From: a virus
Length of the DNA stretch: 42,252 nucleotides
Direction: 5' to 3' (one strand)
IMG/VR virus record: IMGVR_UViG_3300010970_000073
Location: 1 to 42,252 of that record
Shown: positions 1 to 42,252 of the stretch, piece after piece
Position numbering within the stretch: position 1 is the first letter of the stretch
Layout: every line of letters starts with the position of its first letter
The notes under the pieces: model-generated
Told to the model about the DNA's origin: nothing
Databases searched by the model: none
The model's input: only the letters and a program-made list of their open reading frames with translations
Made by a program: the position numbers and the translations under genes

Positions 1-55
1 ACCCTGCTGACAAGGGCGACACGATTGGTACATACGAAGGTGACTTCAACTACAC
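1..55. repeat. Terminal direct repeat, left copy (circular overlap)
   Basis: These 55 bases are identical to the last 55 bases of the window (42198-42252). The capsid gene frame continues without change across the join. This is the usual mark of an assembler overlap on a circular or circularly permuted genome, not of a biological terminal repeat, because it lies inside a coding sequence. Confidence 0.95.
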
Positions 56-335
56 CTACCAGATCGATGATTCATGGGTTATGGACCAAACTGGTTCTGA
101 CAACACATCAATCTTGTTCTTGAACCCTGATGTGGTTCAGTGGGGTAGCTTGCGCGAACTCGGACCAAACAATGAAGTATTCTCTAACGCTGATGCCAGC
201 TTAGATCAGTACATCATGGAAGGTACTTTGATCGTGCGTAACCCTGCTGGTGTTGCTGTGTTGGCTGGTATGACTACAGGTACTGTGGTTACATCTCCAC
301 GCGCAACAGGCCAAGTGGCTCGTTATTTGACCTAA
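1..335 (+). CDS. Major capsid protein, C-terminal part (SU10-like, DUF5309)
   Basis: This is the 3' end of the capsid gene whose start lies at 41378; joined across the overlap it gives 384 residues. The part here covers roughly the last 111 codons, including the segment GDTIGTYEGDF and the end VARYLT, and stops at TAA 333-335. The family forms the HK97-fold shell of SU10-type podoviruses. The remark on family comes from the N-terminal part (see 41378). A strong terminator follows 13 bases after the stop, so this gene probably ends a heavily expressed transcript segment. Confidence 0.9.
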   Translation, partial: PADKGDTIGTYEGDFNYTYQIDDSWVMDQTGSDNTSILFLNPDVVQWGSLRELGPNNEVFSNADASLDQYIMEGTLIVRNPAGVAVLAGMTTGTVVTSPRATGQVARYLT

Positions 336-348
336 TAGTCAAAGGCAT

Positions 349-375
349 AAAGGGGGTCCTTCGGGGCCTCCTTTT
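349..375 (+). terminator. Rho-independent terminator after the capsid gene
   Basis: An 11-bp stem (349-359 with 364-374, one G-T pair) is closed by the very stable tetraloop C(TTCG)G at 360-363 and followed by TTTT at 372-375. It lies just after the capsid stop codon and before the next gene, so it probably lowers read-through from the most abundant late message into tail genes. Confidence 0.9.
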
Positions 376-389
376 CTATGGGAATTTGT

Positions 390-899
390 ATGGAATTGAA
401 TCTGAACAACGAAGAAGCAAAGGTCAACGAGGATTACTACACCAAAGGAAACCTAGAAGCAGGTATCGAAGGTGTTTTAAGACGCAATGATCAACTCTAC
501 AATGAAGTTAAATCAGGAACTTGGTCGCAAACTTTTAAGACTAAGAACTTGGATTACAAAATTGGTGCTGAAGACGGGGCCAGATATGTTCAATACACCC
601 AACACAATGTCGAGGCGATAAAACAGTACTGCAAAGAACGCAGAGAGTTTTATCAAACAATCGGCACAACAGACAATCCGTTTTTTGCTGGAACTTTTGA
701 GGCGATGAATCTCCCTAAGTCGATAGCACACGCGATCTGCTCAAAGTATTTCAATAACCGCCCGTGGGAGTTGGTTAAGACAGAGAAGAAGGACAAGATT
801 TTGTTCTACGCTATCGTCAATGAATACTACTCAGATTTCGTTTGTCATCCTTCAGGAAAAATACCATTACCCTATAATCCAGCAATACCTACCAAGTAA
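390..899 (+). CDS. Hypothetical protein between capsid and adaptor (169 aa)
   Basis: No family recognised. The protein is hydrophilic and mixed in charge, without membrane segments, and contains a YCKERREFYQTIG segment in its middle. ATG at 390 is preferred over the in-frame ATG at 378 because GGGA at 380-383 stands 6 bases before it, and 378 would sit directly on the terminator T-run. Its place between the major capsid and the head-tail adaptor suggests a virion or head-completion role, which is inference only. Confidence 0.75.
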   Translation: MELNLNNEEAKVNEDYYTKGNLEAGIEGVLRRNDQLYNEVKSGTWSQTFKTKNLDYKIGAEDGARYVQYTQHNVEAIKQYCKERREFYQTIGTTDNPFFAGTFEAMNLPKSIAHAICSKYFNNRPWELVKTEKKDKILFYAIVNEYYSDFVCHPSGKIPLPYNPAIPTK

Positions 900-908
900 G
901 GAAGTGTT

Positions 909-1895
909 ATGGCTCTATTCATTCAATCTGCTAATTCTTTAGTTAGCCGAGTTGCACAATGGGTAGGAGCAATTCCTTCAAGTATCGGTATAAATGCCAC
1001 AGCGTATAACTCTTCTTCAGGCGTTATTACTACTTCGGCAGACCCAACATCGTTGTTGATCGTTGGTGACTTTATTGGCAACACTGCCATTGGTCCGTAT
1101 ACCCCAGTTATTGCGATTTCTAGCACCACGATTACTGTCAGTGATCCTGATTCCGTGTGGAATGGTGCTACTTATCCTACGGCAATCCTTAAATTGCCAA
1201 CCCAATCAAGTCTTGAGGTTTTGCAATGTATCCAACTTTGCGAACTGAAACTTAGAACAGCAGAATTACCTGCGTTGCGTAGTAATCCTTACCCTGAAGA
1301 TGGTGACTTTATTACTACCGACAGCAATGGTATGGGTCCTATCCCACGGGATATGAACTGGCCTATTTTGTTTTTCCAAGATACGCCTAATAACCAAGTC
1401 GAGCCGGGTACTCCTGCTGCCAGTTATGGTCCTTGGATCATCTATGACCGTGTGGGCGACCGCGAGATCATCCGCAGACGCATGATTGACCAACTCTATG
1501 TCAGACCATTTGGTGTGCCTAGGGTTATCCGTGCTTCTTTCTCTGAGGTTGGGCAGAAGTATGTGTTTACACCTAACCCCGGTGCTAACGTCAAGATCAA
1601 AGCCTACTATCAGCGCATATTCCCATTTCTCTACAGTGCTACAGGCGATGTCTTGAATCCTTTGGTTCAGAACAACGCTGCTTTGGCATCTTTCCCTGAA
1701 GGCTACCTTTATGGAACGCTAGAGGCGTATTACGACAAAAACAAGAATACGACTGAGGCGCAGAAATGGGCGGTTCGTTTTGAAGAGGCTTATGGGCTTA
1801 TTGAGGATCAGAACTTTAAAGACAAGTGGCGTGGCGGTGACCAGCATCTCACATCTGAATTCCAACCCCGCGACTATCGCTACAGCTTTAGATAA
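909..1895 (+). CDS. Head-tail adaptor, phage gp4-like
   Basis: The protein of 328 residues resembles phage adaptor (gp4-like) proteins that bind under the portal dodecamer. The recognisable signature is in the C-terminal half: KAYYQRIFPFL, then NNAALASFPEGYLYGTLEAYY and a helical end with EAQKWAVRFEEAYGLI. The N-terminal third (residues about 30-100) is beta-rich and variable, possibly an inserted domain. The start ATG has TAAGGA upstream, where TAA is the stop of the previous gene. Its position directly after the capsid genes fits the podovirus order adaptor, then tail. Family assignment by pattern, not by search. Confidence 0.75.
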   Translation: MALFIQSANSLVSRVAQWVGAIPSSIGINATAYNSSSGVITTSADPTSLLIVGDFIGNTAIGPYTPVIAISSTTITVSDPDSVWNGATYPTAILKLPTQSSLEVLQCIQLCELKLRTAELPALRSNPYPEDGDFITTDSNGMGPIPRDMNWPILFFQDTPNNQVEPGTPAASYGPWIIYDRVGDREIIRRRMIDQLYVRPFGVPRVIRASFSEVGQKYVFTPNPGANVKIKAYYQRIFPFLYSATGDVLNPLVQNNAALASFPEGYLYGTLEAYYDKNKNTTEAQKWAVRFEEAYGLIEDQNFKDKWRGGDQHLTSEFQPRDYRYSFR

Positions 1896-1904
1896 GGAAA
1901 CAAC

Positions 1905-4301
1905 ATGTCACTATTTGACACTCCTACCGAATCCGTTGGCCTGTATGGCAACACAGTTACTTATGGTGGCACTTACTTTGAATGGACTGTTTTCCAAGAA
2001 AGCGCAACTGCTCCTTCTACGCCAACAGGCGGTTCATGGAGTTTTCTAACCAATACTGGAACTGCTCCATCTGGTTGGTCAACAATTCCACCTGCAAGCC
2101 CGACTAACCCTGTTTACGCAAGTATTGCAATTGTTAACTCACGCGATACGTTGCCATTGGCTTGGTCAACACCTGCTAAGTGGATCATGCCCGGCACACC
2201 GGGTACTGCCGCCACTGTTACTGTTGGCACTACAACTACTGGCGCTGCTGGTACTAGCGCTTCTGTAACCAACTCTGGCACTACATCTGCTGCTATCTTT
2301 AACTTCACTATTCCTCGCGGGGACACGGGCGCTACAGGCGCGACTGGTGCAACAGGTGCTACAGGTACTGCTGCCACGATTACGCTTGGAACAGTAACTA
2401 CTGGTGCTGCTGGCTCATCTGCAAGCATTACCAATTCAGGCACTACAAGCGCTGCTGTATTTAACTTTACGATTCCCCGTGGTGATACAGGTGCTACAGG
2501 TCCTACAGGGGCTACAGGACCTATCGGAATGAACTGGCTAGGCAATTGGTCTAGTGGAACTTCTTATGTCGCCAATGATGGCGTGTTTGATGTTTCTAGC
2601 GGTAGTTCTTATATCTGTATTGCTTCAAACACAAACCAACAGCCTCCTAACGGAACATATTGGAACTTGTTGGCTGAAAAAGGTGCTAACGGATCAGGCG
2701 CAGGTACTGTTACTTCGGTGGCAGCAAGTGTTCCTAGTTTCCTAAGTGTTTCTGGTTCGCCAATCACATCTGCTGGTACTTTGGCTATTGCTTATAGCGG
2801 TACAGCTTTACCGATTGCTAATGGTGGAACAGGTGCAACTTCTGCTGGTAGCGCATTGGTTAACCTTGGTGCTATTGGAAGTGTTGCGTCTGCTGATGGC
2901 AGCATTGTTGTTACTACTGTTGGAACGGCTGTTGATCTTGCGGTGTCGCAAACATCTCCTGCTTCAGTTCTTCTTGAACAAGTTCGTAATGCTACAGGTG
3001 CAACCCTTACCAAGGGTACAGCGGTTTATATCTCTGGCGCTACAGGACAGATTCCTACTGTTTCTAAAGCGTTGGCTACGTCTGATGCCACATCAGCGCA
3101 GACTTTAGGATTAATAACTAATGACTTGCCAAACAATACAAATGGATATGTAACCATTATTGGCTTAGTTACCAACCTTGACACATCAGCATACACCGAT
3201 GGGCAACAACTTTATCTAAGCCCAACTACAGCAGGAACTTTGACTGCTACTAAACCTTATGCTCCACAGCATCTTGTTTATATGGCTGTTGTTTCTTATG
3301 CTCACCCAACTCAGGGTAAGTTGCTTGTCAAAGTACAAAATGGCTATGAGCTAGACGAAATACACAATGTAAGCGCCCAAAGTCCAACTACTGGTCAAAC
3401 CATTGTTTATAACAGTGCGACTAGTTTGTGGGAAAAGAACACAGTATCTTTGACTGTTGGTGTCAATGGGACACTGCCTGTTGCTAATGGCGGTACTGGT
3501 GTAACGACTTCTACTGGAACAGGTAGCGTAGTACTTTCTACAAGCCCAACATTGGTAACCCCAATCCTTGGAACGCCTACTAGCGGTACTTTGACTAACG
3601 CTACTGGATTGCCTATCTCTACAGGTGTATCAGGTTTAGGAACTGGTGTCGCTACAGCTTTGGCGGTAAACGTAGGAACTGCTGGCTCACCATTGGTTAA
3701 CGGTGGTGTATTGGGTACTCCATCGTCTGGCACATTGACCAACGCTACTGGCCTACCTTTGACCACAGGCGTAACAGGAACACTTCCTATTGCCAATGGA
3801 GGTACAGGTGCTAGTACCTTGGCAGGTGCAAACATACCTGTAACAAACGTAGCAAACACATTTACAGGCTTACAGACCTTTGCTGGCACTTCGTCTAATG
3901 CAGATGTAAAGACTTCCAACATTCTTGAGACTGCGACTGTTTCTGCAACTGCTGCCACAGGCACGATTAACTACGATGTAACAACCCAGTCAGTCCTGTA
4001 CTACACCACTAACGCTAGTGGCAACTTTACAGTTAATTTCAGAGGTTCTAGCGGTACATCACTAAACACCATCATGGCAACAGGCGAGTCCTTGTCTGCC
4101 ACCTTCTTGGTGACCAATGGCTCTACGGCTTACTACAACTCTGCGGTTCAAGTAGATGGCTCTTCTGTCACTCCTAAGTGGCAAGGTGGAACAGCGCCTA
4201 CTTCTGGCAACGCTAGTTCTATTGATAGTTACACTTTCGTAATTATCAAAACAGGGTCTGCCGCATTTACAGTGCTGGCCTCCGTAACCAAGTTCGCATA
4301 A
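1905..4301 (+). CDS. Tail fibre protein with collagen-like and carbohydrate-binding segments
   Basis: 798 residues, likely a trimeric tail fibre. Two collagen-like G-x-y stretches (residues about 138-154 and 192-208, GDTGATGATGATG type) each follow a near-identical repeat with the motif FNFTIPRGDTGATG. A segment at about 209-262 (WLGNWSSGTSYVANDGV ... NGTYWNLL) looks like a CBM5/12-type carbohydrate-binding module. The rest is made of fibre repeats with PIANGGTG, PVANGGTG and LGTPSSGTLTNATGLP motifs. It ends in a beta-rich domain. The start has TAAGGAAACAAC before ATG. It probably contributes to host-surface binding; the receptor is unknown. Confidence 0.85.
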   Translation: MSLFDTPTESVGLYGNTVTYGGTYFEWTVFQESATAPSTPTGGSWSFLTNTGTAPSGWSTIPPASPTNPVYASIAIVNSRDTLPLAWSTPAKWIMPGTPGTAATVTVGTTTTGAAGTSASVTNSGTTSAAIFNFTIPRGDTGATGATGATGATGTAATITLGTVTTGAAGSSASITNSGTTSAAVFNFTIPRGDTGATGPTGATGPIGMNWLGNWSSGTSYVANDGVFDVSSGSSYICIASNTNQQPPNGTYWNLLAEKGANGSGAGTVTSVAASVPSFLSVSGSPITSAGTLAIAYSGTALPIANGGTGATSAGSALVNLGAIGSVASADGSIVVTTVGTAVDLAVSQTSPASVLLEQVRNATGATLTKGTAVYISGATGQIPTVSKALATSDATSAQTLGLITNDLPNNTNGYVTIIGLVTNLDTSAYTDGQQLYLSPTTAGTLTATKPYAPQHLVYMAVVSYAHPTQGKLLVKVQNGYELDEIHNVSAQSPTTGQTIVYNSATSLWEKNTVSLTVGVNGTLPVANGGTGVTTSTGTGSVVLSTSPTLVTPILGTPTSGTLTNATGLPISTGVSGLGTGVATALAVNVGTAGSPLVNGGVLGTPSSGTLTNATGLPLTTGVTGTLPIANGGTGASTLAGANIPVTNVANTFTGLQTFAGTSSNADVKTSNILETATVSATAATGTINYDVTTQSVLYYTTNASGNFTVNFRGSSGTSLNTIMATGESLSATFLVTNGSTAYYNSAVQVDGSSVTPKWQGGTAPTSGNASSIDSYTFVIIKTGSAAFTVLASVTKFA

Positions 4302-4310
4302 GGATAACTA

Positions 4311-7259
4311 ATGCCTCGCTTATCCAAGATTGGAGCCGCCGCACTAGCCGCATTTGGTTGGACAGGTGGTGCATCTGTTACTGCTAGTTACCTTGTGGTT
4401 GCTGGTGGGGGTGGTGGAGGGGCTGAATCATCTTCAAATGCTGGCGGTGGCGGTGGTGGTGCGGGTGGATATAGAACAGGAACAGCATCTTTAAACCCAA
4501 CTCTCTCATACACAGTAACAGTCGGTGCTGGTGGTAATGGAGGGCCAGCAGGACAAAATAATGGTTCTGTTGGTTCTGATTCTGTATTTGATGTAACAAC
4601 TTCTACTGGTGGCGGTTATGGCGCATCAAGGTCTGCTGGTGGCAATGGCGGCTCTGGTGGTGGTGGTGGTTTAGGTGGTAGTGGAACTGGTGGTTCTGGA
4701 AACACACCAAGCACTTCACCATCCCAAGGAAATAATGGTGGTTCTGGAGTAGGCACATCTACTGGTGGCGGTGGAGGTGGTGCTAGTGCATCAGGCTCAA
4801 ATGCACCTGCTAACCAAACTGGTGGTAATGGTGGCGCGGGAACTGCTAATAGCATTACAGGTTCATCAGTCACTTACGCTGGTGGCGGTGGTGCTGGTGG
4901 AACAACTATCGGAACTGGCGGTGCTGGTGGTGGTGGTAATGGTGGAAACAACAGCAATGGCGTTGCTGGTACTGCTAACCTCGGTGGAGGAGGTGGCGGT
5001 GCTTATGACCAAAGCAGTAGTGGTCGTTCTGGTGGCAATGGCGGTTCTGGCGTAGTCATCATTTCATACCCTGCCCCACAACAGTTTGGTGGTGGAGTAG
5101 TCACTACAAGTGGCTCTAATGTTATTCACACATTCAATACATCTGGCACATTGAGTCCTTTGTCATCTTTGACAGCGAGTTATTTGATTGTTGCTGGTGG
5201 CGGTGCTGGTGGCGGTGAAACAGGCGCTGGTGGCGGTGCAGGTGGCCTGTTGTCAGGCTCTGGCGTAACCATCGACCCCAACTCCACTTACCTTGTAACT
5301 GTCGGTGCTGGAGGCGTTGGTGTAGCTTCTGGAGTTGGTGGCAACGGTTCAAATTCTTTATTTAGTGCGTTTGCAACTGCCGCAGTAGGCGGTGGTGGCG
5401 GTGGTTCAGTTTCTGTTACTACAGGAAATTCTGGTGGTTCTGGCGGTGGCGGTGGTTATCTAATTGGCGTTGCTGGTTCTGGTACTACCGGTCAAGGTAA
5501 TGCTGGTGGCACGGGTGGTTCTGATGGCAGTGGAACAGGTTTTTCTGGAGGTGGTGGTGGTGGAGCTAGTGCGGTTGGTACTTCTGCATCCGTTGCAGTA
5601 GGTGGCGCTGGTGGCGCTGGCACTGCATCATCTATAAGCGGAACAAGCACTACATACGCTGGAGGCGGTGGTGGTTCTTCTGGCTCATCTCCAGCAGGTG
5701 CTGGTGGTTCCGGTGGCGGTGGAGCAGGAAATGTTCGTGGCTCTGGAAGTCCAACTGCTGGTACTGCTAATCTAGGCGGTGGCGGTGGCGGTTCTGGAAA
5801 TGTCGCTGGAGCAGGTGCGAACGGTGGCTCTGGCGTTGTAATCATCTCTTACGCAGGTTCTACACAGCAAATGGCTGGTGGAACTGTGACTATTACTGGT
5901 GGTAATGTCATCCACACATTCACATCAAGTGGGTATTTGACACCTATCAAGTATGTGAACAACTCTTTGCGTTTCCGTAAAAGTGCAAGTGCTTATTTAA
6001 ACAGAAATCCAGCAAGCAACGGAACTAGAACAACTTGGACTTATTCAACTTGGGTTAAGCGTGGTCAATTAGGTGCTGGTTCTATTATTCATGCTCAAGA
6101 TTCTGGCAATACAGTATCTACAGAGTTTAATTTTGCATCAGATGACACTATTTATTTTAGAGAATATGGTGGTTCTGGTTACACAGGATATTTACAGACA
6201 ACACAAGTATTTCGTGACCCATCTGCTTGGTATCATTTAGTTCTTGTTTGGGATTCAAACAATGGAACATCAGGCGATAGGATTCGTTTGTATGTTAATG
6301 GAACAAGAATAACTTCTTTTTCTACTGCAACTTACCCAAGTTCAGGCATAACAACTGTTTGGAACAGCACTAATCTTAATAGAATTGGGTTTCCTAGCAC
6401 ATCTACAATGGACGGTTACCTCACCAAAATCAACTTTGTTGACGGACAAGCCCTAACACCAAACAGCTTTGGAACATTTAACTCATACGGAGTATGGCAA
6501 CCCATAACCTATGGTGGTTCGTATGGTACTAACGGCTTCTATTTGCCTTTTACCAACAAGACAAGCACAACAACATTGGGATATGACTTCAGTCCAAATG
6601 GAAACAACTGGACAACAAACAACATCTCTTTGACTGCTGGTTCTACTTACGACAGCATGACCGATGTACCAACACTAACAAGTGCGACAGCGGCAAACTA
6701 TGCAACATTAAACCCCGTTAATTTGGGTGGTACAAGCATTACATTAAGCAACGGAAATCTGTTTGCTACATTTGCTGGTGCTAGTTGGTTTACAACATCA
6801 TCAACTATGGGAATGGTTGGGTCTGGTAAATACTATTTTGAATTTACAAAAACAGACACATCAAGCCAAATGGTTGGAATCTTTCCGCCAACAGCATCCA
6901 TTTCTAGTTTTGTTGGTAATGATGCAAATGGATATGGCTATTTCAGTGCAAATGGATATCTCTACAACAATGGTGGAAGTTCAATTACATTTGGCGCAAC
7001 TTTTACAACTGGCGATGTAATTGGAATTGCTTTTGATGCCTCCACAGGAAAATTGTGGTTTAGTAAAAACAATACTTGGCAAGCAAGTGGTAGTCCATCA
7101 ACAGGTGCAAACCCAGCCGCAACAGCGTCGACTGCATATACCTATATGGCGGCAGTCTCTACAAATGGTAGTGGTGTAGGCACAGTTAACTTTGGTCAGC
7201 AACCCTTCATCTACACACCACCTTCTGGTTTTGTAGCCCTCAACACCTATAACCTATAA
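4311..7259 (+). CDS. Glycine-rich tail adhesin with LamG-like and SPRY-like domains
   Basis: 982 residues. Two Gly_rich_2-type domains begin at residues about 26 (ASYLVVAGGGGGG) and 290 (ASYLIVAGGGAGGG); each ends in GGSGVVIISY followed by a GxVxHTF turn. From about 549 to 735 comes a concanavalin/LamG-like domain (SLRFRKSASAYLNRN ... WTYSTWVKRG ... YHLVLVWDS ... RLYVNGTRI), and from about 838 a SPRY-like sandwich (GKYYFEFTK ... GDVIGIAFDASTGKLWFSKN). Long polyglycine runs suggest polyglycine-II packing as in some phage adhesins. It probably recognises the receptor. Domains were identified by eye. Confidence 0.8.
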   Translation: MPRLSKIGAAALAAFGWTGGASVTASYLVVAGGGGGGAESSSNAGGGGGGAGGYRTGTASLNPTLSYTVTVGAGGNGGPAGQNNGSVGSDSVFDVTTSTGGGYGASRSAGGNGGSGGGGGLGGSGTGGSGNTPSTSPSQGNNGGSGVGTSTGGGGGGASASGSNAPANQTGGNGGAGTANSITGSSVTYAGGGGAGGTTIGTGGAGGGGNGGNNSNGVAGTANLGGGGGGAYDQSSSGRSGGNGGSGVVIISYPAPQQFGGGVVTTSGSNVIHTFNTSGTLSPLSSLTASYLIVAGGGAGGGETGAGGGAGGLLSGSGVTIDPNSTYLVTVGAGGVGVASGVGGNGSNSLFSAFATAAVGGGGGGSVSVTTGNSGGSGGGGGYLIGVAGSGTTGQGNAGGTGGSDGSGTGFSGGGGGGASAVGTSASVAVGGAGGAGTASSISGTSTTYAGGGGGSSGSSPAGAGGSGGGGAGNVRGSGSPTAGTANLGGGGGGSGNVAGAGANGGSGVVIISYAGSTQQMAGGTVTITGGNVIHTFTSSGYLTPIKYVNNSLRFRKSASAYLNRNPASNGTRTTWTYSTWVKRGQLGAGSIIHAQDSGNTVSTEFNFASDDTIYFREYGGSGYTGYLQTTQVFRDPSAWYHLVLVWDSNNGTSGDRIRLYVNGTRITSFSTATYPSSGITTVWNSTNLNRIGFPSTSTMDGYLTKINFVDGQALTPNSFGTFNSYGVWQPITYGGSYGTNGFYLPFTNKTSTTTLGYDFSPNGNNWTTNNISLTAGSTYDSMTDVPTLTSATAANYATLNPVNLGGTSITLSNGNLFATFAGASWFTTSSTMGMVGSGKYYFEFTKTDTSSQMVGIFPPTASISSFVGNDANGYGYFSANGYLYNNGGSSITFGATFTTGDVIGIAFDASTGKLWFSKNNTWQASGSPSTGANPAATASTAYTYMAAVSTNGSGVGTVNFGQQPFIYTPPSGFVALNTYNL

Positions 7260-7270
7260 GGAACAAGAAG

Positions 7271-8302
7271 ATGCCAACAACATATGCAATTCCTGATGGT
7301 CGTACTGTGATGGCGGCTACGACTTATACGGGTGCTGGAGGTACGCAATCTGTTACAAATACAGTTAATGGTGTTTCATTCCAGCCTGATTTTGTTTGGA
7401 ACAAATGTAGAGATGTTGGATATTCTCATTATTTAGAAGATTCTGTTAGAGGTGTTACTAAAGTATTGCGCTCTGCGTCAACGCAAGCAGAAACAACTGA
7501 AACAGATGCTTTAACTGCATTTAATAGTAATGGTTTTACTGTTGGTGGAAACGCATCTACAAACAATAGCGGAAACACTTATGTCGCTTGGCAATGGAAA
7601 GCGGGTGGTACAGCCGTATCAAATACCGCAGGGACAATCACATCATCGGTAAGTGCAAACACTACTGCTGGCTTTAGCGTGGTGACTTATACGGGTACGG
7701 GTGCTAACGCTACTGTGGGTCATGGGTTGGGTGTTGCACCACAAATGATTATTATTAAAGGAAGATTTGCATCTAATTGGTCTATGTACCATGCCTCAAT
7801 TCCAAATGCAACGACTTCAATTCTAATTTTAAATTCAACCAGTGCGACTGTTGGCTCGTTACCGACATATTGGAATAGCACAGCACCAACTAGTACGGTT
7901 TTTTCGCTTGGCTCAGATTCAAATATAAATAGCACTAATGCCGCTGGTCTTGTAGCCTACTGCTTTGCCCCAGTAGCAGGATATTCAGCCTTTGGGTCAT
8001 ACACGGGTAACGGGTCTGCTGATGGCGTATTTGTTTACACGGGGTTTAGACCGAGGTGGGTGATGTCAAAACGAACTGATAGCACAGGAAGTTGGTTAGT
8101 AGTTGATTCATCAAGAAACACATACAACGTAGTAAATGGATACTTAGTTCCAAATACATCTGATGCAGAAGGGTCTGCAACATGGGGGGACTTTCTATCT
8201 AATGGATTTAAATTACGTGGCACTACACACAATGGAAGTGGAGAGTCATATATATACGCTTGTTTTGCCGAAAACCCATTCAAATACGCTAACGCTCGAT
8301 AA
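7271..8302 (+). CDS. Tail adhesin module, DUF7483-like
   Basis: 343 residues, beta-rich. Repeated blocks of the type 'GF.PDFVW.K.RD...H.L.DSVRG', 'GLGVAPQMIIIKGR....W.MYHAS' and 'YTGFRPRWVMSKRTD..GSWLVVDSSR' are typical of DUF7483-like phage receptor-binding proteins. The alternating blocks suggest an internal duplication of one sandwich unit. It follows directly after the glycine-rich adhesin with SD TAAGGAACAAG. Likely part of the fibre or adhesin set; it may form a separate tip protein. Confidence 0.7.
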   Translation: MPTTYAIPDGRTVMAATTYTGAGGTQSVTNTVNGVSFQPDFVWNKCRDVGYSHYLEDSVRGVTKVLRSASTQAETTETDALTAFNSNGFTVGGNASTNNSGNTYVAWQWKAGGTAVSNTAGTITSSVSANTTAGFSVVTYTGTGANATVGHGLGVAPQMIIIKGRFASNWSMYHASIPNATTSILILNSTSATVGSLPTYWNSTAPTSTVFSLGSDSNINSTNAAGLVAYCFAPVAGYSAFGSYTGNGSADGVFVYTGFRPRWVMSKRTDSTGSWLVVDSSRNTYNVVNGYLVPNTSDAEGSATWGDFLSNGFKLRGTTHNGSGESYIYACFAENPFKYANAR

Positions 8303-8310
8303 GGAACAAT

Positions 8311-8748
8311 ATGTCATTCACTAGACAAGACGAAATCAGACCTGATGACCAGTATTACTGGGTCACACAAAACGAAGACGGCTCTTACACAGGCGTTCCA
8401 AAAGCCTTGGAAGACAAAGAAGAGTCCGACCAAGACGGCAATCCCATGTATGTCAAGGTGCTAGGCACAGTAGACGGCAAGCCTGCGATGGTTGACTCTA
8501 CAGAACGCTTGATTACCAAGGGCTTAAAGTCACAATGGATTGCCAAGGTAAAACATAATACAAACATGACGCTTGCGTCTACTGACTGGTATGTCATACG
8601 CAAGGCTGAAAGAAGTATAGATATTCCTGCTGATGTAGCAACCTATCGTGCGAATCTTATTGCTCGGGCTACAGCAATAGAGGCATCTATCACAGCAGTA
8701 ACTACTGTTGAACAACTAAAAGAGATTAACTTGGGAGTATCAATCTAA
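8311..8748 (+). CDS. Tail assembly chaperone-like protein
   Basis: 145 residues. The C-terminal part (STDWYVIRKAERSIDIPADVATYRANLIAR) matches the pattern of phage tail-fibre or tail assembly chaperones in which a TDW motif is followed by W/Y-R-x-x-L. The N-terminal part is hydrophilic with an NEDGSYTG turn. It sits immediately downstream of three fibre-like genes, as chaperones usually do. Stop and next start overlap by one base (TAATG). Function is inferred from pattern and position. Confidence 0.6.
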   Translation: MSFTRQDEIRPDDQYYWVTQNEDGSYTGVPKALEDKEESDQDGNPMYVKVLGTVDGKPAMVDSTERLITKGLKSQWIAKVKHNTNMTLASTDWYVIRKAERSIDIPADVATYRANLIARATAIEASITAVTTVEQLKEINLGVSI

Positions 8749-9113
8749 TGGCACACTTTGCAAAAATCGAAAATGGCGTTGTAGTCCAAGTCGTAGTGGC
8801 TGAAGAGGCATTCATTCAAACTGGCGCACTTGGTGACCCTGCAAACTGGGTACAAACCTCGTACAACACCCGTGGCGGTGTCCACTATGGTCAAGATGGC
8901 AACCCAAGCGGTCGTGAGCAACTGCGTAAGAACTACGCTGGCATTGGTTACGCCTATGACTCTGGTCGTGATGCCTTTATCCCTCCACAGCCCTATCCAT
9001 CATGGACTATGAGCGAAGACACTTGCCTGTGGAATGCTCCTGTGGCTATGCCTACAGAGGGTGGCCCATTCACTTGGAATGAAACCAATCAATCTTGGGA
9101 TGCAGTTGCATGA
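8748..9113 (+). CDS. Conserved phage tail-region protein (121 aa)
   Basis: The pattern MAHFAKIENGVVVQVVV, then NYAGIGYAYDSGRDAFIPPQPYPSWTM and TCLWNAPVAMP, is a well-known small protein of environmental phages, always near fibre genes, with no proven function. It has many aromatic residues and no membrane segment. Translation is coupled to the genes on both sides (TAATG before, ATGA after). Role in virion assembly is inference. Confidence 0.75.
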   Translation: MAHFAKIENGVVVQVVVAEEAFIQTGALGDPANWVQTSYNTRGGVHYGQDGNPSGREQLRKNYAGIGYAYDSGRDAFIPPQPYPSWTMSEDTCLWNAPVAMPTEGGPFTWNETNQSWDAVA

Positions 9114-10726
9114 GTGATTCCTATACCCCTGTTCGCACACCTTTCACACAGATGAGCTTCACGCCAGATGTGCCGAGCAATGCTTTGTCTGCTAATGAGT
9201 ACAACTCAGGACTTAATGTTGAGTGCGATGTTAGGGGTATACGCAAGGTTGCTGGTGAACAAGAAATCCTAGGAACTATTACTGGTAACGTTATCTTTCT
9301 AGATGGCGGTTTCCGTGGCACAGAATGGACTTACATAGCAGCCACCCGCGAAGGTAAGTGGTACAAAATTACCTCTGCCGGTGTGTCTAACATCACCCCT
9401 GGTGTAGGCGCTAACCCTTCTGTTGCCCTGTCTGGCTATACAGATGACACTAATATCACCACCTCATGGGTTGGTAGTGTTTTCTTTATCAATGACAGCC
9501 TACGCCCTCCTATGTACTTCTTGGCTTCTGCCACAGAGATATACATCTATGACTCTGCTCCTGATTACTATGTCTGGAACTATGAGGCAAGCATAGGCGT
9601 AACAGCAGTAACCGCTGCTTTTGTACGCAATTACTCTTCCCCCAACGTAGGCAACATCTTGGTTGCTGGTAACCTCACTAAAACTAGTGGCGGTATTACA
9701 ACCAACTATCCAACCACAATCCGTTGGTCACAGGCTTTTGCCAATACTGGTGTTCCTGCTACTTGGTCACCTACCCTGAATAACGTAGCCAACGAGCAAG
9801 AGATTCCTGTTCGTGGTCCGATCATTGATGGCTTTTTTCTTGGTGCTAACTTCTATCTTTGTAGTTATTGGGATACGGTGGTTATGTCACCTATTGCCTA
9901 TCAAAACTCTACAGCCCCAGTCTTTGGCATACGCTTGTTTAACCAAGGTCGTGGCCTGATCCACAACAACTGTTGGTGTAATACAGACTCTGAAGTCTAT
10001 GGCGTAGATAGTAGGGACATCTGGGTATTTGATGGTTCTAACTTTGCTTCACTTGGCAACCAAAAGGTTAAGAATTACTTCTTTGCTAACCTAAACCAGA
10101 CTTATGCTGACCGCATGTTTATGGTCAACAACACACAAAAGAATCAAGTAGAACTTTACTATCCTGACCTAACCTCTACAGGCTGGTGTAACAAGATGCT
10201 GTCTTGGAGGTATGACCTCAAACTTTGGAATGCTCCAAGAGATGTGGCTAACGCTTGTATGGCAACAGAAACTCCTGTTTACAGTGGATCAGCATTTAAC
10301 TATGCTTCTCGCACTGTTGCGTATGCGCGTGGTAATGTCAGTGGCTCTAAGATCAGACAGACCAACATAACCAATGGCTTTGCTGGCTCTGCTATTCCTG
10401 CCCTGTTTGAGCGTACTAATGCCACACTACAGACCGCTGAAGGACCTGTTCCTTACTCAGCCAAGGTCTATGTCCACCGAATCCTTCCAGAGGTTGTAGG
10501 CACTGGGACTATAAACATTACTGTTGGCGGTGCTAACTCTGCTGCTCAGACTCCTCTTTATGGACAAAAGGCAACAGTCAGTATCGTTACAGACAATCCT
10601 TGGGTAACTACTCAACAAAACACTGTCAGAACTATGGCGGTCAAAGTTGAGTCTAATGATGCAACAGACACTTGGAATGTCCCAGCCCTTAACTGGCAAG
10701 CCACCATTACTGAGGATGCGTACTAA
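9110..10726 (+). CDS. Tail nozzle, beta-propeller type
   Basis: 538 residues. Features of podovirus tail nozzle or hub proteins (P22 gp10 and T7 gp12-like): repeated beta blades with 'TTIRWSQAFANTGVPATWSP', 'EQEIPVRGPIIDGFFLGANFYLCSYWDTVV', 'RGLIHNNCWCNTDSEVYGVDSRDIWVFDGSNF' and 'LGNQKVKNYFFANL'. The N-terminus (TPVRTPFTQMSFTPDVP) is the typical lead-in. Start at the ATG of an ATGA overlap with the previous gene, with GGGA upstream; an in-frame ATG lies 15 bases earlier but inside that gene. It would form the distal tube below the adaptor. Confidence 0.75.
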   Translation: MSDSYTPVRTPFTQMSFTPDVPSNALSANEYNSGLNVECDVRGIRKVAGEQEILGTITGNVIFLDGGFRGTEWTYIAATREGKWYKITSAGVSNITPGVGANPSVALSGYTDDTNITTSWVGSVFFINDSLRPPMYFLASATEIYIYDSAPDYYVWNYEASIGVTAVTAAFVRNYSSPNVGNILVAGNLTKTSGGITTNYPTTIRWSQAFANTGVPATWSPTLNNVANEQEIPVRGPIIDGFFLGANFYLCSYWDTVVMSPIAYQNSTAPVFGIRLFNQGRGLIHNNCWCNTDSEVYGVDSRDIWVFDGSNFASLGNQKVKNYFFANLNQTYADRMFMVNNTQKNQVELYYPDLTSTGWCNKMLSWRYDLKLWNAPRDVANACMATETPVYSGSAFNYASRTVAYARGNVSGSKIRQTNITNGFAGSAIPALFERTNATLQTAEGPVPYSAKVYVHRILPEVVGTGTINITVGGANSAAQTPLYGQKATVSIVTDNPWVTTQQNTVRTMAVKVESNDATDTWNVPALNWQATITEDAY

Positions 10727-11628
10727 TGCCTTTCTTTCTTGACGGCAATCCAACACAGTCTGAAGTCTCAGAGGCGGTTAACTACCTTCTTAGTAACTTT
10801 ACACAGACTGTAGAAGCAGACCCAAGTACAGGACAGGTAAGTGGTCCTACAGGTGCTGTTACTGGATACCTGTACAAGTACATATCAGTCAAGTACGCTG
10901 ACAGCTTTGATGGCACTGTTAACTTCAGCAATACGCCTACTGGAAGACTGTATTACGGCATTAGAAACTCTGACGACAGCACCGAATCTACTAACCCTAC
11001 CGACTATCTTTGGTCGCTAGTAGCAGGTGGTTTTGGGTCAACCAAGTACCTCTATTACATAACTACTGGTGGCAGACAGATTCAGTTTGCTGTATCTACA
11101 TCTGTTCCTAATACAGGTTGGGTTATTGATCCTGCTACTGCTATTGATCTAGATGTAATCAGCGGTGCTAACGGTCCTGCTAACTTTGTAGTGATCCGTA
11201 TAACTAATAGTTCAACTGCACCAACAGATGCTGAATGTATTGCTGCCGTAGGAAGAACGCCTATTGCTAACGATATGTGTACTATTAACTATAACAGTGG
11301 CATATCTTCTATAGTCTATAAATACACCACTGGCTGGGCAGTATTTCAAACATACATTACTGGCGACATCATTGTTGCCGCGACTATTGTGGCTGCCAAC
11401 ATTGCTGCCAATACGATTACTGGATCAAAGATTGCTGCCAACACCATTACGGCTAGTAACTTGTCTGTTGCTCAGTTATCAGCAATCAGTGCAGATATGG
11501 GAACACTAACGGCTGGAACGATCAGGTTGCCCGGAACTGGCACTAGTTACATAGTTGTTGATGGTGCAAACAACCGCATAGATGTTTACGATAGTGGCAC
11601 ACTGCGTGTCAGACTGGGGCAGTTGTAA
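10726..11628 (+). CDS. Tail fibre or host-specificity protein
   Basis: 300 residues. The C-terminal third carries the helical repeat 'IVAANIAANTITGSKIAANTITASNLSVAQLSAISADMGTLTAGTI', which is the trimeric segment found at the end of tail-tip J-like proteins and fibres, followed by a short beta end (IDVYDSGTLRVRLGQL). The N-terminal part is beta-rich. Overlaps the nozzle gene and the next gene by the TAATG junction. Likely a fibre attached to the nozzle. Confidence 0.65.
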   Translation: MPFFLDGNPTQSEVSEAVNYLLSNFTQTVEADPSTGQVSGPTGAVTGYLYKYISVKYADSFDGTVNFSNTPTGRLYYGIRNSDDSTESTNPTDYLWSLVAGGFGSTKYLYYITTGGRQIQFAVSTSVPNTGWVIDPATAIDLDVISGANGPANFVVIRITNSSTAPTDAECIAAVGRTPIANDMCTINYNSGISSIVYKYTTGWAVFQTYITGDIIVAATIVAANIAANTITGSKIAANTITASNLSVAQLSAISADMGTLTAGTIRLPGTGTSYIVVDGANNRIDVYDSGTLRVRLGQL

Positions 11629-11921
11629 TGGCTTATGGTCTACAAATCTTTGATTCATCAGGCAATAAAACGCTAGATGTAAGCGATTCGTTAACCAAGA
11701 CTATTGCTACCTTTGTAACAACGACATCAAATGGTTCTGCGGTTTATGCGGAACTTGCAGGTGGTCGGCCTTGGGTTGCCGCCTATCGTGTGCCTACTAG
11801 TACTGCAACTCAATATGGAGCAGCAATTGTCACAGTATCTGGAACCACAGTTAGTTGGAGTTACTATACTTTGCCTTCTGGTAATCGTGCGCCTATGCGC
11901 GTATTTGTGGGCATATATTAA
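11628..11921 (+). CDS. Small tail protein starting MAYGL, DUF6453-like
   Basis: 97 residues, beta-rich, no membrane segment. The N-terminus (MAYGLQIFDSSGNKTLDV) is shared with the next gene and recurs inside it. The family is common after fibre genes in phages and its role is unknown. Translation is coupled to the gene before (TAATG) and it ends one base before the next start. Confidence 0.65.
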   Translation: MAYGLQIFDSSGNKTLDVSDSLTKTIATFVTTTSNGSAVYAELAGGRPWVAAYRVPTSTATQYGAAIVTVSGTTVSWSYYTLPSGNRAPMRVFVGIY

Positions 11922-11922
11922 G

Positions 11923-12582
11923 ATGGCCTACGGACTTACTGTTTACAACACCACCAATAACTTGGTGATTGATAACACCTATAAAAACATGGGGTTACGG
12001 AGTAAAACTGCTTTTTCTTTAGGCAGTGGTGGCGAGCAGACTATTACCCTGTCAGGCGCAAACAATCCTTTATTGTTTATCAGTTCTTCCAACCAAGTAG
12101 GCGTGATTGAAGCAGGTTTGTCAGGATCAACCTATACATGGGTTATCAGAGCTGCCGCCTCTTCTTCAGGCAATGTTTATGTGTTTGATGACCCAGTAAA
12201 TGCAACATCTACCTATGGTCTAAAAGTACTAGATTCATCAGGTAATCAAGTGTTTAACTCTGATAACAAATACATCCGAGTGGTTGATGTGTTTAGTTGT
12301 AGTTTTTCAGGCAATGGTTTTAACACCACCGCCAACACTCCGACTATAAATAGATCGTATTCATCTGGTAGCTATGCGGTTTGCATGGCAACGCCTAGGG
12401 CTGGATTTGATGGGGCTAACACTAGCGTTATTCGCACTGATGCCATTACGACTACATCTACATCTATCAGCATATCAAACACTATCACCAAGTCTTTTGC
12501 AGGACCTTGGTCATCTCACACGGGTTTATTAATCACAAGTGGCAGTGTTTTAGCCATGACTATTGACGTAACAGGATACTAA
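11923..12582 (+). CDS. Tail protein starting MAYGL, DUF6453-like, longer paralogue
   Basis: 219 residues. It begins MAYGLTVYNTTNNLVIDN and, at about residue 102, contains a second copy of the motif (TYGLKVLDSSGNQVFNSDNK) that is closer to the start of the preceding gene. This suggests duplication and fusion of a small beta unit. ATG at 11923 is chosen because it restores the shared N-terminus; an open frame extends upstream but overlaps the previous gene. Presumed fibre accessory protein. Confidence 0.65.
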   Translation: MAYGLTVYNTTNNLVIDNTYKNMGLRSKTAFSLGSGGEQTITLSGANNPLLFISSSNQVGVIEAGLSGSTYTWVIRAAASSSGNVYVFDDPVNATSTYGLKVLDSSGNQVFNSDNKYIRVVDVFSCSFSGNGFNTTANTPTINRSYSSGSYAVCMATPRAGFDGANTSVIRTDAITTTSTSISISNTITKSFAGPWSSHTGLLITSGSVLAMTIDVTGY

Positions 12583-12583
12583 T

Positions 12584-12802
12584 ATGGGATATTCAGCACA
12601 GGTTCAACAAAGCCCAAACCAACAATCTGGAAAAGGGCAATCTGCCACACCACTTATGGGTATGAATGGAGTTGTAACCAATTCAGCAACTTCTGGGCAA
12701 CCTCGCGTAGGTCAGCCAAACCTGTATCCCAATACTGTGGGTATGGGGGATAATACCCAACAACAACCTAATCAAGCGCAAGCTAAGGGCAAAGGAGCGT
12801 AA
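12584..12802 (+). CDS. Small Gln/Asn/Gly-rich protein (72 aa)
   Basis: No family recognised. The protein is low in complexity, rich in Q, N, G and P, with no hydrophobic segment, and probably unfolded alone. AGGA at 12573-12576 stands 7 bases before ATG. It lies between fibre genes and the internal virion genes, so it may be a minor virion component. Confidence 0.6.
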   Translation: MGYSAQVQQSPNQQSGKGQSATPLMGMNGVVTNSATSGQPRVGQPNLYPNTVGMGDNTQQQPNQAQAKGKGA

Positions 12803-12804
12803 TT

Positions 12805-13515
12805 ATGGGATCAGGCAAGTCATCAGGTACACAACAAGTCATATTAACGCCTGAGCAAAGAGAGGCAATAAAAGCCCAAACCGACTTTTTAACAAGTACA
12901 GCGTTTCCCGCTTACCAAAAAACTATTGGTGAGGCTGCAGATGTATATAACAGAGTAGCGCCTGAAGCAAAAAATGCCGCTCAAAATGCTATGAACGTAG
13001 CAGAGCGCTCAGGAGCCCAACAAGAAGTTGCTGGCGGTGCTGCCCTAGGCTTAGGTCTTCAAGGACTAGCCTCTTTATACAATAAAGACTATAAGAAAGA
13101 ACAAATTGATGCTGCCCTACAGTCTGGCAGAGAATCTGGTCGTGAACTGGTAAACCAACAAACTGCTAGTTATGGCGCTGCTGGTGGCCTAGGTTCTGCT
13201 AGAAGCGCATTAGCCAACGCGAACCTTGCATCTTTACAAGAACAACGCCAAGGAACTGTTGCCGCAACTACTGGTGCTGGCGTGGAAGCCAACCGTATGT
13301 CTGCTGGACAGGCTCTTACAGGCGCTGGTTTACAGGGTCTTACCCAAGCACAACAGTCTGCCGCATCAAGAATTGGTTTTGCACAGACCCCACAGGACGT
13401 GCAATCTAAATATGCATCAGTTATCTATGGTGTGCCTCAAGGTAATACAACTCCTAATTTTGCTGGAACTCAAGGATCAAATAGTTCAAGTAAAGGTAAG
13501 GGAATAAAAATCTAA
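12805..13515 (+). CDS. Putative internal virion / DNA ejection protein (236 aa)
   Basis: Ala/Gln-rich, largely helical protein with a glycine-alanine stretch (VAGGAALGLGLQGLASLYN, residues about 72-90) and a second at about 140-150 (YGAAGGLGSARSALANANL). Such composition is typical of ejection proteins (P22 gp7, gp16, gp20 type or the T7 inner core). A strong SD (AAGGAG at 12792-12797) precedes ATG. First of three consecutive genes of this type. Assignment rests on composition and position only. Confidence 0.6.
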   Translation: MGSGKSSGTQQVILTPEQREAIKAQTDFLTSTAFPAYQKTIGEAADVYNRVAPEAKNAAQNAMNVAERSGAQQEVAGGAALGLGLQGLASLYNKDYKKEQIDAALQSGRESGRELVNQQTASYGAAGGLGSARSALANANLASLQEQRQGTVAATTGAGVEANRMSAGQALTGAGLQGLTQAQQSAASRIGFAQTPQDVQSKYASVIYGVPQGNTTPNFAGTQGSNSSSKGKGIKI

Positions 13516-13523
13516 GGAAACAT

Positions 13524-13868
13524 ATGACTATTGATTTTAATAAATGGGTAAATCCCGGTCAGTTTTCTAACCTAAATGAATTGACAGGTTTCGATGAGAG
13601 AACTGGCATGCAAGGCTTAATCTCATCTCAAATTGGTGGTCAAGGCATAGGTGGTGCAGCAAAGTCTGCCCTTATGGGTGCTGTAGAAGGTGCTGGAACA
13701 GAGGGTGGCGCTTTAAGTGGTGCTATTGCAGGAGCCAAAGCACCGTTTCAAAAAGCATTTGATACCTTTTCAACCAAAGCAAATGACCTTACGACAAAAG
13801 TAGGTGGTGCTGCCCAAAGACTTGGGTTTGATTACACCTCTAACCTTAACAAGATAGACATGGAGTAG
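13524..13868 (+). CDS. Small internal virion candidate (114 aa)
   Basis: No family recognised. The middle (GGQGIGGAAKSALMGAVEGAGTE) is Gly/Ala-rich and could insert into or cross membranes; the C-terminal part is helical (FQKAFDTFSTKANDLTTKV). The SD is TAAGGAAAC, joined to the previous stop codon. Ends two bases before the next gene. Probably works with its neighbours in the ejectosome. Confidence 0.55.
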   Translation: MTIDFNKWVNPGQFSNLNELTGFDERTGMQGLISSQIGGQGIGGAAKSALMGAVEGAGTEGGALSGAIAGAKAPFQKAFDTFSTKANDLTTKVGGAAQRLGFDYTSNLNKIDME

Positions 13869-13870
13869 TC

Positions 13871-15349
13871 ATGGCAGAAGTAATAGCACCTCCAAATAAT
13901 ACGCCCTTAGCGCCTGTTCCACCGGGTATGGCAACTGTGCAAGGCAGTCCTGTTGCGCCTGTTGTTGCACCTCCACCAGAAAACGTGGCTGTTACTACGC
14001 CTCCTGCTGATTCTGGTCAAGCGGTGGGGTTTAAAGACTTACCCCCTAGAGCGCAACAAATTGGTGCGGCTGCTGCTAGTGGTGACAAGATTGCGCTTGC
14101 AGATTTAGTACAAAAGACAGATAAAGAAACTGCTAACTATCATCCTAATGTCCAACCTCAATGGGGCAAGATGTTCGTTTCATTTCTTTCTAGAAATTAT
14201 GGTGATGTTTACAAGTACTTTAACGGTGGAGCTACCAAAGAAGAGATTGCTAAAACTCCTACTGGTGACGAAGTAATTAAAGTATTTAATGAGTTTGGTG
14301 ATACTGGTATTTACAAAGATCGTAAGACTGGTAAAGAACTTACACCATCACAAATTAAAGAGTTAAACAATCGTGGTGGGGCAATAAGCGCATCTGACAA
14401 GATTGCTCTTGAAACCACTAATTGGAAGAATGCTCAAAACACTGCTAAGTTAGCAAACGATGGCTTTGCAAGTCAATTGCAAGCTGCTCAACAATCTGCT
14501 TATGCTGCTGCCAATACTGCCGCTTCTTCAAACAACAACTTTGAAGAACAGATCAAGTTAGCAAAACGCATTCCTCATGTATTAAATTACATCAGTACTT
14601 TGCCAGCGGCAGAGCGTCAGCAGTTACTTGGTTACATAAACCGATACAACACTAACAACCAGAATTTACAGAAGTCCACAGAAAAAGGTGGCGGTGTAAA
14701 TGTTGGTGACACTAAAAATCTTAATGTGGGTGTTGGTGGAAAACTTGGTGCTTCTAACGAGGCAGGTACAGGTGTTGGTAATGTTGGCCTCACTGCGGGT
14801 GCATCAGCAGGTACACAGACCAATGTAAACGAGCGTGAAACCAACGCTGCTAATAGTGCTGTTGGTAAAACACTGCAAGATCAGCAAAACTTGCAATCTA
14901 TCATTAGCCAAAAACTACAAGGTGTCATTAAAGATGGTGCTGAGTTCCAAGCTTTTATTAAGATTCAAGAGTTGAATAATGCAAATCAAATTGCGTTGAA
15001 AGATATTCCTGATAACGTAAAGCCACCGGGCTGGTCAAACATGATTACCACCGATCCTTACTTAGGCGGTGCTGAGGCCATGATCACTAATAGTGCTAAA
15101 GGGCAAATGAACAATGCTTTGTTGGCTGCTTGGACTTCTGAAATATACAAATCACAAAGACGAGCCGCTAAGACTGGTGTTCAAGAAGACATGAAAGAAC
15201 TTTACGACAACTTTGCCAAGTCAGATATGGCTAAAGCAATTGCCAATACTCATGTGGACAGAGAAGCAAAACACCTTGGTAGACCAAGTACGTTAAAGAA
15301 GGGTGACTTGCTTGTTGACAGACAGCACAACATCCTTCAAGCGCAATGA
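13871..15349 (+). CDS. Putative internal virion protein (492 aa)
   Basis: Residues about 1-50 form a Pro/Val/Ala-rich, probably disordered arm. A globular region with FKDLPPRAQQIGAAAASGD and WGKMFVSFLSRNYGDVYKYFNGG follows; the latter pattern is seen in virion proteins of podoviruses. Residues about 190-220 are helical and Ala-rich; about 275-325 is a Gly/Asn low-complexity segment. No catalytic motif seen. Placed between other ejection candidates; size fits an inner-core protein. Confidence 0.6.
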   Translation: MAEVIAPPNNTPLAPVPPGMATVQGSPVAPVVAPPPENVAVTTPPADSGQAVGFKDLPPRAQQIGAAAASGDKIALADLVQKTDKETANYHPNVQPQWGKMFVSFLSRNYGDVYKYFNGGATKEEIAKTPTGDEVIKVFNEFGDTGIYKDRKTGKELTPSQIKELNNRGGAISASDKIALETTNWKNAQNTAKLANDGFASQLQAAQQSAYAAANTAASSNNNFEEQIKLAKRIPHVLNYISTLPAAERQQLLGYINRYNTNNQNLQKSTEKGGGVNVGDTKNLNVGVGGKLGASNEAGTGVGNVGLTAGASAGTQTNVNERETNAANSAVGKTLQDQQNLQSIISQKLQGVIKDGAEFQAFIKIQELNNANQIALKDIPDNVKPPGWSNMITTDPYLGGAEAMITNSAKGQMNNALLAAWTSEIYKSQRRAAKTGVQEDMKELYDNFAKSDMAKAIANTHVDREAKHLGRPSTLKKGDLLVDRQHNILQAQ

Positions 15350-15360
15350 TCGGATAAAAC

Positions 15361-16794
15361 ATGGAACCCAGCAAATATCCTTCAGTATCACTTAATAAAG
15401 TAGATCAAGAAGTTCATAACTTTGAGAATACACCTGCTGCTCAACCTGCTGTTGTTCAACAACAAAATGCTGCTGCTCAGGCTGCTGGTGTAGCGCCTCC
15501 TGCGACTTCAGCGCCTACTATGGGTAGACCGCCTGTGTCTTCACCTGCGGTGTCTACGCCTAGTTTGGCTACATCTAATCCTGAGTTAGACGTATCTAAT
15601 CCTGATTTAAAAGGCATGAAGGACAGAGTTTTAGAAACTAACAAAAAACTGCAAGAGGAAAATCCTAATCCATCTTTGCCTTTAAGTAATAAACAAATTG
15701 GTGGACTTGTTGCCGCTACTACTGGTGTTCTTACTGGTGCTTATTTAATAAATAAATCACTGGAACGACAAGAAAAGAGAAGAGAGAACTCTATTGCTGC
15801 CAGACGCATGAATGCCAATCCGCAGATGGATGTGAACACTGCTGAACCAATTTTGAAACCTAATACACAGCCGTCTGACTTATTGTCAAACCATACAACC
15901 TTTGGAAACGATGATCCAAACAAGTGGTCATCAGTGCTAGACGACTACGAACCTAACTCAACTAGAAACAGCATTCCAACACTTGATGAAGAACTAAATA
16001 GAGCAAGTTCTAATATTGATATAGAGGGAGATGTTGGCAACCGTCCTAAATCAGGCATGGACATTGTTGAATCAGGTTCTGGCAATGCTGCAAAGAAAGA
16101 AATTGCTAGCGAACTTACAGCCAAAGGACAACCTGTAAAACTTGAGCCTGTTAATCCGTTTGAAGGTTCTACAGAGCTTAGAACTGGTACTGGTAAACCT
16201 GCTTTTGAAGGTGTTAATCCTGAAGGCAAACTGCGCTCTAAATACAAAAATATACAAGATGTGCCTAAAGGTTTGGCCTTTATTCCTAACGCGCAATACA
16301 TTGATGTGCCAAGGAATGAAGTTGGTCAGGTTACATACACTGAAAGATATTCAAACCAAGATTTTCCTAAAACCAATGAACAAGCCAGAAAAGAGGCTGG
16401 TGAGATCAATCGTTCTTTAGGCAGAGAGACTAGAAAAGAACTAGAGGCTAGAGGTGTTAAACACCAAGACATGCCAGAGCCGACTAAAGGCATCTTAGAA
16501 AAAATTGGTGGAAAGAATGGTTCTAAGGTTGTAACCGTTGGTGGCGTTGTAGGCGCACTGACTGCTATTCCTAATCTTGTTTATGCTGGTCAAGGCGCAC
16601 AAGAGAAAGATGTGCAAAAATCATTTGGTAGCCTAATTCAAGGTGGCGGTCAGTTCTTAGGTCCGTTGGGCGCATTGGCTGGTGAGATATTTGGTATATC
16701 CCCAGAGGATTTAGAAACTGTTCGTAAAGCAGAGCAAGCAAGAAAAATAGGGGGCGGTAGAGGTATTGCTCCCCCATCAGCCTATCAGAGATAA
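15361..16794 (+). CDS. Putative internal virion protein with hydrophobic segments (477 aa)
   Basis: N-terminal 90 residues are Pro/Ala/Gln-rich. A hydrophobic stretch at about 111-130 (GGLVAATTGVLTGAYLI) is followed at once by a basic segment (ERQEKRRE), and a second lies at about 390-405 (VVTVGGVVGALTAIPNLVYA). A GGGQFLGPLGALAGEIFG stretch is near the end. This mix of disordered and amphipathic or membrane-active parts suits an ejection protein acting in the envelope. No family recognised. Confidence 0.55.
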   Translation: MEPSKYPSVSLNKVDQEVHNFENTPAAQPAVVQQQNAAAQAAGVAPPATSAPTMGRPPVSSPAVSTPSLATSNPELDVSNPDLKGMKDRVLETNKKLQEENPNPSLPLSNKQIGGLVAATTGVLTGAYLINKSLERQEKRRENSIAARRMNANPQMDVNTAEPILKPNTQPSDLLSNHTTFGNDDPNKWSSVLDDYEPNSTRNSIPTLDEELNRASSNIDIEGDVGNRPKSGMDIVESGSGNAAKKEIASELTAKGQPVKLEPVNPFEGSTELRTGTGKPAFEGVNPEGKLRSKYKNIQDVPKGLAFIPNAQYIDVPRNEVGQVTYTERYSNQDFPKTNEQARKEAGEINRSLGRETRKELEARGVKHQDMPEPTKGILEKIGGKNGSKVVTVGGVVGALTAIPNLVYAGQGAQEKDVQKSFGSLIQGGGQFLGPLGALAGEIFGISPEDLETVRKAEQARKIGGGRGIAPPSAYQR

Positions 16795-16796
16795 CT

Positions 16797-17021
16797 ATGG
16801 ACTCCGTTACACATCAACAAATCTATGATCGTCTAGTTGCTGTCGAAGGCAAGGTAGATGATATTGATACCAATACAAAAGTGCTTGTAGATGGTTTTAA
16901 GGCCATGCAGGGTGCTTTTATTGTTCTTGGTTGGTTAGCCAAGGCTGCTAAACCGATCTTCTGGGTTATTGCTGCTTGGGGTGCTGCCACTTTGTTTTGG
17001 GAACAGTTCCTGAAAAAGTGA
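16797..17021 (+). CDS. Small membrane protein, holin candidate (74 aa)
   Basis: The N-terminal half is a predicted coiled coil (DRLVAVEGKVDDIDTNTKVLVDG), then one or two hydrophobic helices (FIVLGWLAKAAKPIFWVIAAWGAATLFW) and a short basic tail KK. Small size, position at the start of the lysis region and topology fit a holin or a related membrane protein, but at least three other membrane proteins nearby compete for that role. No family name can be given safely. Confidence 0.6.
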   Translation: MDSVTHQQIYDRLVAVEGKVDDIDTNTKVLVDGFKAMQGAFIVLGWLAKAAKPIFWVIAAWGAATLFWEQFLKK

Positions 17022-17022
17022 T

Positions 17023-17742
17023 GTGTTCGATCCATTAACGATTGGACTAGCCTTTAAGGCAATGCAAGCTGCATACGATGGCATATCGTACTGTTGCGAG
17101 GCTTTGAGCGAGGGTAAGGTAGCGATACAAAAGGTAAAAAAGGCAACAGATGACATTAAAACAATCACCAACGATGCCAAAACAATCTGGGGTTTCTTCT
17201 CAGGGCTCTTTGGAGGCAAGGCCAAGCCATTACCCACCGCTGAAGCCAAGCCTGTGGTCAAAAAGAAGGAACAGTACACCACCCACGTACCTAACGAATC
17301 AGAAATTGTCCAACAGTTTATTGGACATCTAGGTGCATTTTTCAGACATCACAAGGAGTTAACCGAGTATGTGGAAATCAAATATGAAGAAGTATTTGCA
17401 AGCGCTGATCCAGACCCTGAAACGATTTTGGAACTCTCTGTTTACAAAAACGAACTAGACCAGTCCTATGTCAAACTAAGTGGAATGATGCGTGGTGCAG
17501 GTGTACCTTCGCAACTCGGACCACTATGGGAAAACTACAACCAGATTTACTCCAAGGTACAAGCAGAACAACAGAAACGCAAGGAGCAAATTAGAATCAG
17601 GCGACAGATTGAAGCCTACAAACGTGAAAGGTTTAGGCAAGAAAAAGTTGAACTCAGCATGGGATTGTTCTTGGTGCTAATCATAGTTTCTTGGCTATAC
17701 GCTGTATGGATAAATTCATTTACAGAGGGATTCTCATACTAG
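17023..17742 (+). CDS. Hypothetical protein with C-terminal membrane anchor (239 aa)
   Basis: Starts with GTG directly after the TGA of the previous gene; no suitable ATG is near. An amphipathic N-terminal region (MFDPLTIGLAFKAMQAAYDG) with a FFSGLFGG stretch precedes a charged helical body with a long Arg/Lys/Gln/Glu helix (residues about 180-210) and a C-terminal membrane helix (GLFLVLIIVSWLYAVWI). No family recognised. It lies in the lysis region and may be an envelope-acting or injected protein. Confidence 0.6.
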   Translation: MFDPLTIGLAFKAMQAAYDGISYCCEALSEGKVAIQKVKKATDDIKTITNDAKTIWGFFSGLFGGKAKPLPTAEAKPVVKKKEQYTTHVPNESEIVQQFIGHLGAFFRHHKELTEYVEIKYEEVFASADPDPETILELSVYKNELDQSYVKLSGMMRGAGVPSQLGPLWENYNQIYSKVQAEQQKRKEQIRIRRQIEAYKRERFRQEKVELSMGLFLVLIIVSWLYAVWINSFTEGFSY

Positions 17743-17882
17743 TTTGCGTGATATTGGCAATCATCTTAATTATTACCCCTGTGATGATTATGATGTGGAT
17801 CAAGATTCAAAAGGCAGAGATTCGGATTGAGCGCAAAGAAAGACAAGTAAATCAACAACTTAGAGAATTAAGAGAAAAATGA
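17706..17882 (+). CDS. Small membrane protein with charged tail (58 aa)
   Basis: One long hydrophobic helix (ILILVCVILAIILIITPVMIMMWI) and a strongly charged coiled-coil tail (RIERKERQVNQQLREL). The ATG at 17706 overlaps the end of the previous gene; an in-frame TTG lies 15 bases upstream. Topology is like an inner-membrane spanin or an antiholin but too short for the former. Coupled to the next gene by ATGA. Confidence 0.6.
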   Translation: MDKFIYRGILILVCVILAIILIITPVMIMMWIKIQKAEIRIERKERQVNQQLRELREK

Positions 17883-18100
17883 AATATCTAATACTGTTAC
17901 TTTTCTTGGTTGCATGTGAAGATAGATATAGATACTTTTGCCAAGACCCTAAGAACTTTCCTGCCAAGCGCTGTCAGCGTCCTGATTGCCTGTTCACCCA
18001 AGATTGTCCCGATTACCTCGTAGCACCTGTACTGGAGAAACAAGTTGTCCAACCCCCCCAAGTTCCATCCGAACCGGCTTCTAACCCAAGAGGAAATTGA
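17879..18100 (+). CDS. Small lipoprotein (73 aa)
   Basis: Short signal peptide with lipobox LVAC (Cys13), then a Cys-rich segment (CQDPKNFPAKRCQRPDCLFTQDC) and a Pro-rich end. Predicted lipidated and exported. Residues +2/+3 are E and D; Asp at +3 does not by itself predict inner-membrane retention. The last 56 bases overlap the next gene in another frame. It resembles short Cys-rich lipoproteins often found next to phage lysis genes; function unknown. Confidence 0.65.
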   Translation: MKYLILLLFLVACEDRYRYFCQDPKNFPAKRCQRPDCLFTQDCPDYLVAPVLEKQVVQPPQVPSEPASNPRGN

Positions 18101-18530
18101 AGTACGAGTCTGGGCCTCCGTGGTCCTGATCGTTACTGTCATTCTTGCCGGCATAGTGATGTTTATGCTCTACAGCCTCGCCTTTGTTGTCCAACCAATC
18201 AAGAGCATGGCTCCCATCGACCAATCTTTTTCTAAGATGCTCAACGACATAATTTTGCTCATTGTCGGAGGGATAGGCGGGGTAATGAGTCGTAAGGGCG
18301 TACAAGCAACAAGTGAAAAGATTTCTCAAGTAGTTAACCCAACACCACCGCCTCCTAGCACTCCACAAACAACCACTGCTTTGTATTCAGGCGCATTGCC
18401 TGTATGGGTTAATCCTCCGCTGGATGAGGAATGGAGAGCGCCACCACCACCTACTACACCTGCTGACTATGTCGATCCTGCAAAGGAAGAGATAGCGCAT
18501 GAACGGGCTTTAGCAAAGGGTGAGCAATGA
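18045..18530 (+). CDS. Two-helix membrane protein with Pro-rich tail, TTG start (161 aa)
   Basis: TTG start at 18045 with GGAG at 18034-18037, 7 bases upstream; the first ATG would fall inside the first membrane helix. Two hydrophobic helices (about residues 24-49 and 69-81, IILLIVGGIGGVMS) are followed by a Pro-rich, probably periplasmic or cytoplasmic tail with PPPPSTPQ and APPPPTTPADY. A holin-like role is possible because of the position before the spanins. The start overlaps the lipoprotein gene by 56 bases. Confidence 0.6.
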   Translation: MSNPPKFHPNRLLTQEEIEVRVWASVVLIVTVILAGIVMFMLYSLAFVVQPIKSMAPIDQSFSKMLNDIILLIVGGIGGVMSRKGVQATSEKISQVVNPTPPPPSTPQTTTALYSGALPVWVNPPLDEEWRAPPPPTTPADYVDPAKEEIAHERALAKGEQ

Positions 18531-18991
18531 TTCCTAATCCTTGGGTCATATTAGGCGTTCTACTGGCCTTGGCTGGCTTCTATGGCTATGGACACCATAA
18601 GGGCTGGAATGATCGGGATGCTGAGATGCAAGCCGAGATAGCCGTAAAGAACGAAGAGGCTCGAACCAAAGAGCAAGAGTTAACCAAACAGATCAACGAC
18701 CAATCGTACAAACTTCAGGAGGCCAATAATGCCATTACTCAAAAGCAAACTGACATTACTAAGCTTATTAATTCTGGCAGGGTGCGCCTCCAAGCCACAG
18801 GTTGCGTACAAGCCAATCCAAGTACCCCCGCTCCCAGCGGAGATAGGAACACCGAGGCCAGTGAATCTGACAGAGCAACTCTCCTCGCTATTGCAGAAAT
18901 CATCGCCCAAGGCGACAGAAACACCGCCCAACTCAACCAGTGCATCCAAGCCTACAACCAAGTAATGGGAGCAGTTAATGGTCAACGCTGA
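18527..18991 (+). CDS. Rz: Inner-membrane spanin, Rz-like
   Basis: 154 residues. An N-terminal membrane helix (WVILGVLLALAGFYGYGHH) without a cleavage site is followed by a long periplasmic coiled coil (about 35-85) and a C-terminal periplasmic part. This is the usual i-spanin plan. The outer-membrane partner is encoded inside the same gene in the +1 frame, as in many phages. ATGA overlap with the gene before. The pair links and fuses inner and outer membranes in the last step of lysis. Confidence 0.85.
   Translation: MIPNPWVILGVLLALAGFYGYGHHKGWNDRDAEMQAEIAVKNEEARTKEQELTKQINDQSYKLQEANNAITQKQTDITKLINSGRVRLQATGCVQANPSTPAPSGDRNTEASESDRATLLAIAEIIAQGDRNTAQLNQCIQAYNQVMGAVNGQR
18729..18965 (+). CDS. 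Rz1: Outer-membrane spanin lipoprotein, Rz1-like, embedded in Rz
   Basis: 78 residues, wholly inside the Rz gene in the +1 frame. A signal peptide (LTLLSLLILAGC) ends in a lipobox with Cys19, and a Pro-rich linker (PIQVPPLPAEIGTPRP) follows, both typical of o-spanins. A perfect SD (AGGAGG, 18717-18722) stands 6 bases before ATG, which supports real translation. Confidence 0.88.
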   Translation: MPLLKSKLTLLSLLILAGCASKPQVAYKPIQVPPLPAEIGTPRPVNLTEQLSSLLQKSSPKATETPPNSTSASKPTTK

Positions 18992-19574
18992 TCAACTAAA
19001 ACGCCTACACATCGGTCCTGAGTGGGTAGATGCACTTAATCAAACTTTTCAAAAGTTCAGCATCAATACGATTAACCAACAGGCTATGTTTATAGGCCAA
19101 TGCTCACATGAGTGTGGCAACTTTAGGTTGTTGGAAGAGAATCTAAATTACAAGGCTGCCACTCTAATGAAGTTGTGGCCTAAACGCTTTCCTACATTGG
19201 AGAAGGCCAATGAATTTTCTGGAAATCCTCGCAAGATCGCAAATTCTGTTTATAGCCTACGCATGGGTAACCGTGACGAAGCTTCTGGTGACGGTTTTCG
19301 TTTCCGTGGTCGCGGAATTATTCAGCTCACTGGACATAGCTCTTATTTTCACGCAGGTAAAGCGCTGGGTGTGGATTTTGTTGCTAATCCTGACCTTGTA
19401 TCTAGTCCACAGTATGCTGCCCTTACTGGGGGATGGTTTTGGGATACCCACAAGCTTAATGAACCAGCAAATGCCCTTGATTACGGGCGCGTCACGAAGC
19501 TGATTAACGGAGGTTTGATAGGGTTAGACGACCGCATCAAGCATGTCCAACAGGCTCTAGCGGTACTGGCCTAA
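18978..19574 (+). CDS. Endolysin, glycoside hydrolase family 19 type
   Basis: 198 residues. GH19 (chitinase-like) signatures: IGQCSHECGNFR with catalytic Glu45, LLEENLNY at about 51-58, and FRFRGRGIIQLTGHSSY at about 107-123, plus the NP-D-L-V pattern and a C-terminal LINGG. These enzymes cut the glycan backbone of peptidoglycan. No signal peptide or SAR helix is visible, so release should depend on a holin. It overlaps the end of Rz by 14 bases and is the last late gene. Confidence 0.92.
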   Translation: MVNADQLKRLHIGPEWVDALNQTFQKFSINTINQQAMFIGQCSHECGNFRLLEENLNYKAATLMKLWPKRFPTLEKANEFSGNPRKIANSVYSLRMGNRDEASGDGFRFRGRGIIQLTGHSSYFHAGKALGVDFVANPDLVSSPQYAALTGGWFWDTHKLNEPANALDYGRVTKLINGGLIGLDDRIKHVQQALAVLA

Positions 19575-19675
19575 TCATTTTCTTGGCTAAACCATAGGAC
19601 AGCGAATAACACGCCTACTCCTATTAGCGCACCAAGAAACAGCAAGACAAAGATAGTGAGGATTGTTTCAATCAT
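19571..19675 (-). CDS. Tiny membrane protein (34 aa)
   Basis: A single hydrophobic helix (ILTIFVLLFLGALIGVGVLFAVLWF) with a short acidic end (SQEND). AAGGAG lies 8 bases before ATG, and the start forms an ATGA overlap with the gene upstream. It is the last gene of the leftward cluster and meets the endolysin gene tail to tail. No family known; possibly an early membrane-acting peptide. Confidence 0.7.
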   Translation of the reverse strand: MIETILTIFVLLFLGALIGVGVLFAVLWFSQEND

Positions 19676-20103
19676 GTGTTCTTCTCCTTGAGTTTGGCTT
19701 CAATGGCTTTGGCAAAAGACTTGGCATCAACACCATCCCAAGGTATTTCATCATCATCCGTCAGCCCAACCCATGTGCGCTGTGGTGGGGTGGCGTACTG
19801 TTGAGCAAATTCAGCCATCCAACAAGCAATGTCGTTTGATAATGGTGTGCCATCAATAAATTTCTTCCACAGAAATTTTGATTCAACAATTTGTTGCGCT
19901 TCTTTTCTAAGGTCGGCCCACGCCACAGGCTCTTGCTCTGGCTGTGCCAAGGCTTCTTTGATGGCGGTGATGGCTTTGTCGTATCCGCAGTTGCATGGCG
20001 GGTATTCTTCGGGAGAGGCATACGTTGGGAATTGATGACACCAGTTGTAGTGTTCGCCAAACTCTTCCAACGCCTTAAGCGCCAGTTCTAATGCTTGTCT
20101 CAT
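19672..20103 (-). CDS. Hypothetical protein with N-terminal helical repeat (143 aa)
   Basis: Begins MRQALELALKALEEF, has a Cys-containing loop (PPCNCGYDKAITAIKEALAQPEQEPVAW) and ends with a Lys-rich helix. This mosaic type, with 'AITAIKEALAQPEQEPVAW', is very common in phages and prophages of Burkholderiales and of unknown function. ATGA overlap with the genes on both sides shows one operon. Confidence 0.75.
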   Translation of the reverse strand: MRQALELALKALEEFGEHYNWCHQFPTYASPEEYPPCNCGYDKAITAIKEALAQPEQEPVAWADLRKEAQQIVESKFLWKKFIDGTPLSNDIACWMAEFAQQYATPPQRTWVGLTDDDEIPWDGVDAKSFAKAIEAKLKEKNT

Positions 20104-20333
20104 AGTTTTGCGTAGTTACGTTTACTAGGTTTGACTGCTCTGGCATACACATTGAACTCCTTTGGCCTTAGAAAGTCTGGTGCTAGACCTTTGATAGTAC
20201 CGAAGTTAGGGTCCTTTTGTCTTTGTTTCTCAGCAAACACTGTTGCTGCCTGTGAGCCTTTAGATGATGCCCTTTGAGCCGCTATCAGGTCAGCATGGTA
20301 GGTCATGATGTAGTCTGGATCAAATGCGTTCAT
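20100..20333 (-). CDS. Hypothetical protein (77 aa)
   Basis: No family recognised; a hydrophilic protein with helical YHADLIAAQRASSKG and a basic end. ATG at 20333 is chosen because it makes an ATGA overlap with the winged-helix gene and has GGGAG upstream; an in-frame GTG lies 12 bases earlier. Stop overlaps the next start. Confidence 0.65.
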   Translation of the reverse strand: MNAFDPDYIMTYHADLIAAQRASSKGSQAATVFAEKQRQKDPNFGTIKGLAPDFLRPKEFNVYARAVKPSKRNYAKL

Positions 20334-20671
20334 GCTAGTGTCCACTCCCTTTCTGAACGACCTGCGTCCGAGTAAACAGTTTGGCCTGTAGTAGCTACTA
20401 GTCCTACTTTCTTTAACTCAGGAAGTCTCCGTGCCACTTGGTTTGGGTTCAACCCAGTCAGTCTGGCGATCCCGTCTTTGCCCAGAGGTCCATGCTCTAA
20501 CAGACAGTTGTAGATCAATTGCATGTGCTGAGGTGCTACCTTTTTTATCTCCTGTGCTGCCATGTGACTTGTAAGGGGATCGGCTTTTCGGGCTCTGAAG
20601 AATTCTAAGAACTTCACGGGGTAACTCCTTTGATCTGTAAATGATTCCATGCTCTCTTGTCCATAATTCAT
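20330..20671 (-). CDS. Winged-helix DNA-binding protein (113 aa)
   Basis: Residues about 45-110 show a winged helix-turn-helix: MQLIYNCLLEHGPLGKDGIARLTGLNPNQVARRLPELKKVGLV followed by a wing with TGQTVYSDAGRSEREW. The N-terminal part (DPLTSHMAAQEI) is typical of phage proteins of this kind. AAGGA lies 7 bases before ATG. It probably binds phage or host promoters. Its first 254 bases overlap the gene upstream in another frame, which is unusual. Confidence 0.75.
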   Translation of the reverse strand: MNYGQESMESFTDQRSYPVKFLEFFRARKADPLTSHMAAQEIKKVAPQHMQLIYNCLLEHGPLGKDGIARLTGLNPNQVARRLPELKKVGLVATTGQTVYSDAGRSEREWTLA

Positions 20672-20867
20672 GACAACGTCCTTGCTTTTGCATTTTCAAT
20701 TGATATTCTGGTGTGCAGTCTTCACAAATAAGTGCCGGCTCATTTGCTCTGTATGCATCCGCTCTCCACATGTAGTACTGTTCATCTGATTCAAAACAGT
20801 CTGGGATGTGGGTTTTGTTGGGGTTCATAGGTTTGTCGGGGGCATCGATAAACAAATCAAATTGCAC
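20418..20867 (-). CDS. Hypothetical Cys-containing protein with long overlapping tail (149 aa)
   Basis: GTG start at 20867 with AGGGGG upstream; an internal ATG (20828) is possible. The first 65 residues look real, with SDEQYYMWRADAYRANEPALICEDCTPEYQLKMQKQGRC, a pattern with C-x2-C and a third Cys known from small phage proteins. Residues about 66-149 overlap the winged-helix gene in another frame and look like an incidental reading (many S, R, K, T). The real gene may have lost its stop codon or carry a frameshift. Confidence 0.6.
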   Translation of the reverse strand: MQFDLFIDAPDKPMNPNKTHIPDCFESDEQYYMWRADAYRANEPALICEDCTPEYQLKMQKQGRCHELWTREHGIIYRSKELPREVLRILQSPKSRSPYKSHGSTGDKKGSTSAHAIDLQLSVRAWTSGQRRDRQTDWVEPKPSGTETS

Positions 20868-20883
20868 TCTAGCCCCCTGTTAG

Positions 20884-21120
20884 TTAGTATTGCCAAGTAA
20901 CTGCTTTAACAGCCCACATTTGTGCAGTTTGCACATCAGTAATTGCAATAGATAACATGCGTTTCATTTCAGGGTTAGATGATGCTTCTCTTGTGTTGTT
21001 TAATTTGTCCACAATCGATGCAAATTCTTCCTTTATAAGAGCTACATGTTGTAACCCACCGGGATTAAAACTTACGCCACAAGCTTTTTCGCCATAAGTA
21101 AGTTCTCTTTGTTCTTGCAT
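20884..21120 (-). CDS. Acb2/Tad1-like nucleotide-sponge candidate (78 aa)
   Basis: The pattern YGEKACGVSFNPGG ... VALIKEEFASIVDKLNN ... MKRMLSIAITDVQTAQMWAVKAVTW is that of small helical-hairpin phage proteins classed with the Acb2/Tad1 hairpin family. Characterised members bind cyclic oligonucleotides (Acb2) or cyclic ADP-ribose signals (Tad1) and so block CBASS or Thoeris defence. Start ATG at 21120 has AAAGGA upstream; the frame is open further back but without support. Early leftward location suits an anti-defence gene. Recognised by memory of the pattern, not by search. Confidence 0.7.
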   Translation of the reverse strand: MQEQRELTYGEKACGVSFNPGGLQHVALIKEEFASIVDKLNNTREASSNPEMKRMLSIAITDVQTAQMWAVKAVTWQY

Positions 21121-21145
21121 AATATTTCCTTTATATTTTATTAGC

Positions 21146-21454
21146 CTAAAAGGGCACGTCCGAGTCCATGTCAATCACAGAGTTCTTCCGTGTTGGCTCT
21201 TCCGCTTGTCGTTCAGGAAATGTTGCTTTGGCCTTTTGAAGTACCACATCACCGAAATCCTTACTAGCATAGATAAAGTTGAAGTAAGTATTGTCTTCGT
21301 TTTTCTTTGAGGGAAACTTAACAAACTCACCGTTCTTGCCCTTCATCAAACCACATCCCTTGATGACAATAAAAGGGTCTTTGCCCTCTTTGGTTGCTAG
21401 AGATAGGTTAAACGTAGGCCACTTACCATCACGCCATTCAATATTGATTTCCAT
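21146..21454 (-). CDS. Putative single-stranded DNA-binding protein (102 aa)
   Basis: Small beta-rich protein (MEINIEWRDGKWPTFNLSLAT ... DPFIVIKGCGLMKGKNGEFVKFPS) ending in the acidic tail DMDSDVPF. Such a D-D-x-P-F end is the protein-interaction tip of SSB proteins. ATG at 21454 is chosen over an upstream frame extension that would run into the ERF gene. It follows directly after the ERF gene, the common ERF-SSB pairing. Fold not proven. Confidence 0.6.
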   Translation of the reverse strand: MEINIEWRDGKWPTFNLSLATKEGKDPFIVIKGCGLMKGKNGEFVKFPSKKNEDNTYFNFIYASKDFGDVVLQKAKATFPERQAEEPTRKNSVIDMDSDVPF

Positions 21455-21455
21455 A

Positions 21456-22064
21456 TTAGCCTTTTGCTTTCTTAATTGCTGATCTAGTCCCTGAAGACAA
21501 CTTGTCCCAGAGCCACACTTTTTGTTCGTCATCTAGCATTGCTTCGTCTAGCATTTGTGCTGCTTCCTTTGCTTTGCCATTGCCGACCAGTACCTCACAA
21601 GATGTTGCCATCTCCATGAGAAACTCTTGATCCTCCTCGTTAACCGTTGGGCTACCTTTAGGAGTAATTATTGGTGCATCACCTTTGCGTCCTGTTGTCG
21701 CATCAAGTGCATCGTGTTCTACGATCTCGAGCGCTGCAACCCACAAATATCTGCGTAAGTATGTCTGTACTGCGCCTAGGTTTTGGACCTCATGACAGCC
21801 CTTTAAAGCTGCTGTAGACATGGGCGAAGACAGGGCAATCACTTCGTCTGGTTTATCAGTGTTAAAGATGTCCATAGTGGCAATCTCAGGACCGAAACTG
21901 ATCACTGATGTAAGTCCTACTTCTTTAAAGATTTGTAACGCAGGAATGATGAAGTCCCCAAGTTCAAAGTAGTAGTAATTAGCAAACTTATTGTGACCAG
22001 ACTTCTTGAGTTTTGAAGAATGGAATTGCTCACGGGCTAGATTTAGTTTTTGATAGACGTTCAT
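21456..22064 (-). CDS. erf: ERF-type single-strand annealing protein
   Basis: 202 residues. ERF signatures: NKFANYYYFELGDFI at about 25-39, a GPE-x-ATMDIFN strand segment, and GAVQTYLRRYLWVAALEIVEHDALDAT at about 97-123. These proteins anneal homologous single strands during phage replication, circularisation or recombination. The C-terminal third is a variable helical part. The start forms an ATGA overlap with the gene upstream, and an SSB-like gene follows. Without RecE-type exonuclease nearby, the source of single strands is unclear. Confidence 0.88.
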   Translation of the reverse strand: MNVYQKLNLAREQFHSSKLKKSGHNKFANYYYFELGDFIIPALQIFKEVGLTSVISFGPEIATMDIFNTDKPDEVIALSSPMSTAALKGCHEVQNLGAVQTYLRRYLWVAALEIVEHDALDATTGRKGDAPIITPKGSPTVNEEDQEFLMEMATSCEVLVGNGKAKEAAQMLDEAMLDDEQKVWLWDKLSSGTRSAIKKAKG

Positions 22065-22267
22065 TTGTTTACCTTTGCATATGCTTTGTCAAATTCTTCG
22101 TTGATGATTTCTTTTTGGTCTTCTTCGTATAGATCGCCAAAAGTCACAAAGTGATTCTCTTGGCAACAACTAAAGCTTTCTTGTGGTTGGCAACAATAGC
22201 AACAGTAAAGTTGATCTGATGCCAAAAATTCTGCACGGATGGCTTCATAAAAACTTTTAGATTTCAT
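22061..22267 (-). CDS. Cys-rich small protein (68 aa)
   Basis: MKSKSFYEAIRAEFLASDQLYC, then a dense Cys cluster (CCYCCQPQESFSCCQENHF) that probably binds zinc. Similar Cys-pair proteins occur widely in proteobacterial phages with unknown function. ATG at 22267 has AAAGGGA upstream. It overlaps the gene on each side. Confidence 0.7.
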   Translation of the reverse strand: MKSKSFYEAIRAEFLASDQLYCCYCCQPQESFSCCQENHFVTFGDLYEEDQKEIINEEFDKAYAKVNK

Positions 22268-22487
22268 TGGATTCCCTTTGCAATATATTTTCCAAACGTT
22301 CAATTGTTCTGTCGCGCACTAAGTTAATAATGTTTGTGCCATCAACGGTTTGTATCTCGTCAATGCTGAACATGTTCTCGTAGATGCGGTGGTAGATAAG
22401 GATAAGTTTGATGTCATCAAACGTGATGTGACGCACATATTGGCCTGTCTTTAGATTCCATGTGGTGTAGTTTTCCGACCATTCCAT
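22257..22487 (-). CDS. Hypothetical protein (76 aa)
   Basis: No family recognised. Aromatic N-terminus (MEWSENYTTWNLKTGQYVRHITFDDIKLIL) and a charged helical C-terminus (RDRTIERLENILQRES). AAGGA stands upstream of ATG. Overlaps the next gene by 11 bases. Early leftward operon. Confidence 0.65.
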   Translation of the reverse strand: MEWSENYTTWNLKTGQYVRHITFDDIKLILIYHRIYENMFSIDEIQTVDGTNIINLVRDRTIERLENILQRESNEI

Positions 22488-22488
22488 G

Positions 22489-22722
22489 CTATTCCTTTAC
22501 AAAAAATAAAATTAACCATGTCCATACCATTACTGCCAAACTTCCAATAAAAAGATCGTAGGCTGATATTTTTGAGGGGGGTGCTTCAATAGGATTGGTG
22601 TAGTCCTGTGGGAAAGCTTCTCTAAGCGATCTTGGATACACCCGTGTACTGTCGTTGACACCATCAATACTCCCGATCCAATTGATCTTTGATTTCTTTG
22701 ACGATTTTGTTGTGTTCGGCAT
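22489..22722 (-). CDS. Small membrane-anchored protein (77 aa)
   Basis: The middle carries STRVYPRSLREAFPQDYTNPIE, a pattern often seen in small phage proteins, and the end is a membrane helix (LFIGSLAVMVWTWLILFFV) with tail KE. The start is uncertain: ATG at 22722 gives 77 residues and overlaps the upstream gene by 59 bases in another frame, with AGGGG upstream. The part after about residue 20 is well supported. Confidence 0.6.
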   Translation of the reverse strand: MPNTTKSSKKSKINWIGSIDGVNDSTRVYPRSLREAFPQDYTNPIEAPPSKISAYDLFIGSLAVMVWTWLILFFVKE

Positions 22723-22894
22723 CCGTAAGAGCCCCTGATATTTCTTCGCCTTGCCTACTGCCATCTTCATCTCCTGCGTAAATAACTTCGTATTCATAAA
22801 AGTCTGGCTCACCAACACTTGGATCACCATCAATCACGGTATAGCGCACATCACATGGACCCCAGTCACCTAGGTCTACTGTTATTTCATCCAT
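22664..22894 (-). CDS. Acidic hypothetical protein (76 aa)
   Basis: Acidic protein (MDEITVDLGDWGPCDVRYTVIDGDPSVGEPDFYEYEVIYAG) with a helical end (NKIVKEIKDQLDREY); the composition recalls a small DNA-mimic but this is only an impression. GGAG lies 6 bases before the chosen ATG at 22894. It overlaps the upstream gene by 8 bases. Confidence 0.65.
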   Translation of the reverse strand: MDEITVDLGDWGPCDVRYTVIDGDPSVGEPDFYEYEVIYAGDEDGSRQGEEISGALTDAEHNKIVKEIKDQLDREY

Positions 22895-23096
22895 AAATGT
22901 CTCCAAAAGGGTCGCCAAAGTTTTCATTAATACCTGAGCGGTGATTTAAAAATCCGTTGTTGGTTTGTTGGATAAGTTCACCGTTTTGGGCTATCCAGTT
23001 ATCGCCAGACTTGACAAAGGTTTTGCCGTTCTGGTCAACCATTACATCGCCTATGGTTGTGTAAGTATTGTTGGAGAAGGGGTTAGTCTTGAACAT
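22887..23096 (-). CDS. Hypothetical protein (69 aa)
   Basis: Contains DVMVDQNGKTFVKSGDNWI, a beta-hairpin pattern seen in small phage proteins that often carry it alone. Ends with DPFGDIYG. ATG at 23096 has GGAG 7 bases upstream. Overlaps the next upstream gene by 14 bases. Confidence 0.65.
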   Translation of the reverse strand: MFKTNPFSNNTYTTIGDVMVDQNGKTFVKSGDNWIAQNGELIQQTNNGFLNHRSGINENFGDPFGDIYG

Positions 23097-23253
23097 GTTC
23101 CTGCTCCACATCATTTGCAAATGCCACTTCGCGTATGTAAATAATGACATCTGTCAAACTATCAAACTGCATGTTGCAGTGAGTGTTTATCAGTTCCAGT
23201 TGAATGGCTCTACCAACCTTGTATCCGTCCTGCCACGCTTGCAAGTAATCCAT
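23083..23253 (-). CDS. Small hypothetical protein, first gene of leftward operon (56 aa)
   Basis: Too short for many ORF cut-offs but convincing: MDYLQAWQDGYKVGRAIQLELI, then a helical DSLTDVIIYIREVAFANDVEQE. AAAGGA stands before ATG, and the stop overlaps the next gene. It is the first gene read leftward from the control region, so it should be expressed earliest. Confidence 0.75.
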   Translation of the reverse strand: MDYLQAWQDGYKVGRAIQLELINTHCNMQFDSLTDVIIYIREVAFANDVEQEHVQD

Positions 23254-23412
23254 ACATATCCTTTCTTAATCACTTGTGTAGTCGCATCGTACATCAACCT
23301 AGGCACTAGTCAAAACAATTGTTTCTATCAGTATTTGTTAGTCAATAGATATTTCCAATCACCGACTATATGTCTTCAGTTACTATACCTAGGTCTTATA
23401 GAAAGGAAGCAT
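23254..23412. promoter_or_regulatory. Divergent early control region with operator candidates
   Basis: The 159 bases between two divergent operons. A 12-bp perfect palindrome AAACAATTGTTT lies at 23313-23324, and CCTAGG occurs twice (near 23308 and 23388), the second inside ACCTAGGT. On the minus strand TTGACT, 16 bases, TACGAT makes a fair sigma-70-type promoter for the leftward genes. The rightward promoter is less clear (TACTAT near 23381 as -10). The Cro-like protein encoded at the right edge is the obvious ligand. Confidence 0.6.
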
Positions 23413-23571
23413 ATGACCCCACAAGAACTATTTAAACTTGCTAACCCGTACCAAATATCTAAGATTTTGGGCATCACACCATCAAGCTGCTACAAGTGGA
23501 ACAAGACCGGAGAAATCCCGCCTTTACGCCTGTACGAGTTAAAAGAAAAGAAGCCGGAGTGGTTCAAATGA
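23413..23571 (+). CDS. Cro-like helix-turn-helix regulator (52 aa)
   Basis: MTPQELFKLANPYQISKILGITPSSCYKWNKTG is a Cro/YdaS-like helix-turn-helix, and the following EIPPLRLYELKEKKPEW is the typical end of this family. AAAGGA lies upstream of ATG at 23413; an open frame extends far upstream but runs antisense through the leftward genes. As first gene of the rightward operon beside a palindrome it probably controls both early promoters. No CI-like partner or integrase was found. Confidence 0.8.
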   Translation: MTPQELFKLANPYQISKILGITPSSCYKWNKTGEIPPLRLYELKEKKPEWFK

Positions 23572-23876
23572 GTTACAGCGACATAGAAATGAAGGTTATC
23601 CAATGGTCTGAGGCTCGCAAGATCATTCCTAATAGCACCCCTATAGCCCAGTGGAAGAAGGCTATGGAAGAGATGGACGAACTGCGGGATGGTATCGCTT
23701 GGGATAAGCCAGAAGAAACCAAAGACGCTGTAGGCGATGTGATGGTTTGTTTGATCAACATCTGCGCCCTGTTAGACATTAACTTGGTGGACTGCCTGAA
23801 ATTGGCCTACGAAGAGATTAAAGACCGCAAGGGTTACATGAATGAAGAGGGAATCTTTGTAAAGGAAACCAAATGA
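23568..23876 (+). CDS. MazG-like NTP pyrophosphohydrolase (102 aa)
   Basis: Contains the metal-binding pattern of the MazG-like fold: KAMEEMDELRDGI at about 31-43 (E34, E35, E38) and KPEETKDAVGDVMVCLINICALL at about 48-70 (E50, D53, D57). These enzymes hydrolyse NTPs or modified nucleotides to monophosphates; phage members may change (p)ppGpp or clean the nucleotide pool. ATGA overlap with the regulator gene. Confidence 0.85.
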   Translation: MSYSDIEMKVIQWSEARKIIPNSTPIAQWKKAMEEMDELRDGIAWDKPEETKDAVGDVMVCLINICALLDINLVDCLKLAYEEIKDRKGYMNEEGIFVKETK

Positions 23877-24037
23877 GCCAAGTGACTATAGTCGTAACTG
23901 ACAAAGATGATGGCACGTTAAGCGTTGCTATACAGGCAGAGGCTGACGAAGGTGGGTCACAGGCTCATCAGGTGAGCTTGATGTTTTTAGACATGTTGAA
24001 ATCATTGGAAAAACCACAAATCATTACAGGGGAATAG
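23873..24037 (+). CDS. Small hypothetical protein (54 aa)
   Basis: Sequence MSQVTIVVTDKDDGTLSVAI, then EADEGGSQAHQVSLMFLDML, looks like a small beta-beta-alpha protein of a type often seen in phages. Start in ATGA overlap with the MazG-like gene; stop TAG two bases before the next start. Function unknown. Confidence 0.65.
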   Translation: MSQVTIVVTDKDDGTLSVAIQAEADEGGSQAHQVSLMFLDMLKSLEKPQIITGE

Positions 24038-24038
24038 C

Positions 24039-24188
24039 ATGGGATGGGCAATAGGATGGACTTGTTTTTGCGCTTGGTTAACTCATATCTTCTTTTGCTT
24101 TGGAAGCATGGCATGGGGATTTTTGTTGGCAGGCGCTATCTTCTTTCCAATAGGAATCCTGCATGGGTTCTACCTTTGGTTTCACTAG
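24039..24188 (+). CDS. Small aromatic membrane protein (49 aa)
   Basis: MGWAIGWTCFCAWLTHIFF and AWGFLLAGAIFFPIGILHG form two short hydrophobic helices, rich in Trp and Phe. GGGG stands before ATG. Early-gene context suggests a host-envelope effect, for example superinfection exclusion; this is inference. Confidence 0.6.
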   Translation: MGWAIGWTCFCAWLTHIFFCFGSMAWGFLLAGAIFFPIGILHGFYLWFH

Positions 24189-24197
24189 GAGCAATGT

Positions 24198-24569
24198 ATG
24201 GGTTTTGAAGACTTTTGGAAGGCATGGCCTAAATCTGTCCGTAAGGGCGGTAAATCAACCTGTAAAGCCAAGTGGGATAAGTTAAAACTTGATCTACAGG
24301 CTGACCAGATCATTAAGCACGTTGCGTGGATGAAGACTACCGATGCGTGGACCAAGTCTGATGGAGCGTTTATTCCTGCGCCTTTGGTCTACATCAACCA
24401 ACAGCGTTGGGACGGGGCTGAAGTGCCTGAAATGACACTAAATGTCAATGTGAACTTTATCGATCCTGCTATTGAGAAGGTCAACAGGGATAGGGCAACT
24501 GCTGCACCTATGCCACCAGAAATAAGAGCAAAAATGGAAGAATTAAGACGTTCTATCAAAATCCATTAA
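24198..24569 (+). CDS. Putative replication-associated protein (123 aa)
   Basis: The pattern MGFEDFWKAWPKSVRKGGKSTCKAKWDK ... FIPAPLVYINQQRWDG is the C-terminal module seen in many phage O-like or DnaT-like replication proteins and also as a free-standing protein. If so, it may load host DnaB helicase at the phage origin. AGGAG stands upstream of ATG. No helicase or primase gene was found, which makes host recruitment likely. Family by pattern only. Confidence 0.6.
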   Translation: MGFEDFWKAWPKSVRKGGKSTCKAKWDKLKLDLQADQIIKHVAWMKTTDAWTKSDGAFIPAPLVYINQQRWDGAEVPEMTLNVNVNFIDPAIEKVNRDRATAAPMPPEIRAKMEELRRSIKIH

Positions 24570-24578
24570 AGTTGTGTA

Positions 24579-24584
24579 TATAAT
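24579..24584 (+). promoter_or_regulatory. Consensus -10 box TATAAT
   Basis: A perfect TATAAT lies 10 bases after the stop codon of the gene before. No good -35 is seen at 16-18 bases (TCAAAA), so it would need an activator or be weak. Transcription would start near 24591, just before the structured RNA. Confidence 0.45.
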
Positions 24585-24590
24585 CCAAAC

Positions 24591-24688
24591 CGTTGTCGTG
24601 ATAAGCAACATGTTGAAGCCGTTTACTCATGCGTCTGAAGCCTTAAAAAAGCTTCTTATCACCGGACGCAGTAGTAAGCGGCTTTTTT
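24591..24688 (+). ncRNA. Candidate small RNA with pseudoknot-capable fold
   Basis: From the expected start to the T-run the sequence folds as a long hairpin: GCCG/CGGC, TACT/AGTA, TGCGTC/GACGCA and GAAGC/GCTTC, separated by symmetric 2-base internal loops and one 9-base bulge. GTGATAAG at 24598-24605 is exactly complementary to CTTATCAC at 24655-24662, most of which is that bulge, so it could form a pseudoknot or a competing antiterminator. No coding signal. Function unknown. Confidence 0.55.
24618..24688 (+). terminator. Rho-independent terminator with long compound stem
   Basis: Stem 24618-24641 with 24651-24682, ending in CGGC followed by six T. The paired blocks total 19 base pairs. It would end transcripts of the early operon or of the small RNA. 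Confidence 0.75.
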
Positions 24689-24830
24689 GTTTTCACGATG
24701 ACCGTCAGGGCGCGTTAGCTGATGGTCTGCATGGACTGAACCCAAGAAACACCGAACCTAGTACACCCCTAGCGTATCGAACAGCGTTGATTAGGCGACT
24801 GTTAATCCCATTGGTACTGCGGTGGAATAC

Positions 24831-24882
24831 AAGCCAATGTGGGAAGCGAACTAATTCGTCAAGCGCACTTGGGGCTTTTTTT
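24831..24882 (+). terminator. Rho-independent terminator before the PAPS-reductase-like gene
   Basis: AAGCC-AA-GTG pairs with CAC-TT-GGCTT with small bulges, an inner stem CGAA/TTCG (24847-24850 with 24855-24858) closes it, and seven T follow at 24876-24882. It separates the structured region from the next gene. Confidence 0.65.
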
Positions 24883-24966
24883 GTTTTATATCAATTAAGT
24901 CTGGAGCGGGAAGGCTAGAGATTGTCTCTATCCACCCTTGGAGAAACTATGTCTAAAGGAAAAGTA

Positions 24967-25695
24967 ATGAATAAAAGAATACTTTGTTGGTTTAGTTGTG
25001 GGGCTGCATCTGCTGTAGCAACAAAATTGGCTATTGCTGAAAACGCAGGTAAGTTGCCATTAATCATTGCTTACACAGAAGTAATTGAAGAACATCCTGA
25101 TAACAAACGATTTATTAAAGATTGTGAAAAGTGGTTTGGTCAAGAGGTCGTCATTCTTGGAAATGATCGGTATGAAAGATCAATTTATAAAACATTTCAA
25201 ACTTCAGCAATGAATATTAGAGGAGCTTCTCCTTGTACGCAATTGTTAAAAAAGAAAGTTAGATTAAAGTTTGAACAACCTAACGACCTGCATGTATTTG
25301 GTTATACATCTGAAGAACAAGATAGATATGACCGTTTTTTAGATGCAAATAACATAGATGTATCAGTTCCATTAATCGATAGAGGATTGTCAAAAATAGA
25401 CTGTTTGGCAATGCTTGAAAATGCTGGAATAGAACTGCCGGCAATGTATAAGCTTGGCTACCACAATAACAATTGCATAGGATGTGTGAAAGGTGGCAAA
25501 GGATATTGGAACAAAATTAAAGTTGATTTTCCAGAACAATTTGATCGTATGGCAAAGTTGGAACGTTTTAAAAAACAGACTGTTTTAAAAGACGTTTATT
25601 TAGATGAATTGCCACCAGATGCTGGTAACTATCCTCAAGAACAAAACATTCAATGTGGAATTTTTTGTCACATGGCAGAGGAAGATTACAAATGA
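24967..25695 (+). CDS. PAPS reductase-like PP-loop protein
   Basis: 242 residues. The PP-loop variant WFSCGAASAVATKLAI (residues about 8-23) marks the adenine-nucleotide alpha-hydrolase fold; a C-terminal Cys pair in NNNCIGCVKGGKGYW and the RLKFEQPNDLHVFGYTSEEQDR region agree with phage members of the phosphoadenosine-phosphosulfate reductase family. They probably activate a substrate with ATP for sulfur or amine transfer; the real substrate in phages is unknown. ATG at 24967 has AAAGGA 6 bases upstream; ATG at 24949 with GGAG is an alternative. Confidence 0.82.
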   Translation: MNKRILCWFSCGAASAVATKLAIAENAGKLPLIIAYTEVIEEHPDNKRFIKDCEKWFGQEVVILGNDRYERSIYKTFQTSAMNIRGASPCTQLLKKKVRLKFEQPNDLHVFGYTSEEQDRYDRFLDANNIDVSVPLIDRGLSKIDCLAMLENAGIELPAMYKLGYHNNNCIGCVKGGKGYWNKIKVDFPEQFDRMAKLERFKKQTVLKDVYLDELPPDAGNYPQEQNIQCGIFCHMAEEDYK

Positions 25696-25943
25696 ACAAA
25701 CAAGAAGCACACAAAATACTTGATAATTACAAATCAAATTCATTAATCAGCATCAACCGAGCATTGATAGCCACTGGCGACCTAGATGTTTACCAAGACC
25801 CGACAAGACCTAGTAGAGCATTACGCCAAGATGGCTTTGAGTCCTGCTACGTTAGATTACGCGAGATGCAGAGTGCGGGAATTGGAGAAGGATTCAACTG
25901 GACTATGGACTGGAATAGGAAAAGAAATCGCAATGAAGATTAA
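25692..25943 (+). CDS. Hypothetical protein (83 aa)
   Basis: No family recognised. MNKQEAHKILDNYKSNSLISINRALIATGD is helical, then QDPTRPSRALRQDGFESCYVRLREMQ and a basic end. ATGA overlap with the PAPS-reductase-like gene, so the two are translated together. Confidence 0.65.
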   Translation: MNKQEAHKILDNYKSNSLISINRALIATGDLDVYQDPTRPSRALRQDGFESCYVRLREMQSAGIGEGFNWTMDWNRKRNRNED

Positions 25944-25960
25944 AGAATTGAAGGGGAATC

Positions 25961-26848
25961 ATGAATGAGTTGGCTTTATTCGCGGGTGCTGGTGGAGGAA
26001 TACTTGCCGGACACTTGCTTGGGTGGCGAACCGTCTGTGCAGTCGAGTGGGAACCCTATCCCGCAAGCGTACTGTGCGCCCGACAAAATGACGGTTTTCT
26101 CGAAGCTTTCCCGATCTGGGATGACATTCGCACCTTTGACGGACGACCTTGGCGAGGAATTGCTCAAGTCATATCGGGAGGCTTTCCTTGTCAGGACATC
26201 AGTATCAGCGGAAAGGGAGATGGCCTCGAAGGCCAACGAAGTTCCATGTGGTACGAAATGGCGAGGGTGGTTAGCGAAGTACGACCCAAGTACGTCTTCG
26301 TGGAAAACTCCCCAGTCCTCACTATTCGGGGAGGAGTCCGAGTCATTGGAGACCTTACCGAGATGGGGTATGACTGTAAATGGACTGTTATGGGAGCAGC
26401 CGATGTTGGAGCCCCACATCAGCGCGACAGAATCTGGATTCTTGCTACCGACACCAACAGCATCCATGATGCCGTGCGAGGGGACGGTGAGGATCATGAG
26501 AAAGCATTGGGAGAGCGGAGAGTTCACACTGGAGGAGGCTTCAGCAATAGCCGGCAGGGATGTGAGGAAGTCGCAGGGCAAAGTACAGGCATGGCCTACA
26601 CCGAGCGCCAGCATGGGCAACAGGGGAACGCAAGCGGAATGGACACCAATGCGGAAATCAGGCCACACCGCGCAGTACACGTTAAACCAAGCATTACGGG
26701 ACTCCACAGGGAAAATTGGCAAACCGAACCCAAGTTGGACCGAGTGGCTAATGGGGTGGCCTATGGGATGGACAGACTTAAAGCCGTTGGCAACGGACAA
26801 GTCCCTTTGTGTGCAGCCACTGCTTGGAGAATCTTGAATGAGCATTAG
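25961..26848 (+). CDS. C5 cytosine DNA methyltransferase
   Basis: 295 residues. Motif I LALFAGAGGG (4-13), motif IV GGFPCQDIS with nucleophile Cys77, motif VI FVENSP with Glu115, motif VIII HQRDRIW (153-159) and, at the C-terminus, RLKAVGNGQVP (motifs IX-X). The recognition region (about 165-262) is low in hydrophobic residues. It would methylate cytosine in phage DNA against restriction, or mark host DNA. GGGG precedes the start. Almost the whole gene is overlapped by a second plausible gene in the +1 frame whose start is only 4 bases later. Confidence 0.92.
   Translation: MNELALFAGAGGGILAGHLLGWRTVCAVEWEPYPASVLCARQNDGFLEAFPIWDDIRTFDGRPWRGIAQVISGGFPCQDISISGKGDGLEGQRSSMWYEMARVVSEVRPKYVFVENSPVLTIRGGVRVIGDLTEMGYDCKWTVMGAADVGAPHQRDRIWILATDTNSIHDAVRGDGEDHEKALGERRVHTGGGFSNSRQGCEEVAGQSTGMAYTERQHGQQGNASGMDTNAEIRPHRAVHVKPSITGLHRENWQTEPKLDRVANGVAYGMDRLKAVGNGQVPLCAATAWRILNEH
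25965..26837 (+). CDS. Methyltransferase-overlapping protein, +1 frame (290 aa)
   Basis: Reads the same DNA as the methyltransferase one frame over, without a stop for 290 codons. It has its own family-like pattern: EELLKSYREAFLVRTSV, then WLAKYDPSTSSWKTPQSSLF, LETLPRWGMTVNGLLWEQP, ESGFLLPTPTASM, AWPTPSASM and NPSWTEWLMGWPMGWTDLKPL, which I recognise from phage and prophage proteins annotated as hypothetical or methyltransferase-associated. Its start shares the SD with the methyltransferase (ATGAATGA), and its TGA is directly followed by the ATG of rusA. Function unknown. Confidence 0.7.
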   Translation: MSWLYSRVLVEEYLPDTCLGGEPSVQSSGNPIPQAYCAPDKMTVFSKLSRSGMTFAPLTDDLGEELLKSYREAFLVRTSVSAEREMASKANEVPCGTKWRGWLAKYDPSTSSWKTPQSSLFGEESESLETLPRWGMTVNGLLWEQPMLEPHISATESGFLLPTPTASMMPCEGTVRIMRKHWESGEFTLEEASAIAGRDVRKSQGKVQAWPTPSASMGNRGTQAEWTPMRKSGHTAQYTLNQALRDSTGKIGKPNPSWTEWLMGWPMGWTDLKPLATDKSLCVQPLLGES

Positions 26849-27260
26849 CATTTGTTTTTATGTAGACACTACGCCTATCCCAAAAGGCCGGCCTAGGTTT
26901 CGTAGCATGGGTAAGTTTGTACAAACGTATACCGACAGCAAGACTAGGAGTTTTGAGGAACTTATTGCTGAACAGGCTAAAGAAGCAATGGGCGACATGG
27001 AGCCACTAGAAACGCCTTTAACAGTGTTTTTGCACTTCACGCTACCTATACCTGTCTCAGCCACAAAAAAGGTCAAGGAAGCCCTTTTAAACGCTCCACA
27101 CACCAAAAAACCCGACATAGATAACCTTTGTAAGTCGGTGCTAGACGGAATGGCAAATATTGTCTTTAAAAACGATGGACAGATTTCATCGTTACATGCA
27201 ACAAAAAAGTATGGCAATACTGGGTTTATCAATGTGCTGATCCGAGAAGAGAATGAATGA
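26838..27260 (+). CDS. rusA: Holliday junction resolvase, RusA family
   Basis: 140 residues. RusA signatures: PIPKGRPRF near the N-terminus, KPDIDNLCKSVLDGM at 91-105 with metal-binding Asp93, Asp95 and Asp103, and NDGQI at 112-116. RusA dimers cut four-way junctions made by recombination or replication, before packaging. ATG follows the TGA of the overlapping 290-residue frame and overlaps the methyltransferase by 11 bases. Confidence 0.93.
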   Translation: MSISICFYVDTTPIPKGRPRFRSMGKFVQTYTDSKTRSFEELIAEQAKEAMGDMEPLETPLTVFLHFTLPIPVSATKKVKEALLNAPHTKKPDIDNLCKSVLDGMANIVFKNDGQISSLHATKKYGNTGFINVLIREENE

Positions 27261-27498
27261 GTCTTTTTATGAAAGGCACATGAAGAAGCCTTGGTGGTGG
27301 TGGGACAGGTTTGTGGGACCTAGAAAGCCAAGAGGTGGCAAACGTAAGGGAGCCGGCAGACCTAAACCAAAAAAACCTTATGTGGATGGATTGACAATAG
27401 TCGTAAAGTTGAATAATATACAACGACTAGCCCTAGAAGAGATGGGCGGTGGTGACCTTAGTAAGGGCATCGAAGCATTGGTAAATCAGTATATGTAA
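27253..27498 (+). CDS. Basic small protein with GGKRKGAGRPK motif (81 aa)
   Basis: WWWWDRFVGPRKPRGGKRKGAGRPKPKKP holds an AT-hook-like basic GRP motif that is common in small phage DNA-binding proteins; the C-terminal half (LTIVVKLNNIQRLALEEMGGGDLSKGIEALVNQY) looks like a ribbon-helix-helix-type helix pair. Likely a DNA-binding protein. Overlaps rusA by 8 bases. Confidence 0.65.
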   Translation: MNESFYERHMKKPWWWWDRFVGPRKPRGGKRKGAGRPKPKKPYVDGLTIVVKLNNIQRLALEEMGGGDLSKGIEALVNQYM

Positions 27499-27507
27499 AG
27501 GAAATGT

Positions 27508-27786
27508 ATGAAGATCGATACAGTATTTGTTAACCCTCCGATAGGCGATAGAAGCTGTGATTGGCAAGCCACGATGGATGACTATGAGCCGGGCTGTCCA
27601 ATAGGGCGTGGTCGCACAGAGGATGAGGCTATTGAAGACTTGATGGAGCAAATGGGTGAAAAGACTTGCCCACATTGTGGCTCTGAGGAATACGATACTT
27701 ACTGGACTAGCCCTGCTGTGGGCGACCCAAGTACAAAGTATTGTGTTTGTACGCATTGCGAAAAAGAATTTCCACACAGGGGGTAA
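27508..27786 (+). CDS. Zinc-ribbon small protein (92 aa)
   Basis: N-terminal VFVNPPIGDRSCDWQATMDDYEPG ... GRTEDEAIEDL is a common phage module; the C-terminus is a zinc ribbon TCPHCGSEEYDTYW ... YCVCTHCEKEF with two C-x2-C pairs. AAAGGAAATGT precedes ATG. May bind zinc and a partner protein; role unknown. Confidence 0.7.
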   Translation: MKIDTVFVNPPIGDRSCDWQATMDDYEPGCPIGRGRTEDEAIEDLMEQMGEKTCPHCGSEEYDTYWTSPAVGDPSTKYCVCTHCEKEFPHRG

Positions 27787-27788
27787 AA

Positions 27789-28010
27789 ATGGAAAGAAAA
27801 CCTATTGGCATGTCCGTTCCTATGCGGATTACTATGGAAACACCAGAAGAAAAAGAAGCCTTTAATGAAGTAGAACGCAGAAGCAAAGTAAAGCAAGAAA
27901 TCCTAAACAGTCCCAGTAAGGAGGCCAAACTGATAGCAGAGGTCACCATGCTGACAGAGGCTGTAAGGATTTTGTCCAAGAAAGTAGATGAATTGGAGAA
28001 AAAGCAATGA
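27789..28010 (+). CDS. Small coiled-coil protein (73 aa)
   Basis: MERKPIGMSVPMRITMETPEEKEAF then a charged helix ending EAVRILSKKVDELEKKQ. ATG at 27789 is chosen since GGGGG lies upstream and the longer open frame overlaps the zinc-ribbon gene. ATGA overlap with the next gene. Confidence 0.65.
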   Translation: MERKPIGMSVPMRITMETPEEKEAFNEVERRSKVKQEILNSPSKEAKLIAEVTMLTEAVRILSKKVDELEKKQ

Positions 28011-28333
28011 CAGACGAAGAAGCAATGAAATGCATAGACTACATAAGAGACAACGCCCCTAAGTTTGCAGAGGCAGAGTCCAACGTGGTGTACATCGAGA
28101 ACTATTTGAAATCTTTGAAATCAGAACTGATGGCAGAAGAGACAGGTACGCTAGGCGCAAAGGAAGCATTTGCTTATTCACATGCACGATATATTGAACA
28201 ACTTCAAGGACTTAGAGAAGCTGTGGCTATCAAGACAGAGATCAAGTGGCGCATGGAAGCAGCCAAGTTGAAGTTTGAATTCTGGAAGACCCAACAGTTC
28301 AACAATCGGGTTGAGGCTAGGGCTTTATCATGA
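28007..28333 (+). CDS. Helical conserved phage protein (108 aa)
   Basis: All-helical pattern with AEAESNVVYIENYLKSLKSELMAE, EAFAYSHARYIEQLQGLREAV and KWRMEAAKLKFEFWKTQQ. This type is frequent in phages of proteobacteria between rusA-like and ninB-like genes, without a known job. ATGA overlaps on both sides. Confidence 0.75.
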   Translation: MTDEEAMKCIDYIRDNAPKFAEAESNVVYIENYLKSLKSELMAEETGTLGAKEAFAYSHARYIEQLQGLREAVAIKTEIKWRMEAAKLKFEFWKTQQFNNRVEARALS

Positions 28334-28593
28334 CCAAAGAAGAAATCATTGAACTGGCTAGACAGGCTTCCTTTACCGAAAATAGCGGATTTAAAGGTTG
28401 CTTTGTTTGCAATCCTTTGTCTCTTGAATATTTTGCCAAACTTGTTGCAGAAAAAGAGCGTGAGGCACTTGAGGCTGCGTTGTTGAATGAGTTACTCAAA
28501 AAAGGTATAGCCTCAAACAGCGATTACATCCAAGGTCGTTGGGATTTGATTGGCGAATTCCAAGATGTTATCAGAGCAAGGGGACAAGCATGA
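28330..28593 (+). CDS. Small phage protein, paralogue 1 (87 aa)
   Basis: MTKEEIIELARQASFTENSGF ... LEYFAKLVAEKEREALEAALL ... FQDVIRARGQA. The pattern (A-x-K/R-E-R-E-A ... IRARG) is shared with the next gene and with many short phage proteins. No function known. ATGA overlaps on both sides. Confidence 0.7.
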   Translation: MTKEEIIELARQASFTENSGFKGCFVCNPLSLEYFAKLVAEKEREALEAALLNELLKKGIASNSDYIQGRWDLIGEFQDVIRARGQA

Positions 28594-28784
28594 CATTACA
28601 AGAAATACAAGACCTTGCAGGTCATAGAGATGTGCCACCTTGGGTAGTTAAGTTGGTTGGTGATGCTGTTGCTAGAGAGCGTGAGGCGTGTGCAAATATT
28701 TGTGATGAATTTTTTAAAGGAAACAAAAACATAAATTATTCTGACACCATAGCTATATGTATTAGAGCAAGGGCTAAAGCATGA
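28590..28784 (+). CDS. Small phage protein, paralogue 2 (64 aa)
   Basis: MTLQEIQDLAGHRDVPPWVVKLVGDAVAREREACANICDEF ... AICIRARAKA repeats the framework of the preceding gene. ATG at 28590 (ATGA) is chosen over an upstream open frame. Likely a local duplication that has diverged. Confidence 0.7.
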   Translation: MTLQEIQDLAGHRDVPPWVVKLVGDAVAREREACANICDEFFKGNKNINYSDTIAICIRARAKA

Positions 28785-28939
28785 CTGAAGATGACGATGA
28801 CATTCAAGCCTATGTAAAGCCTTGGGTTGGTTTGACAAATGAGGATAAACAACAATTGCATACAGCATGGGTATTAGAAGGTGGATTTGAAAAACTTTGC
28901 GATGCAATAGAAACCATATTAAAAGGTAAAAACACATGA
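28781..28939 (+). CDS. Small acidic protein (52 aa)
   Basis: Sequence MTEDDDDIQAYVKPWVGLTNED, then a helix (LCDAIETILKGKN). WVGLT is a motif also found in other small phage proteins, for example the one at 19672. ATGA overlap on both sides. Function unknown. Confidence 0.65.
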   Translation: MTEDDDDIQAYVKPWVGLTNEDKQQLHTAWVLEGGFEKLCDAIETILKGKNT

Positions 28940-29043
28940 GTGGACTGCAATACTTCTTTCTAGGAACTATCTTTGGCCTCATCATGCCAATACTTATGGT
29001 CGCTGTGCAAATAGCAATAAAAAAACTGGAATCAAATGTATAG
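28936..29043 (+). CDS. Tiny membrane protein (35 aa)
   Basis: One hydrophobic helix (YFFLGTIFGLIMPILMVAVQIAI) and a short basic end. ATGA overlap with the gene before and 8 bases shared with the next gene. Function unknown. Confidence 0.6.
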   Translation: MSGLQYFFLGTIFGLIMPILMVAVQIAIKKLESNV

Positions 29044-29398
29044 AGATGCTGATCTACTAAAGCTTGCCCAAGGGGCAGAGTGCCTACTAAAGTGCCATCC
29101 ATACTGCATGGGTGACGAAGGCTCCACAACGGTGGCAGCACACAGCAATCAACTGATACATGGCAAAGGCCGTGGATTGAAGGCTGACGACTGTATGAGC
29201 GTGTGGGCATGCACTCGTTGCCATGATTGGCTAGACAGTGGTGGTGAATTGACTAAGAGACAGAAAGCCAAGATATTCGATGATGGCTGGTATCGTCAGG
29301 TTCAGAAATGGCATGACTTAGCAGATAATCACACCATAAAGCCTTGGCGCAAAGAAGCAGCCGAGCGCGTACTTAAACATATCGGAGCCCCACGATGA
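29036..29398 (+). CDS. DUF1364 family protein, putative zinc-binding nuclease-like
   Basis: 120 residues. Signature of DUF1364: CLLKCHPYC near residue 17-25, VAAHSNQLIHGKGRGLKADDCMSVWACTRCHDWLDSGG at about 33-70, with Cys/His pairs for zinc. The layout recalls HNH/His-Me finger nucleases of the Nin region. It may act in recombination or DNA processing. ATG at 29036; ATGA overlap with the next gene. Confidence 0.85.
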   Translation: MYRDADLLKLAQGAECLLKCHPYCMGDEGSTTVAAHSNQLIHGKGRGLKADDCMSVWACTRCHDWLDSGGELTKRQKAKIFDDGWYRQVQKWHDLADNHTIKPWRKEAAERVLKHIGAPR

Positions 29399-29640
29399 AT
29401 GAAGCAGCCGACTTTCTATTGATGCTATTGCACTCAAGCACTAATACCCATCTCCTACATTGGACAACAAAGAGTTACTCAGAGCATGTAGCTTTGGGTA
29501 AGTTTTATGAGGAAGTTATTGATTTAACTGATCAACTAGCAGAAGTCATGATGGGTAAATACGATGTGACCCCAGTATTCCCAGTTGATTACTATCCACC
29601 TGCACCAACAGGCAAAGATGAACTGGAAGCATTGAAATAA
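29395..29640 (+). CDS. Dps-like (DUF5856-like) protein, truncated by in-frame TAA (81 aa)
   Basis: NTHLLHWTTKSYSEHVALGKFYEEVIDLTDQLAE resembles the first helix pair of Dps/ferritin-like proteins and the phage family DUF5856. The frame meets TAA at 29638-29640, but continues open for 38 further codons that look like the rest of the family (see next entry). Full length would be about 120 residues including the stop position. Either a recent nonsense change, a sequencing or assembly error, or a suppressed stop. Confidence 0.65.
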   Translation: MNEAADFLLMLLHSSTNTHLLHWTTKSYSEHVALGKFYEEVIDLTDQLAEVMMGKYDVTPVFPVDYYPPAPTGKDELEALK

Positions 29641-29757
29641 CATGTAGCAGAAGAAAGACAAAAGCTACCGCAAGACTCTGAGATACAGAACCTAGTAGAT
29701 GAGATAGCTGCATTGATAGACAGTACCCTGTTTTTGTTAAGATTTGATCGCTCCTAG
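29641..29757 (+). pseudogene. Detached C-terminal part of the Dps-like gene
   Basis: In the same frame directly after TAA, 38 codons read VAEERQKLPQDSEIQNLVDEI and ALIDSTLFLLRF before TAG. This is protein-like, ends with the helix expected for the family, and has no start codon of its own. So the two parts were one gene or are joined by read-through. Confidence 0.6.
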
Positions 29758-29859
29758 AAGGTTCAGGACGTTAAGCCAACATTAGAGGATGTCAACGAAG
29801 TGTGTTTTTTGGCTTTCTACACTTCCTAGTTGAAGACCAAATCTAGTCCTATTTTTTTC

Positions 29860-29950
29860 GGGGGCCTCAAAATTTAACGGGGGGGTCCTTTTTTGGTGGG
29901 GGGGGTCTTTTTAAAACACGATTTGCCTGTTTTTTAAGCACCAGAGGGGG
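29860..29950 (+). repeat. Four G-runs
   Basis: Runs of 5, 7, 8 and 5 G at 29860-29864, 29879-29885, 29898-29905 and 29946-29950; the second and third are each followed by TC(C) and a T-run. Loops of 12-40 bases make a stable G-quadruplex possible but not strong. They may also act as slippery or pause sites. Confidence 0.6.
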
Positions 29951-29958
29951 TAAAACGG

Positions 29959-30243
29959 AGTAAGCACTCACTAACTTAATAAGTAAGTTAGCACTCACTT
30001 ACAAAGCGCCCCAGTAAGCGCTTACTAACTTAGCGGTTAAAACGACAAAACCCGTTAAAACCGCGCACAATCGATTAAAGCCCAGCGCCTATACTTACCC
30101 CTACAAAATCAAAATAACCCGTTAAAACGCGTTTTAATCGGTTTAAATAATGCCCGAGAATGCATGCATGGATCAGGAAACCAAACCAAAAAACCACGCA
30201 TGCAAACCCGAGCAAAATCGAAGTGAGCGCCAACTAACTTAGC
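29959..30243 (+). repeat. Iteron-like 22-base repeats
   Basis: Three direct copies at 29959-29980, 30013-30034 and 30222-30243; copies 1 and 3 match copy 2 at 18 and 19 of 22 positions by my alignment. All share ACTAACTTA. The second contains the perfect palindrome AGTAAGCGCTTACT (30013-30026). Next to the first copy CTAACTTA pairs with TAAGTTAG (29971-29978 with 29984-29991), and GCACTCACT is repeated at 29964 and 29991. This looks like binding sites for a repressor or replication initiator. Confidence 0.6.
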
Positions 30244-30253
30244 AAGCCCAAAA

Positions 30254-30276
30254 AAACGGGGTTTGTGGCCCCGTTT
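30254..30276 (-). terminator. Rho-independent terminator of the island operon
   Basis: AAACGGGG/CCCCGTTT stem of 8 bp with a 7-base loop; read leftward it is followed by T residues (complement of A at 30251-30256). An outer AGCAA/TTGCT pair (30241-30245 with 30275-30279) adds to it. It lies 17 bases after the last gene of the leftward operon. Confidence 0.85.
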
Positions 30277-30292
30277 GCTTAGGTTTACCGCG

Positions 30293-30460
30293 TTAAAAAG
30301 ATTCTAATAAAACCCAGAATTGATCAGGCAAACAAACCCGCACGATGCACGGGGCCACCAAACGCGTGCAATAGACCAAGCCCCCGCGCACGCCCGTAAC
30401 TTCGAAAAGTGTTTGGTCGTCAATTGTAGTTATCACGCCCACGTTACCGGCTTGGATCAT
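30293..30460 (-). CDS. Small beta-rich protein, last gene of island operon (55 aa)
   Basis: Reads MIQAGNVGVITTIDDQTLFEVTG, then VRGGLVYCTRLVAPC; it looks like a small beta-barrel (KOW/SH3-like) protein. It starts in an ATGA overlap with the gene upstream and ends just before the terminator. Not detected by length-limited searches, but operon logic and pattern support it. Confidence 0.65.
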   Translation of the reverse strand: MIQAGNVGVITTIDDQTLFEVTGVRGGLVYCTRLVAPCIVRVCLPDQFWVLLESF

Positions 30461-30579
30461 AGGGCCCCCATTAGTAGCTTTTTTAACTCTGGCACGGTTT
30501 TACCCGTTATCGCTGCCAATTGTGACAATGTAAGGTTTAGATTTTGGTCGTAATAATCAATTATTTGTTGATCGCTCAT
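30457..30579 (-). CDS. Tiny helix-turn-helix-like protein (40 aa)
   Basis: MSDQQIIDYYDQNLNLTLSQL, then AAITGKTVPELKKLLM: the second half fits a helix-turn-helix, and very similar 40-residue proteins are encoded by many phages. ATGA overlaps on both sides. May bind DNA or a partner; unproven. Confidence 0.7.
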   Translation of the reverse strand: MSDQQIIDYYDQNLNLTLSQLAAITGKTVPELKKLLMGAL

Positions 30580-31262
30580 TGTGTGACTACCTTTGCAAAA
30601 AACACTTTTTGTACCTTTGCGCGTGCGTTACCGTGCGCGGGAAACCCAATAATTGTTTGCCTATCCGATACCGCGCACAATTTGCACGTTTCACAATTGA
30701 CGTTATCTCGATAGGTCGCGGGGCACGTTATAACCGTGCGGCCCTTGGGCGTGGTTTGCTTTGTGGGCCCGTCAATTGGCAAAACGGTAACCACGGGGCC
30801 CGCATTTTGATCAACTAATTGATCCGCATGGTTTAGGTCGTTTGCCGATAGGTTAACGGTAAACCCCCAATTATTGGCGGCCCTGATCCATTGAAAATTA
30901 TCCGCATAGTTTGTTTTGTGCGTATACGTAAAACCGCGTTTTCCTTGGTTTGCTGCAACTAGTTCACCAAGGGCCACGGGGTCGATTGTCTCGCCCGCGC
31001 CTAATAGGTCGCCCGCTGCGTTATGTCGCCACAATTGGCCCGCGCTTAGGCCTTTGATCGCGCCTAAAAAGTCGCCCCAAGCTAGGCCACGCTCGCCCGT
31101 GGTTACTTTGCGCCAATGAATAGCTAACGGCCCGCCCTTTGCATAGCAGCCACCACCGGAAAACGGGCAGCTATCGGGGCAGCTATCGGCCCCCGTTATC
31201 GATACGGGTATTGGACCCGTTTTAACGTTTGCGCTTTTTAGGGTTAGTGCCACGTTTATCAT
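30576..31262 (-). CDS. Gp88/DUF7227-like Cys-rich protein (228 aa)
   Basis: N-terminal NVKTGPIPVSITGADSCPDSCPFSGGGCYA (Cys28, Cys32, Cys39) and C-terminal VITCPATY ... NCETCKLCAVSD ... IIGFPAHG are the marks of a phage and plasmid family (gene product 88 or DUF7227). The Cys positions suggest bound metal or an iron-sulfur cluster. Central part has a barrel-like pattern (LGELVAANQGKRGFTYTHKT ... WGFTVNLSAN). Reaction unknown. Main gene of the operon; ATGA overlaps on both sides. Confidence 0.75.
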   Translation of the reverse strand: MINVALTLKSANVKTGPIPVSITGADSCPDSCPFSGGGCYAKGGPLAIHWRKVTTGERGLAWGDFLGAIKGLSAGQLWRHNAAGDLLGAGETIDPVALGELVAANQGKRGFTYTHKTNYADNFQWIRAANNWGFTVNLSANDLNHADQLVDQNAGPVVTVLPIDGPTKQTTPKGRTVITCPATYRDNVNCETCKLCAVSDRQTIIGFPAHGNARAKVQKVFFAKVVTQ

Positions 31263-31573
31263 TTTGGACCCCCAATATGCACAATTTTCAAATGATCGCG
31301 CAAAAAGCCCATAGGGTCGCTAAACCCTTTTTGTAATGCTAATTTGGGGCAGTGGTTTATTTCACGGGCCACAAAGTCGCCCCCAATATCACGGATAAAA
31401 CCGTGCCCGCTCCAATATCCGTTTGGATCAAGTGAAAGATATAACCAATTTTCGCCCCAAGTAATATCGATAAAATCGGCCCCGTTACCGGCTAATTGTT
31501 TGGCTTTGCTAATAACTTGGGCCTTGCTTGGTTTGCGGCCCTGAAAATCAAAATTTTGTACGTTGTTTGGCAT
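31259..31573 (-). CDS. Hypothetical protein (104 aa)
   Basis: Begins MPNNVQNFDFQGRKPSKAQVISKAKQLAGNG, then a beta-rich WGENWLYLSLDPNGYWSGHGFI. The family is unknown to me; similar proteins accompany Gp88-like genes. AAAGGT lies upstream of ATG. Coupled by ATGA to the Gp88-like gene. Base use as in the island. Confidence 0.65.
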   Translation of the reverse strand: MPNNVQNFDFQGRKPSKAQVISKAKQLAGNGADFIDITWGENWLYLSLDPNGYWSGHGFIRDIGGDFVAREINHCPKLALQKGFSDPMGFLRDHLKIVHIGGPK

Positions 31574-31583
31574 GTTTTACCTT

Positions 31584-31661
31584 TCAAGCGGTTAACCAAA
31601 TGACAATAAGGGCCACAAAGCCCAAAAAGTAGATAACGCGATCATGTAATGCGGTTTTCAT
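31584..31661 (-). CDS. Tiny membrane peptide (25 aa)
   Basis: MKTALHDRVIYFLGFVALIV then IWLTA: a basic start and a single hydrophobic helix. The start makes an ATGA overlap with the gene upstream. Operon fit is good, but the length makes it uncertain. Confidence 0.5.
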   Translation of the reverse strand: MKTALHDRVIYFLGFVALIVIWLTA

Positions 31662-31915
31662 TCTGTAATCCCTTCAATTTTGTTTGCTTCGCTTATTAAC
31701 CATGCGGTATCGGTTACGGGTGAACTACTGCAGTCAATCTCACCCAAAACGTAGTGCGCGGGGTTTACATCACTGCAAAGCCCCAAAACGTCAAATTGGG
31801 ACCCGTAGAAAATGACAATTTGGGCGCGTGCGATCGTTTCATTGATCGCGGTGGCACGTGCATGCTCTACCCGCTTTGTGCGTTTGTTGACTATCTCGAA
31901 TTCGTATTGGCGCAT
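31658..31915 (-). CDS. Hypothetical protein (85 aa)
   Basis: MRQYEFEIVNKRTKRVEHARATAINETIARAQI resembles the strand-helix start of small plasmid and phage proteins of unknown function; the rest (FDVLGLCSDVNPAHYVLGEIDC) is less distinct. Lies 3 bases after the first gene of the operon. Confidence 0.65.
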   Translation of the reverse strand: MRQYEFEIVNKRTKRVEHARATAINETIARAQIVIFYGSQFDVLGLCSDVNPAHYVLGEIDCSSSPVTDTAWLISEANKIEGITE

Positions 31916-31918
31916 GGT

Positions 31919-32224
31919 TTAAACCTTTGCAAAACGAATTGACGTAACCACACTATGCGAAGTGTGGGCCGTGATCAATTGGCGACTAGGCTGCAGCTTT
32001 TCGCATATGGTTTTATAGTCGATCGTTTCGCGCTCTGATTCGATAACCTTCGCGGTAAACACAAAACCCGCATGGTCGCCCGCGCCTTGGGCCTTAATCG
32101 TGGCTTTAATGGTTTCCAATTGTTTTGTAAGAGCTTTAATTTCACTATCTAACGCGCCCGCGTGGTCGATTAGTGCGAAAAGGTCAGGAGTTAAAACAAT
32201 GGCTTGGTTTGTTGTCGTTTGCAT
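31919..32224 (-). CDS. Coiled-coil protein, first gene of island operon (101 aa)
   Basis: MQTTTNQAIVLTPDLFALIDHAGALDSEIKALTKQLETIKATIKAQGAG forms a helical coil, and then a beta-rich segment (GFVFTAKVIESERETIDYKTICEKL) follows. Similar proteins are seen in phages, often near nuclease-inhibitor genes; function unknown. ATG at 32224 has AAAGGA upstream. Confidence 0.65.
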   Translation of the reverse strand: MQTTTNQAIVLTPDLFALIDHAGALDSEIKALTKQLETIKATIKAQGAGDHAGFVFTAKVIESERETIDYKTICEKLQPSRQLITAHTSHSVVTSIRFAKV

Positions 32225-32260
32225 AGTTTGGTTTCCTTTGTGCATAACTAGGTTTTTACG

Positions 32261-32289
32261 TAACCGCCACAATTAGCGGTTAATTTATA
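32261..32289 (-). promoter_or_regulatory. Promoter and operator candidate of the island operon
   Basis: Read leftward, TATAAA (complement of 32284-32289) could be a -10 box. Immediately downstream is the perfect inverted repeat TAACCGC-8 bases-GCGGTTA (32261-32267, 32276-32282), a position suited to repression. A matching -35 was not identified with confidence. Confidence 0.45.
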
Positions 32290-32354
32290 CGTGCAAACAA
32301 CGTGCCACTATATAACCACGCGACTATGCAAACAAAGGACTACATTATTAAATG

Positions 32355-32366
32355 ATGCATGCATGG
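32355..32366. repeat. ATGCATGCATGG, second copy
   Basis: Identical to 30160-30171 on the other side of the island operon. Twelve bases flanking the operon in direct orientation; perhaps a trace of insertion, perhaps chance in a repeat-rich region. Confidence 0.35.
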
Positions 32367-32578
32367 TATTGGTGCGAAGTAATATAGTAGTGCGTTAATA
32401 CAGTGCGTAAAGTTACAGTATTGGTGCATGGTGTGGATAGTGTGGATAACTATGGGCTTTGTGTATAACTTGAAATTACCCTTATTCAAGATTATAAAAC
32501 GGGCCGCGCAAATAAGAGAAAAACCCTAGGCCTTAATTGGCAGCATGTAACGGGCAGCTAATGGGGGCAAACACAAAG

Positions 32579-32627
32579 CAAAGGGAAACCGTTAAACCCT
32601 TGGAACCCGCGCAAACAAAGGGAAACC
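32579..32627 (+). repeat. Direct repeat CAAAGGGAAACC
   Basis: Copies at 32579-32590 and 32616-32627, start to start 37 bases. A related ACAAAGGGATAAG is near 32660. Iteron-like, inside the putative origin region. Confidence 0.5.
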
Positions 32628-32744
32628 CTGAATTTGTGTCTCAATTGCACGTATAGGTAAACACAAAGGGATAAGTAAACCCAAACATTCTAAAAACCCC
32701 AAAATGATAGGGCGCTCCCTGAGACAAATCACGACCCCTTAGAT

Positions 32745-32824
32745 GCAAACGAGAATCATTCGCATTACCAAACACAAATGAGAATCATTCGCATCTACTA
32801 AATGCTAATAGGAATCATTCGCAA
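32745..32824. promoter_or_regulatory. Three tandem Fur-box-like repeats
   Basis: Copies at 32745-32765, 32774-32794 and 32804-32824 share GAATCATTCGCA, with start-to-start distances of 29 and 30 bases. Copy 2 (AATGAGAATCATTCGCAT) agrees with the E. coli Fur consensus in 13 of 19 positions by my alignment and looks still closer to Fur boxes of beta-proteobacteria. Nearest genes run away on the left (operon start at 32224) and end on the right (HNH, ending at 32944). So they could act as iron-dependent operator or as iterons. Confidence 0.55.
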
Positions 32825-32943
32825 CAACTGCCCCATCAGGTCAGCAGAACGGCTGAGGGGGGTAGCACTGGAACTGGGGGCGGAGAGGGGGGCCCACTCA
32901 CCCACAGGCGAAATTTCTTTAAAAACTTCCTTAAACCTAACGA

Positions 32944-33429
32944 CTATAGTGTGTTAAATGGATGTAAACGTCTTTTAGCATCTAGGTAGGCTTGTGCGGC
33001 ATCTTCTTGCGATTTGTAAGAACCTATGTATATACGTTTGCCATTAACGCTTATACGTGCCCTCCATAGCTTTTTCTTGGACATATACGAGATGCCTAGG
33101 TTTCCATGTGAGTTGTTCTTTTGGGGTTTAAATATGTTTTGCGCGTTTTCATAAGAAGTTGCCTCCCGCAGGTTTGCAATGCTGTTGTCCAATCCGTTGC
33201 CATTAATGTGGTCAATTAAATGTTTGGGATGTTCTCCCGTCATGTACAACCATGCCAGCCTATGCGCTCCATATAAACGGTCTTTATACTTAATTCTTAT
33301 ATATCCATGCACATTTGCACCAGCTTTCATTCCTGCTGGAAATCTTGGGGACGGCTTAATGCGCCAATGAAAATCGCCAGTTTCTGGGTTATATATAAAA
33401 ACCGTTTTAACTTCGTCTTGCGTAATCAT
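32944..33429 (-). CDS. HNH homing endonuclease with AP2 DNA-binding domain
   Basis: 161 residues. HNH part: GAHRLAWLYMTGEHPKHLIDHINGNGLDNSIANLREAT, with His56 and DHINGNGLDN at 73-82. The AP2/ERF-like domain at about 110-155 (GNLGISYMSKKKLWRARISVNGKRIYIGSY) binds DNA. Such free-standing enzymes copy themselves by cutting intron- or gene-less alleles. AGGAG precedes ATG. It stands alone, leftward, between the origin-like region and the late genes. Confidence 0.92.
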   Translation of the reverse strand: MITQDEVKTVFIYNPETGDFHWRIKPSPRFPAGMKAGANVHGYIRIKYKDRLYGAHRLAWLYMTGEHPKHLIDHINGNGLDNSIANLREATSYENAQNIFKPQKNNSHGNLGISYMSKKKLWRARISVNGKRIYIGSYKSQEDAAQAYLDAKRRLHPFNTL

Positions 33430-33730
33430 TGACTACTCCTATAAAAATTTCTTTCCTATAGTTATTGGAACACAAGTGGGCTTCCTAGTCAAGCGACCAT
33501 ATAGCCATTGCCATATAAAATTTTTTGCTATAAACTTCTTATGCCAAGACGCATGGAGATTGAATCGCCTTACCCTGTACCAAGGTGTGCCGTTCAAAGC
33601 AGGGGCAGTCTCCAGCCGTGTTGGTAACCGAATAAGGGTTAGCGCCTTTTGTACTTAAACTAAACGTGTTGTGCGGGTACAGAACACTGCTTTATGTGAG
33701 CGTGTTACCAACGTCTATATAGGAAATAGT
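33430..33730. other. Intergenic region upstream of the late genes
   Basis: About 300 bases. It holds a candidate promoter, a 28-codon open frame with no proven meaning (33541-33627), a TGGAGAT/GTCTCCA stem (33552-33558 with 33608-33614), the perfect inverted repeat GTTGGTAAC/GTTACCAAC (33620-33628, 33704-33712) and three CGTGTT copies. Perhaps a structured leader of the late transcript. Confidence 0.55.
33508..33534 (+). promoter_or_regulatory. Candidate late promoter
   Basis: TTGCCA (33508-33513), 15 bases, TATAAA (33529-33534). The spacing is short for sigma-70. It is the only good match upstream of the long late operon that I found. Confidence 0.4.
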
Positions 33731-34243
33731 ATGGAATGGTCATTGGCAGACCCTCGATTTGATGTTGAGGATATGGTGGAGTTATCTGATTCTTTCTTTG
33801 GAGCAGAGGCTGATGGGATAGTTAGTAGGTCTAGGGCAGTCTTTAGACACCGCCTTACTGTAGCCTGTACTGAACAACTGTTTAACAAATCTCGGGAGTT
33901 TATTGCTGTTAAGCGGGATGATTCTGGAAAACTACAGGGCTTTTGCTGGTTTGACCGTGGTGGCTATACGACCTACTCTAATGATGAGATTAGCAACGCC
34001 AAGATGCACCACCTTGATCTAAGCCTTCCTGCCAAGACTAGGATTAGGCTTGTAAATGAGATGATTGACCAACATATACTATGGGCGCATACTTGGGGTG
34101 TGCCTGTGGTTTGCTCGACTTCTATCCGTGCTGACCATGATGTGTTTATGAAAATTCACGCTAAACGTGGGTTTACTGTTAACGGGTCCTACGCTTGGAT
34201 TCGTACCGAAAAGGGATTGGAATGTCTGAAGTCATCAAGTTAA
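33731..34243 (+). CDS. GNAT-like acetyltransferase-fold protein (170 aa)
   Basis: MEWSLADPRFDVEDMVELSDSFFG ... TVACTEQLFNKSREFIAVKRDDSGKLQGFCWFDRGG ... HAKRGFTVNGSYAWIR. The order of strand, helix and 'L-x-GF-x-W' fits a GNAT-type fold; similar proteins lie at the start of packaging modules in T7-like and SU10-like phages and are called acetyltransferases or virion proteins. The acetyl-CoA loop (Q/R-x-x-G-x-G/A) is not obvious. AGGA before ATG. First gene of the late block. Confidence 0.65.
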   Translation: MEWSLADPRFDVEDMVELSDSFFGAEADGIVSRSRAVFRHRLTVACTEQLFNKSREFIAVKRDDSGKLQGFCWFDRGGYTTYSNDEISNAKMHHLDLSLPAKTRIRLVNEMIDQHILWAHTWGVPVVCSTSIRADHDVFMKIHAKRGFTVNGSYAWIRTEKGLECLKSSS

Positions 34244-34560
34244 AGCCTAAAGTTGGTCGGCCTAAGTCGGTGGTTAACAAGGTTACCGAGTACGGTGCTT
34301 TGTTTAACGAACTCAATGCTGAACGTGCTGCCAAAGGTCTACCCCCTTTAAAGACTGCTATGGAAGTGCTAATTGAAGCTATGCAGTCAGACGAGTTGGA
34401 CATTAAGGATAAAGCGCGTATTGCTGATAAACTGGCCCCGTTTGAATCTTCCCGTGCGCCTGTCATTTCTATTGAGCATGTGAATAACATCATCAGGGAC
34501 GAAGAGTCAACAATGGAAGAGTCAATGGATGACTTTCTTGAATCTTTGAGAAAAGTCTAA
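34222..34560 (+). CDS. Candidate small terminase subunit (112 aa)
   Basis: Begins with a basic motif (KLKPKVGRPKSVVNKV), then a helical body (GALFNELNAERAAKGLPPLKTAMEVLIEAMQSD ... DKARIADKLAPFESSRAP) and acidic C-terminal helices. A DNA-binding start and helical oligomer part upstream of TerL agree with TerS, but five small genes stand between. Overlaps the previous gene by 22 bases with AAGGGA as SD. Confidence 0.5.
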   Translation: MSEVIKLKPKVGRPKSVVNKVTEYGALFNELNAERAAKGLPPLKTAMEVLIEAMQSDELDIKDKARIADKLAPFESSRAPVISIEHVNNIIRDEESTMEESMDDFLESLRKV

Positions 34561-34591
34561 AATTACACCGTAATTAACCGAAAGGCAAAAA

Positions 34592-34879
34592 ATGAGCGGC
34601 TACACCTCTGGCAACAATGCCCCTACCTTGATGGCGCAAGCGCCTAATCGCAAAGGTAATGTTTCTAAACACGTAACTGGTAAAGGTGGTGTAACCGCTG
34701 TTACCCGTCCACAAGGTTCTACCTCCTACTCTAGCCCAACCCAAGGCGCTCCTAAAGCAGGACGTGATGCTACTTGTGGCAATGGTCAAAAGGTTATGCT
34801 TTCTACACCTGCTGCTTACAACACCCGTGCAACTAATACTGGTTACATCGGTCGTGACGGCTCTTCTTGGTTAAAGTGA
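34592..34879 (+). CDS. Ser/Gly/Thr-rich small protein (95 aa)
   Basis: No hydrophobic segment; composition rich in G, S, T, A and N (NRKGNVSKHVTGKGGVTAVTR). Probably unfolded in part. AAAGGC stands upstream of ATG. Lies between two small basic proteins before TerL; may be a minor virion protein. Confidence 0.65.
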   Translation: MSGYTSGNNAPTLMAQAPNRKGNVSKHVTGKGGVTAVTRPQGSTSYSSPTQGAPKAGRDATCGNGQKVMLSTPAAYNTRATNTGYIGRDGSSWLK

Positions 34880-34886
34880 GGCCAAT

Positions 34887-35123
34887 ATGTCTGGATACGG
34901 AAAAGTAATCAACGGTGGCAAGCAAATGTCTAAGGGCAATGCTAACCACATTAACAACAAACTTTCTGGCTTTGATGGCGAGAACAAGCGTAGAGAAATG
35001 GTAGCTGGCGCTGTGCGTCAAGCATTTACTGTGCGCCACCTGTCTGACCAAACAACCAACAATGTGTCTGCTGGTGGCAAGTTTAAAACCGTTAAAGAAA
35101 AAGATAAGGTGCAACCATTATGA
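34887..35123 (+). CDS. Basic small protein (78 aa)
   Basis: MSGYGKVINGGKQMSKGNANHINNKLSGFDGENKRREMVAGAVRQ. It shares MSGY with the gene before. Hydrophilic and basic, no family. GGCC before ATG gives a weak SD. ATGA overlap with the next gene. Confidence 0.6.
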   Translation: MSGYGKVINGGKQMSKGNANHINNKLSGFDGENKRREMVAGAVRQAFTVRHLSDQTTNNVSAGGKFKTVKEKDKVQPL

Positions 35124-35302
35124 TTATCGATGACTTCATTCGTAACGAAGAAAACCAAGTAGTAGCCATCTGCGGTAAAAAGCAAGTGGTCTTGACTACT
35201 GAATACATTGCAACTCATAAGCCACAAGTTGGCGATGAAATTGTGAAAGAAGAACCTGTTGTGGAAACTCCCGCAGAAGCAACAGCCCCCGTAGAACAGT
35301 AA
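35120..35302 (+). CDS. Small beta-rich protein with acidic tail (60 aa)
   Basis: MIIDDFIRNEENQVVAICGKKQVVLTTEYIATHKPQVGDEIVKEE looks like a small beta-barrel, followed by a Pro/Glu/Ala tail. ATGA overlap. Function unknown. Confidence 0.6.
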   Translation: MIIDDFIRNEENQVVAICGKKQVVLTTEYIATHKPQVGDEIVKEEPVVETPAEATAPVEQ

Positions 35303-35311
35303 AGGAATAGT

Positions 35312-35959
35312 ATGGCAACGTATGACATAGAGGCCCTCAAGGCCGACTTACCCACGGCTAAAGAGTTAGCGCAATTTGTTTTTGATAAGACAAACGGTGC
35401 TATCTCCTTAGACCTTATTGGTAAACCTAAAGACGATCAATATCAGGTCGCCAAGAATGCCCTAGAAGGCAAAAAAGTACCATCAGAGTTTCTGACTGGT
35501 GAAAACCCTTATATGGATAAAAAGGATGAGATTCCTGAAGACCCATTAAGAGTTATGCCTCCCCGCGATCCAAACCTACCAGACCCTGATGCACAGGTTC
35601 ACTTCTTTGGCGCTACCAATATGCCTCACCCGTTAGACCCACAGTCTGACAAAAAAGTCTACATTGAGTTCCGCAAGTATGAGAATGGTTTGATCACTTA
35701 CACCATTACTGGTCCTATTGAACAGGTTCCTGTGGGTGAGAAGAAGAATCGCTATGGTCAAACTGTGCCTGAGAAGTACACATGGATTGACCCCCGTACA
35801 CCTGAGTTAGTAATGCGTAATGCTGATGGCACTTTTACTAAAGAAGGCCGTGGTCTACACACTTACTGCGTAGGCGAAAAAGGAAGTGGTATCTGGTCCA
35901 TGATCGACCGCGACATGGTTACTGTGACTGCTAAGAACATCGCTAACCCTTGGGCATAA
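35312..35959 (+). CDS. Hypothetical virion-region protein (215 aa)
   Basis: N-terminal helix (EALKADLPTAKELAQFVFDKT), then a Pro/Asp-rich segment (RVMPPRDPNLPDPDAQVHFFG) and a beta-rich C-terminal half (VYIEFRKYENGLITYTITG ... WSMIDRDMVTVTAKN). Family not recognised. SD joined to the previous stop as TAAAGGA. Its position upstream of TerL and portal suggests a structural or packaging role. Confidence 0.65.
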   Translation: MATYDIEALKADLPTAKELAQFVFDKTNGAISLDLIGKPKDDQYQVAKNALEGKKVPSEFLTGENPYMDKKDEIPEDPLRVMPPRDPNLPDPDAQVHFFGATNMPHPLDPQSDKKVYIEFRKYENGLITYTITGPIEQVPVGEKKNRYGQTVPEKYTWIDPRTPELVMRNADGTFTKEGRGLHTYCVGEKGSGIWSMIDRDMVTVTAKNIANPWA

Positions 35960-36148
35960 ATGGAAGACCTCTCTGCAAAGTTTCAGCAGAGATTGTCTGG
36001 ACAGGCTGAAGCGTGTGCCCGTAAAGCTTTGGAATGGTTACAAAAAGACCTCCAAAGTGGGCATATGCTAAACCCCCAAGAAGTCTACTATCTGGCACAA
36101 GCCGCCCAAATCTTGTTAGACATACGAGATATCTATGGCGAAAAGTGA
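35960..36148 (+). CDS. Small helical protein upstream of TerL (62 aa)
   Basis: MEDLSAKFQQRLSGQAEACARKALEWLQKDLQSG, then LNPQEVYYLAQAAQILLDIRDIYG: two or three helices. It starts directly after the preceding stop and overlaps terL by 14 bases. Could be the small terminase instead of the gene at 34222; evidence for either is weak. Confidence 0.6.
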   Translation: MEDLSAKFQQRLSGQAEACARKALEWLQKDLQSGHMLNPQEVYYLAQAAQILLDIRDIYGEK

Positions 36149-37727
36149 AGCAAGTGACTACATCCAGCCGATCTACAAAGACCGCGCCTTAAAACATCTA
36201 GTCAAACTGGCTGGTGGTAAAAGAGCCGCCAACTCACTAAATCCTGAACAAAAAAAGAAGATGATGCTGGCACGGGCAAAGATAGCCCATGACATGCAAT
36301 TCAACCAACTTAAATGGTTTAGACCGTTTAAGTACCAAGAAGAATTCTTTAAGACTGGCCTGACCAGCACCCGTAGAGGAATGATTGCTGCCAACCGTGC
36401 CGGCAAGACCATTGCATCTACCTATGAGACTGCCTACCACCTAACTGGACGCTATCCTGAGAGTTGGAAGGGTAAGCGCTGGGACAAGCCTGTGATTGCT
36501 ATGGCTGCTGGTGAATCTTGGGAACAGGTCGCTAAGACATTGCAGTCTAAGTTGCTAGGGTGCGATGACATCAAACAAAACTATAAACTCGGTACAGGTT
36601 CAATCCCCAAGGAATGTATTGATGACAAATCCTACCGATCAGACGGAGCAAACGTCCTATCCATTGAAGTTTGGCATGTCTCTGGTGGAAAGTCCAAGCT
36701 TTATTTCTCTAACTACACTCAGCAGGTTCGCCACTTGCAAGGATTCGAGCTTGACTTGGTTGTCCTTGATGAGCAACCACCAGACGAGACTTTTTCAGAA
36801 CTTGTTGTGCGTACAGCGGCTAGAAATGGACAGGTTATCTGCTCATTTACCCCACTCAAAGGATTGTCAGGACTTGTAAGAAAGTTCTGGGATCAGATTG
36901 AAGGCTACTCGCATGTGCGGGTAACTTGGGATGATGTTCCCTATGAAAATGAATGGGGTGAGCCGTTCTTTAGCCAGTCTGAGCGAGAGCAATTAGCCAG
37001 AGACTTTATGCCTTGGGAACGAGAGTGCCGAATGAACGGTATTCCGCTGGTTGGCAAAGGCGTTGTGTTTCCGCTACTCAATTGGCCTACATACAAGGCT
37101 ACAGATGTGGACCTGATGACAAACGACAAGTTGGAGCGTTTGATCAGTTTTGACTTAGGAATTAAAAATGACCCGACTGTTATCTCGTTCTTTTTTAGAG
37201 ACCCAGCACAAGAAATCATCTACCTTCATCGGCAAATCACTATCCCATCAGGGGAAACGCCAGACGAATATGTTCATTACCTATTGGATCGAGAGTCTAA
37301 AGGTGTCCCGATTGCGCTCCCACATGATGCGGCTACGGCAGGGCGGTATACGCTCACTGAACAATCGGTCAGGGAAGTGTTTGAAGACACCTATGGTCTT
37401 AACACCATTGCGGGTGCAATCCTCAATCCAGCGAATGATCAGGGAAAGGTCACAAACCATAAAGCGTATGGAATCAATATAATGCGCCTAGGAATGGAAC
37501 GTGGAACGTTTTTGATTAACGAATCCTGTAAAGCGTTCCTTGATGAGGCTAGAAACTATGCTATTGACGAACATGGCAGGTTCTCAGACCCTGACGACCA
37601 TATCGATTCTGCAAGAATTGGTATATTAGCGTTAATTCAAGGGCATGGAGAGTCAGTCGTAAGTCGCGCCAATACATTTGCTTTTAGACGACCAGCCCCG
37701 ATTGAAGGCAAGGTACAAAGGATATGA
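36135..37727 (+). CDS. terL: Terminase large subunit
   Basis: 530 residues. ATPase: Walker A AANRAGKT at 85-92 (Lys91), Walker B LDLVVLDE at 206-213 (Asp212, Glu213), coupling motif CSFTPLKG at 236-243. Nuclease: first metal Asp340 in ISFDLGIKNDPT, PHDAA at 396-400, and DPDDHIDSARIG at 485-496 with Asp491. It translocates DNA into the prohead and cuts concatemers. Motif order is complete, so it should be active. Confidence 0.95.
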   Translation: MAKSEASDYIQPIYKDRALKHLVKLAGGKRAANSLNPEQKKKMMLARAKIAHDMQFNQLKWFRPFKYQEEFFKTGLTSTRRGMIAANRAGKTIASTYETAYHLTGRYPESWKGKRWDKPVIAMAAGESWEQVAKTLQSKLLGCDDIKQNYKLGTGSIPKECIDDKSYRSDGANVLSIEVWHVSGGKSKLYFSNYTQQVRHLQGFELDLVVLDEQPPDETFSELVVRTAARNGQVICSFTPLKGLSGLVRKFWDQIEGYSHVRVTWDDVPYENEWGEPFFSQSEREQLARDFMPWERECRMNGIPLVGKGVVFPLLNWPTYKATDVDLMTNDKLERLISFDLGIKNDPTVISFFFRDPAQEIIYLHRQITIPSGETPDEYVHYLLDRESKGVPIALPHDAATAGRYTLTEQSVREVFEDTYGLNTIAGAILNPANDQGKVTNHKAYGINIMRLGMERGTFLINESCKAFLDEARNYAIDEHGRFSDPDDHIDSARIGILALIQGHGESVVSRANTFAFRRPAPIEGKVQRI

Positions 37728-37728
37728 C

Positions 37729-39900
37729 ATGCTAGATAAACAGAATATTATTGTTGAGAGTTTGGAGTCCCCACCCGGCAATAAAGGCATTGAATACCAA
37801 GTTGCCCACGAAGCTTACCTAAAGATGGTGGATTACTTGCGATTGACGCAAGCCAAGAACACCCTGAATCGCATGAGCGATTACCACTATCTAAACATAC
37901 CCGTATCTAACTCTACAGAGCCAGTTCGAGGCATTGATTACATCTCTCCCGTGGTGTCACCCGGCATCGACTACAGCACAGCAGTTATCACTAAGTGCTT
38001 GATGCCAAACGGAAAAATTAACTTTGAGTTTGAGCGTTTTAGTGAAGCGGATGAACCCGGTTCGCGTCAAGCAGCCAAAATGGCCTTGCATTTTCTCAAT
38101 AGTAAGAACGATTCCTATCAATTTGTCCGTGATTGGGCGCAAGACGCACTGCTTCACAAGTCTGGCGTAGTTATGGTTTCGCCCGTGCGCGAACAGATTA
38201 CCCAATACAAAGAAGTAGAAGGCACAAAAGATAACCTTCGTTCATTTGAGATCATGGCTGCTGAAAAAGGTTTAAGTGCCAAGCGCCAGCAAATGCGTAG
38301 GATTGATGTGGACATGGAAGGCGTGGTTCAAGAAACCATGATGCCTGATGAAACAGGTATGCCATCTGAGCCAACTACAGAAGAGATGAATGACGCAATT
38401 AAAGCGCACACCATCTACCGCGCCAAGTACAAACTAACTGGTTACTCAACCAATATTCAAGTCAAACACGTTGCCCAACATTACTTTGTGTGTAACCCAA
38501 CAATTCCGGGCATTCGGAAACAGGATTTCTGCGGGTTTTATGACCCAATGACTATCCATGAGGCCAAATCTCAGTATCCATACATCGATTTAGAGAAGTT
38601 TGCTGACCATGCTGCCTACGGACCTGCTGGTGCGTATCAGGCTGGTGCTTTGGAAAACGATCTTGCCTTGCATGCGCGTGACTCCACCCCCGTACCCGGT
38701 CAAGGCGTTATTGCTTCCGCAGGTGCAGATCGCTACAGCCGTGTTGTTATGTTGACTACCGCTTGGTTACGTAGAGACATTGACAACGATGGTGAAGAAG
38801 AAATAATCGAAGTTTGTTACTCAGGTTCTTACATCCTGTATATCAAAGAAGTGGACTTTATCCCTCTAGCGGTAATGGTTCCCAAGCCAATCGTAGGTAA
38901 CTTCTTTGGTTACAGCCAAGCAGAGCGTTTAGTTCCGCTTCAAGAGTACAAAACTGCTATCAACCGTGCCGAAATTGCGTTTGCTATGCAAGCATCTACA
39001 CCTCGCATAGGTGTAAACCCTGAGTTTATTGATGCTGAAGAGATTCAGCGCGGTGTGTCTGCCCTGTTTGTGTTGGATCGCAAGTTTGATCCTACTAAGC
39101 ACATCTATGAGTTTCAAGCAATGGAAGGCAACTTGGCTTACGTCCAAGATGCTATGCAACGCTTTGACCAAGACACCAGCCGTATGCTTGGCATGACCAA
39201 TCCTGCCGACACGCTTAACCCAGAGGTTATGAAAGACGGTAATAGTGGTTACAAGTTGCAATTGGCAATGGGTCCAAACCAGTTGATCCAAGACGAGATG
39301 GTCAAAAACTGCGCTATTGGTCTAAAAGACCTAATCTACATCGTCTGGAAAACCATGATTCAGTACTCTGACGACTACAACATGCAACAGTTGGCAGAAG
39401 CAATGTTGCCGGGCGCTGGCTTCTTAGATGCTAAGTCTATGGAAAACTTTGACTTTATTGACCGCAACATGATCAACATTGATCTTGCTCTTGGTTTCTT
39501 GTCAGACGAAAACCGCCTTACGCGCCAGCAATTGATTACCCAAGCACAAGCACAGTTTGCTGCTTTAGTTGCTCAACTTGATCCTAGTGTTCCAGAGTTG
39601 TTCCAAAAGGTAAGACGACCATTTGAAGACACCCTGTACGCCTTGGGCGTAAAGAACTGTGATTCTTATTTGCCTACTTTGGAAGAAGCTGCGCGAATGA
39701 TTCAATCTCAGGCTTCCAAAGGCCCAAGTACTGCCGAACAAGAAGTTCAGTCTAAGGTTGGATTAAACCAAGCTAAAACCAAAGAGTCTGAAACAGTGTC
39801 TGCCTTGAATATCAAGAAAGCAGAAGACATTGACATGGACAATTTCTTTGAAATGCAAGCCATGAAGGCTGGAAAGTTGAGCGCAGTACAAGTAGATTAA
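37729..39900 (+). CDS. Portal protein, P22/SU10-like
   Basis: 723 residues, in the size range of P22-type portals. Typical features: N-terminal MSDYHYLNIPVSNSTEPVRGIDYISPVVSPGIDYSTAVI, a central part with RIGVNPEFIDAEEIQRGVSALFVLDRKFD, the MLGMTNPADTLN motif before the long channel helix, and a helical Gln-rich barrel end. ATG at 37729 is used, with AAAGGA upstream; the open frame extends 51 bases into terL. It forms the dodecameric gate of the capsid. Confidence 0.9.
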   Translation: MLDKQNIIVESLESPPGNKGIEYQVAHEAYLKMVDYLRLTQAKNTLNRMSDYHYLNIPVSNSTEPVRGIDYISPVVSPGIDYSTAVITKCLMPNGKINFEFERFSEADEPGSRQAAKMALHFLNSKNDSYQFVRDWAQDALLHKSGVVMVSPVREQITQYKEVEGTKDNLRSFEIMAAEKGLSAKRQQMRRIDVDMEGVVQETMMPDETGMPSEPTTEEMNDAIKAHTIYRAKYKLTGYSTNIQVKHVAQHYFVCNPTIPGIRKQDFCGFYDPMTIHEAKSQYPYIDLEKFADHAAYGPAGAYQAGALENDLALHARDSTPVPGQGVIASAGADRYSRVVMLTTAWLRRDIDNDGEEEIIEVCYSGSYILYIKEVDFIPLAVMVPKPIVGNFFGYSQAERLVPLQEYKTAINRAEIAFAMQASTPRIGVNPEFIDAEEIQRGVSALFVLDRKFDPTKHIYEFQAMEGNLAYVQDAMQRFDQDTSRMLGMTNPADTLNPEVMKDGNSGYKLQLAMGPNQLIQDEMVKNCAIGLKDLIYIVWKTMIQYSDDYNMQQLAEAMLPGAGFLDAKSMENFDFIDRNMINIDLALGFLSDENRLTRQQLITQAQAQFAALVAQLDPSVPELFQKVRRPFEDTLYALGVKNCDSYLPTLEEAARMIQSQASKGPSTAEQEVQSKVGLNQAKTKESETVSALNIKKAEDIDMDNFFEMQAMKAGKLSAVQVD

Positions 39901-39909
39901 GGAATAGCA

Positions 39910-40230
39910 ATGAAAAGTCTAGTAAAGAATATCCGTGGTTATTTCAACCGCAGAACAAAGGCAGTAGATAGTTACAAGGAGGCTCATGTAGAAAGACGAA
40001 CTCTGGTAATCCAAAACGGTGAAGCTGCTAGTCGGCTGATGCTGAATGAGGATTTTGCATTGATGTTTAACCTTTACAGGTTTAGCATGCTTGAAAGGCT
40101 GGAAGAGGCCGACAGCGATGAGAAAAGAATTGGCAACGCATACTATGTTGCTGGAGTGCGTGATTTCATTGACTTCGTTGAGAAGAGTGAATATCTCGCT
40201 AAGGTGGCTTTGAAAAAAGTCGAAACTTAA
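39910..40230 (+). CDS. Helical protein between portal and scaffold (106 aa)
   Basis: Two strongly charged helices (SYKEAHVERRTLVIQNGE ... FALMFNLYRFSMLERLEEADSDEKRIG) followed by a C-terminal GVRDFIDFVEKSEYLAKVALKK. No family recognised. SD is TAAGGAATAG joined to the portal stop. It may assist head assembly. Confidence 0.65.
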   Translation: MKSLVKNIRGYFNRRTKAVDSYKEAHVERRTLVIQNGEAASRLMLNEDFALMFNLYRFSMLERLEEADSDEKRIGNAYYVAGVRDFIDFVEKSEYLAKVALKKVET

Positions 40231-40246
40231 CGAAATAAGGTAATAT

Positions 40247-41362
40247 ATGTCAGACGTAATCGCAAATGCGACCGCCACTGAGCAAACTGGTGCGACTAAC
40301 CCCGTAGACCAAATCTCTGCAATGATTGCCGCCAACAGGCGTAACAATCCGCAACCAGATGGAAGTCAAGCCCCACCAGCGGGACAAGTAGAAGCGAAAG
40401 CGGAAGCCCCCGAGGCGGCTCCAACTGAGGAAGCCGAACCTGAAGATAGTATTGACGAGACTACAGATTCTGTAGATTCGGAAGAACCTGATGAGGCCAC
40501 CGATGGTGTAACCGATGCAGTGAACTTCTTAGAGTTTGCAGAGGCTAATCCCGACATGCTGTGGAGAATACCCAACAAGGACGCAGAAGGCGGTTTTGTT
40601 GAAATCCCAGTATCAAAGGCAGCCGCGATTCTTGGTCAAGGAAGTGCTATCCATGAAAATGCGCGTAAGCTTAAAGCTGAACGTGCTGATTTTGAAGAGT
40701 ATGAAGCGAATCGCAGGAAAGAACTAGATGGATTGCAGATTGGTCTAGAGTTAACAATTCAACCGCAGTTACAACAGGCTGCAAATGAATTGGTAACCCT
40801 TCAACAATATAACCAGCAATGGAAGCAAATCCAAGACAACGCTACAGACGAGGTTCAACGAAGTGAGGCAGAGGCGGCTATCCGTCAAAACGCACAGTTG
40901 ATCCAAGAAAAGAGCAAGTTCATTTCTGAAACCAGACCGAAAGTTGAACAGTTCTATCAACAGCGTTCTGCCTTTGTGCAGGAGCAACTTGAGAAATCGC
41001 GTCAAAGTTTTTCTGACCCTGAACTGAAAAACAAAGCATACTTCAACGAGCTTCGTGAAAAGTTGTCAAAGGAATGGAAAGGCGCAGAAGGATCATATGT
41101 GGCTGGAGTCAAGAATCTTGATTTAGTGTCTAGCGATGAATTCCTTTTTGGCCTAATTCGTGATGGTGTGAAATTTAGGGAAGGTCCTAAAGTAAAGAAT
41201 GCAGGGAATTCATTGGCAGCAGCCAGTCGCCCAGCAGCCCGAGCCAAGACTAGTCCTGAAGACAAGACCGCAGAACTTCAAAAGAAAGCACAGGCTGGCG
41301 ATAAAGGCGCAGCGCGTGACCTTTTGGCAAACCTTTTGTCTGCAAACAAACGCAGACGATAA
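40247..41362 (+). CDS. Scaffolding protein
   Basis: 371 residues. Acidic, Ala/Glu/Pro-rich N-terminal arm (about 30-85), a central globular region (VNFLEFAEANPDMLWRIPNKDAEGGFVEIPVSKAAAILGQGS) and a long coiled coil (about 135-260, LQIGLELTIQPQLQQAANELVTLQQYNQQW). The C-terminal end is basic and ends KRRR, as is typical for the capsid-binding tail of scaffolds. Between portal and capsid genes, as expected. Confidence 0.8.
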   Translation: MSDVIANATATEQTGATNPVDQISAMIAANRRNNPQPDGSQAPPAGQVEAKAEAPEAAPTEEAEPEDSIDETTDSVDSEEPDEATDGVTDAVNFLEFAEANPDMLWRIPNKDAEGGFVEIPVSKAAAILGQGSAIHENARKLKAERADFEEYEANRRKELDGLQIGLELTIQPQLQQAANELVTLQQYNQQWKQIQDNATDEVQRSEAEAAIRQNAQLIQEKSKFISETRPKVEQFYQQRSAFVQEQLEKSRQSFSDPELKNKAYFNELREKLSKEWKGAEGSYVAGVKNLDLVSSDEFLFGLIRDGVKFREGPKVKNAGNSLAAASRPAARAKTSPEDKTAELQKKAQAGDKGAARDLLANLLSANKRRR

Positions 41363-41377
41363 CTTTGGAGTATTACG

Positions 41378-42252
41378 ATGGCAACCATCACCTCAACAGC
41401 TTTAGGAAACGGTAACGGTTCCTACACCACAGACATTGTCGTAAAAGACCTCGACATGACTGTTTCTAACTATGTTAAAGACCGCACTCCGGTTACCAAC
41501 ATGGCTATGTCCAAAAAGCGTAAAGTTAATTCAACTTTGCACATTTGGCCTAATGACTACTTCCGTGTCCCAGCACTGAACGCTAAATTGGAAGGCGCAG
41601 CAGTTGATGCAACCGCAGCCGCTTCTAACACCCGTTCTAACTTGGGCAACTACACCCAGATTTTCACTACTGTGATCGGTGCTACTGGCACTGCTCGCGC
41701 TGTGGAACAGGCTGGTGGCGATCCTCAAGCATATCAAGAAGTCAAGCAATTGACTGAGATCATGTTTGACGTTGAACTGCAAATGGTTCGTGCTGATGCT
41801 GCTTCTATCAAGTACAGCGGTCAAGCATCTACTACTCAGTCTTCGCCTAACAACGGTCGTAGATTTGGTTCATTGTTCTCTTTTGCTGGCACTCGTTCTG
41901 GTAACCCTACCAGCGGTACAGCAGTTTTGAACATTGCTACCTCTGACAGCAACGATACAACTTCTGCCACTTCTACCAATACACCTTTCAACGGTTCATT
42001 GGCTAACGCTGGTTTAGGTTACTTTTCGTTTGCTACTGGTCAAACCTTGCAAGCTTTCAGCCCTGTGCTGTACAAGCAATTGGTGACTGTCGCTGAACAA
42101 CGTTTCAACGCCAAGATCACTAACATGGTTGTGCCTACATCGTTGCGTACCACCATCTCTGACAACATTCCTCAGAGTCGTTCTATCAACCGTTTTAACC
42201 CTGCTGACAAGGGCGACACGATTGGTACATACGAAGGTGACTTCAACTACAC
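41378..42252 (+). CDS. Major capsid protein, N-terminal part (SU10-like, DUF5309)
   Basis: The gene continues at base 1 and gives 384 residues. Features of the SU10-type major head protein: DLDMTVSNYVKDRTPVTNMAM at the N-terminal arm, then STLHIWPNDYFRVP ... LGNYTQIFTTVIGATGTARAVEQAGG with the following long (spine) helix AYQEVKQLTEIMFDVELQMV, and FSPVLYKQLVTVAEQRF. GGAG at 41367-41370 stands 7 bases before ATG. No cleavable scaffold domain is present, in line with the separate scaffold gene. Confidence 0.92.
   Translation, partial: MATITSTALGNGNGSYTTDIVVKDLDMTVSNYVKDRTPVTNMAMSKKRKVNSTLHIWPNDYFRVPALNAKLEGAAVDATAAASNTRSNLGNYTQIFTTVIGATGTARAVEQAGGDPQAYQEVKQLTEIMFDVELQMVRADAASIKYSGQASTTQSSPNNGRRFGSLFSFAGTRSGNPTSGTAVLNIATSDSNDTTSATSTNTPFNGSLANAGLGYFSFATGQTLQAFSPVLYKQLVTVAEQRFNAKITNMVVPTSLRTTISDNIPQSRSINRFNPADKGDTIGTYEGDFNY
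42198..42252. repeat. Terminal direct repeat, right copy (circular overlap)
   Basis: Identical to bases 1-55. Removing one copy leaves a circular map of 42,197 bp with an unbroken capsid gene. Confidence 0.95.

Follow-up and report, generated by a model that had tools for sequence, protein, structure and literature searches.

Two conserved genes in the same phage DNA: a C5-cytosine methyltransferase catalytic chain and its likely specificity chain in the +1 frame

Introduction

Does a phage DNA methyltransferase gene carry, in another reading frame, a second gene of nearly its own length, and if so, what would that second gene contribute to the enzyme? The question is raised by a locus on a 42-kb virus contig, IMG/VR record IMGVR_UViG_3300010970_000073, all 42,252 nucleotides of which make up the window analyzed here. 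Two open reading frames (ORFs) lie there on the same strand in the same 0.88 kb: one in frame 0, designated M, which encodes the catalytic chain of a C5-cytosine methyltransferase, and one in the +1 frame, designated X. We asked of X whether it is a gene at all, what it resembles, where else it occurs, and how it might work together with M.

Results

Layout of the locus and conservation of the X start

The features of the locus are collected in Table 1; an initial annotation, made from the sequence alone, had placed both ORFs where we find them. The two starts lie 4 bases apart at ATGAATGAG, preceded by GAAGGGGAATC, and the X stop codon TGA (26835-26837) abuts the ATG of rusA at 26838. Just upstream of the pair, at 24922-25695, is a phosphoadenosine phosphosulfate reductase-like gene (phrog_424, E 7.5e-47). 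No restriction gene was recognized beside M/X.

In 102 of 110 homologues, the X start is found 4 nt past the M start position. In homologues with TTA at that M codon, the M start is located 9-18 nt further upstream and the ATGAG of X is retained, in several cases with an AAGGAG of its own. Another group of homologues has ATGTCATGG as the start, and the N terminus of X is still Met-Ser-Trp by way of a different serine codon. Because Met-Ser-Trp and ATGAG persist despite the shifted M start and the altered serine codon, X has an N terminus and a start that are conserved in their own right.

Table 1. Features of the M/X locus (coordinates are those of the window)
Feature	Coordinates	Strand	Basis and remarks
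Start region of both genes: SD-like GAAGGGG followed by the ATG of M (25961) and that of X (25965)	25950..25969	+	Sequence
M, C5-cytosine methyltransferase catalytic chain, frame 0	25961..26848	+	295 aa; PF00145, phrog_363, M.HhaI fold match
X, second gene, +1 frame, proposed specificity chain	25965..26837	+	290 aa; phrog_1008, selection, always within M
M motifs I (LFAGAGG), IV (GGFPCQ), VI (VENSP) and VIII (QRDRIWIL)	25976..26443	+	Sequence; M.HhaI alignment; omega_M 0.11-0.21
X module 1 (LPTPTASMMPCEGTVRIMRK...), proposed recognition module	26445..26591	+	Type shared with other X proteins; helices with pLDDT ~90
M residues 166-250, position of the target-recognition domain but neutral in frame 0	26456..26710	+	omega_M 1.09, omega_X 0.38, pLDDT 35-55
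X module 2 (WPTPSASMGNRGTQ...)	26592..26720	+	WPTP start; modular architecture of the family
X C-terminal motif PNPSWTEWLMGWPMGWTDL, motif IX-like	26724..26780	+	X column conservation above that of M over M residues 255-273; aligned to motif IX of L257
M motif X (GNGQVP) and C-terminal helix	26789..26845	+	M columns 93-100% conserved; X relaxes; helix in model
rusA, neighbor directly after the X stop	26838..27260	+	PF05866, E 3.3e-31

X is a second conserved gene

In synonymous-codon shuffles of M, the +1 frame contained a mean of 7.2 stops, and a +1 run of at least 290 codons arose in 7 of 20,000 trials. The +1 frame is open beyond such shuffles (P ≤ 0.01) in 115 of 119 homologous M genes, as against none of 24 ordinary single-chain C5 methyltransferases (median P of 0.60). 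This openness is not an artefact of searching with X, since the loci retrieved with M as the query also have a full-length +1 frame in nearly all cases. The identity of X to 109 homologues was 0.48, compared with 0.29 for codon-shuffled versions of the same M proteins (mean z of 9.3). Identity in the +2 frame also exceeded that of its shuffles (0.42 versus 0.27), because doubly coding DNA is conserved in all frames.

Selection was assessed by classing substitutions according to their effect in each frame, a simplified version of published tests for overlapping genes, in which multiple hits are left uncorrected. Over 50 independent close pairs, omega was 0.35 (0.32-0.38) for M (dNN/dSN) and 0.44 (0.38-0.50) for X (dNN/dNS), with a dSN/dSS for X of 0.33. 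When the +2 frame was put in the place of the second gene as a control, the values were 1.36 and 0.97, the expectation for a non-gene; despite the simplifications of the test, the contrast with this control frame is large. M and X are both conserved genes under purifying selection, and X is a second conserved gene rather than a by-product of the first.

The initial annotation had claimed two full-length genes in the same DNA, and this held, given the non-chance openness of the +1 frame and the selection in both frames; so did its description of starts 4 bases apart after one SD and of an X stop touching the rusA ATG. It had proposed that the claim would be refuted if homologous methyltransferases mostly lacked an open +1 frame or if that frame showed no purifying selection. 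Both checks were run and neither refuted it: nearly all homologues keep the frame open, and selection was found. Its further claim, that an open antisense frame shows the double constraint, failed. The antisense ORF is within chance expectation (shuffle P = 0.17) and is not conserved in homologues, and we reject it as a sign of extra constraint.

M has the catalytic motifs without a recognizable recognition domain or motif IX

The C5-cytosine methyltransferase motifs I, IV (PCQ), VI (ENV-like), VIII (QRxR-like) and X are all present in M, which matches phrog_363 (E 6.6e-63) and PF00145 (E 4.9e-32). The latter match covers M residues 4-170 only (profile positions 4-168), and the sequence alignment of M with M.HhaI is likewise confined to HhaI residues 15-175. 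The structure model of M aligns with M.HhaI at Z 19.1 (rmsd 2.5, 177 residues aligned); its large domain is confident, residues 189-277 are without structure, and residues 280-293 form a helix with pLDDT >80. Neither a target-recognition domain nor motif IX was recognizable in frame 0 of M by Pfam, selection or the model. From sequence and model (the Pfam span, the HhaI alignment and the structure), we infer that M is incomplete as a methyltransferase by itself, its small domain being missing.

One in-frame stop in the M frame, with X intact, was observed at loci L188, L204, L211, L241, L244 and L247; in L188 it falls on the Gln codon of PCQ, the catalytic motif. Such loci may be decayed prophages, sequence errors or cases of X retained without M. 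They were weighed as a possible indication that X acts alone, and discounted for that purpose, having been chosen by way of X and being possibly products of decay or error.

Constraint passes from M to X and back to M along the gene

Over M residues 1-165, which hold motifs I-VIII, omega was 0.11-0.21. Over residues 166-250, omega_M was 1.09 (0.99-1.20) and omega_X 0.38. In C5 methyltransferases, the target-recognition domain is normally found at the place equivalent to these residues; M is neutral exactly at this expected position, while X is constrained there. Both frames are constrained over M residues 255-273, X more so, with several columns 97-100% conserved in X versus 59-84% in M. From residue 277, M carries GNGQVP (motif X) and X is relaxed. 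X is also constrained over its own residues 1-160 (dSN/dSS of 0.24-0.34).

X contains tandem exchangeable modules

X matches phrog_1008, labeled "DNA methyltransferase" (E 1.1e-23; X residues 35-272, profile positions 10-281 of 329). Nothing past the cut-off was found for the X family in Pfam, NCBIfam or PADLOC, and the X sequence gave only chance-level matches to solved structures. The AlphaFold2 model of X was poor (pLDDT 59, pTM 0.26); structural comparison with it yielded no match at Z ≥ 2, a result of low informativeness given the quality of the model.

The middle of X, inspected in about 150 X proteins, holds 0 to 4 modules, mostly 25-45 amino acids long and opening with WPTP or alike. 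There were 57 module architectures among these proteins, with a given module type recurring at differing positions. The middle of X thus contains tandem exchangeable modules, as in the recognition arrays of multispecific methyltransferases. The type of module 1 in the window, which was assigned by eye, also occurs, differently placed, in several other X proteins. That each module reads its own DNA sequence is inferred from the modular architecture. In distant families, X is a shorter ORF inside M; the N-terminal part of X may be a clade-specific extension, since matches in these families often begin no earlier than profile position 65.

Bridging loci connect the X C terminus to motif IX

The C terminus of X, LNPxWVEWLMGWPxGWTDL, resembles the methyltransferase motif IX, RRLTPxExxRLqGFPxxW. 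Compared with ordinary methyltransferases, the X profile lands on motif IX without reaching significance (P of 0.0036 with 6 sequences and 0.15 with 24). For X proper, the motif IX assignment is transitive and rests on bridging loci, which are stronger evidence than the merely suggestive direct profile comparison. In a Verrucomicrobiales MAG genome (L257), frame 0 has motifs I-VIII and motif X, without motif IX, and the +1 ORF has a canonical motif IX, YVRRMLPSEYERLQGFPKNWT. This +1 ORF scores 23.2 bits against PF00145 175-297 (cut-off of 22) and also matches the X profile, with its motif IX aligned to the X C terminus. In a Spirochaetia MAG (L252:2897-4100), the M frame does not go past motif VIII, and it is X that reaches motif X (RLKAIGNGQVP), still in its own frame.

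A dcm gene on a Bifidobacterium longum plasmid (L316:1192-1812) and L321 have motif IX in frame 0 (RRLTPRECERLQGFPDD), and they too have a long, non-chance +1 ORF (P of 0.010 and 0.003, respectively). The L316 +1 ORF, whose translation is matched by 120 phage records, is related to the one in L257. A +1 ORF alongside an in-frame motif IX falls outside the two-chain account proposed below; L316 and L321 might represent a second kind of dual-frame methyltransferase.

X is found inside methyltransferase genes of phages and prophages

Relatives of X were found in more than 598 encoding stretches in IMG/VR and in 180 instances in GTDB genomes; among the best 80 of the latter, which were inspected, nearly all carry X as a +1 ORF within M. 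A search of 398 Pseudomonadota genomes with the X profile only gave matches in 23, and every locus fetched from these 23 genomes had X in the +1 frame inside a C5 methyltransferase ORF, including families distant from M. Related +1 ORFs are present in methyltransferases from mycobacteriophage, Synechococcus phage and Lacticaseibacillus phage. A free-standing X, without M, was not found in the viral contigs, the 80 genome loci, phages, plasmids or the 398 Pseudomonadota genomes; the co-occurrence of X with M rests on more than 180 loci. The M/X arrangement is common in phages and prophages.

Several individual records deserve mention. Mycobacterium phage Llama gp74/gp75 (L169) is a frameshifted pair, in which the methyltransferase is split over two frames and annotated as two DNA methyltransferases, and the pair at L248, among the best 80 GTDB loci, is broken by a frameshift. 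Just one frame is annotated as a CDS, as methyltransferase or hypothetical protein, in the annotated phage records L001-L005, L170 and L171. A single 76-kb IMG/VR viral contig (G797) carries two different M/X pairs (L048 and L056).

The initial annotation had credited M with all main C5-methyltransferase motifs, which held in part: motifs I, IV, VI, VIII and X are there, and the part that failed concerns the recognition region and motif IX. Its view of X as a recurrent phage/prophage protein held, X being phrog_1008. The possibility that it raised of a modulating or specificity partner is supported, and specificity partner is now the best-supported role, on the grounds of selection, co-occurrence and motif IX.

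Discussion

A proposed two-chain methyltransferase encoded in overlapping frames

We propose that M and X are the two chains of a C5-cytosine DNA methyltransferase, M catalytic and X conferring specificity. We regard this as the likely reading, and in it the translation of X, its binding to M and its reading of DNA are inferred. M would bind AdoMet, carry out catalysis (motifs I-VIII) and contribute the helix of motif X; X would provide target recognition through its tandem exchangeable modules, plus motif IX. Each chain would have its own start; with a single ribosome-binding site in front of the two starts and 4 bases between them, M and X would be kept in proportion. Exchange of X modules would change specificity and leave the catalytic frame untouched, and it would be free to occur because M is neutral there. 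The assembled enzyme would then methylate phage DNA against host restriction; such protection is probable, and it is inferred by analogy with other phage methyltransferases.

That X completes motif IX, and that both chains are needed, is also inferred only, and there are no expression or activity data. The two-chain reading is favored by the openness of the +1 frame, the dual selection, the handover of constraint, the conserved X start, the position of X always inside M, the absence of the small domain from M, the motif IX of L257, the arrangement in L252, the modular middle of X and the existence of natural precedents. Against it stand the poor model of X, the non-significant direct profile match, X residues 1-120, whose role it does not explain, L316, and the predicted placement of the recognition domain in EcoHK31I. 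A bolder reading would have a broad class of phage and prophage C5 methyltransferases be two-chain, with a specificity subunit that is a mosaic of +1-frame modules, with catalysis and specificity evolving in separate frames, and with most X genes unannotated or mislabeled. Taken jointly, we lean towards these propositions, by a narrow margin.

Comparison with known systems

By arrangement, and with no sequence comparison, the closest known case is M.EcoHK31I (YGGCCR), which consists of two polypeptides with motifs I-VIII and X on the large chain and motif IX on the smaller (PMC3404938). The small chain is reportedly encoded in an alternative frame within the large one (Lee, Kam and Shaw 1995). 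X shares with it this reported placement of the second polypeptide, in another frame inside the first gene; the likeness of a motif IX on the second chain depends on an X C terminus that is motif IX-like, with support from L257 and without a significant direct profile match. However, the prediction for M.EcoHK31I puts the recognition domain on its large chain rather than on the small chain (PMC3404938), whereas here M is neutral and X constrained at that region. Moreover, X covers almost all of M from a start 4 bases further on and carries module arrays, and a neighboring restriction gene is not recognized here. No EcoHK31I locus was recognizable among the plasmids searched.

M.AquI has motifs I-VIII on one chain, and its second chain carries motif IX together with the distal recognition region (PMC3404938), which is the separation proposed for M/X. 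Motif X of M.AquI is also on the second chain (PMC3404938), whereas here it is on M; L252, in which X runs into motif X, resembles M.AquI in this respect and amounts to an AquI-like split in overlapping frames. In the multispecific C5 methyltransferases of Bacillus phages SPR and phi3T, the region from motif VIII to motif IX holds recognition modules in tandem, each a few tens of residues long and exchangeable. These enzymes are single chains in one frame, whereas the modules of M/X are in the +1 frame. The label "DNA methyltransferase" of phrog_1008 and phrog_363, which X and M match, is silent on the overlapping frames and on the role of X. A mycobacteriophage methylase with an out-of-frame HNH (PMC11855218) was considered as a parallel and rejected, as an inserted homing element is a different thing. 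We found no description of the phage M/X overlap in the literature searched; relative to the known systems, M/X is new in that the overlap runs the full length of the genes, the second frame carries the recognition array of modules, and the pair is widespread among phages.

Alternative explanations

X could instead be a separate accessory protein (a regulator or inhibitor of M, an anti-restriction protein or a host-takeover protein), overprinted for compactness or co-expression and with no part in target recognition. The lack of a significant direct match between X and ordinary methyltransferases, the unexplained 120 N-terminal residues and the related +1 ORF of L316, present despite an in-frame motif IX, all speak for this possibility. 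We nevertheless consider it unlikely, in view of the neutrality of M and constraint on X at the recognition-domain site, the motif IX in the +1 ORF of L257 and the failure to find X without M. Even less plausible is a programmed frameshift in which a chain begun with the N-terminal half of M is carried on by the C-terminal part of X, with a return to M for motif X; the product would be a single-chain enzyme, for which a separate X start is unimportant. The M, X, M order of constraint does fit a chain that changes frame twice. However, this would take two shifts rather than one, the start of X is conserved in its own right, Met-Ser-Trp at the N terminus of X is kept by other codons, X residues 1-160 are constrained at the dSN/dSS of 0.24-0.34 given above, and in distant families X is a shorter ORF inside M.

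It remains to consider whether codon usage, conserved M motifs or a nucleotide-level signal could keep the +1 frame open without its being a gene. Long +1 frames can be open by chance in G+C-rich M genes, and the excess of +2 frame identity over its shuffles (0.42 versus 0.27) might be read the same way. Virtually nothing is left of this explanation in the face of the codon shuffles, the 0 of 24 ordinary methyltransferases, the omega_X of 0.44 versus 1.36 for the +2 frame, and X columns that are in places more conserved than those of M.

Significance

In DNA-based genomes, one rarely finds two genes of full length overlapping on the same strand with both of them old and shown to be under selection. 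M/X has homologues in the hundreds, and ordinary methyltransferases serve as its controls, so it is usable as a model of how two frames evolve in the same DNA. Should X be the specificity chain, as the two-chain reading has it, the specificities of these phage methyltransferases would be predictable from the +1 frame only, annotations that drop X would lose half the enzyme, and M cloned alone or synonymously recoded would yield an inactive or misdirected enzyme.

Follow-up and report, generated by a model that had tools for sequence, protein, structure and literature searches.

The locus examined here raises the question of why a virus of bacteria should carry, in a stretch devoid of genes, three closely spaced repeats that resemble operators of the host iron-uptake regulator Fur. 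The DNA under study, hereafter the window, is an IMG/VR record of 42,252 bases from a freshwater virus of bacteria. The sequence GAATCATTCGCA is found exactly at positions 32753, 32782 and 32812 (intervals of 29 and 30 nt), where it forms the core of 30-nt repeats, and no fourth exact copy exists elsewhere in the 42 kb window. An earlier note on this DNA had described three tandem copies spaced by 29–30 bases, and three repeats spanning 32747–32826 were confirmed. The gene-free location that it reported was also recovered (no ORF of at least 60 aa between 32273 and 32943), as were the neighbouring DnaA boxes. The perfect DnaA box TTATCCACA occurs once in the window, at 32441, and boxes with one mismatch are located at 32239, 32432 and 32460. 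The features of the region are the following:

31919–32272, minus strand: 117 aa gene that opens the leftward gene group, weak RecE-like match
32239–32468, minus strand: cluster of DnaA boxes, one perfect and three with one mismatch
32504–32677, plus strand: A-rich CAAAGGGAAACC / GGTAAACACAAA repeats that separate the DnaA boxes from the slot
32728–32852, unstranded: exchangeable operator slot (alignment with relatives)
32747–32767, unstranded: predicted Fur box 1 (AAACGAGAATCATTCGCATTA), 26.9 bits
32776–32796, unstranded: predicted Fur box 2 (AAATGAGAATCATTCGCATCT), 31.0 bits
32806–32826, unstranded: predicted Fur box 3 (TAATAGGAATCATTCGCAACA), the weakest, 18.5 bits
32853–32928, unstranded: conserved non-coding block GGGGGTAGgaCTGgaa..GGggGGCCCACTC.CCCATTCCCAAA, putative packaging site/genome end (terminase relatives)
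32944–33429, minus strand: HNH endonuclease carrying an AP2 domain; the block and the terminase region flank it
36135–37727, plus strand: terminase large subunit (TerL)

Two other segments of the window deserve mention. A phosphoadenosine phosphosulfate reductase gene (sulfur metabolism) lies at 24922–25695 in the replication gene group, and both strands hold long open frames at 25961–26851, the plus strand coding a 295 aa methyltransferase and the minus strand a frame of 291 aa.

Counting matches to the E. coli 19-mer consensus was discarded as a test of Fur identity: it does not discriminate, as chance alone gives about 7.7 matches of score 13 per 42 kb. The 13/19 match given earlier for copy 2 was a correct count but is at background level, and the Fur reading uses a matrix instead. 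A two-box pattern with an only partly fixed motif was scanned over IMG/VR and yielded at least 119 loci, against 11 for its complement used as control in the entire collection. Among the matches listed, two boxes were recognized by the matrix in 106 of 121 Fur-pattern loci and in none of the control loci. The unfixed flanks were also conserved in the Fur-pattern loci, giving AAATG[AC]GAAT[CG]ATTC[TG]CATTT. The matrix was built from loci of other phages, the window being excluded from training. The training loci were picked by their core motif and, therefore, only flank conservation, recovery of E. coli sites and the window scores are independent evidence; the loci found in the collection scans are related to each other, and their ORFs were called mechanically. 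The scan with a Fur matrix proposed in the earlier note placed the three window boxes (26.9, 31.0 and 18.5 bits) far above the next-best site of the window (7.9 bits) and above the best score in 60 Markov sequences of matching length (14.2 bits). The repeats fit the Fur operator palindrome AATGNGAATNATTCNCATT of 19–21 nt with its 7-1-7 core.

The same matrix recovers known Fur sites, the palindrome being identical to the E. coli/proteobacterial Fur box. In a 19 kb stretch of E. coli K-12 all six matches are found within the fepA-fes, fepD-entS and fepB-entC gaps, and the matches in two more 45 kb stretches include the regions upstream of cirA and fhuE; the top-scoring site of the cirA stretch sits in the yeiS-preT gap. 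In 250 Burkholderiales genomes, 12 occurrences of the exact box were counted (reversed-pattern control, 0); adjoining genes include those for three iron-type ABC transporters with solute-binding proteins, FeoA, ExbB and ferritin. Bacterial tandem arrays adjoin genes of metal-binding ABC systems (ZnuA/SitA-type) and TonB receptors, and some of them may be sites of Mur or of another Fur relative. The scores in the window, the recovery of E. coli operators and the iron-type neighbours in Burkholderiales support the Fur-operator identity claimed before. Judged by sequence, the window repeats thus appear to be genuine Fur-type boxes, and the observation is larger than first noted. A mere chance resemblance, as the 13/19 match by itself would have allowed, is refuted at the sequence level by the matrix scores, the control scan and the recurrence over lineages described below, and is given practically no weight.

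The motif pair matches hundreds of isolate records, mostly of T5-like phages, a rough count obtained with a permissive E-value. Inspection by matrix or consensus revealed Fur arrays in T5, Yersinia phiR2-01, Cronobacter CR3, Escherichia tuntematon and Schickermooser, Aeromonas AhSzq-1, Vibrio SJ1, Pseudomonas phiPsa267 and Roseobacter CRP-143, and a single strong box each in podophage Lau218 and MW202796. Predicted Fur arrays are thus recurrent across many virulent phages; no description of them was found in the openly licensed literature. The arrays have 2–8 strong boxes at a spacing that ranges from 16 to 76 nt, and the Fur bases are retained across phages, which answers the conservation check suggested earlier. 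None of 25 array phages, the window among them, encodes a Fur protein in a search whose controls worked.

Placement of the phage arrays is unlike that of operators. Their median distance to the next gene start is 272 nt, compared to 14 nt for bacterial arrays (p = 8e-9), and they occupy large gene-free gaps of about 750 nt. In the window, the nearest leftward gene start is 470 nt from the array, no sigma-70-like promoter or terminator was seen at the array, and no Rfam family was found in the whole window. TerL was detected in 28 of 48 array contigs, with the array 5′ of its gene in 23 of the 28; the array-TerL distance is below random (p = 3e-8), some of these contigs being related. In T7-like phages the array is found past the terminase gene, on the side of the record end or of the early genes. 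A general enrichment of DnaA boxes around arrays was considered and rejected: the 4.5-fold value obtained is exceeded by that of a control motif of the same composition (7.6-fold, small counts), and the association is claimed for the window and T5 only. As a separate observation, in two IMG/VR contigs (L025 and L029; G009:C1:3757-5220 and G011:C1:43774-45237) the frame around the TerL match begins 84–85 nt from the Fur array and, when read through, crosses 10 TGA, 5 TAG and 1 TAA, possibly through recoding, an intron or a frame artefact.

Comparison of 80 collected IMG/VR relatives of the window TerL (at least 82% identity) showed that the array lies in an exchangeable segment. The block at 32853–32928 is common to 37 distinct loci of the family, and what separates it from the left flank differs phage by phage. 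Fur boxes are present at the homologous place in 4 of the 43 relatives with enough upstream sequence; boxes were seen in the slots of L271, L304, L306, L313 and L009. L349, the closest relative, matches the window at 83% identity up to 32728 and then carries two copies of AAAAAAGCACGACCGTGCTATT, a different tandem palindrome that was found, among further viral contigs searched, in its own contig alone. The slots of several other relatives hold ACTGACCGGTCAGTCAGT, ACCGACCGGTCGGTCGG or GTGACTGCTCAGTCAC, that of L284 ATCAGTACACTGAT and that of L280 tandem CCTGTCCCCAATTA. The slot is enriched in palindromes (p about 6e-8) and tandem repeats (p about 1e-7), values calculated over non-independent relatives, and in about one third of the aligned slots an operator is not evident. 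The slot motif ACTGACCRGTCAGTNAGT is of TetR type: three of its four sites in 250 Burkholderiales genomes are located 7–61 nt upstream of a gene with a TetR_N domain (TetR family). None of 16 slot relatives encodes a TetR protein, the search controls having worked. This motif shows no enrichment around Fur arrays generally, and its relation to them is therefore one of exchange rather than co-occurrence.

Six of 47 contigs start inside the conserved block (p = 2e-6). This is suggestive of a packaging site or genome end (cos/pac), and not more than suggestive because a hypervariable stretch can also break assemblies. Some further features were observed around the block. Direct repeats TTGGGGACAGA / CCTGTCCCCAATTA, spaced by 18–30 nt, are present upstream of it in L272 and L280, and also occur in L285 and L286. 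The window relative MW202484 (L403) has, by eye, a tRNA-Asn-like sequence after the block, near 41500. In L349 about 200 nt replace window positions 32728–33494 so that the HNH/AP2 gene looks inserted; this gene was the sole match when the gene-free region was searched against isolate-phage nucleotide sequences.

A comparable organization was found in a second lineage, formed by very abundant freshwater phages (80 loci, TerL at least 97% identical), whose sites precede the small terminase gene by 250–310 nt. Fur boxes are present in 33 of 42 distinct slots, 11 of them together with the palindrome ACTATGCAAAAAACGCATAACCT, which occurs alone in 8 others. Contig starts cluster beside this slot too. 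LexA-like CTGT-N8-ACAG sequences are found within 300 nt of 25 of the 42 distinct slots. Near arrays overall this motif has 36 matches (46-fold enrichment), none being found with a gap of 7 or 9, and it is still 8-fold enriched outside the second lineage (9 versus 6 matches). At the sequence level, the strict gap of 8 is that of a LexA operator. In L404–L482, about 560–760 nt 5′ of TerL, cassettes (Fur box, ACTATGCAAAAAACGCATAACCT, CTGT-N8-ACAG and AGGGTTTACCCT repeats) are shuffled beside near-identical terminases.

The coliphage T5 (AY543070, L129) offers a close comparison. Its predicted Fur boxes (9552–9710) are inside the annotated injection stop signal (9140–10149), in a gene-free stretch close to the end of the terminal repeat. 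Four DnaA-like boxes at 9437–9518 are followed by the Fur boxes about 35 nt further, and the window is arranged likewise. The AY543070 annotation covers the DnaA-like and Fur boxes only as stop-signal sequence; in an older T5 record the labels "direct repeat C" and "palindromes E-J" are all that the Fur-box stretch bears. Fur also regulates FhuA, the receptor used by T5. The window shares the gene-free repeats, the DnaA boxes and the host-type operator sites of the stop signal, although T5 is an unrelated phage of 122 kb with a 10 kb terminal repeat, and two-step entry, well studied in T5, would be a conjecture for the window phage. By analogy, the stop signal provides a functional precedent for a pause of DNA entry at such a place. 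A recent description of it lists repeats, palindromes and DnaA boxes, for which an interaction with host components is suspected, and leaves Fur unmentioned (2026, PMC13250531). Another strong Fur-like site of 16.6 bits was noticed at 230–250 of AY543070, within the dmp gene near the left genome end.

What these arrays do can be read in several ways. The earlier note had proposed iron sensing, titration of Fur or use of the repeats as iterons. Binding of a phage replication initiator to iterons would agree with the close-by DnaA boxes. The repeats are substituted in sister phages, their spacing is variable in relatives while the Fur bases are kept, and the replication-initiator-like gene is 8 kb away, making this proposal very improbable. 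A sensor of the host state, acting through an unannotated promoter or small RNA of the gap and making early or packaging transcription follow iron, DNA damage or drugs, has more in its favour: every operator type concerned (Fur, TetR-type, LexA-like) belongs to a repressor, colicin genes are a known case of regulation by LexA and Fur together, and the second-lineage sites precede the small terminase gene. Such a role is conceivable but rather unlikely for arrays that are distant from gene starts, that are flanked by convergent genes in T5 and Phapecoctavirus tuntematon, and that, in the window, show no sigma-70-like promoter, terminator or known RNA family. Operation as a decoy, in which Fur (or TetR/LexA) would be drawn off by the replicating phage DNA and host iron uptake or other regulons thereby derepressed, would fit the 2–8 strong boxes per array at many loci and the absence of the cognate regulators from the phage genomes searched. 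We consider it doubtful: Fur is present in thousands of molecules per cell, too many for the second lineage, in which 27 of 46 slots have a Fur box and only 3 have two or more, and titration does not need a fixed position by the terminase. Iron sensing and Fur titration are thus possible but not favoured, given arrays off gene starts, mostly single boxes in the second lineage and interchange with TetR- and LexA-type operators.

A further proposal is that the host repressor shapes the DNA at the terminase cut site. In phage lambda, a site for host IHF at cosB lies beside the terminase region, and the window resembles this arrangement in having a site for a host DNA-binding protein there. A packaging cofactor would suit the location of the array, which lies 5′ of the terminase and is separated from the conserved block by 30 nt. 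We regard this as improbable because Fur and TetR-family proteins are not known to share a DNA-bending role; the lambda case also differs in the proteins involved and in that the site of the window family is exchanged among regulator families. A host Fur box is likewise carried by lambda-like coliphages with sitABCD cargo (PMC6969025), but these are temperate phages in which the box is the operator of the cargo-gene promoter, while a gene regulated by the window array is not evident.

The reading that we favour, tentatively and at somewhat less than even chance, is that the array is a tandem operator for host Fur placed in a dedicated exchangeable slot beside the conserved block, which lies at the early/late boundary with the packaging site or genome end close by, and would act there as a block or landmark. 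It is preferred because unrelated repressor families interchange in the slot, which renders a regulon-specific role less likely, and because single sites are too few for Fur titration and the arrays lie away from promoters. We infer from the sequence comparisons that the host's Fur-Fe2+ would bind once the DNA is inside the cell, its place being taken in the sister phages by some other resident repressor. The bound repressor could then form a nucleoprotein block or landmark beside the genome end. Its effect would be either to halt the entering DNA for a time or to keep early transcription separate from late transcription and packaging. A host repressor that binds tightly and is always present would suffice, whatever its family, so that Fur, TetR-family and LexA-type operators would be interchangeable, and the most familiar example would be the T5 injection stop signal. 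A broader proposal, put forward with more reserve, is that operator cassettes for host repressors by the genome end are an unrecognised module of virulent proteobacterial phages that acts as a gate or landmark, Fur being the host component in T5.

The two-step DNA entry of T5 is a decades-old subject of study, and the predicted Fur boxes make the identity of the host component at its stop signal testable. That sister phages exchange operators at a single site suggests a basic step of infection tied to whichever repressor the host keeps on DNA. Such coupling would connect the iron, drug and DNA-damage state of the host with infection.
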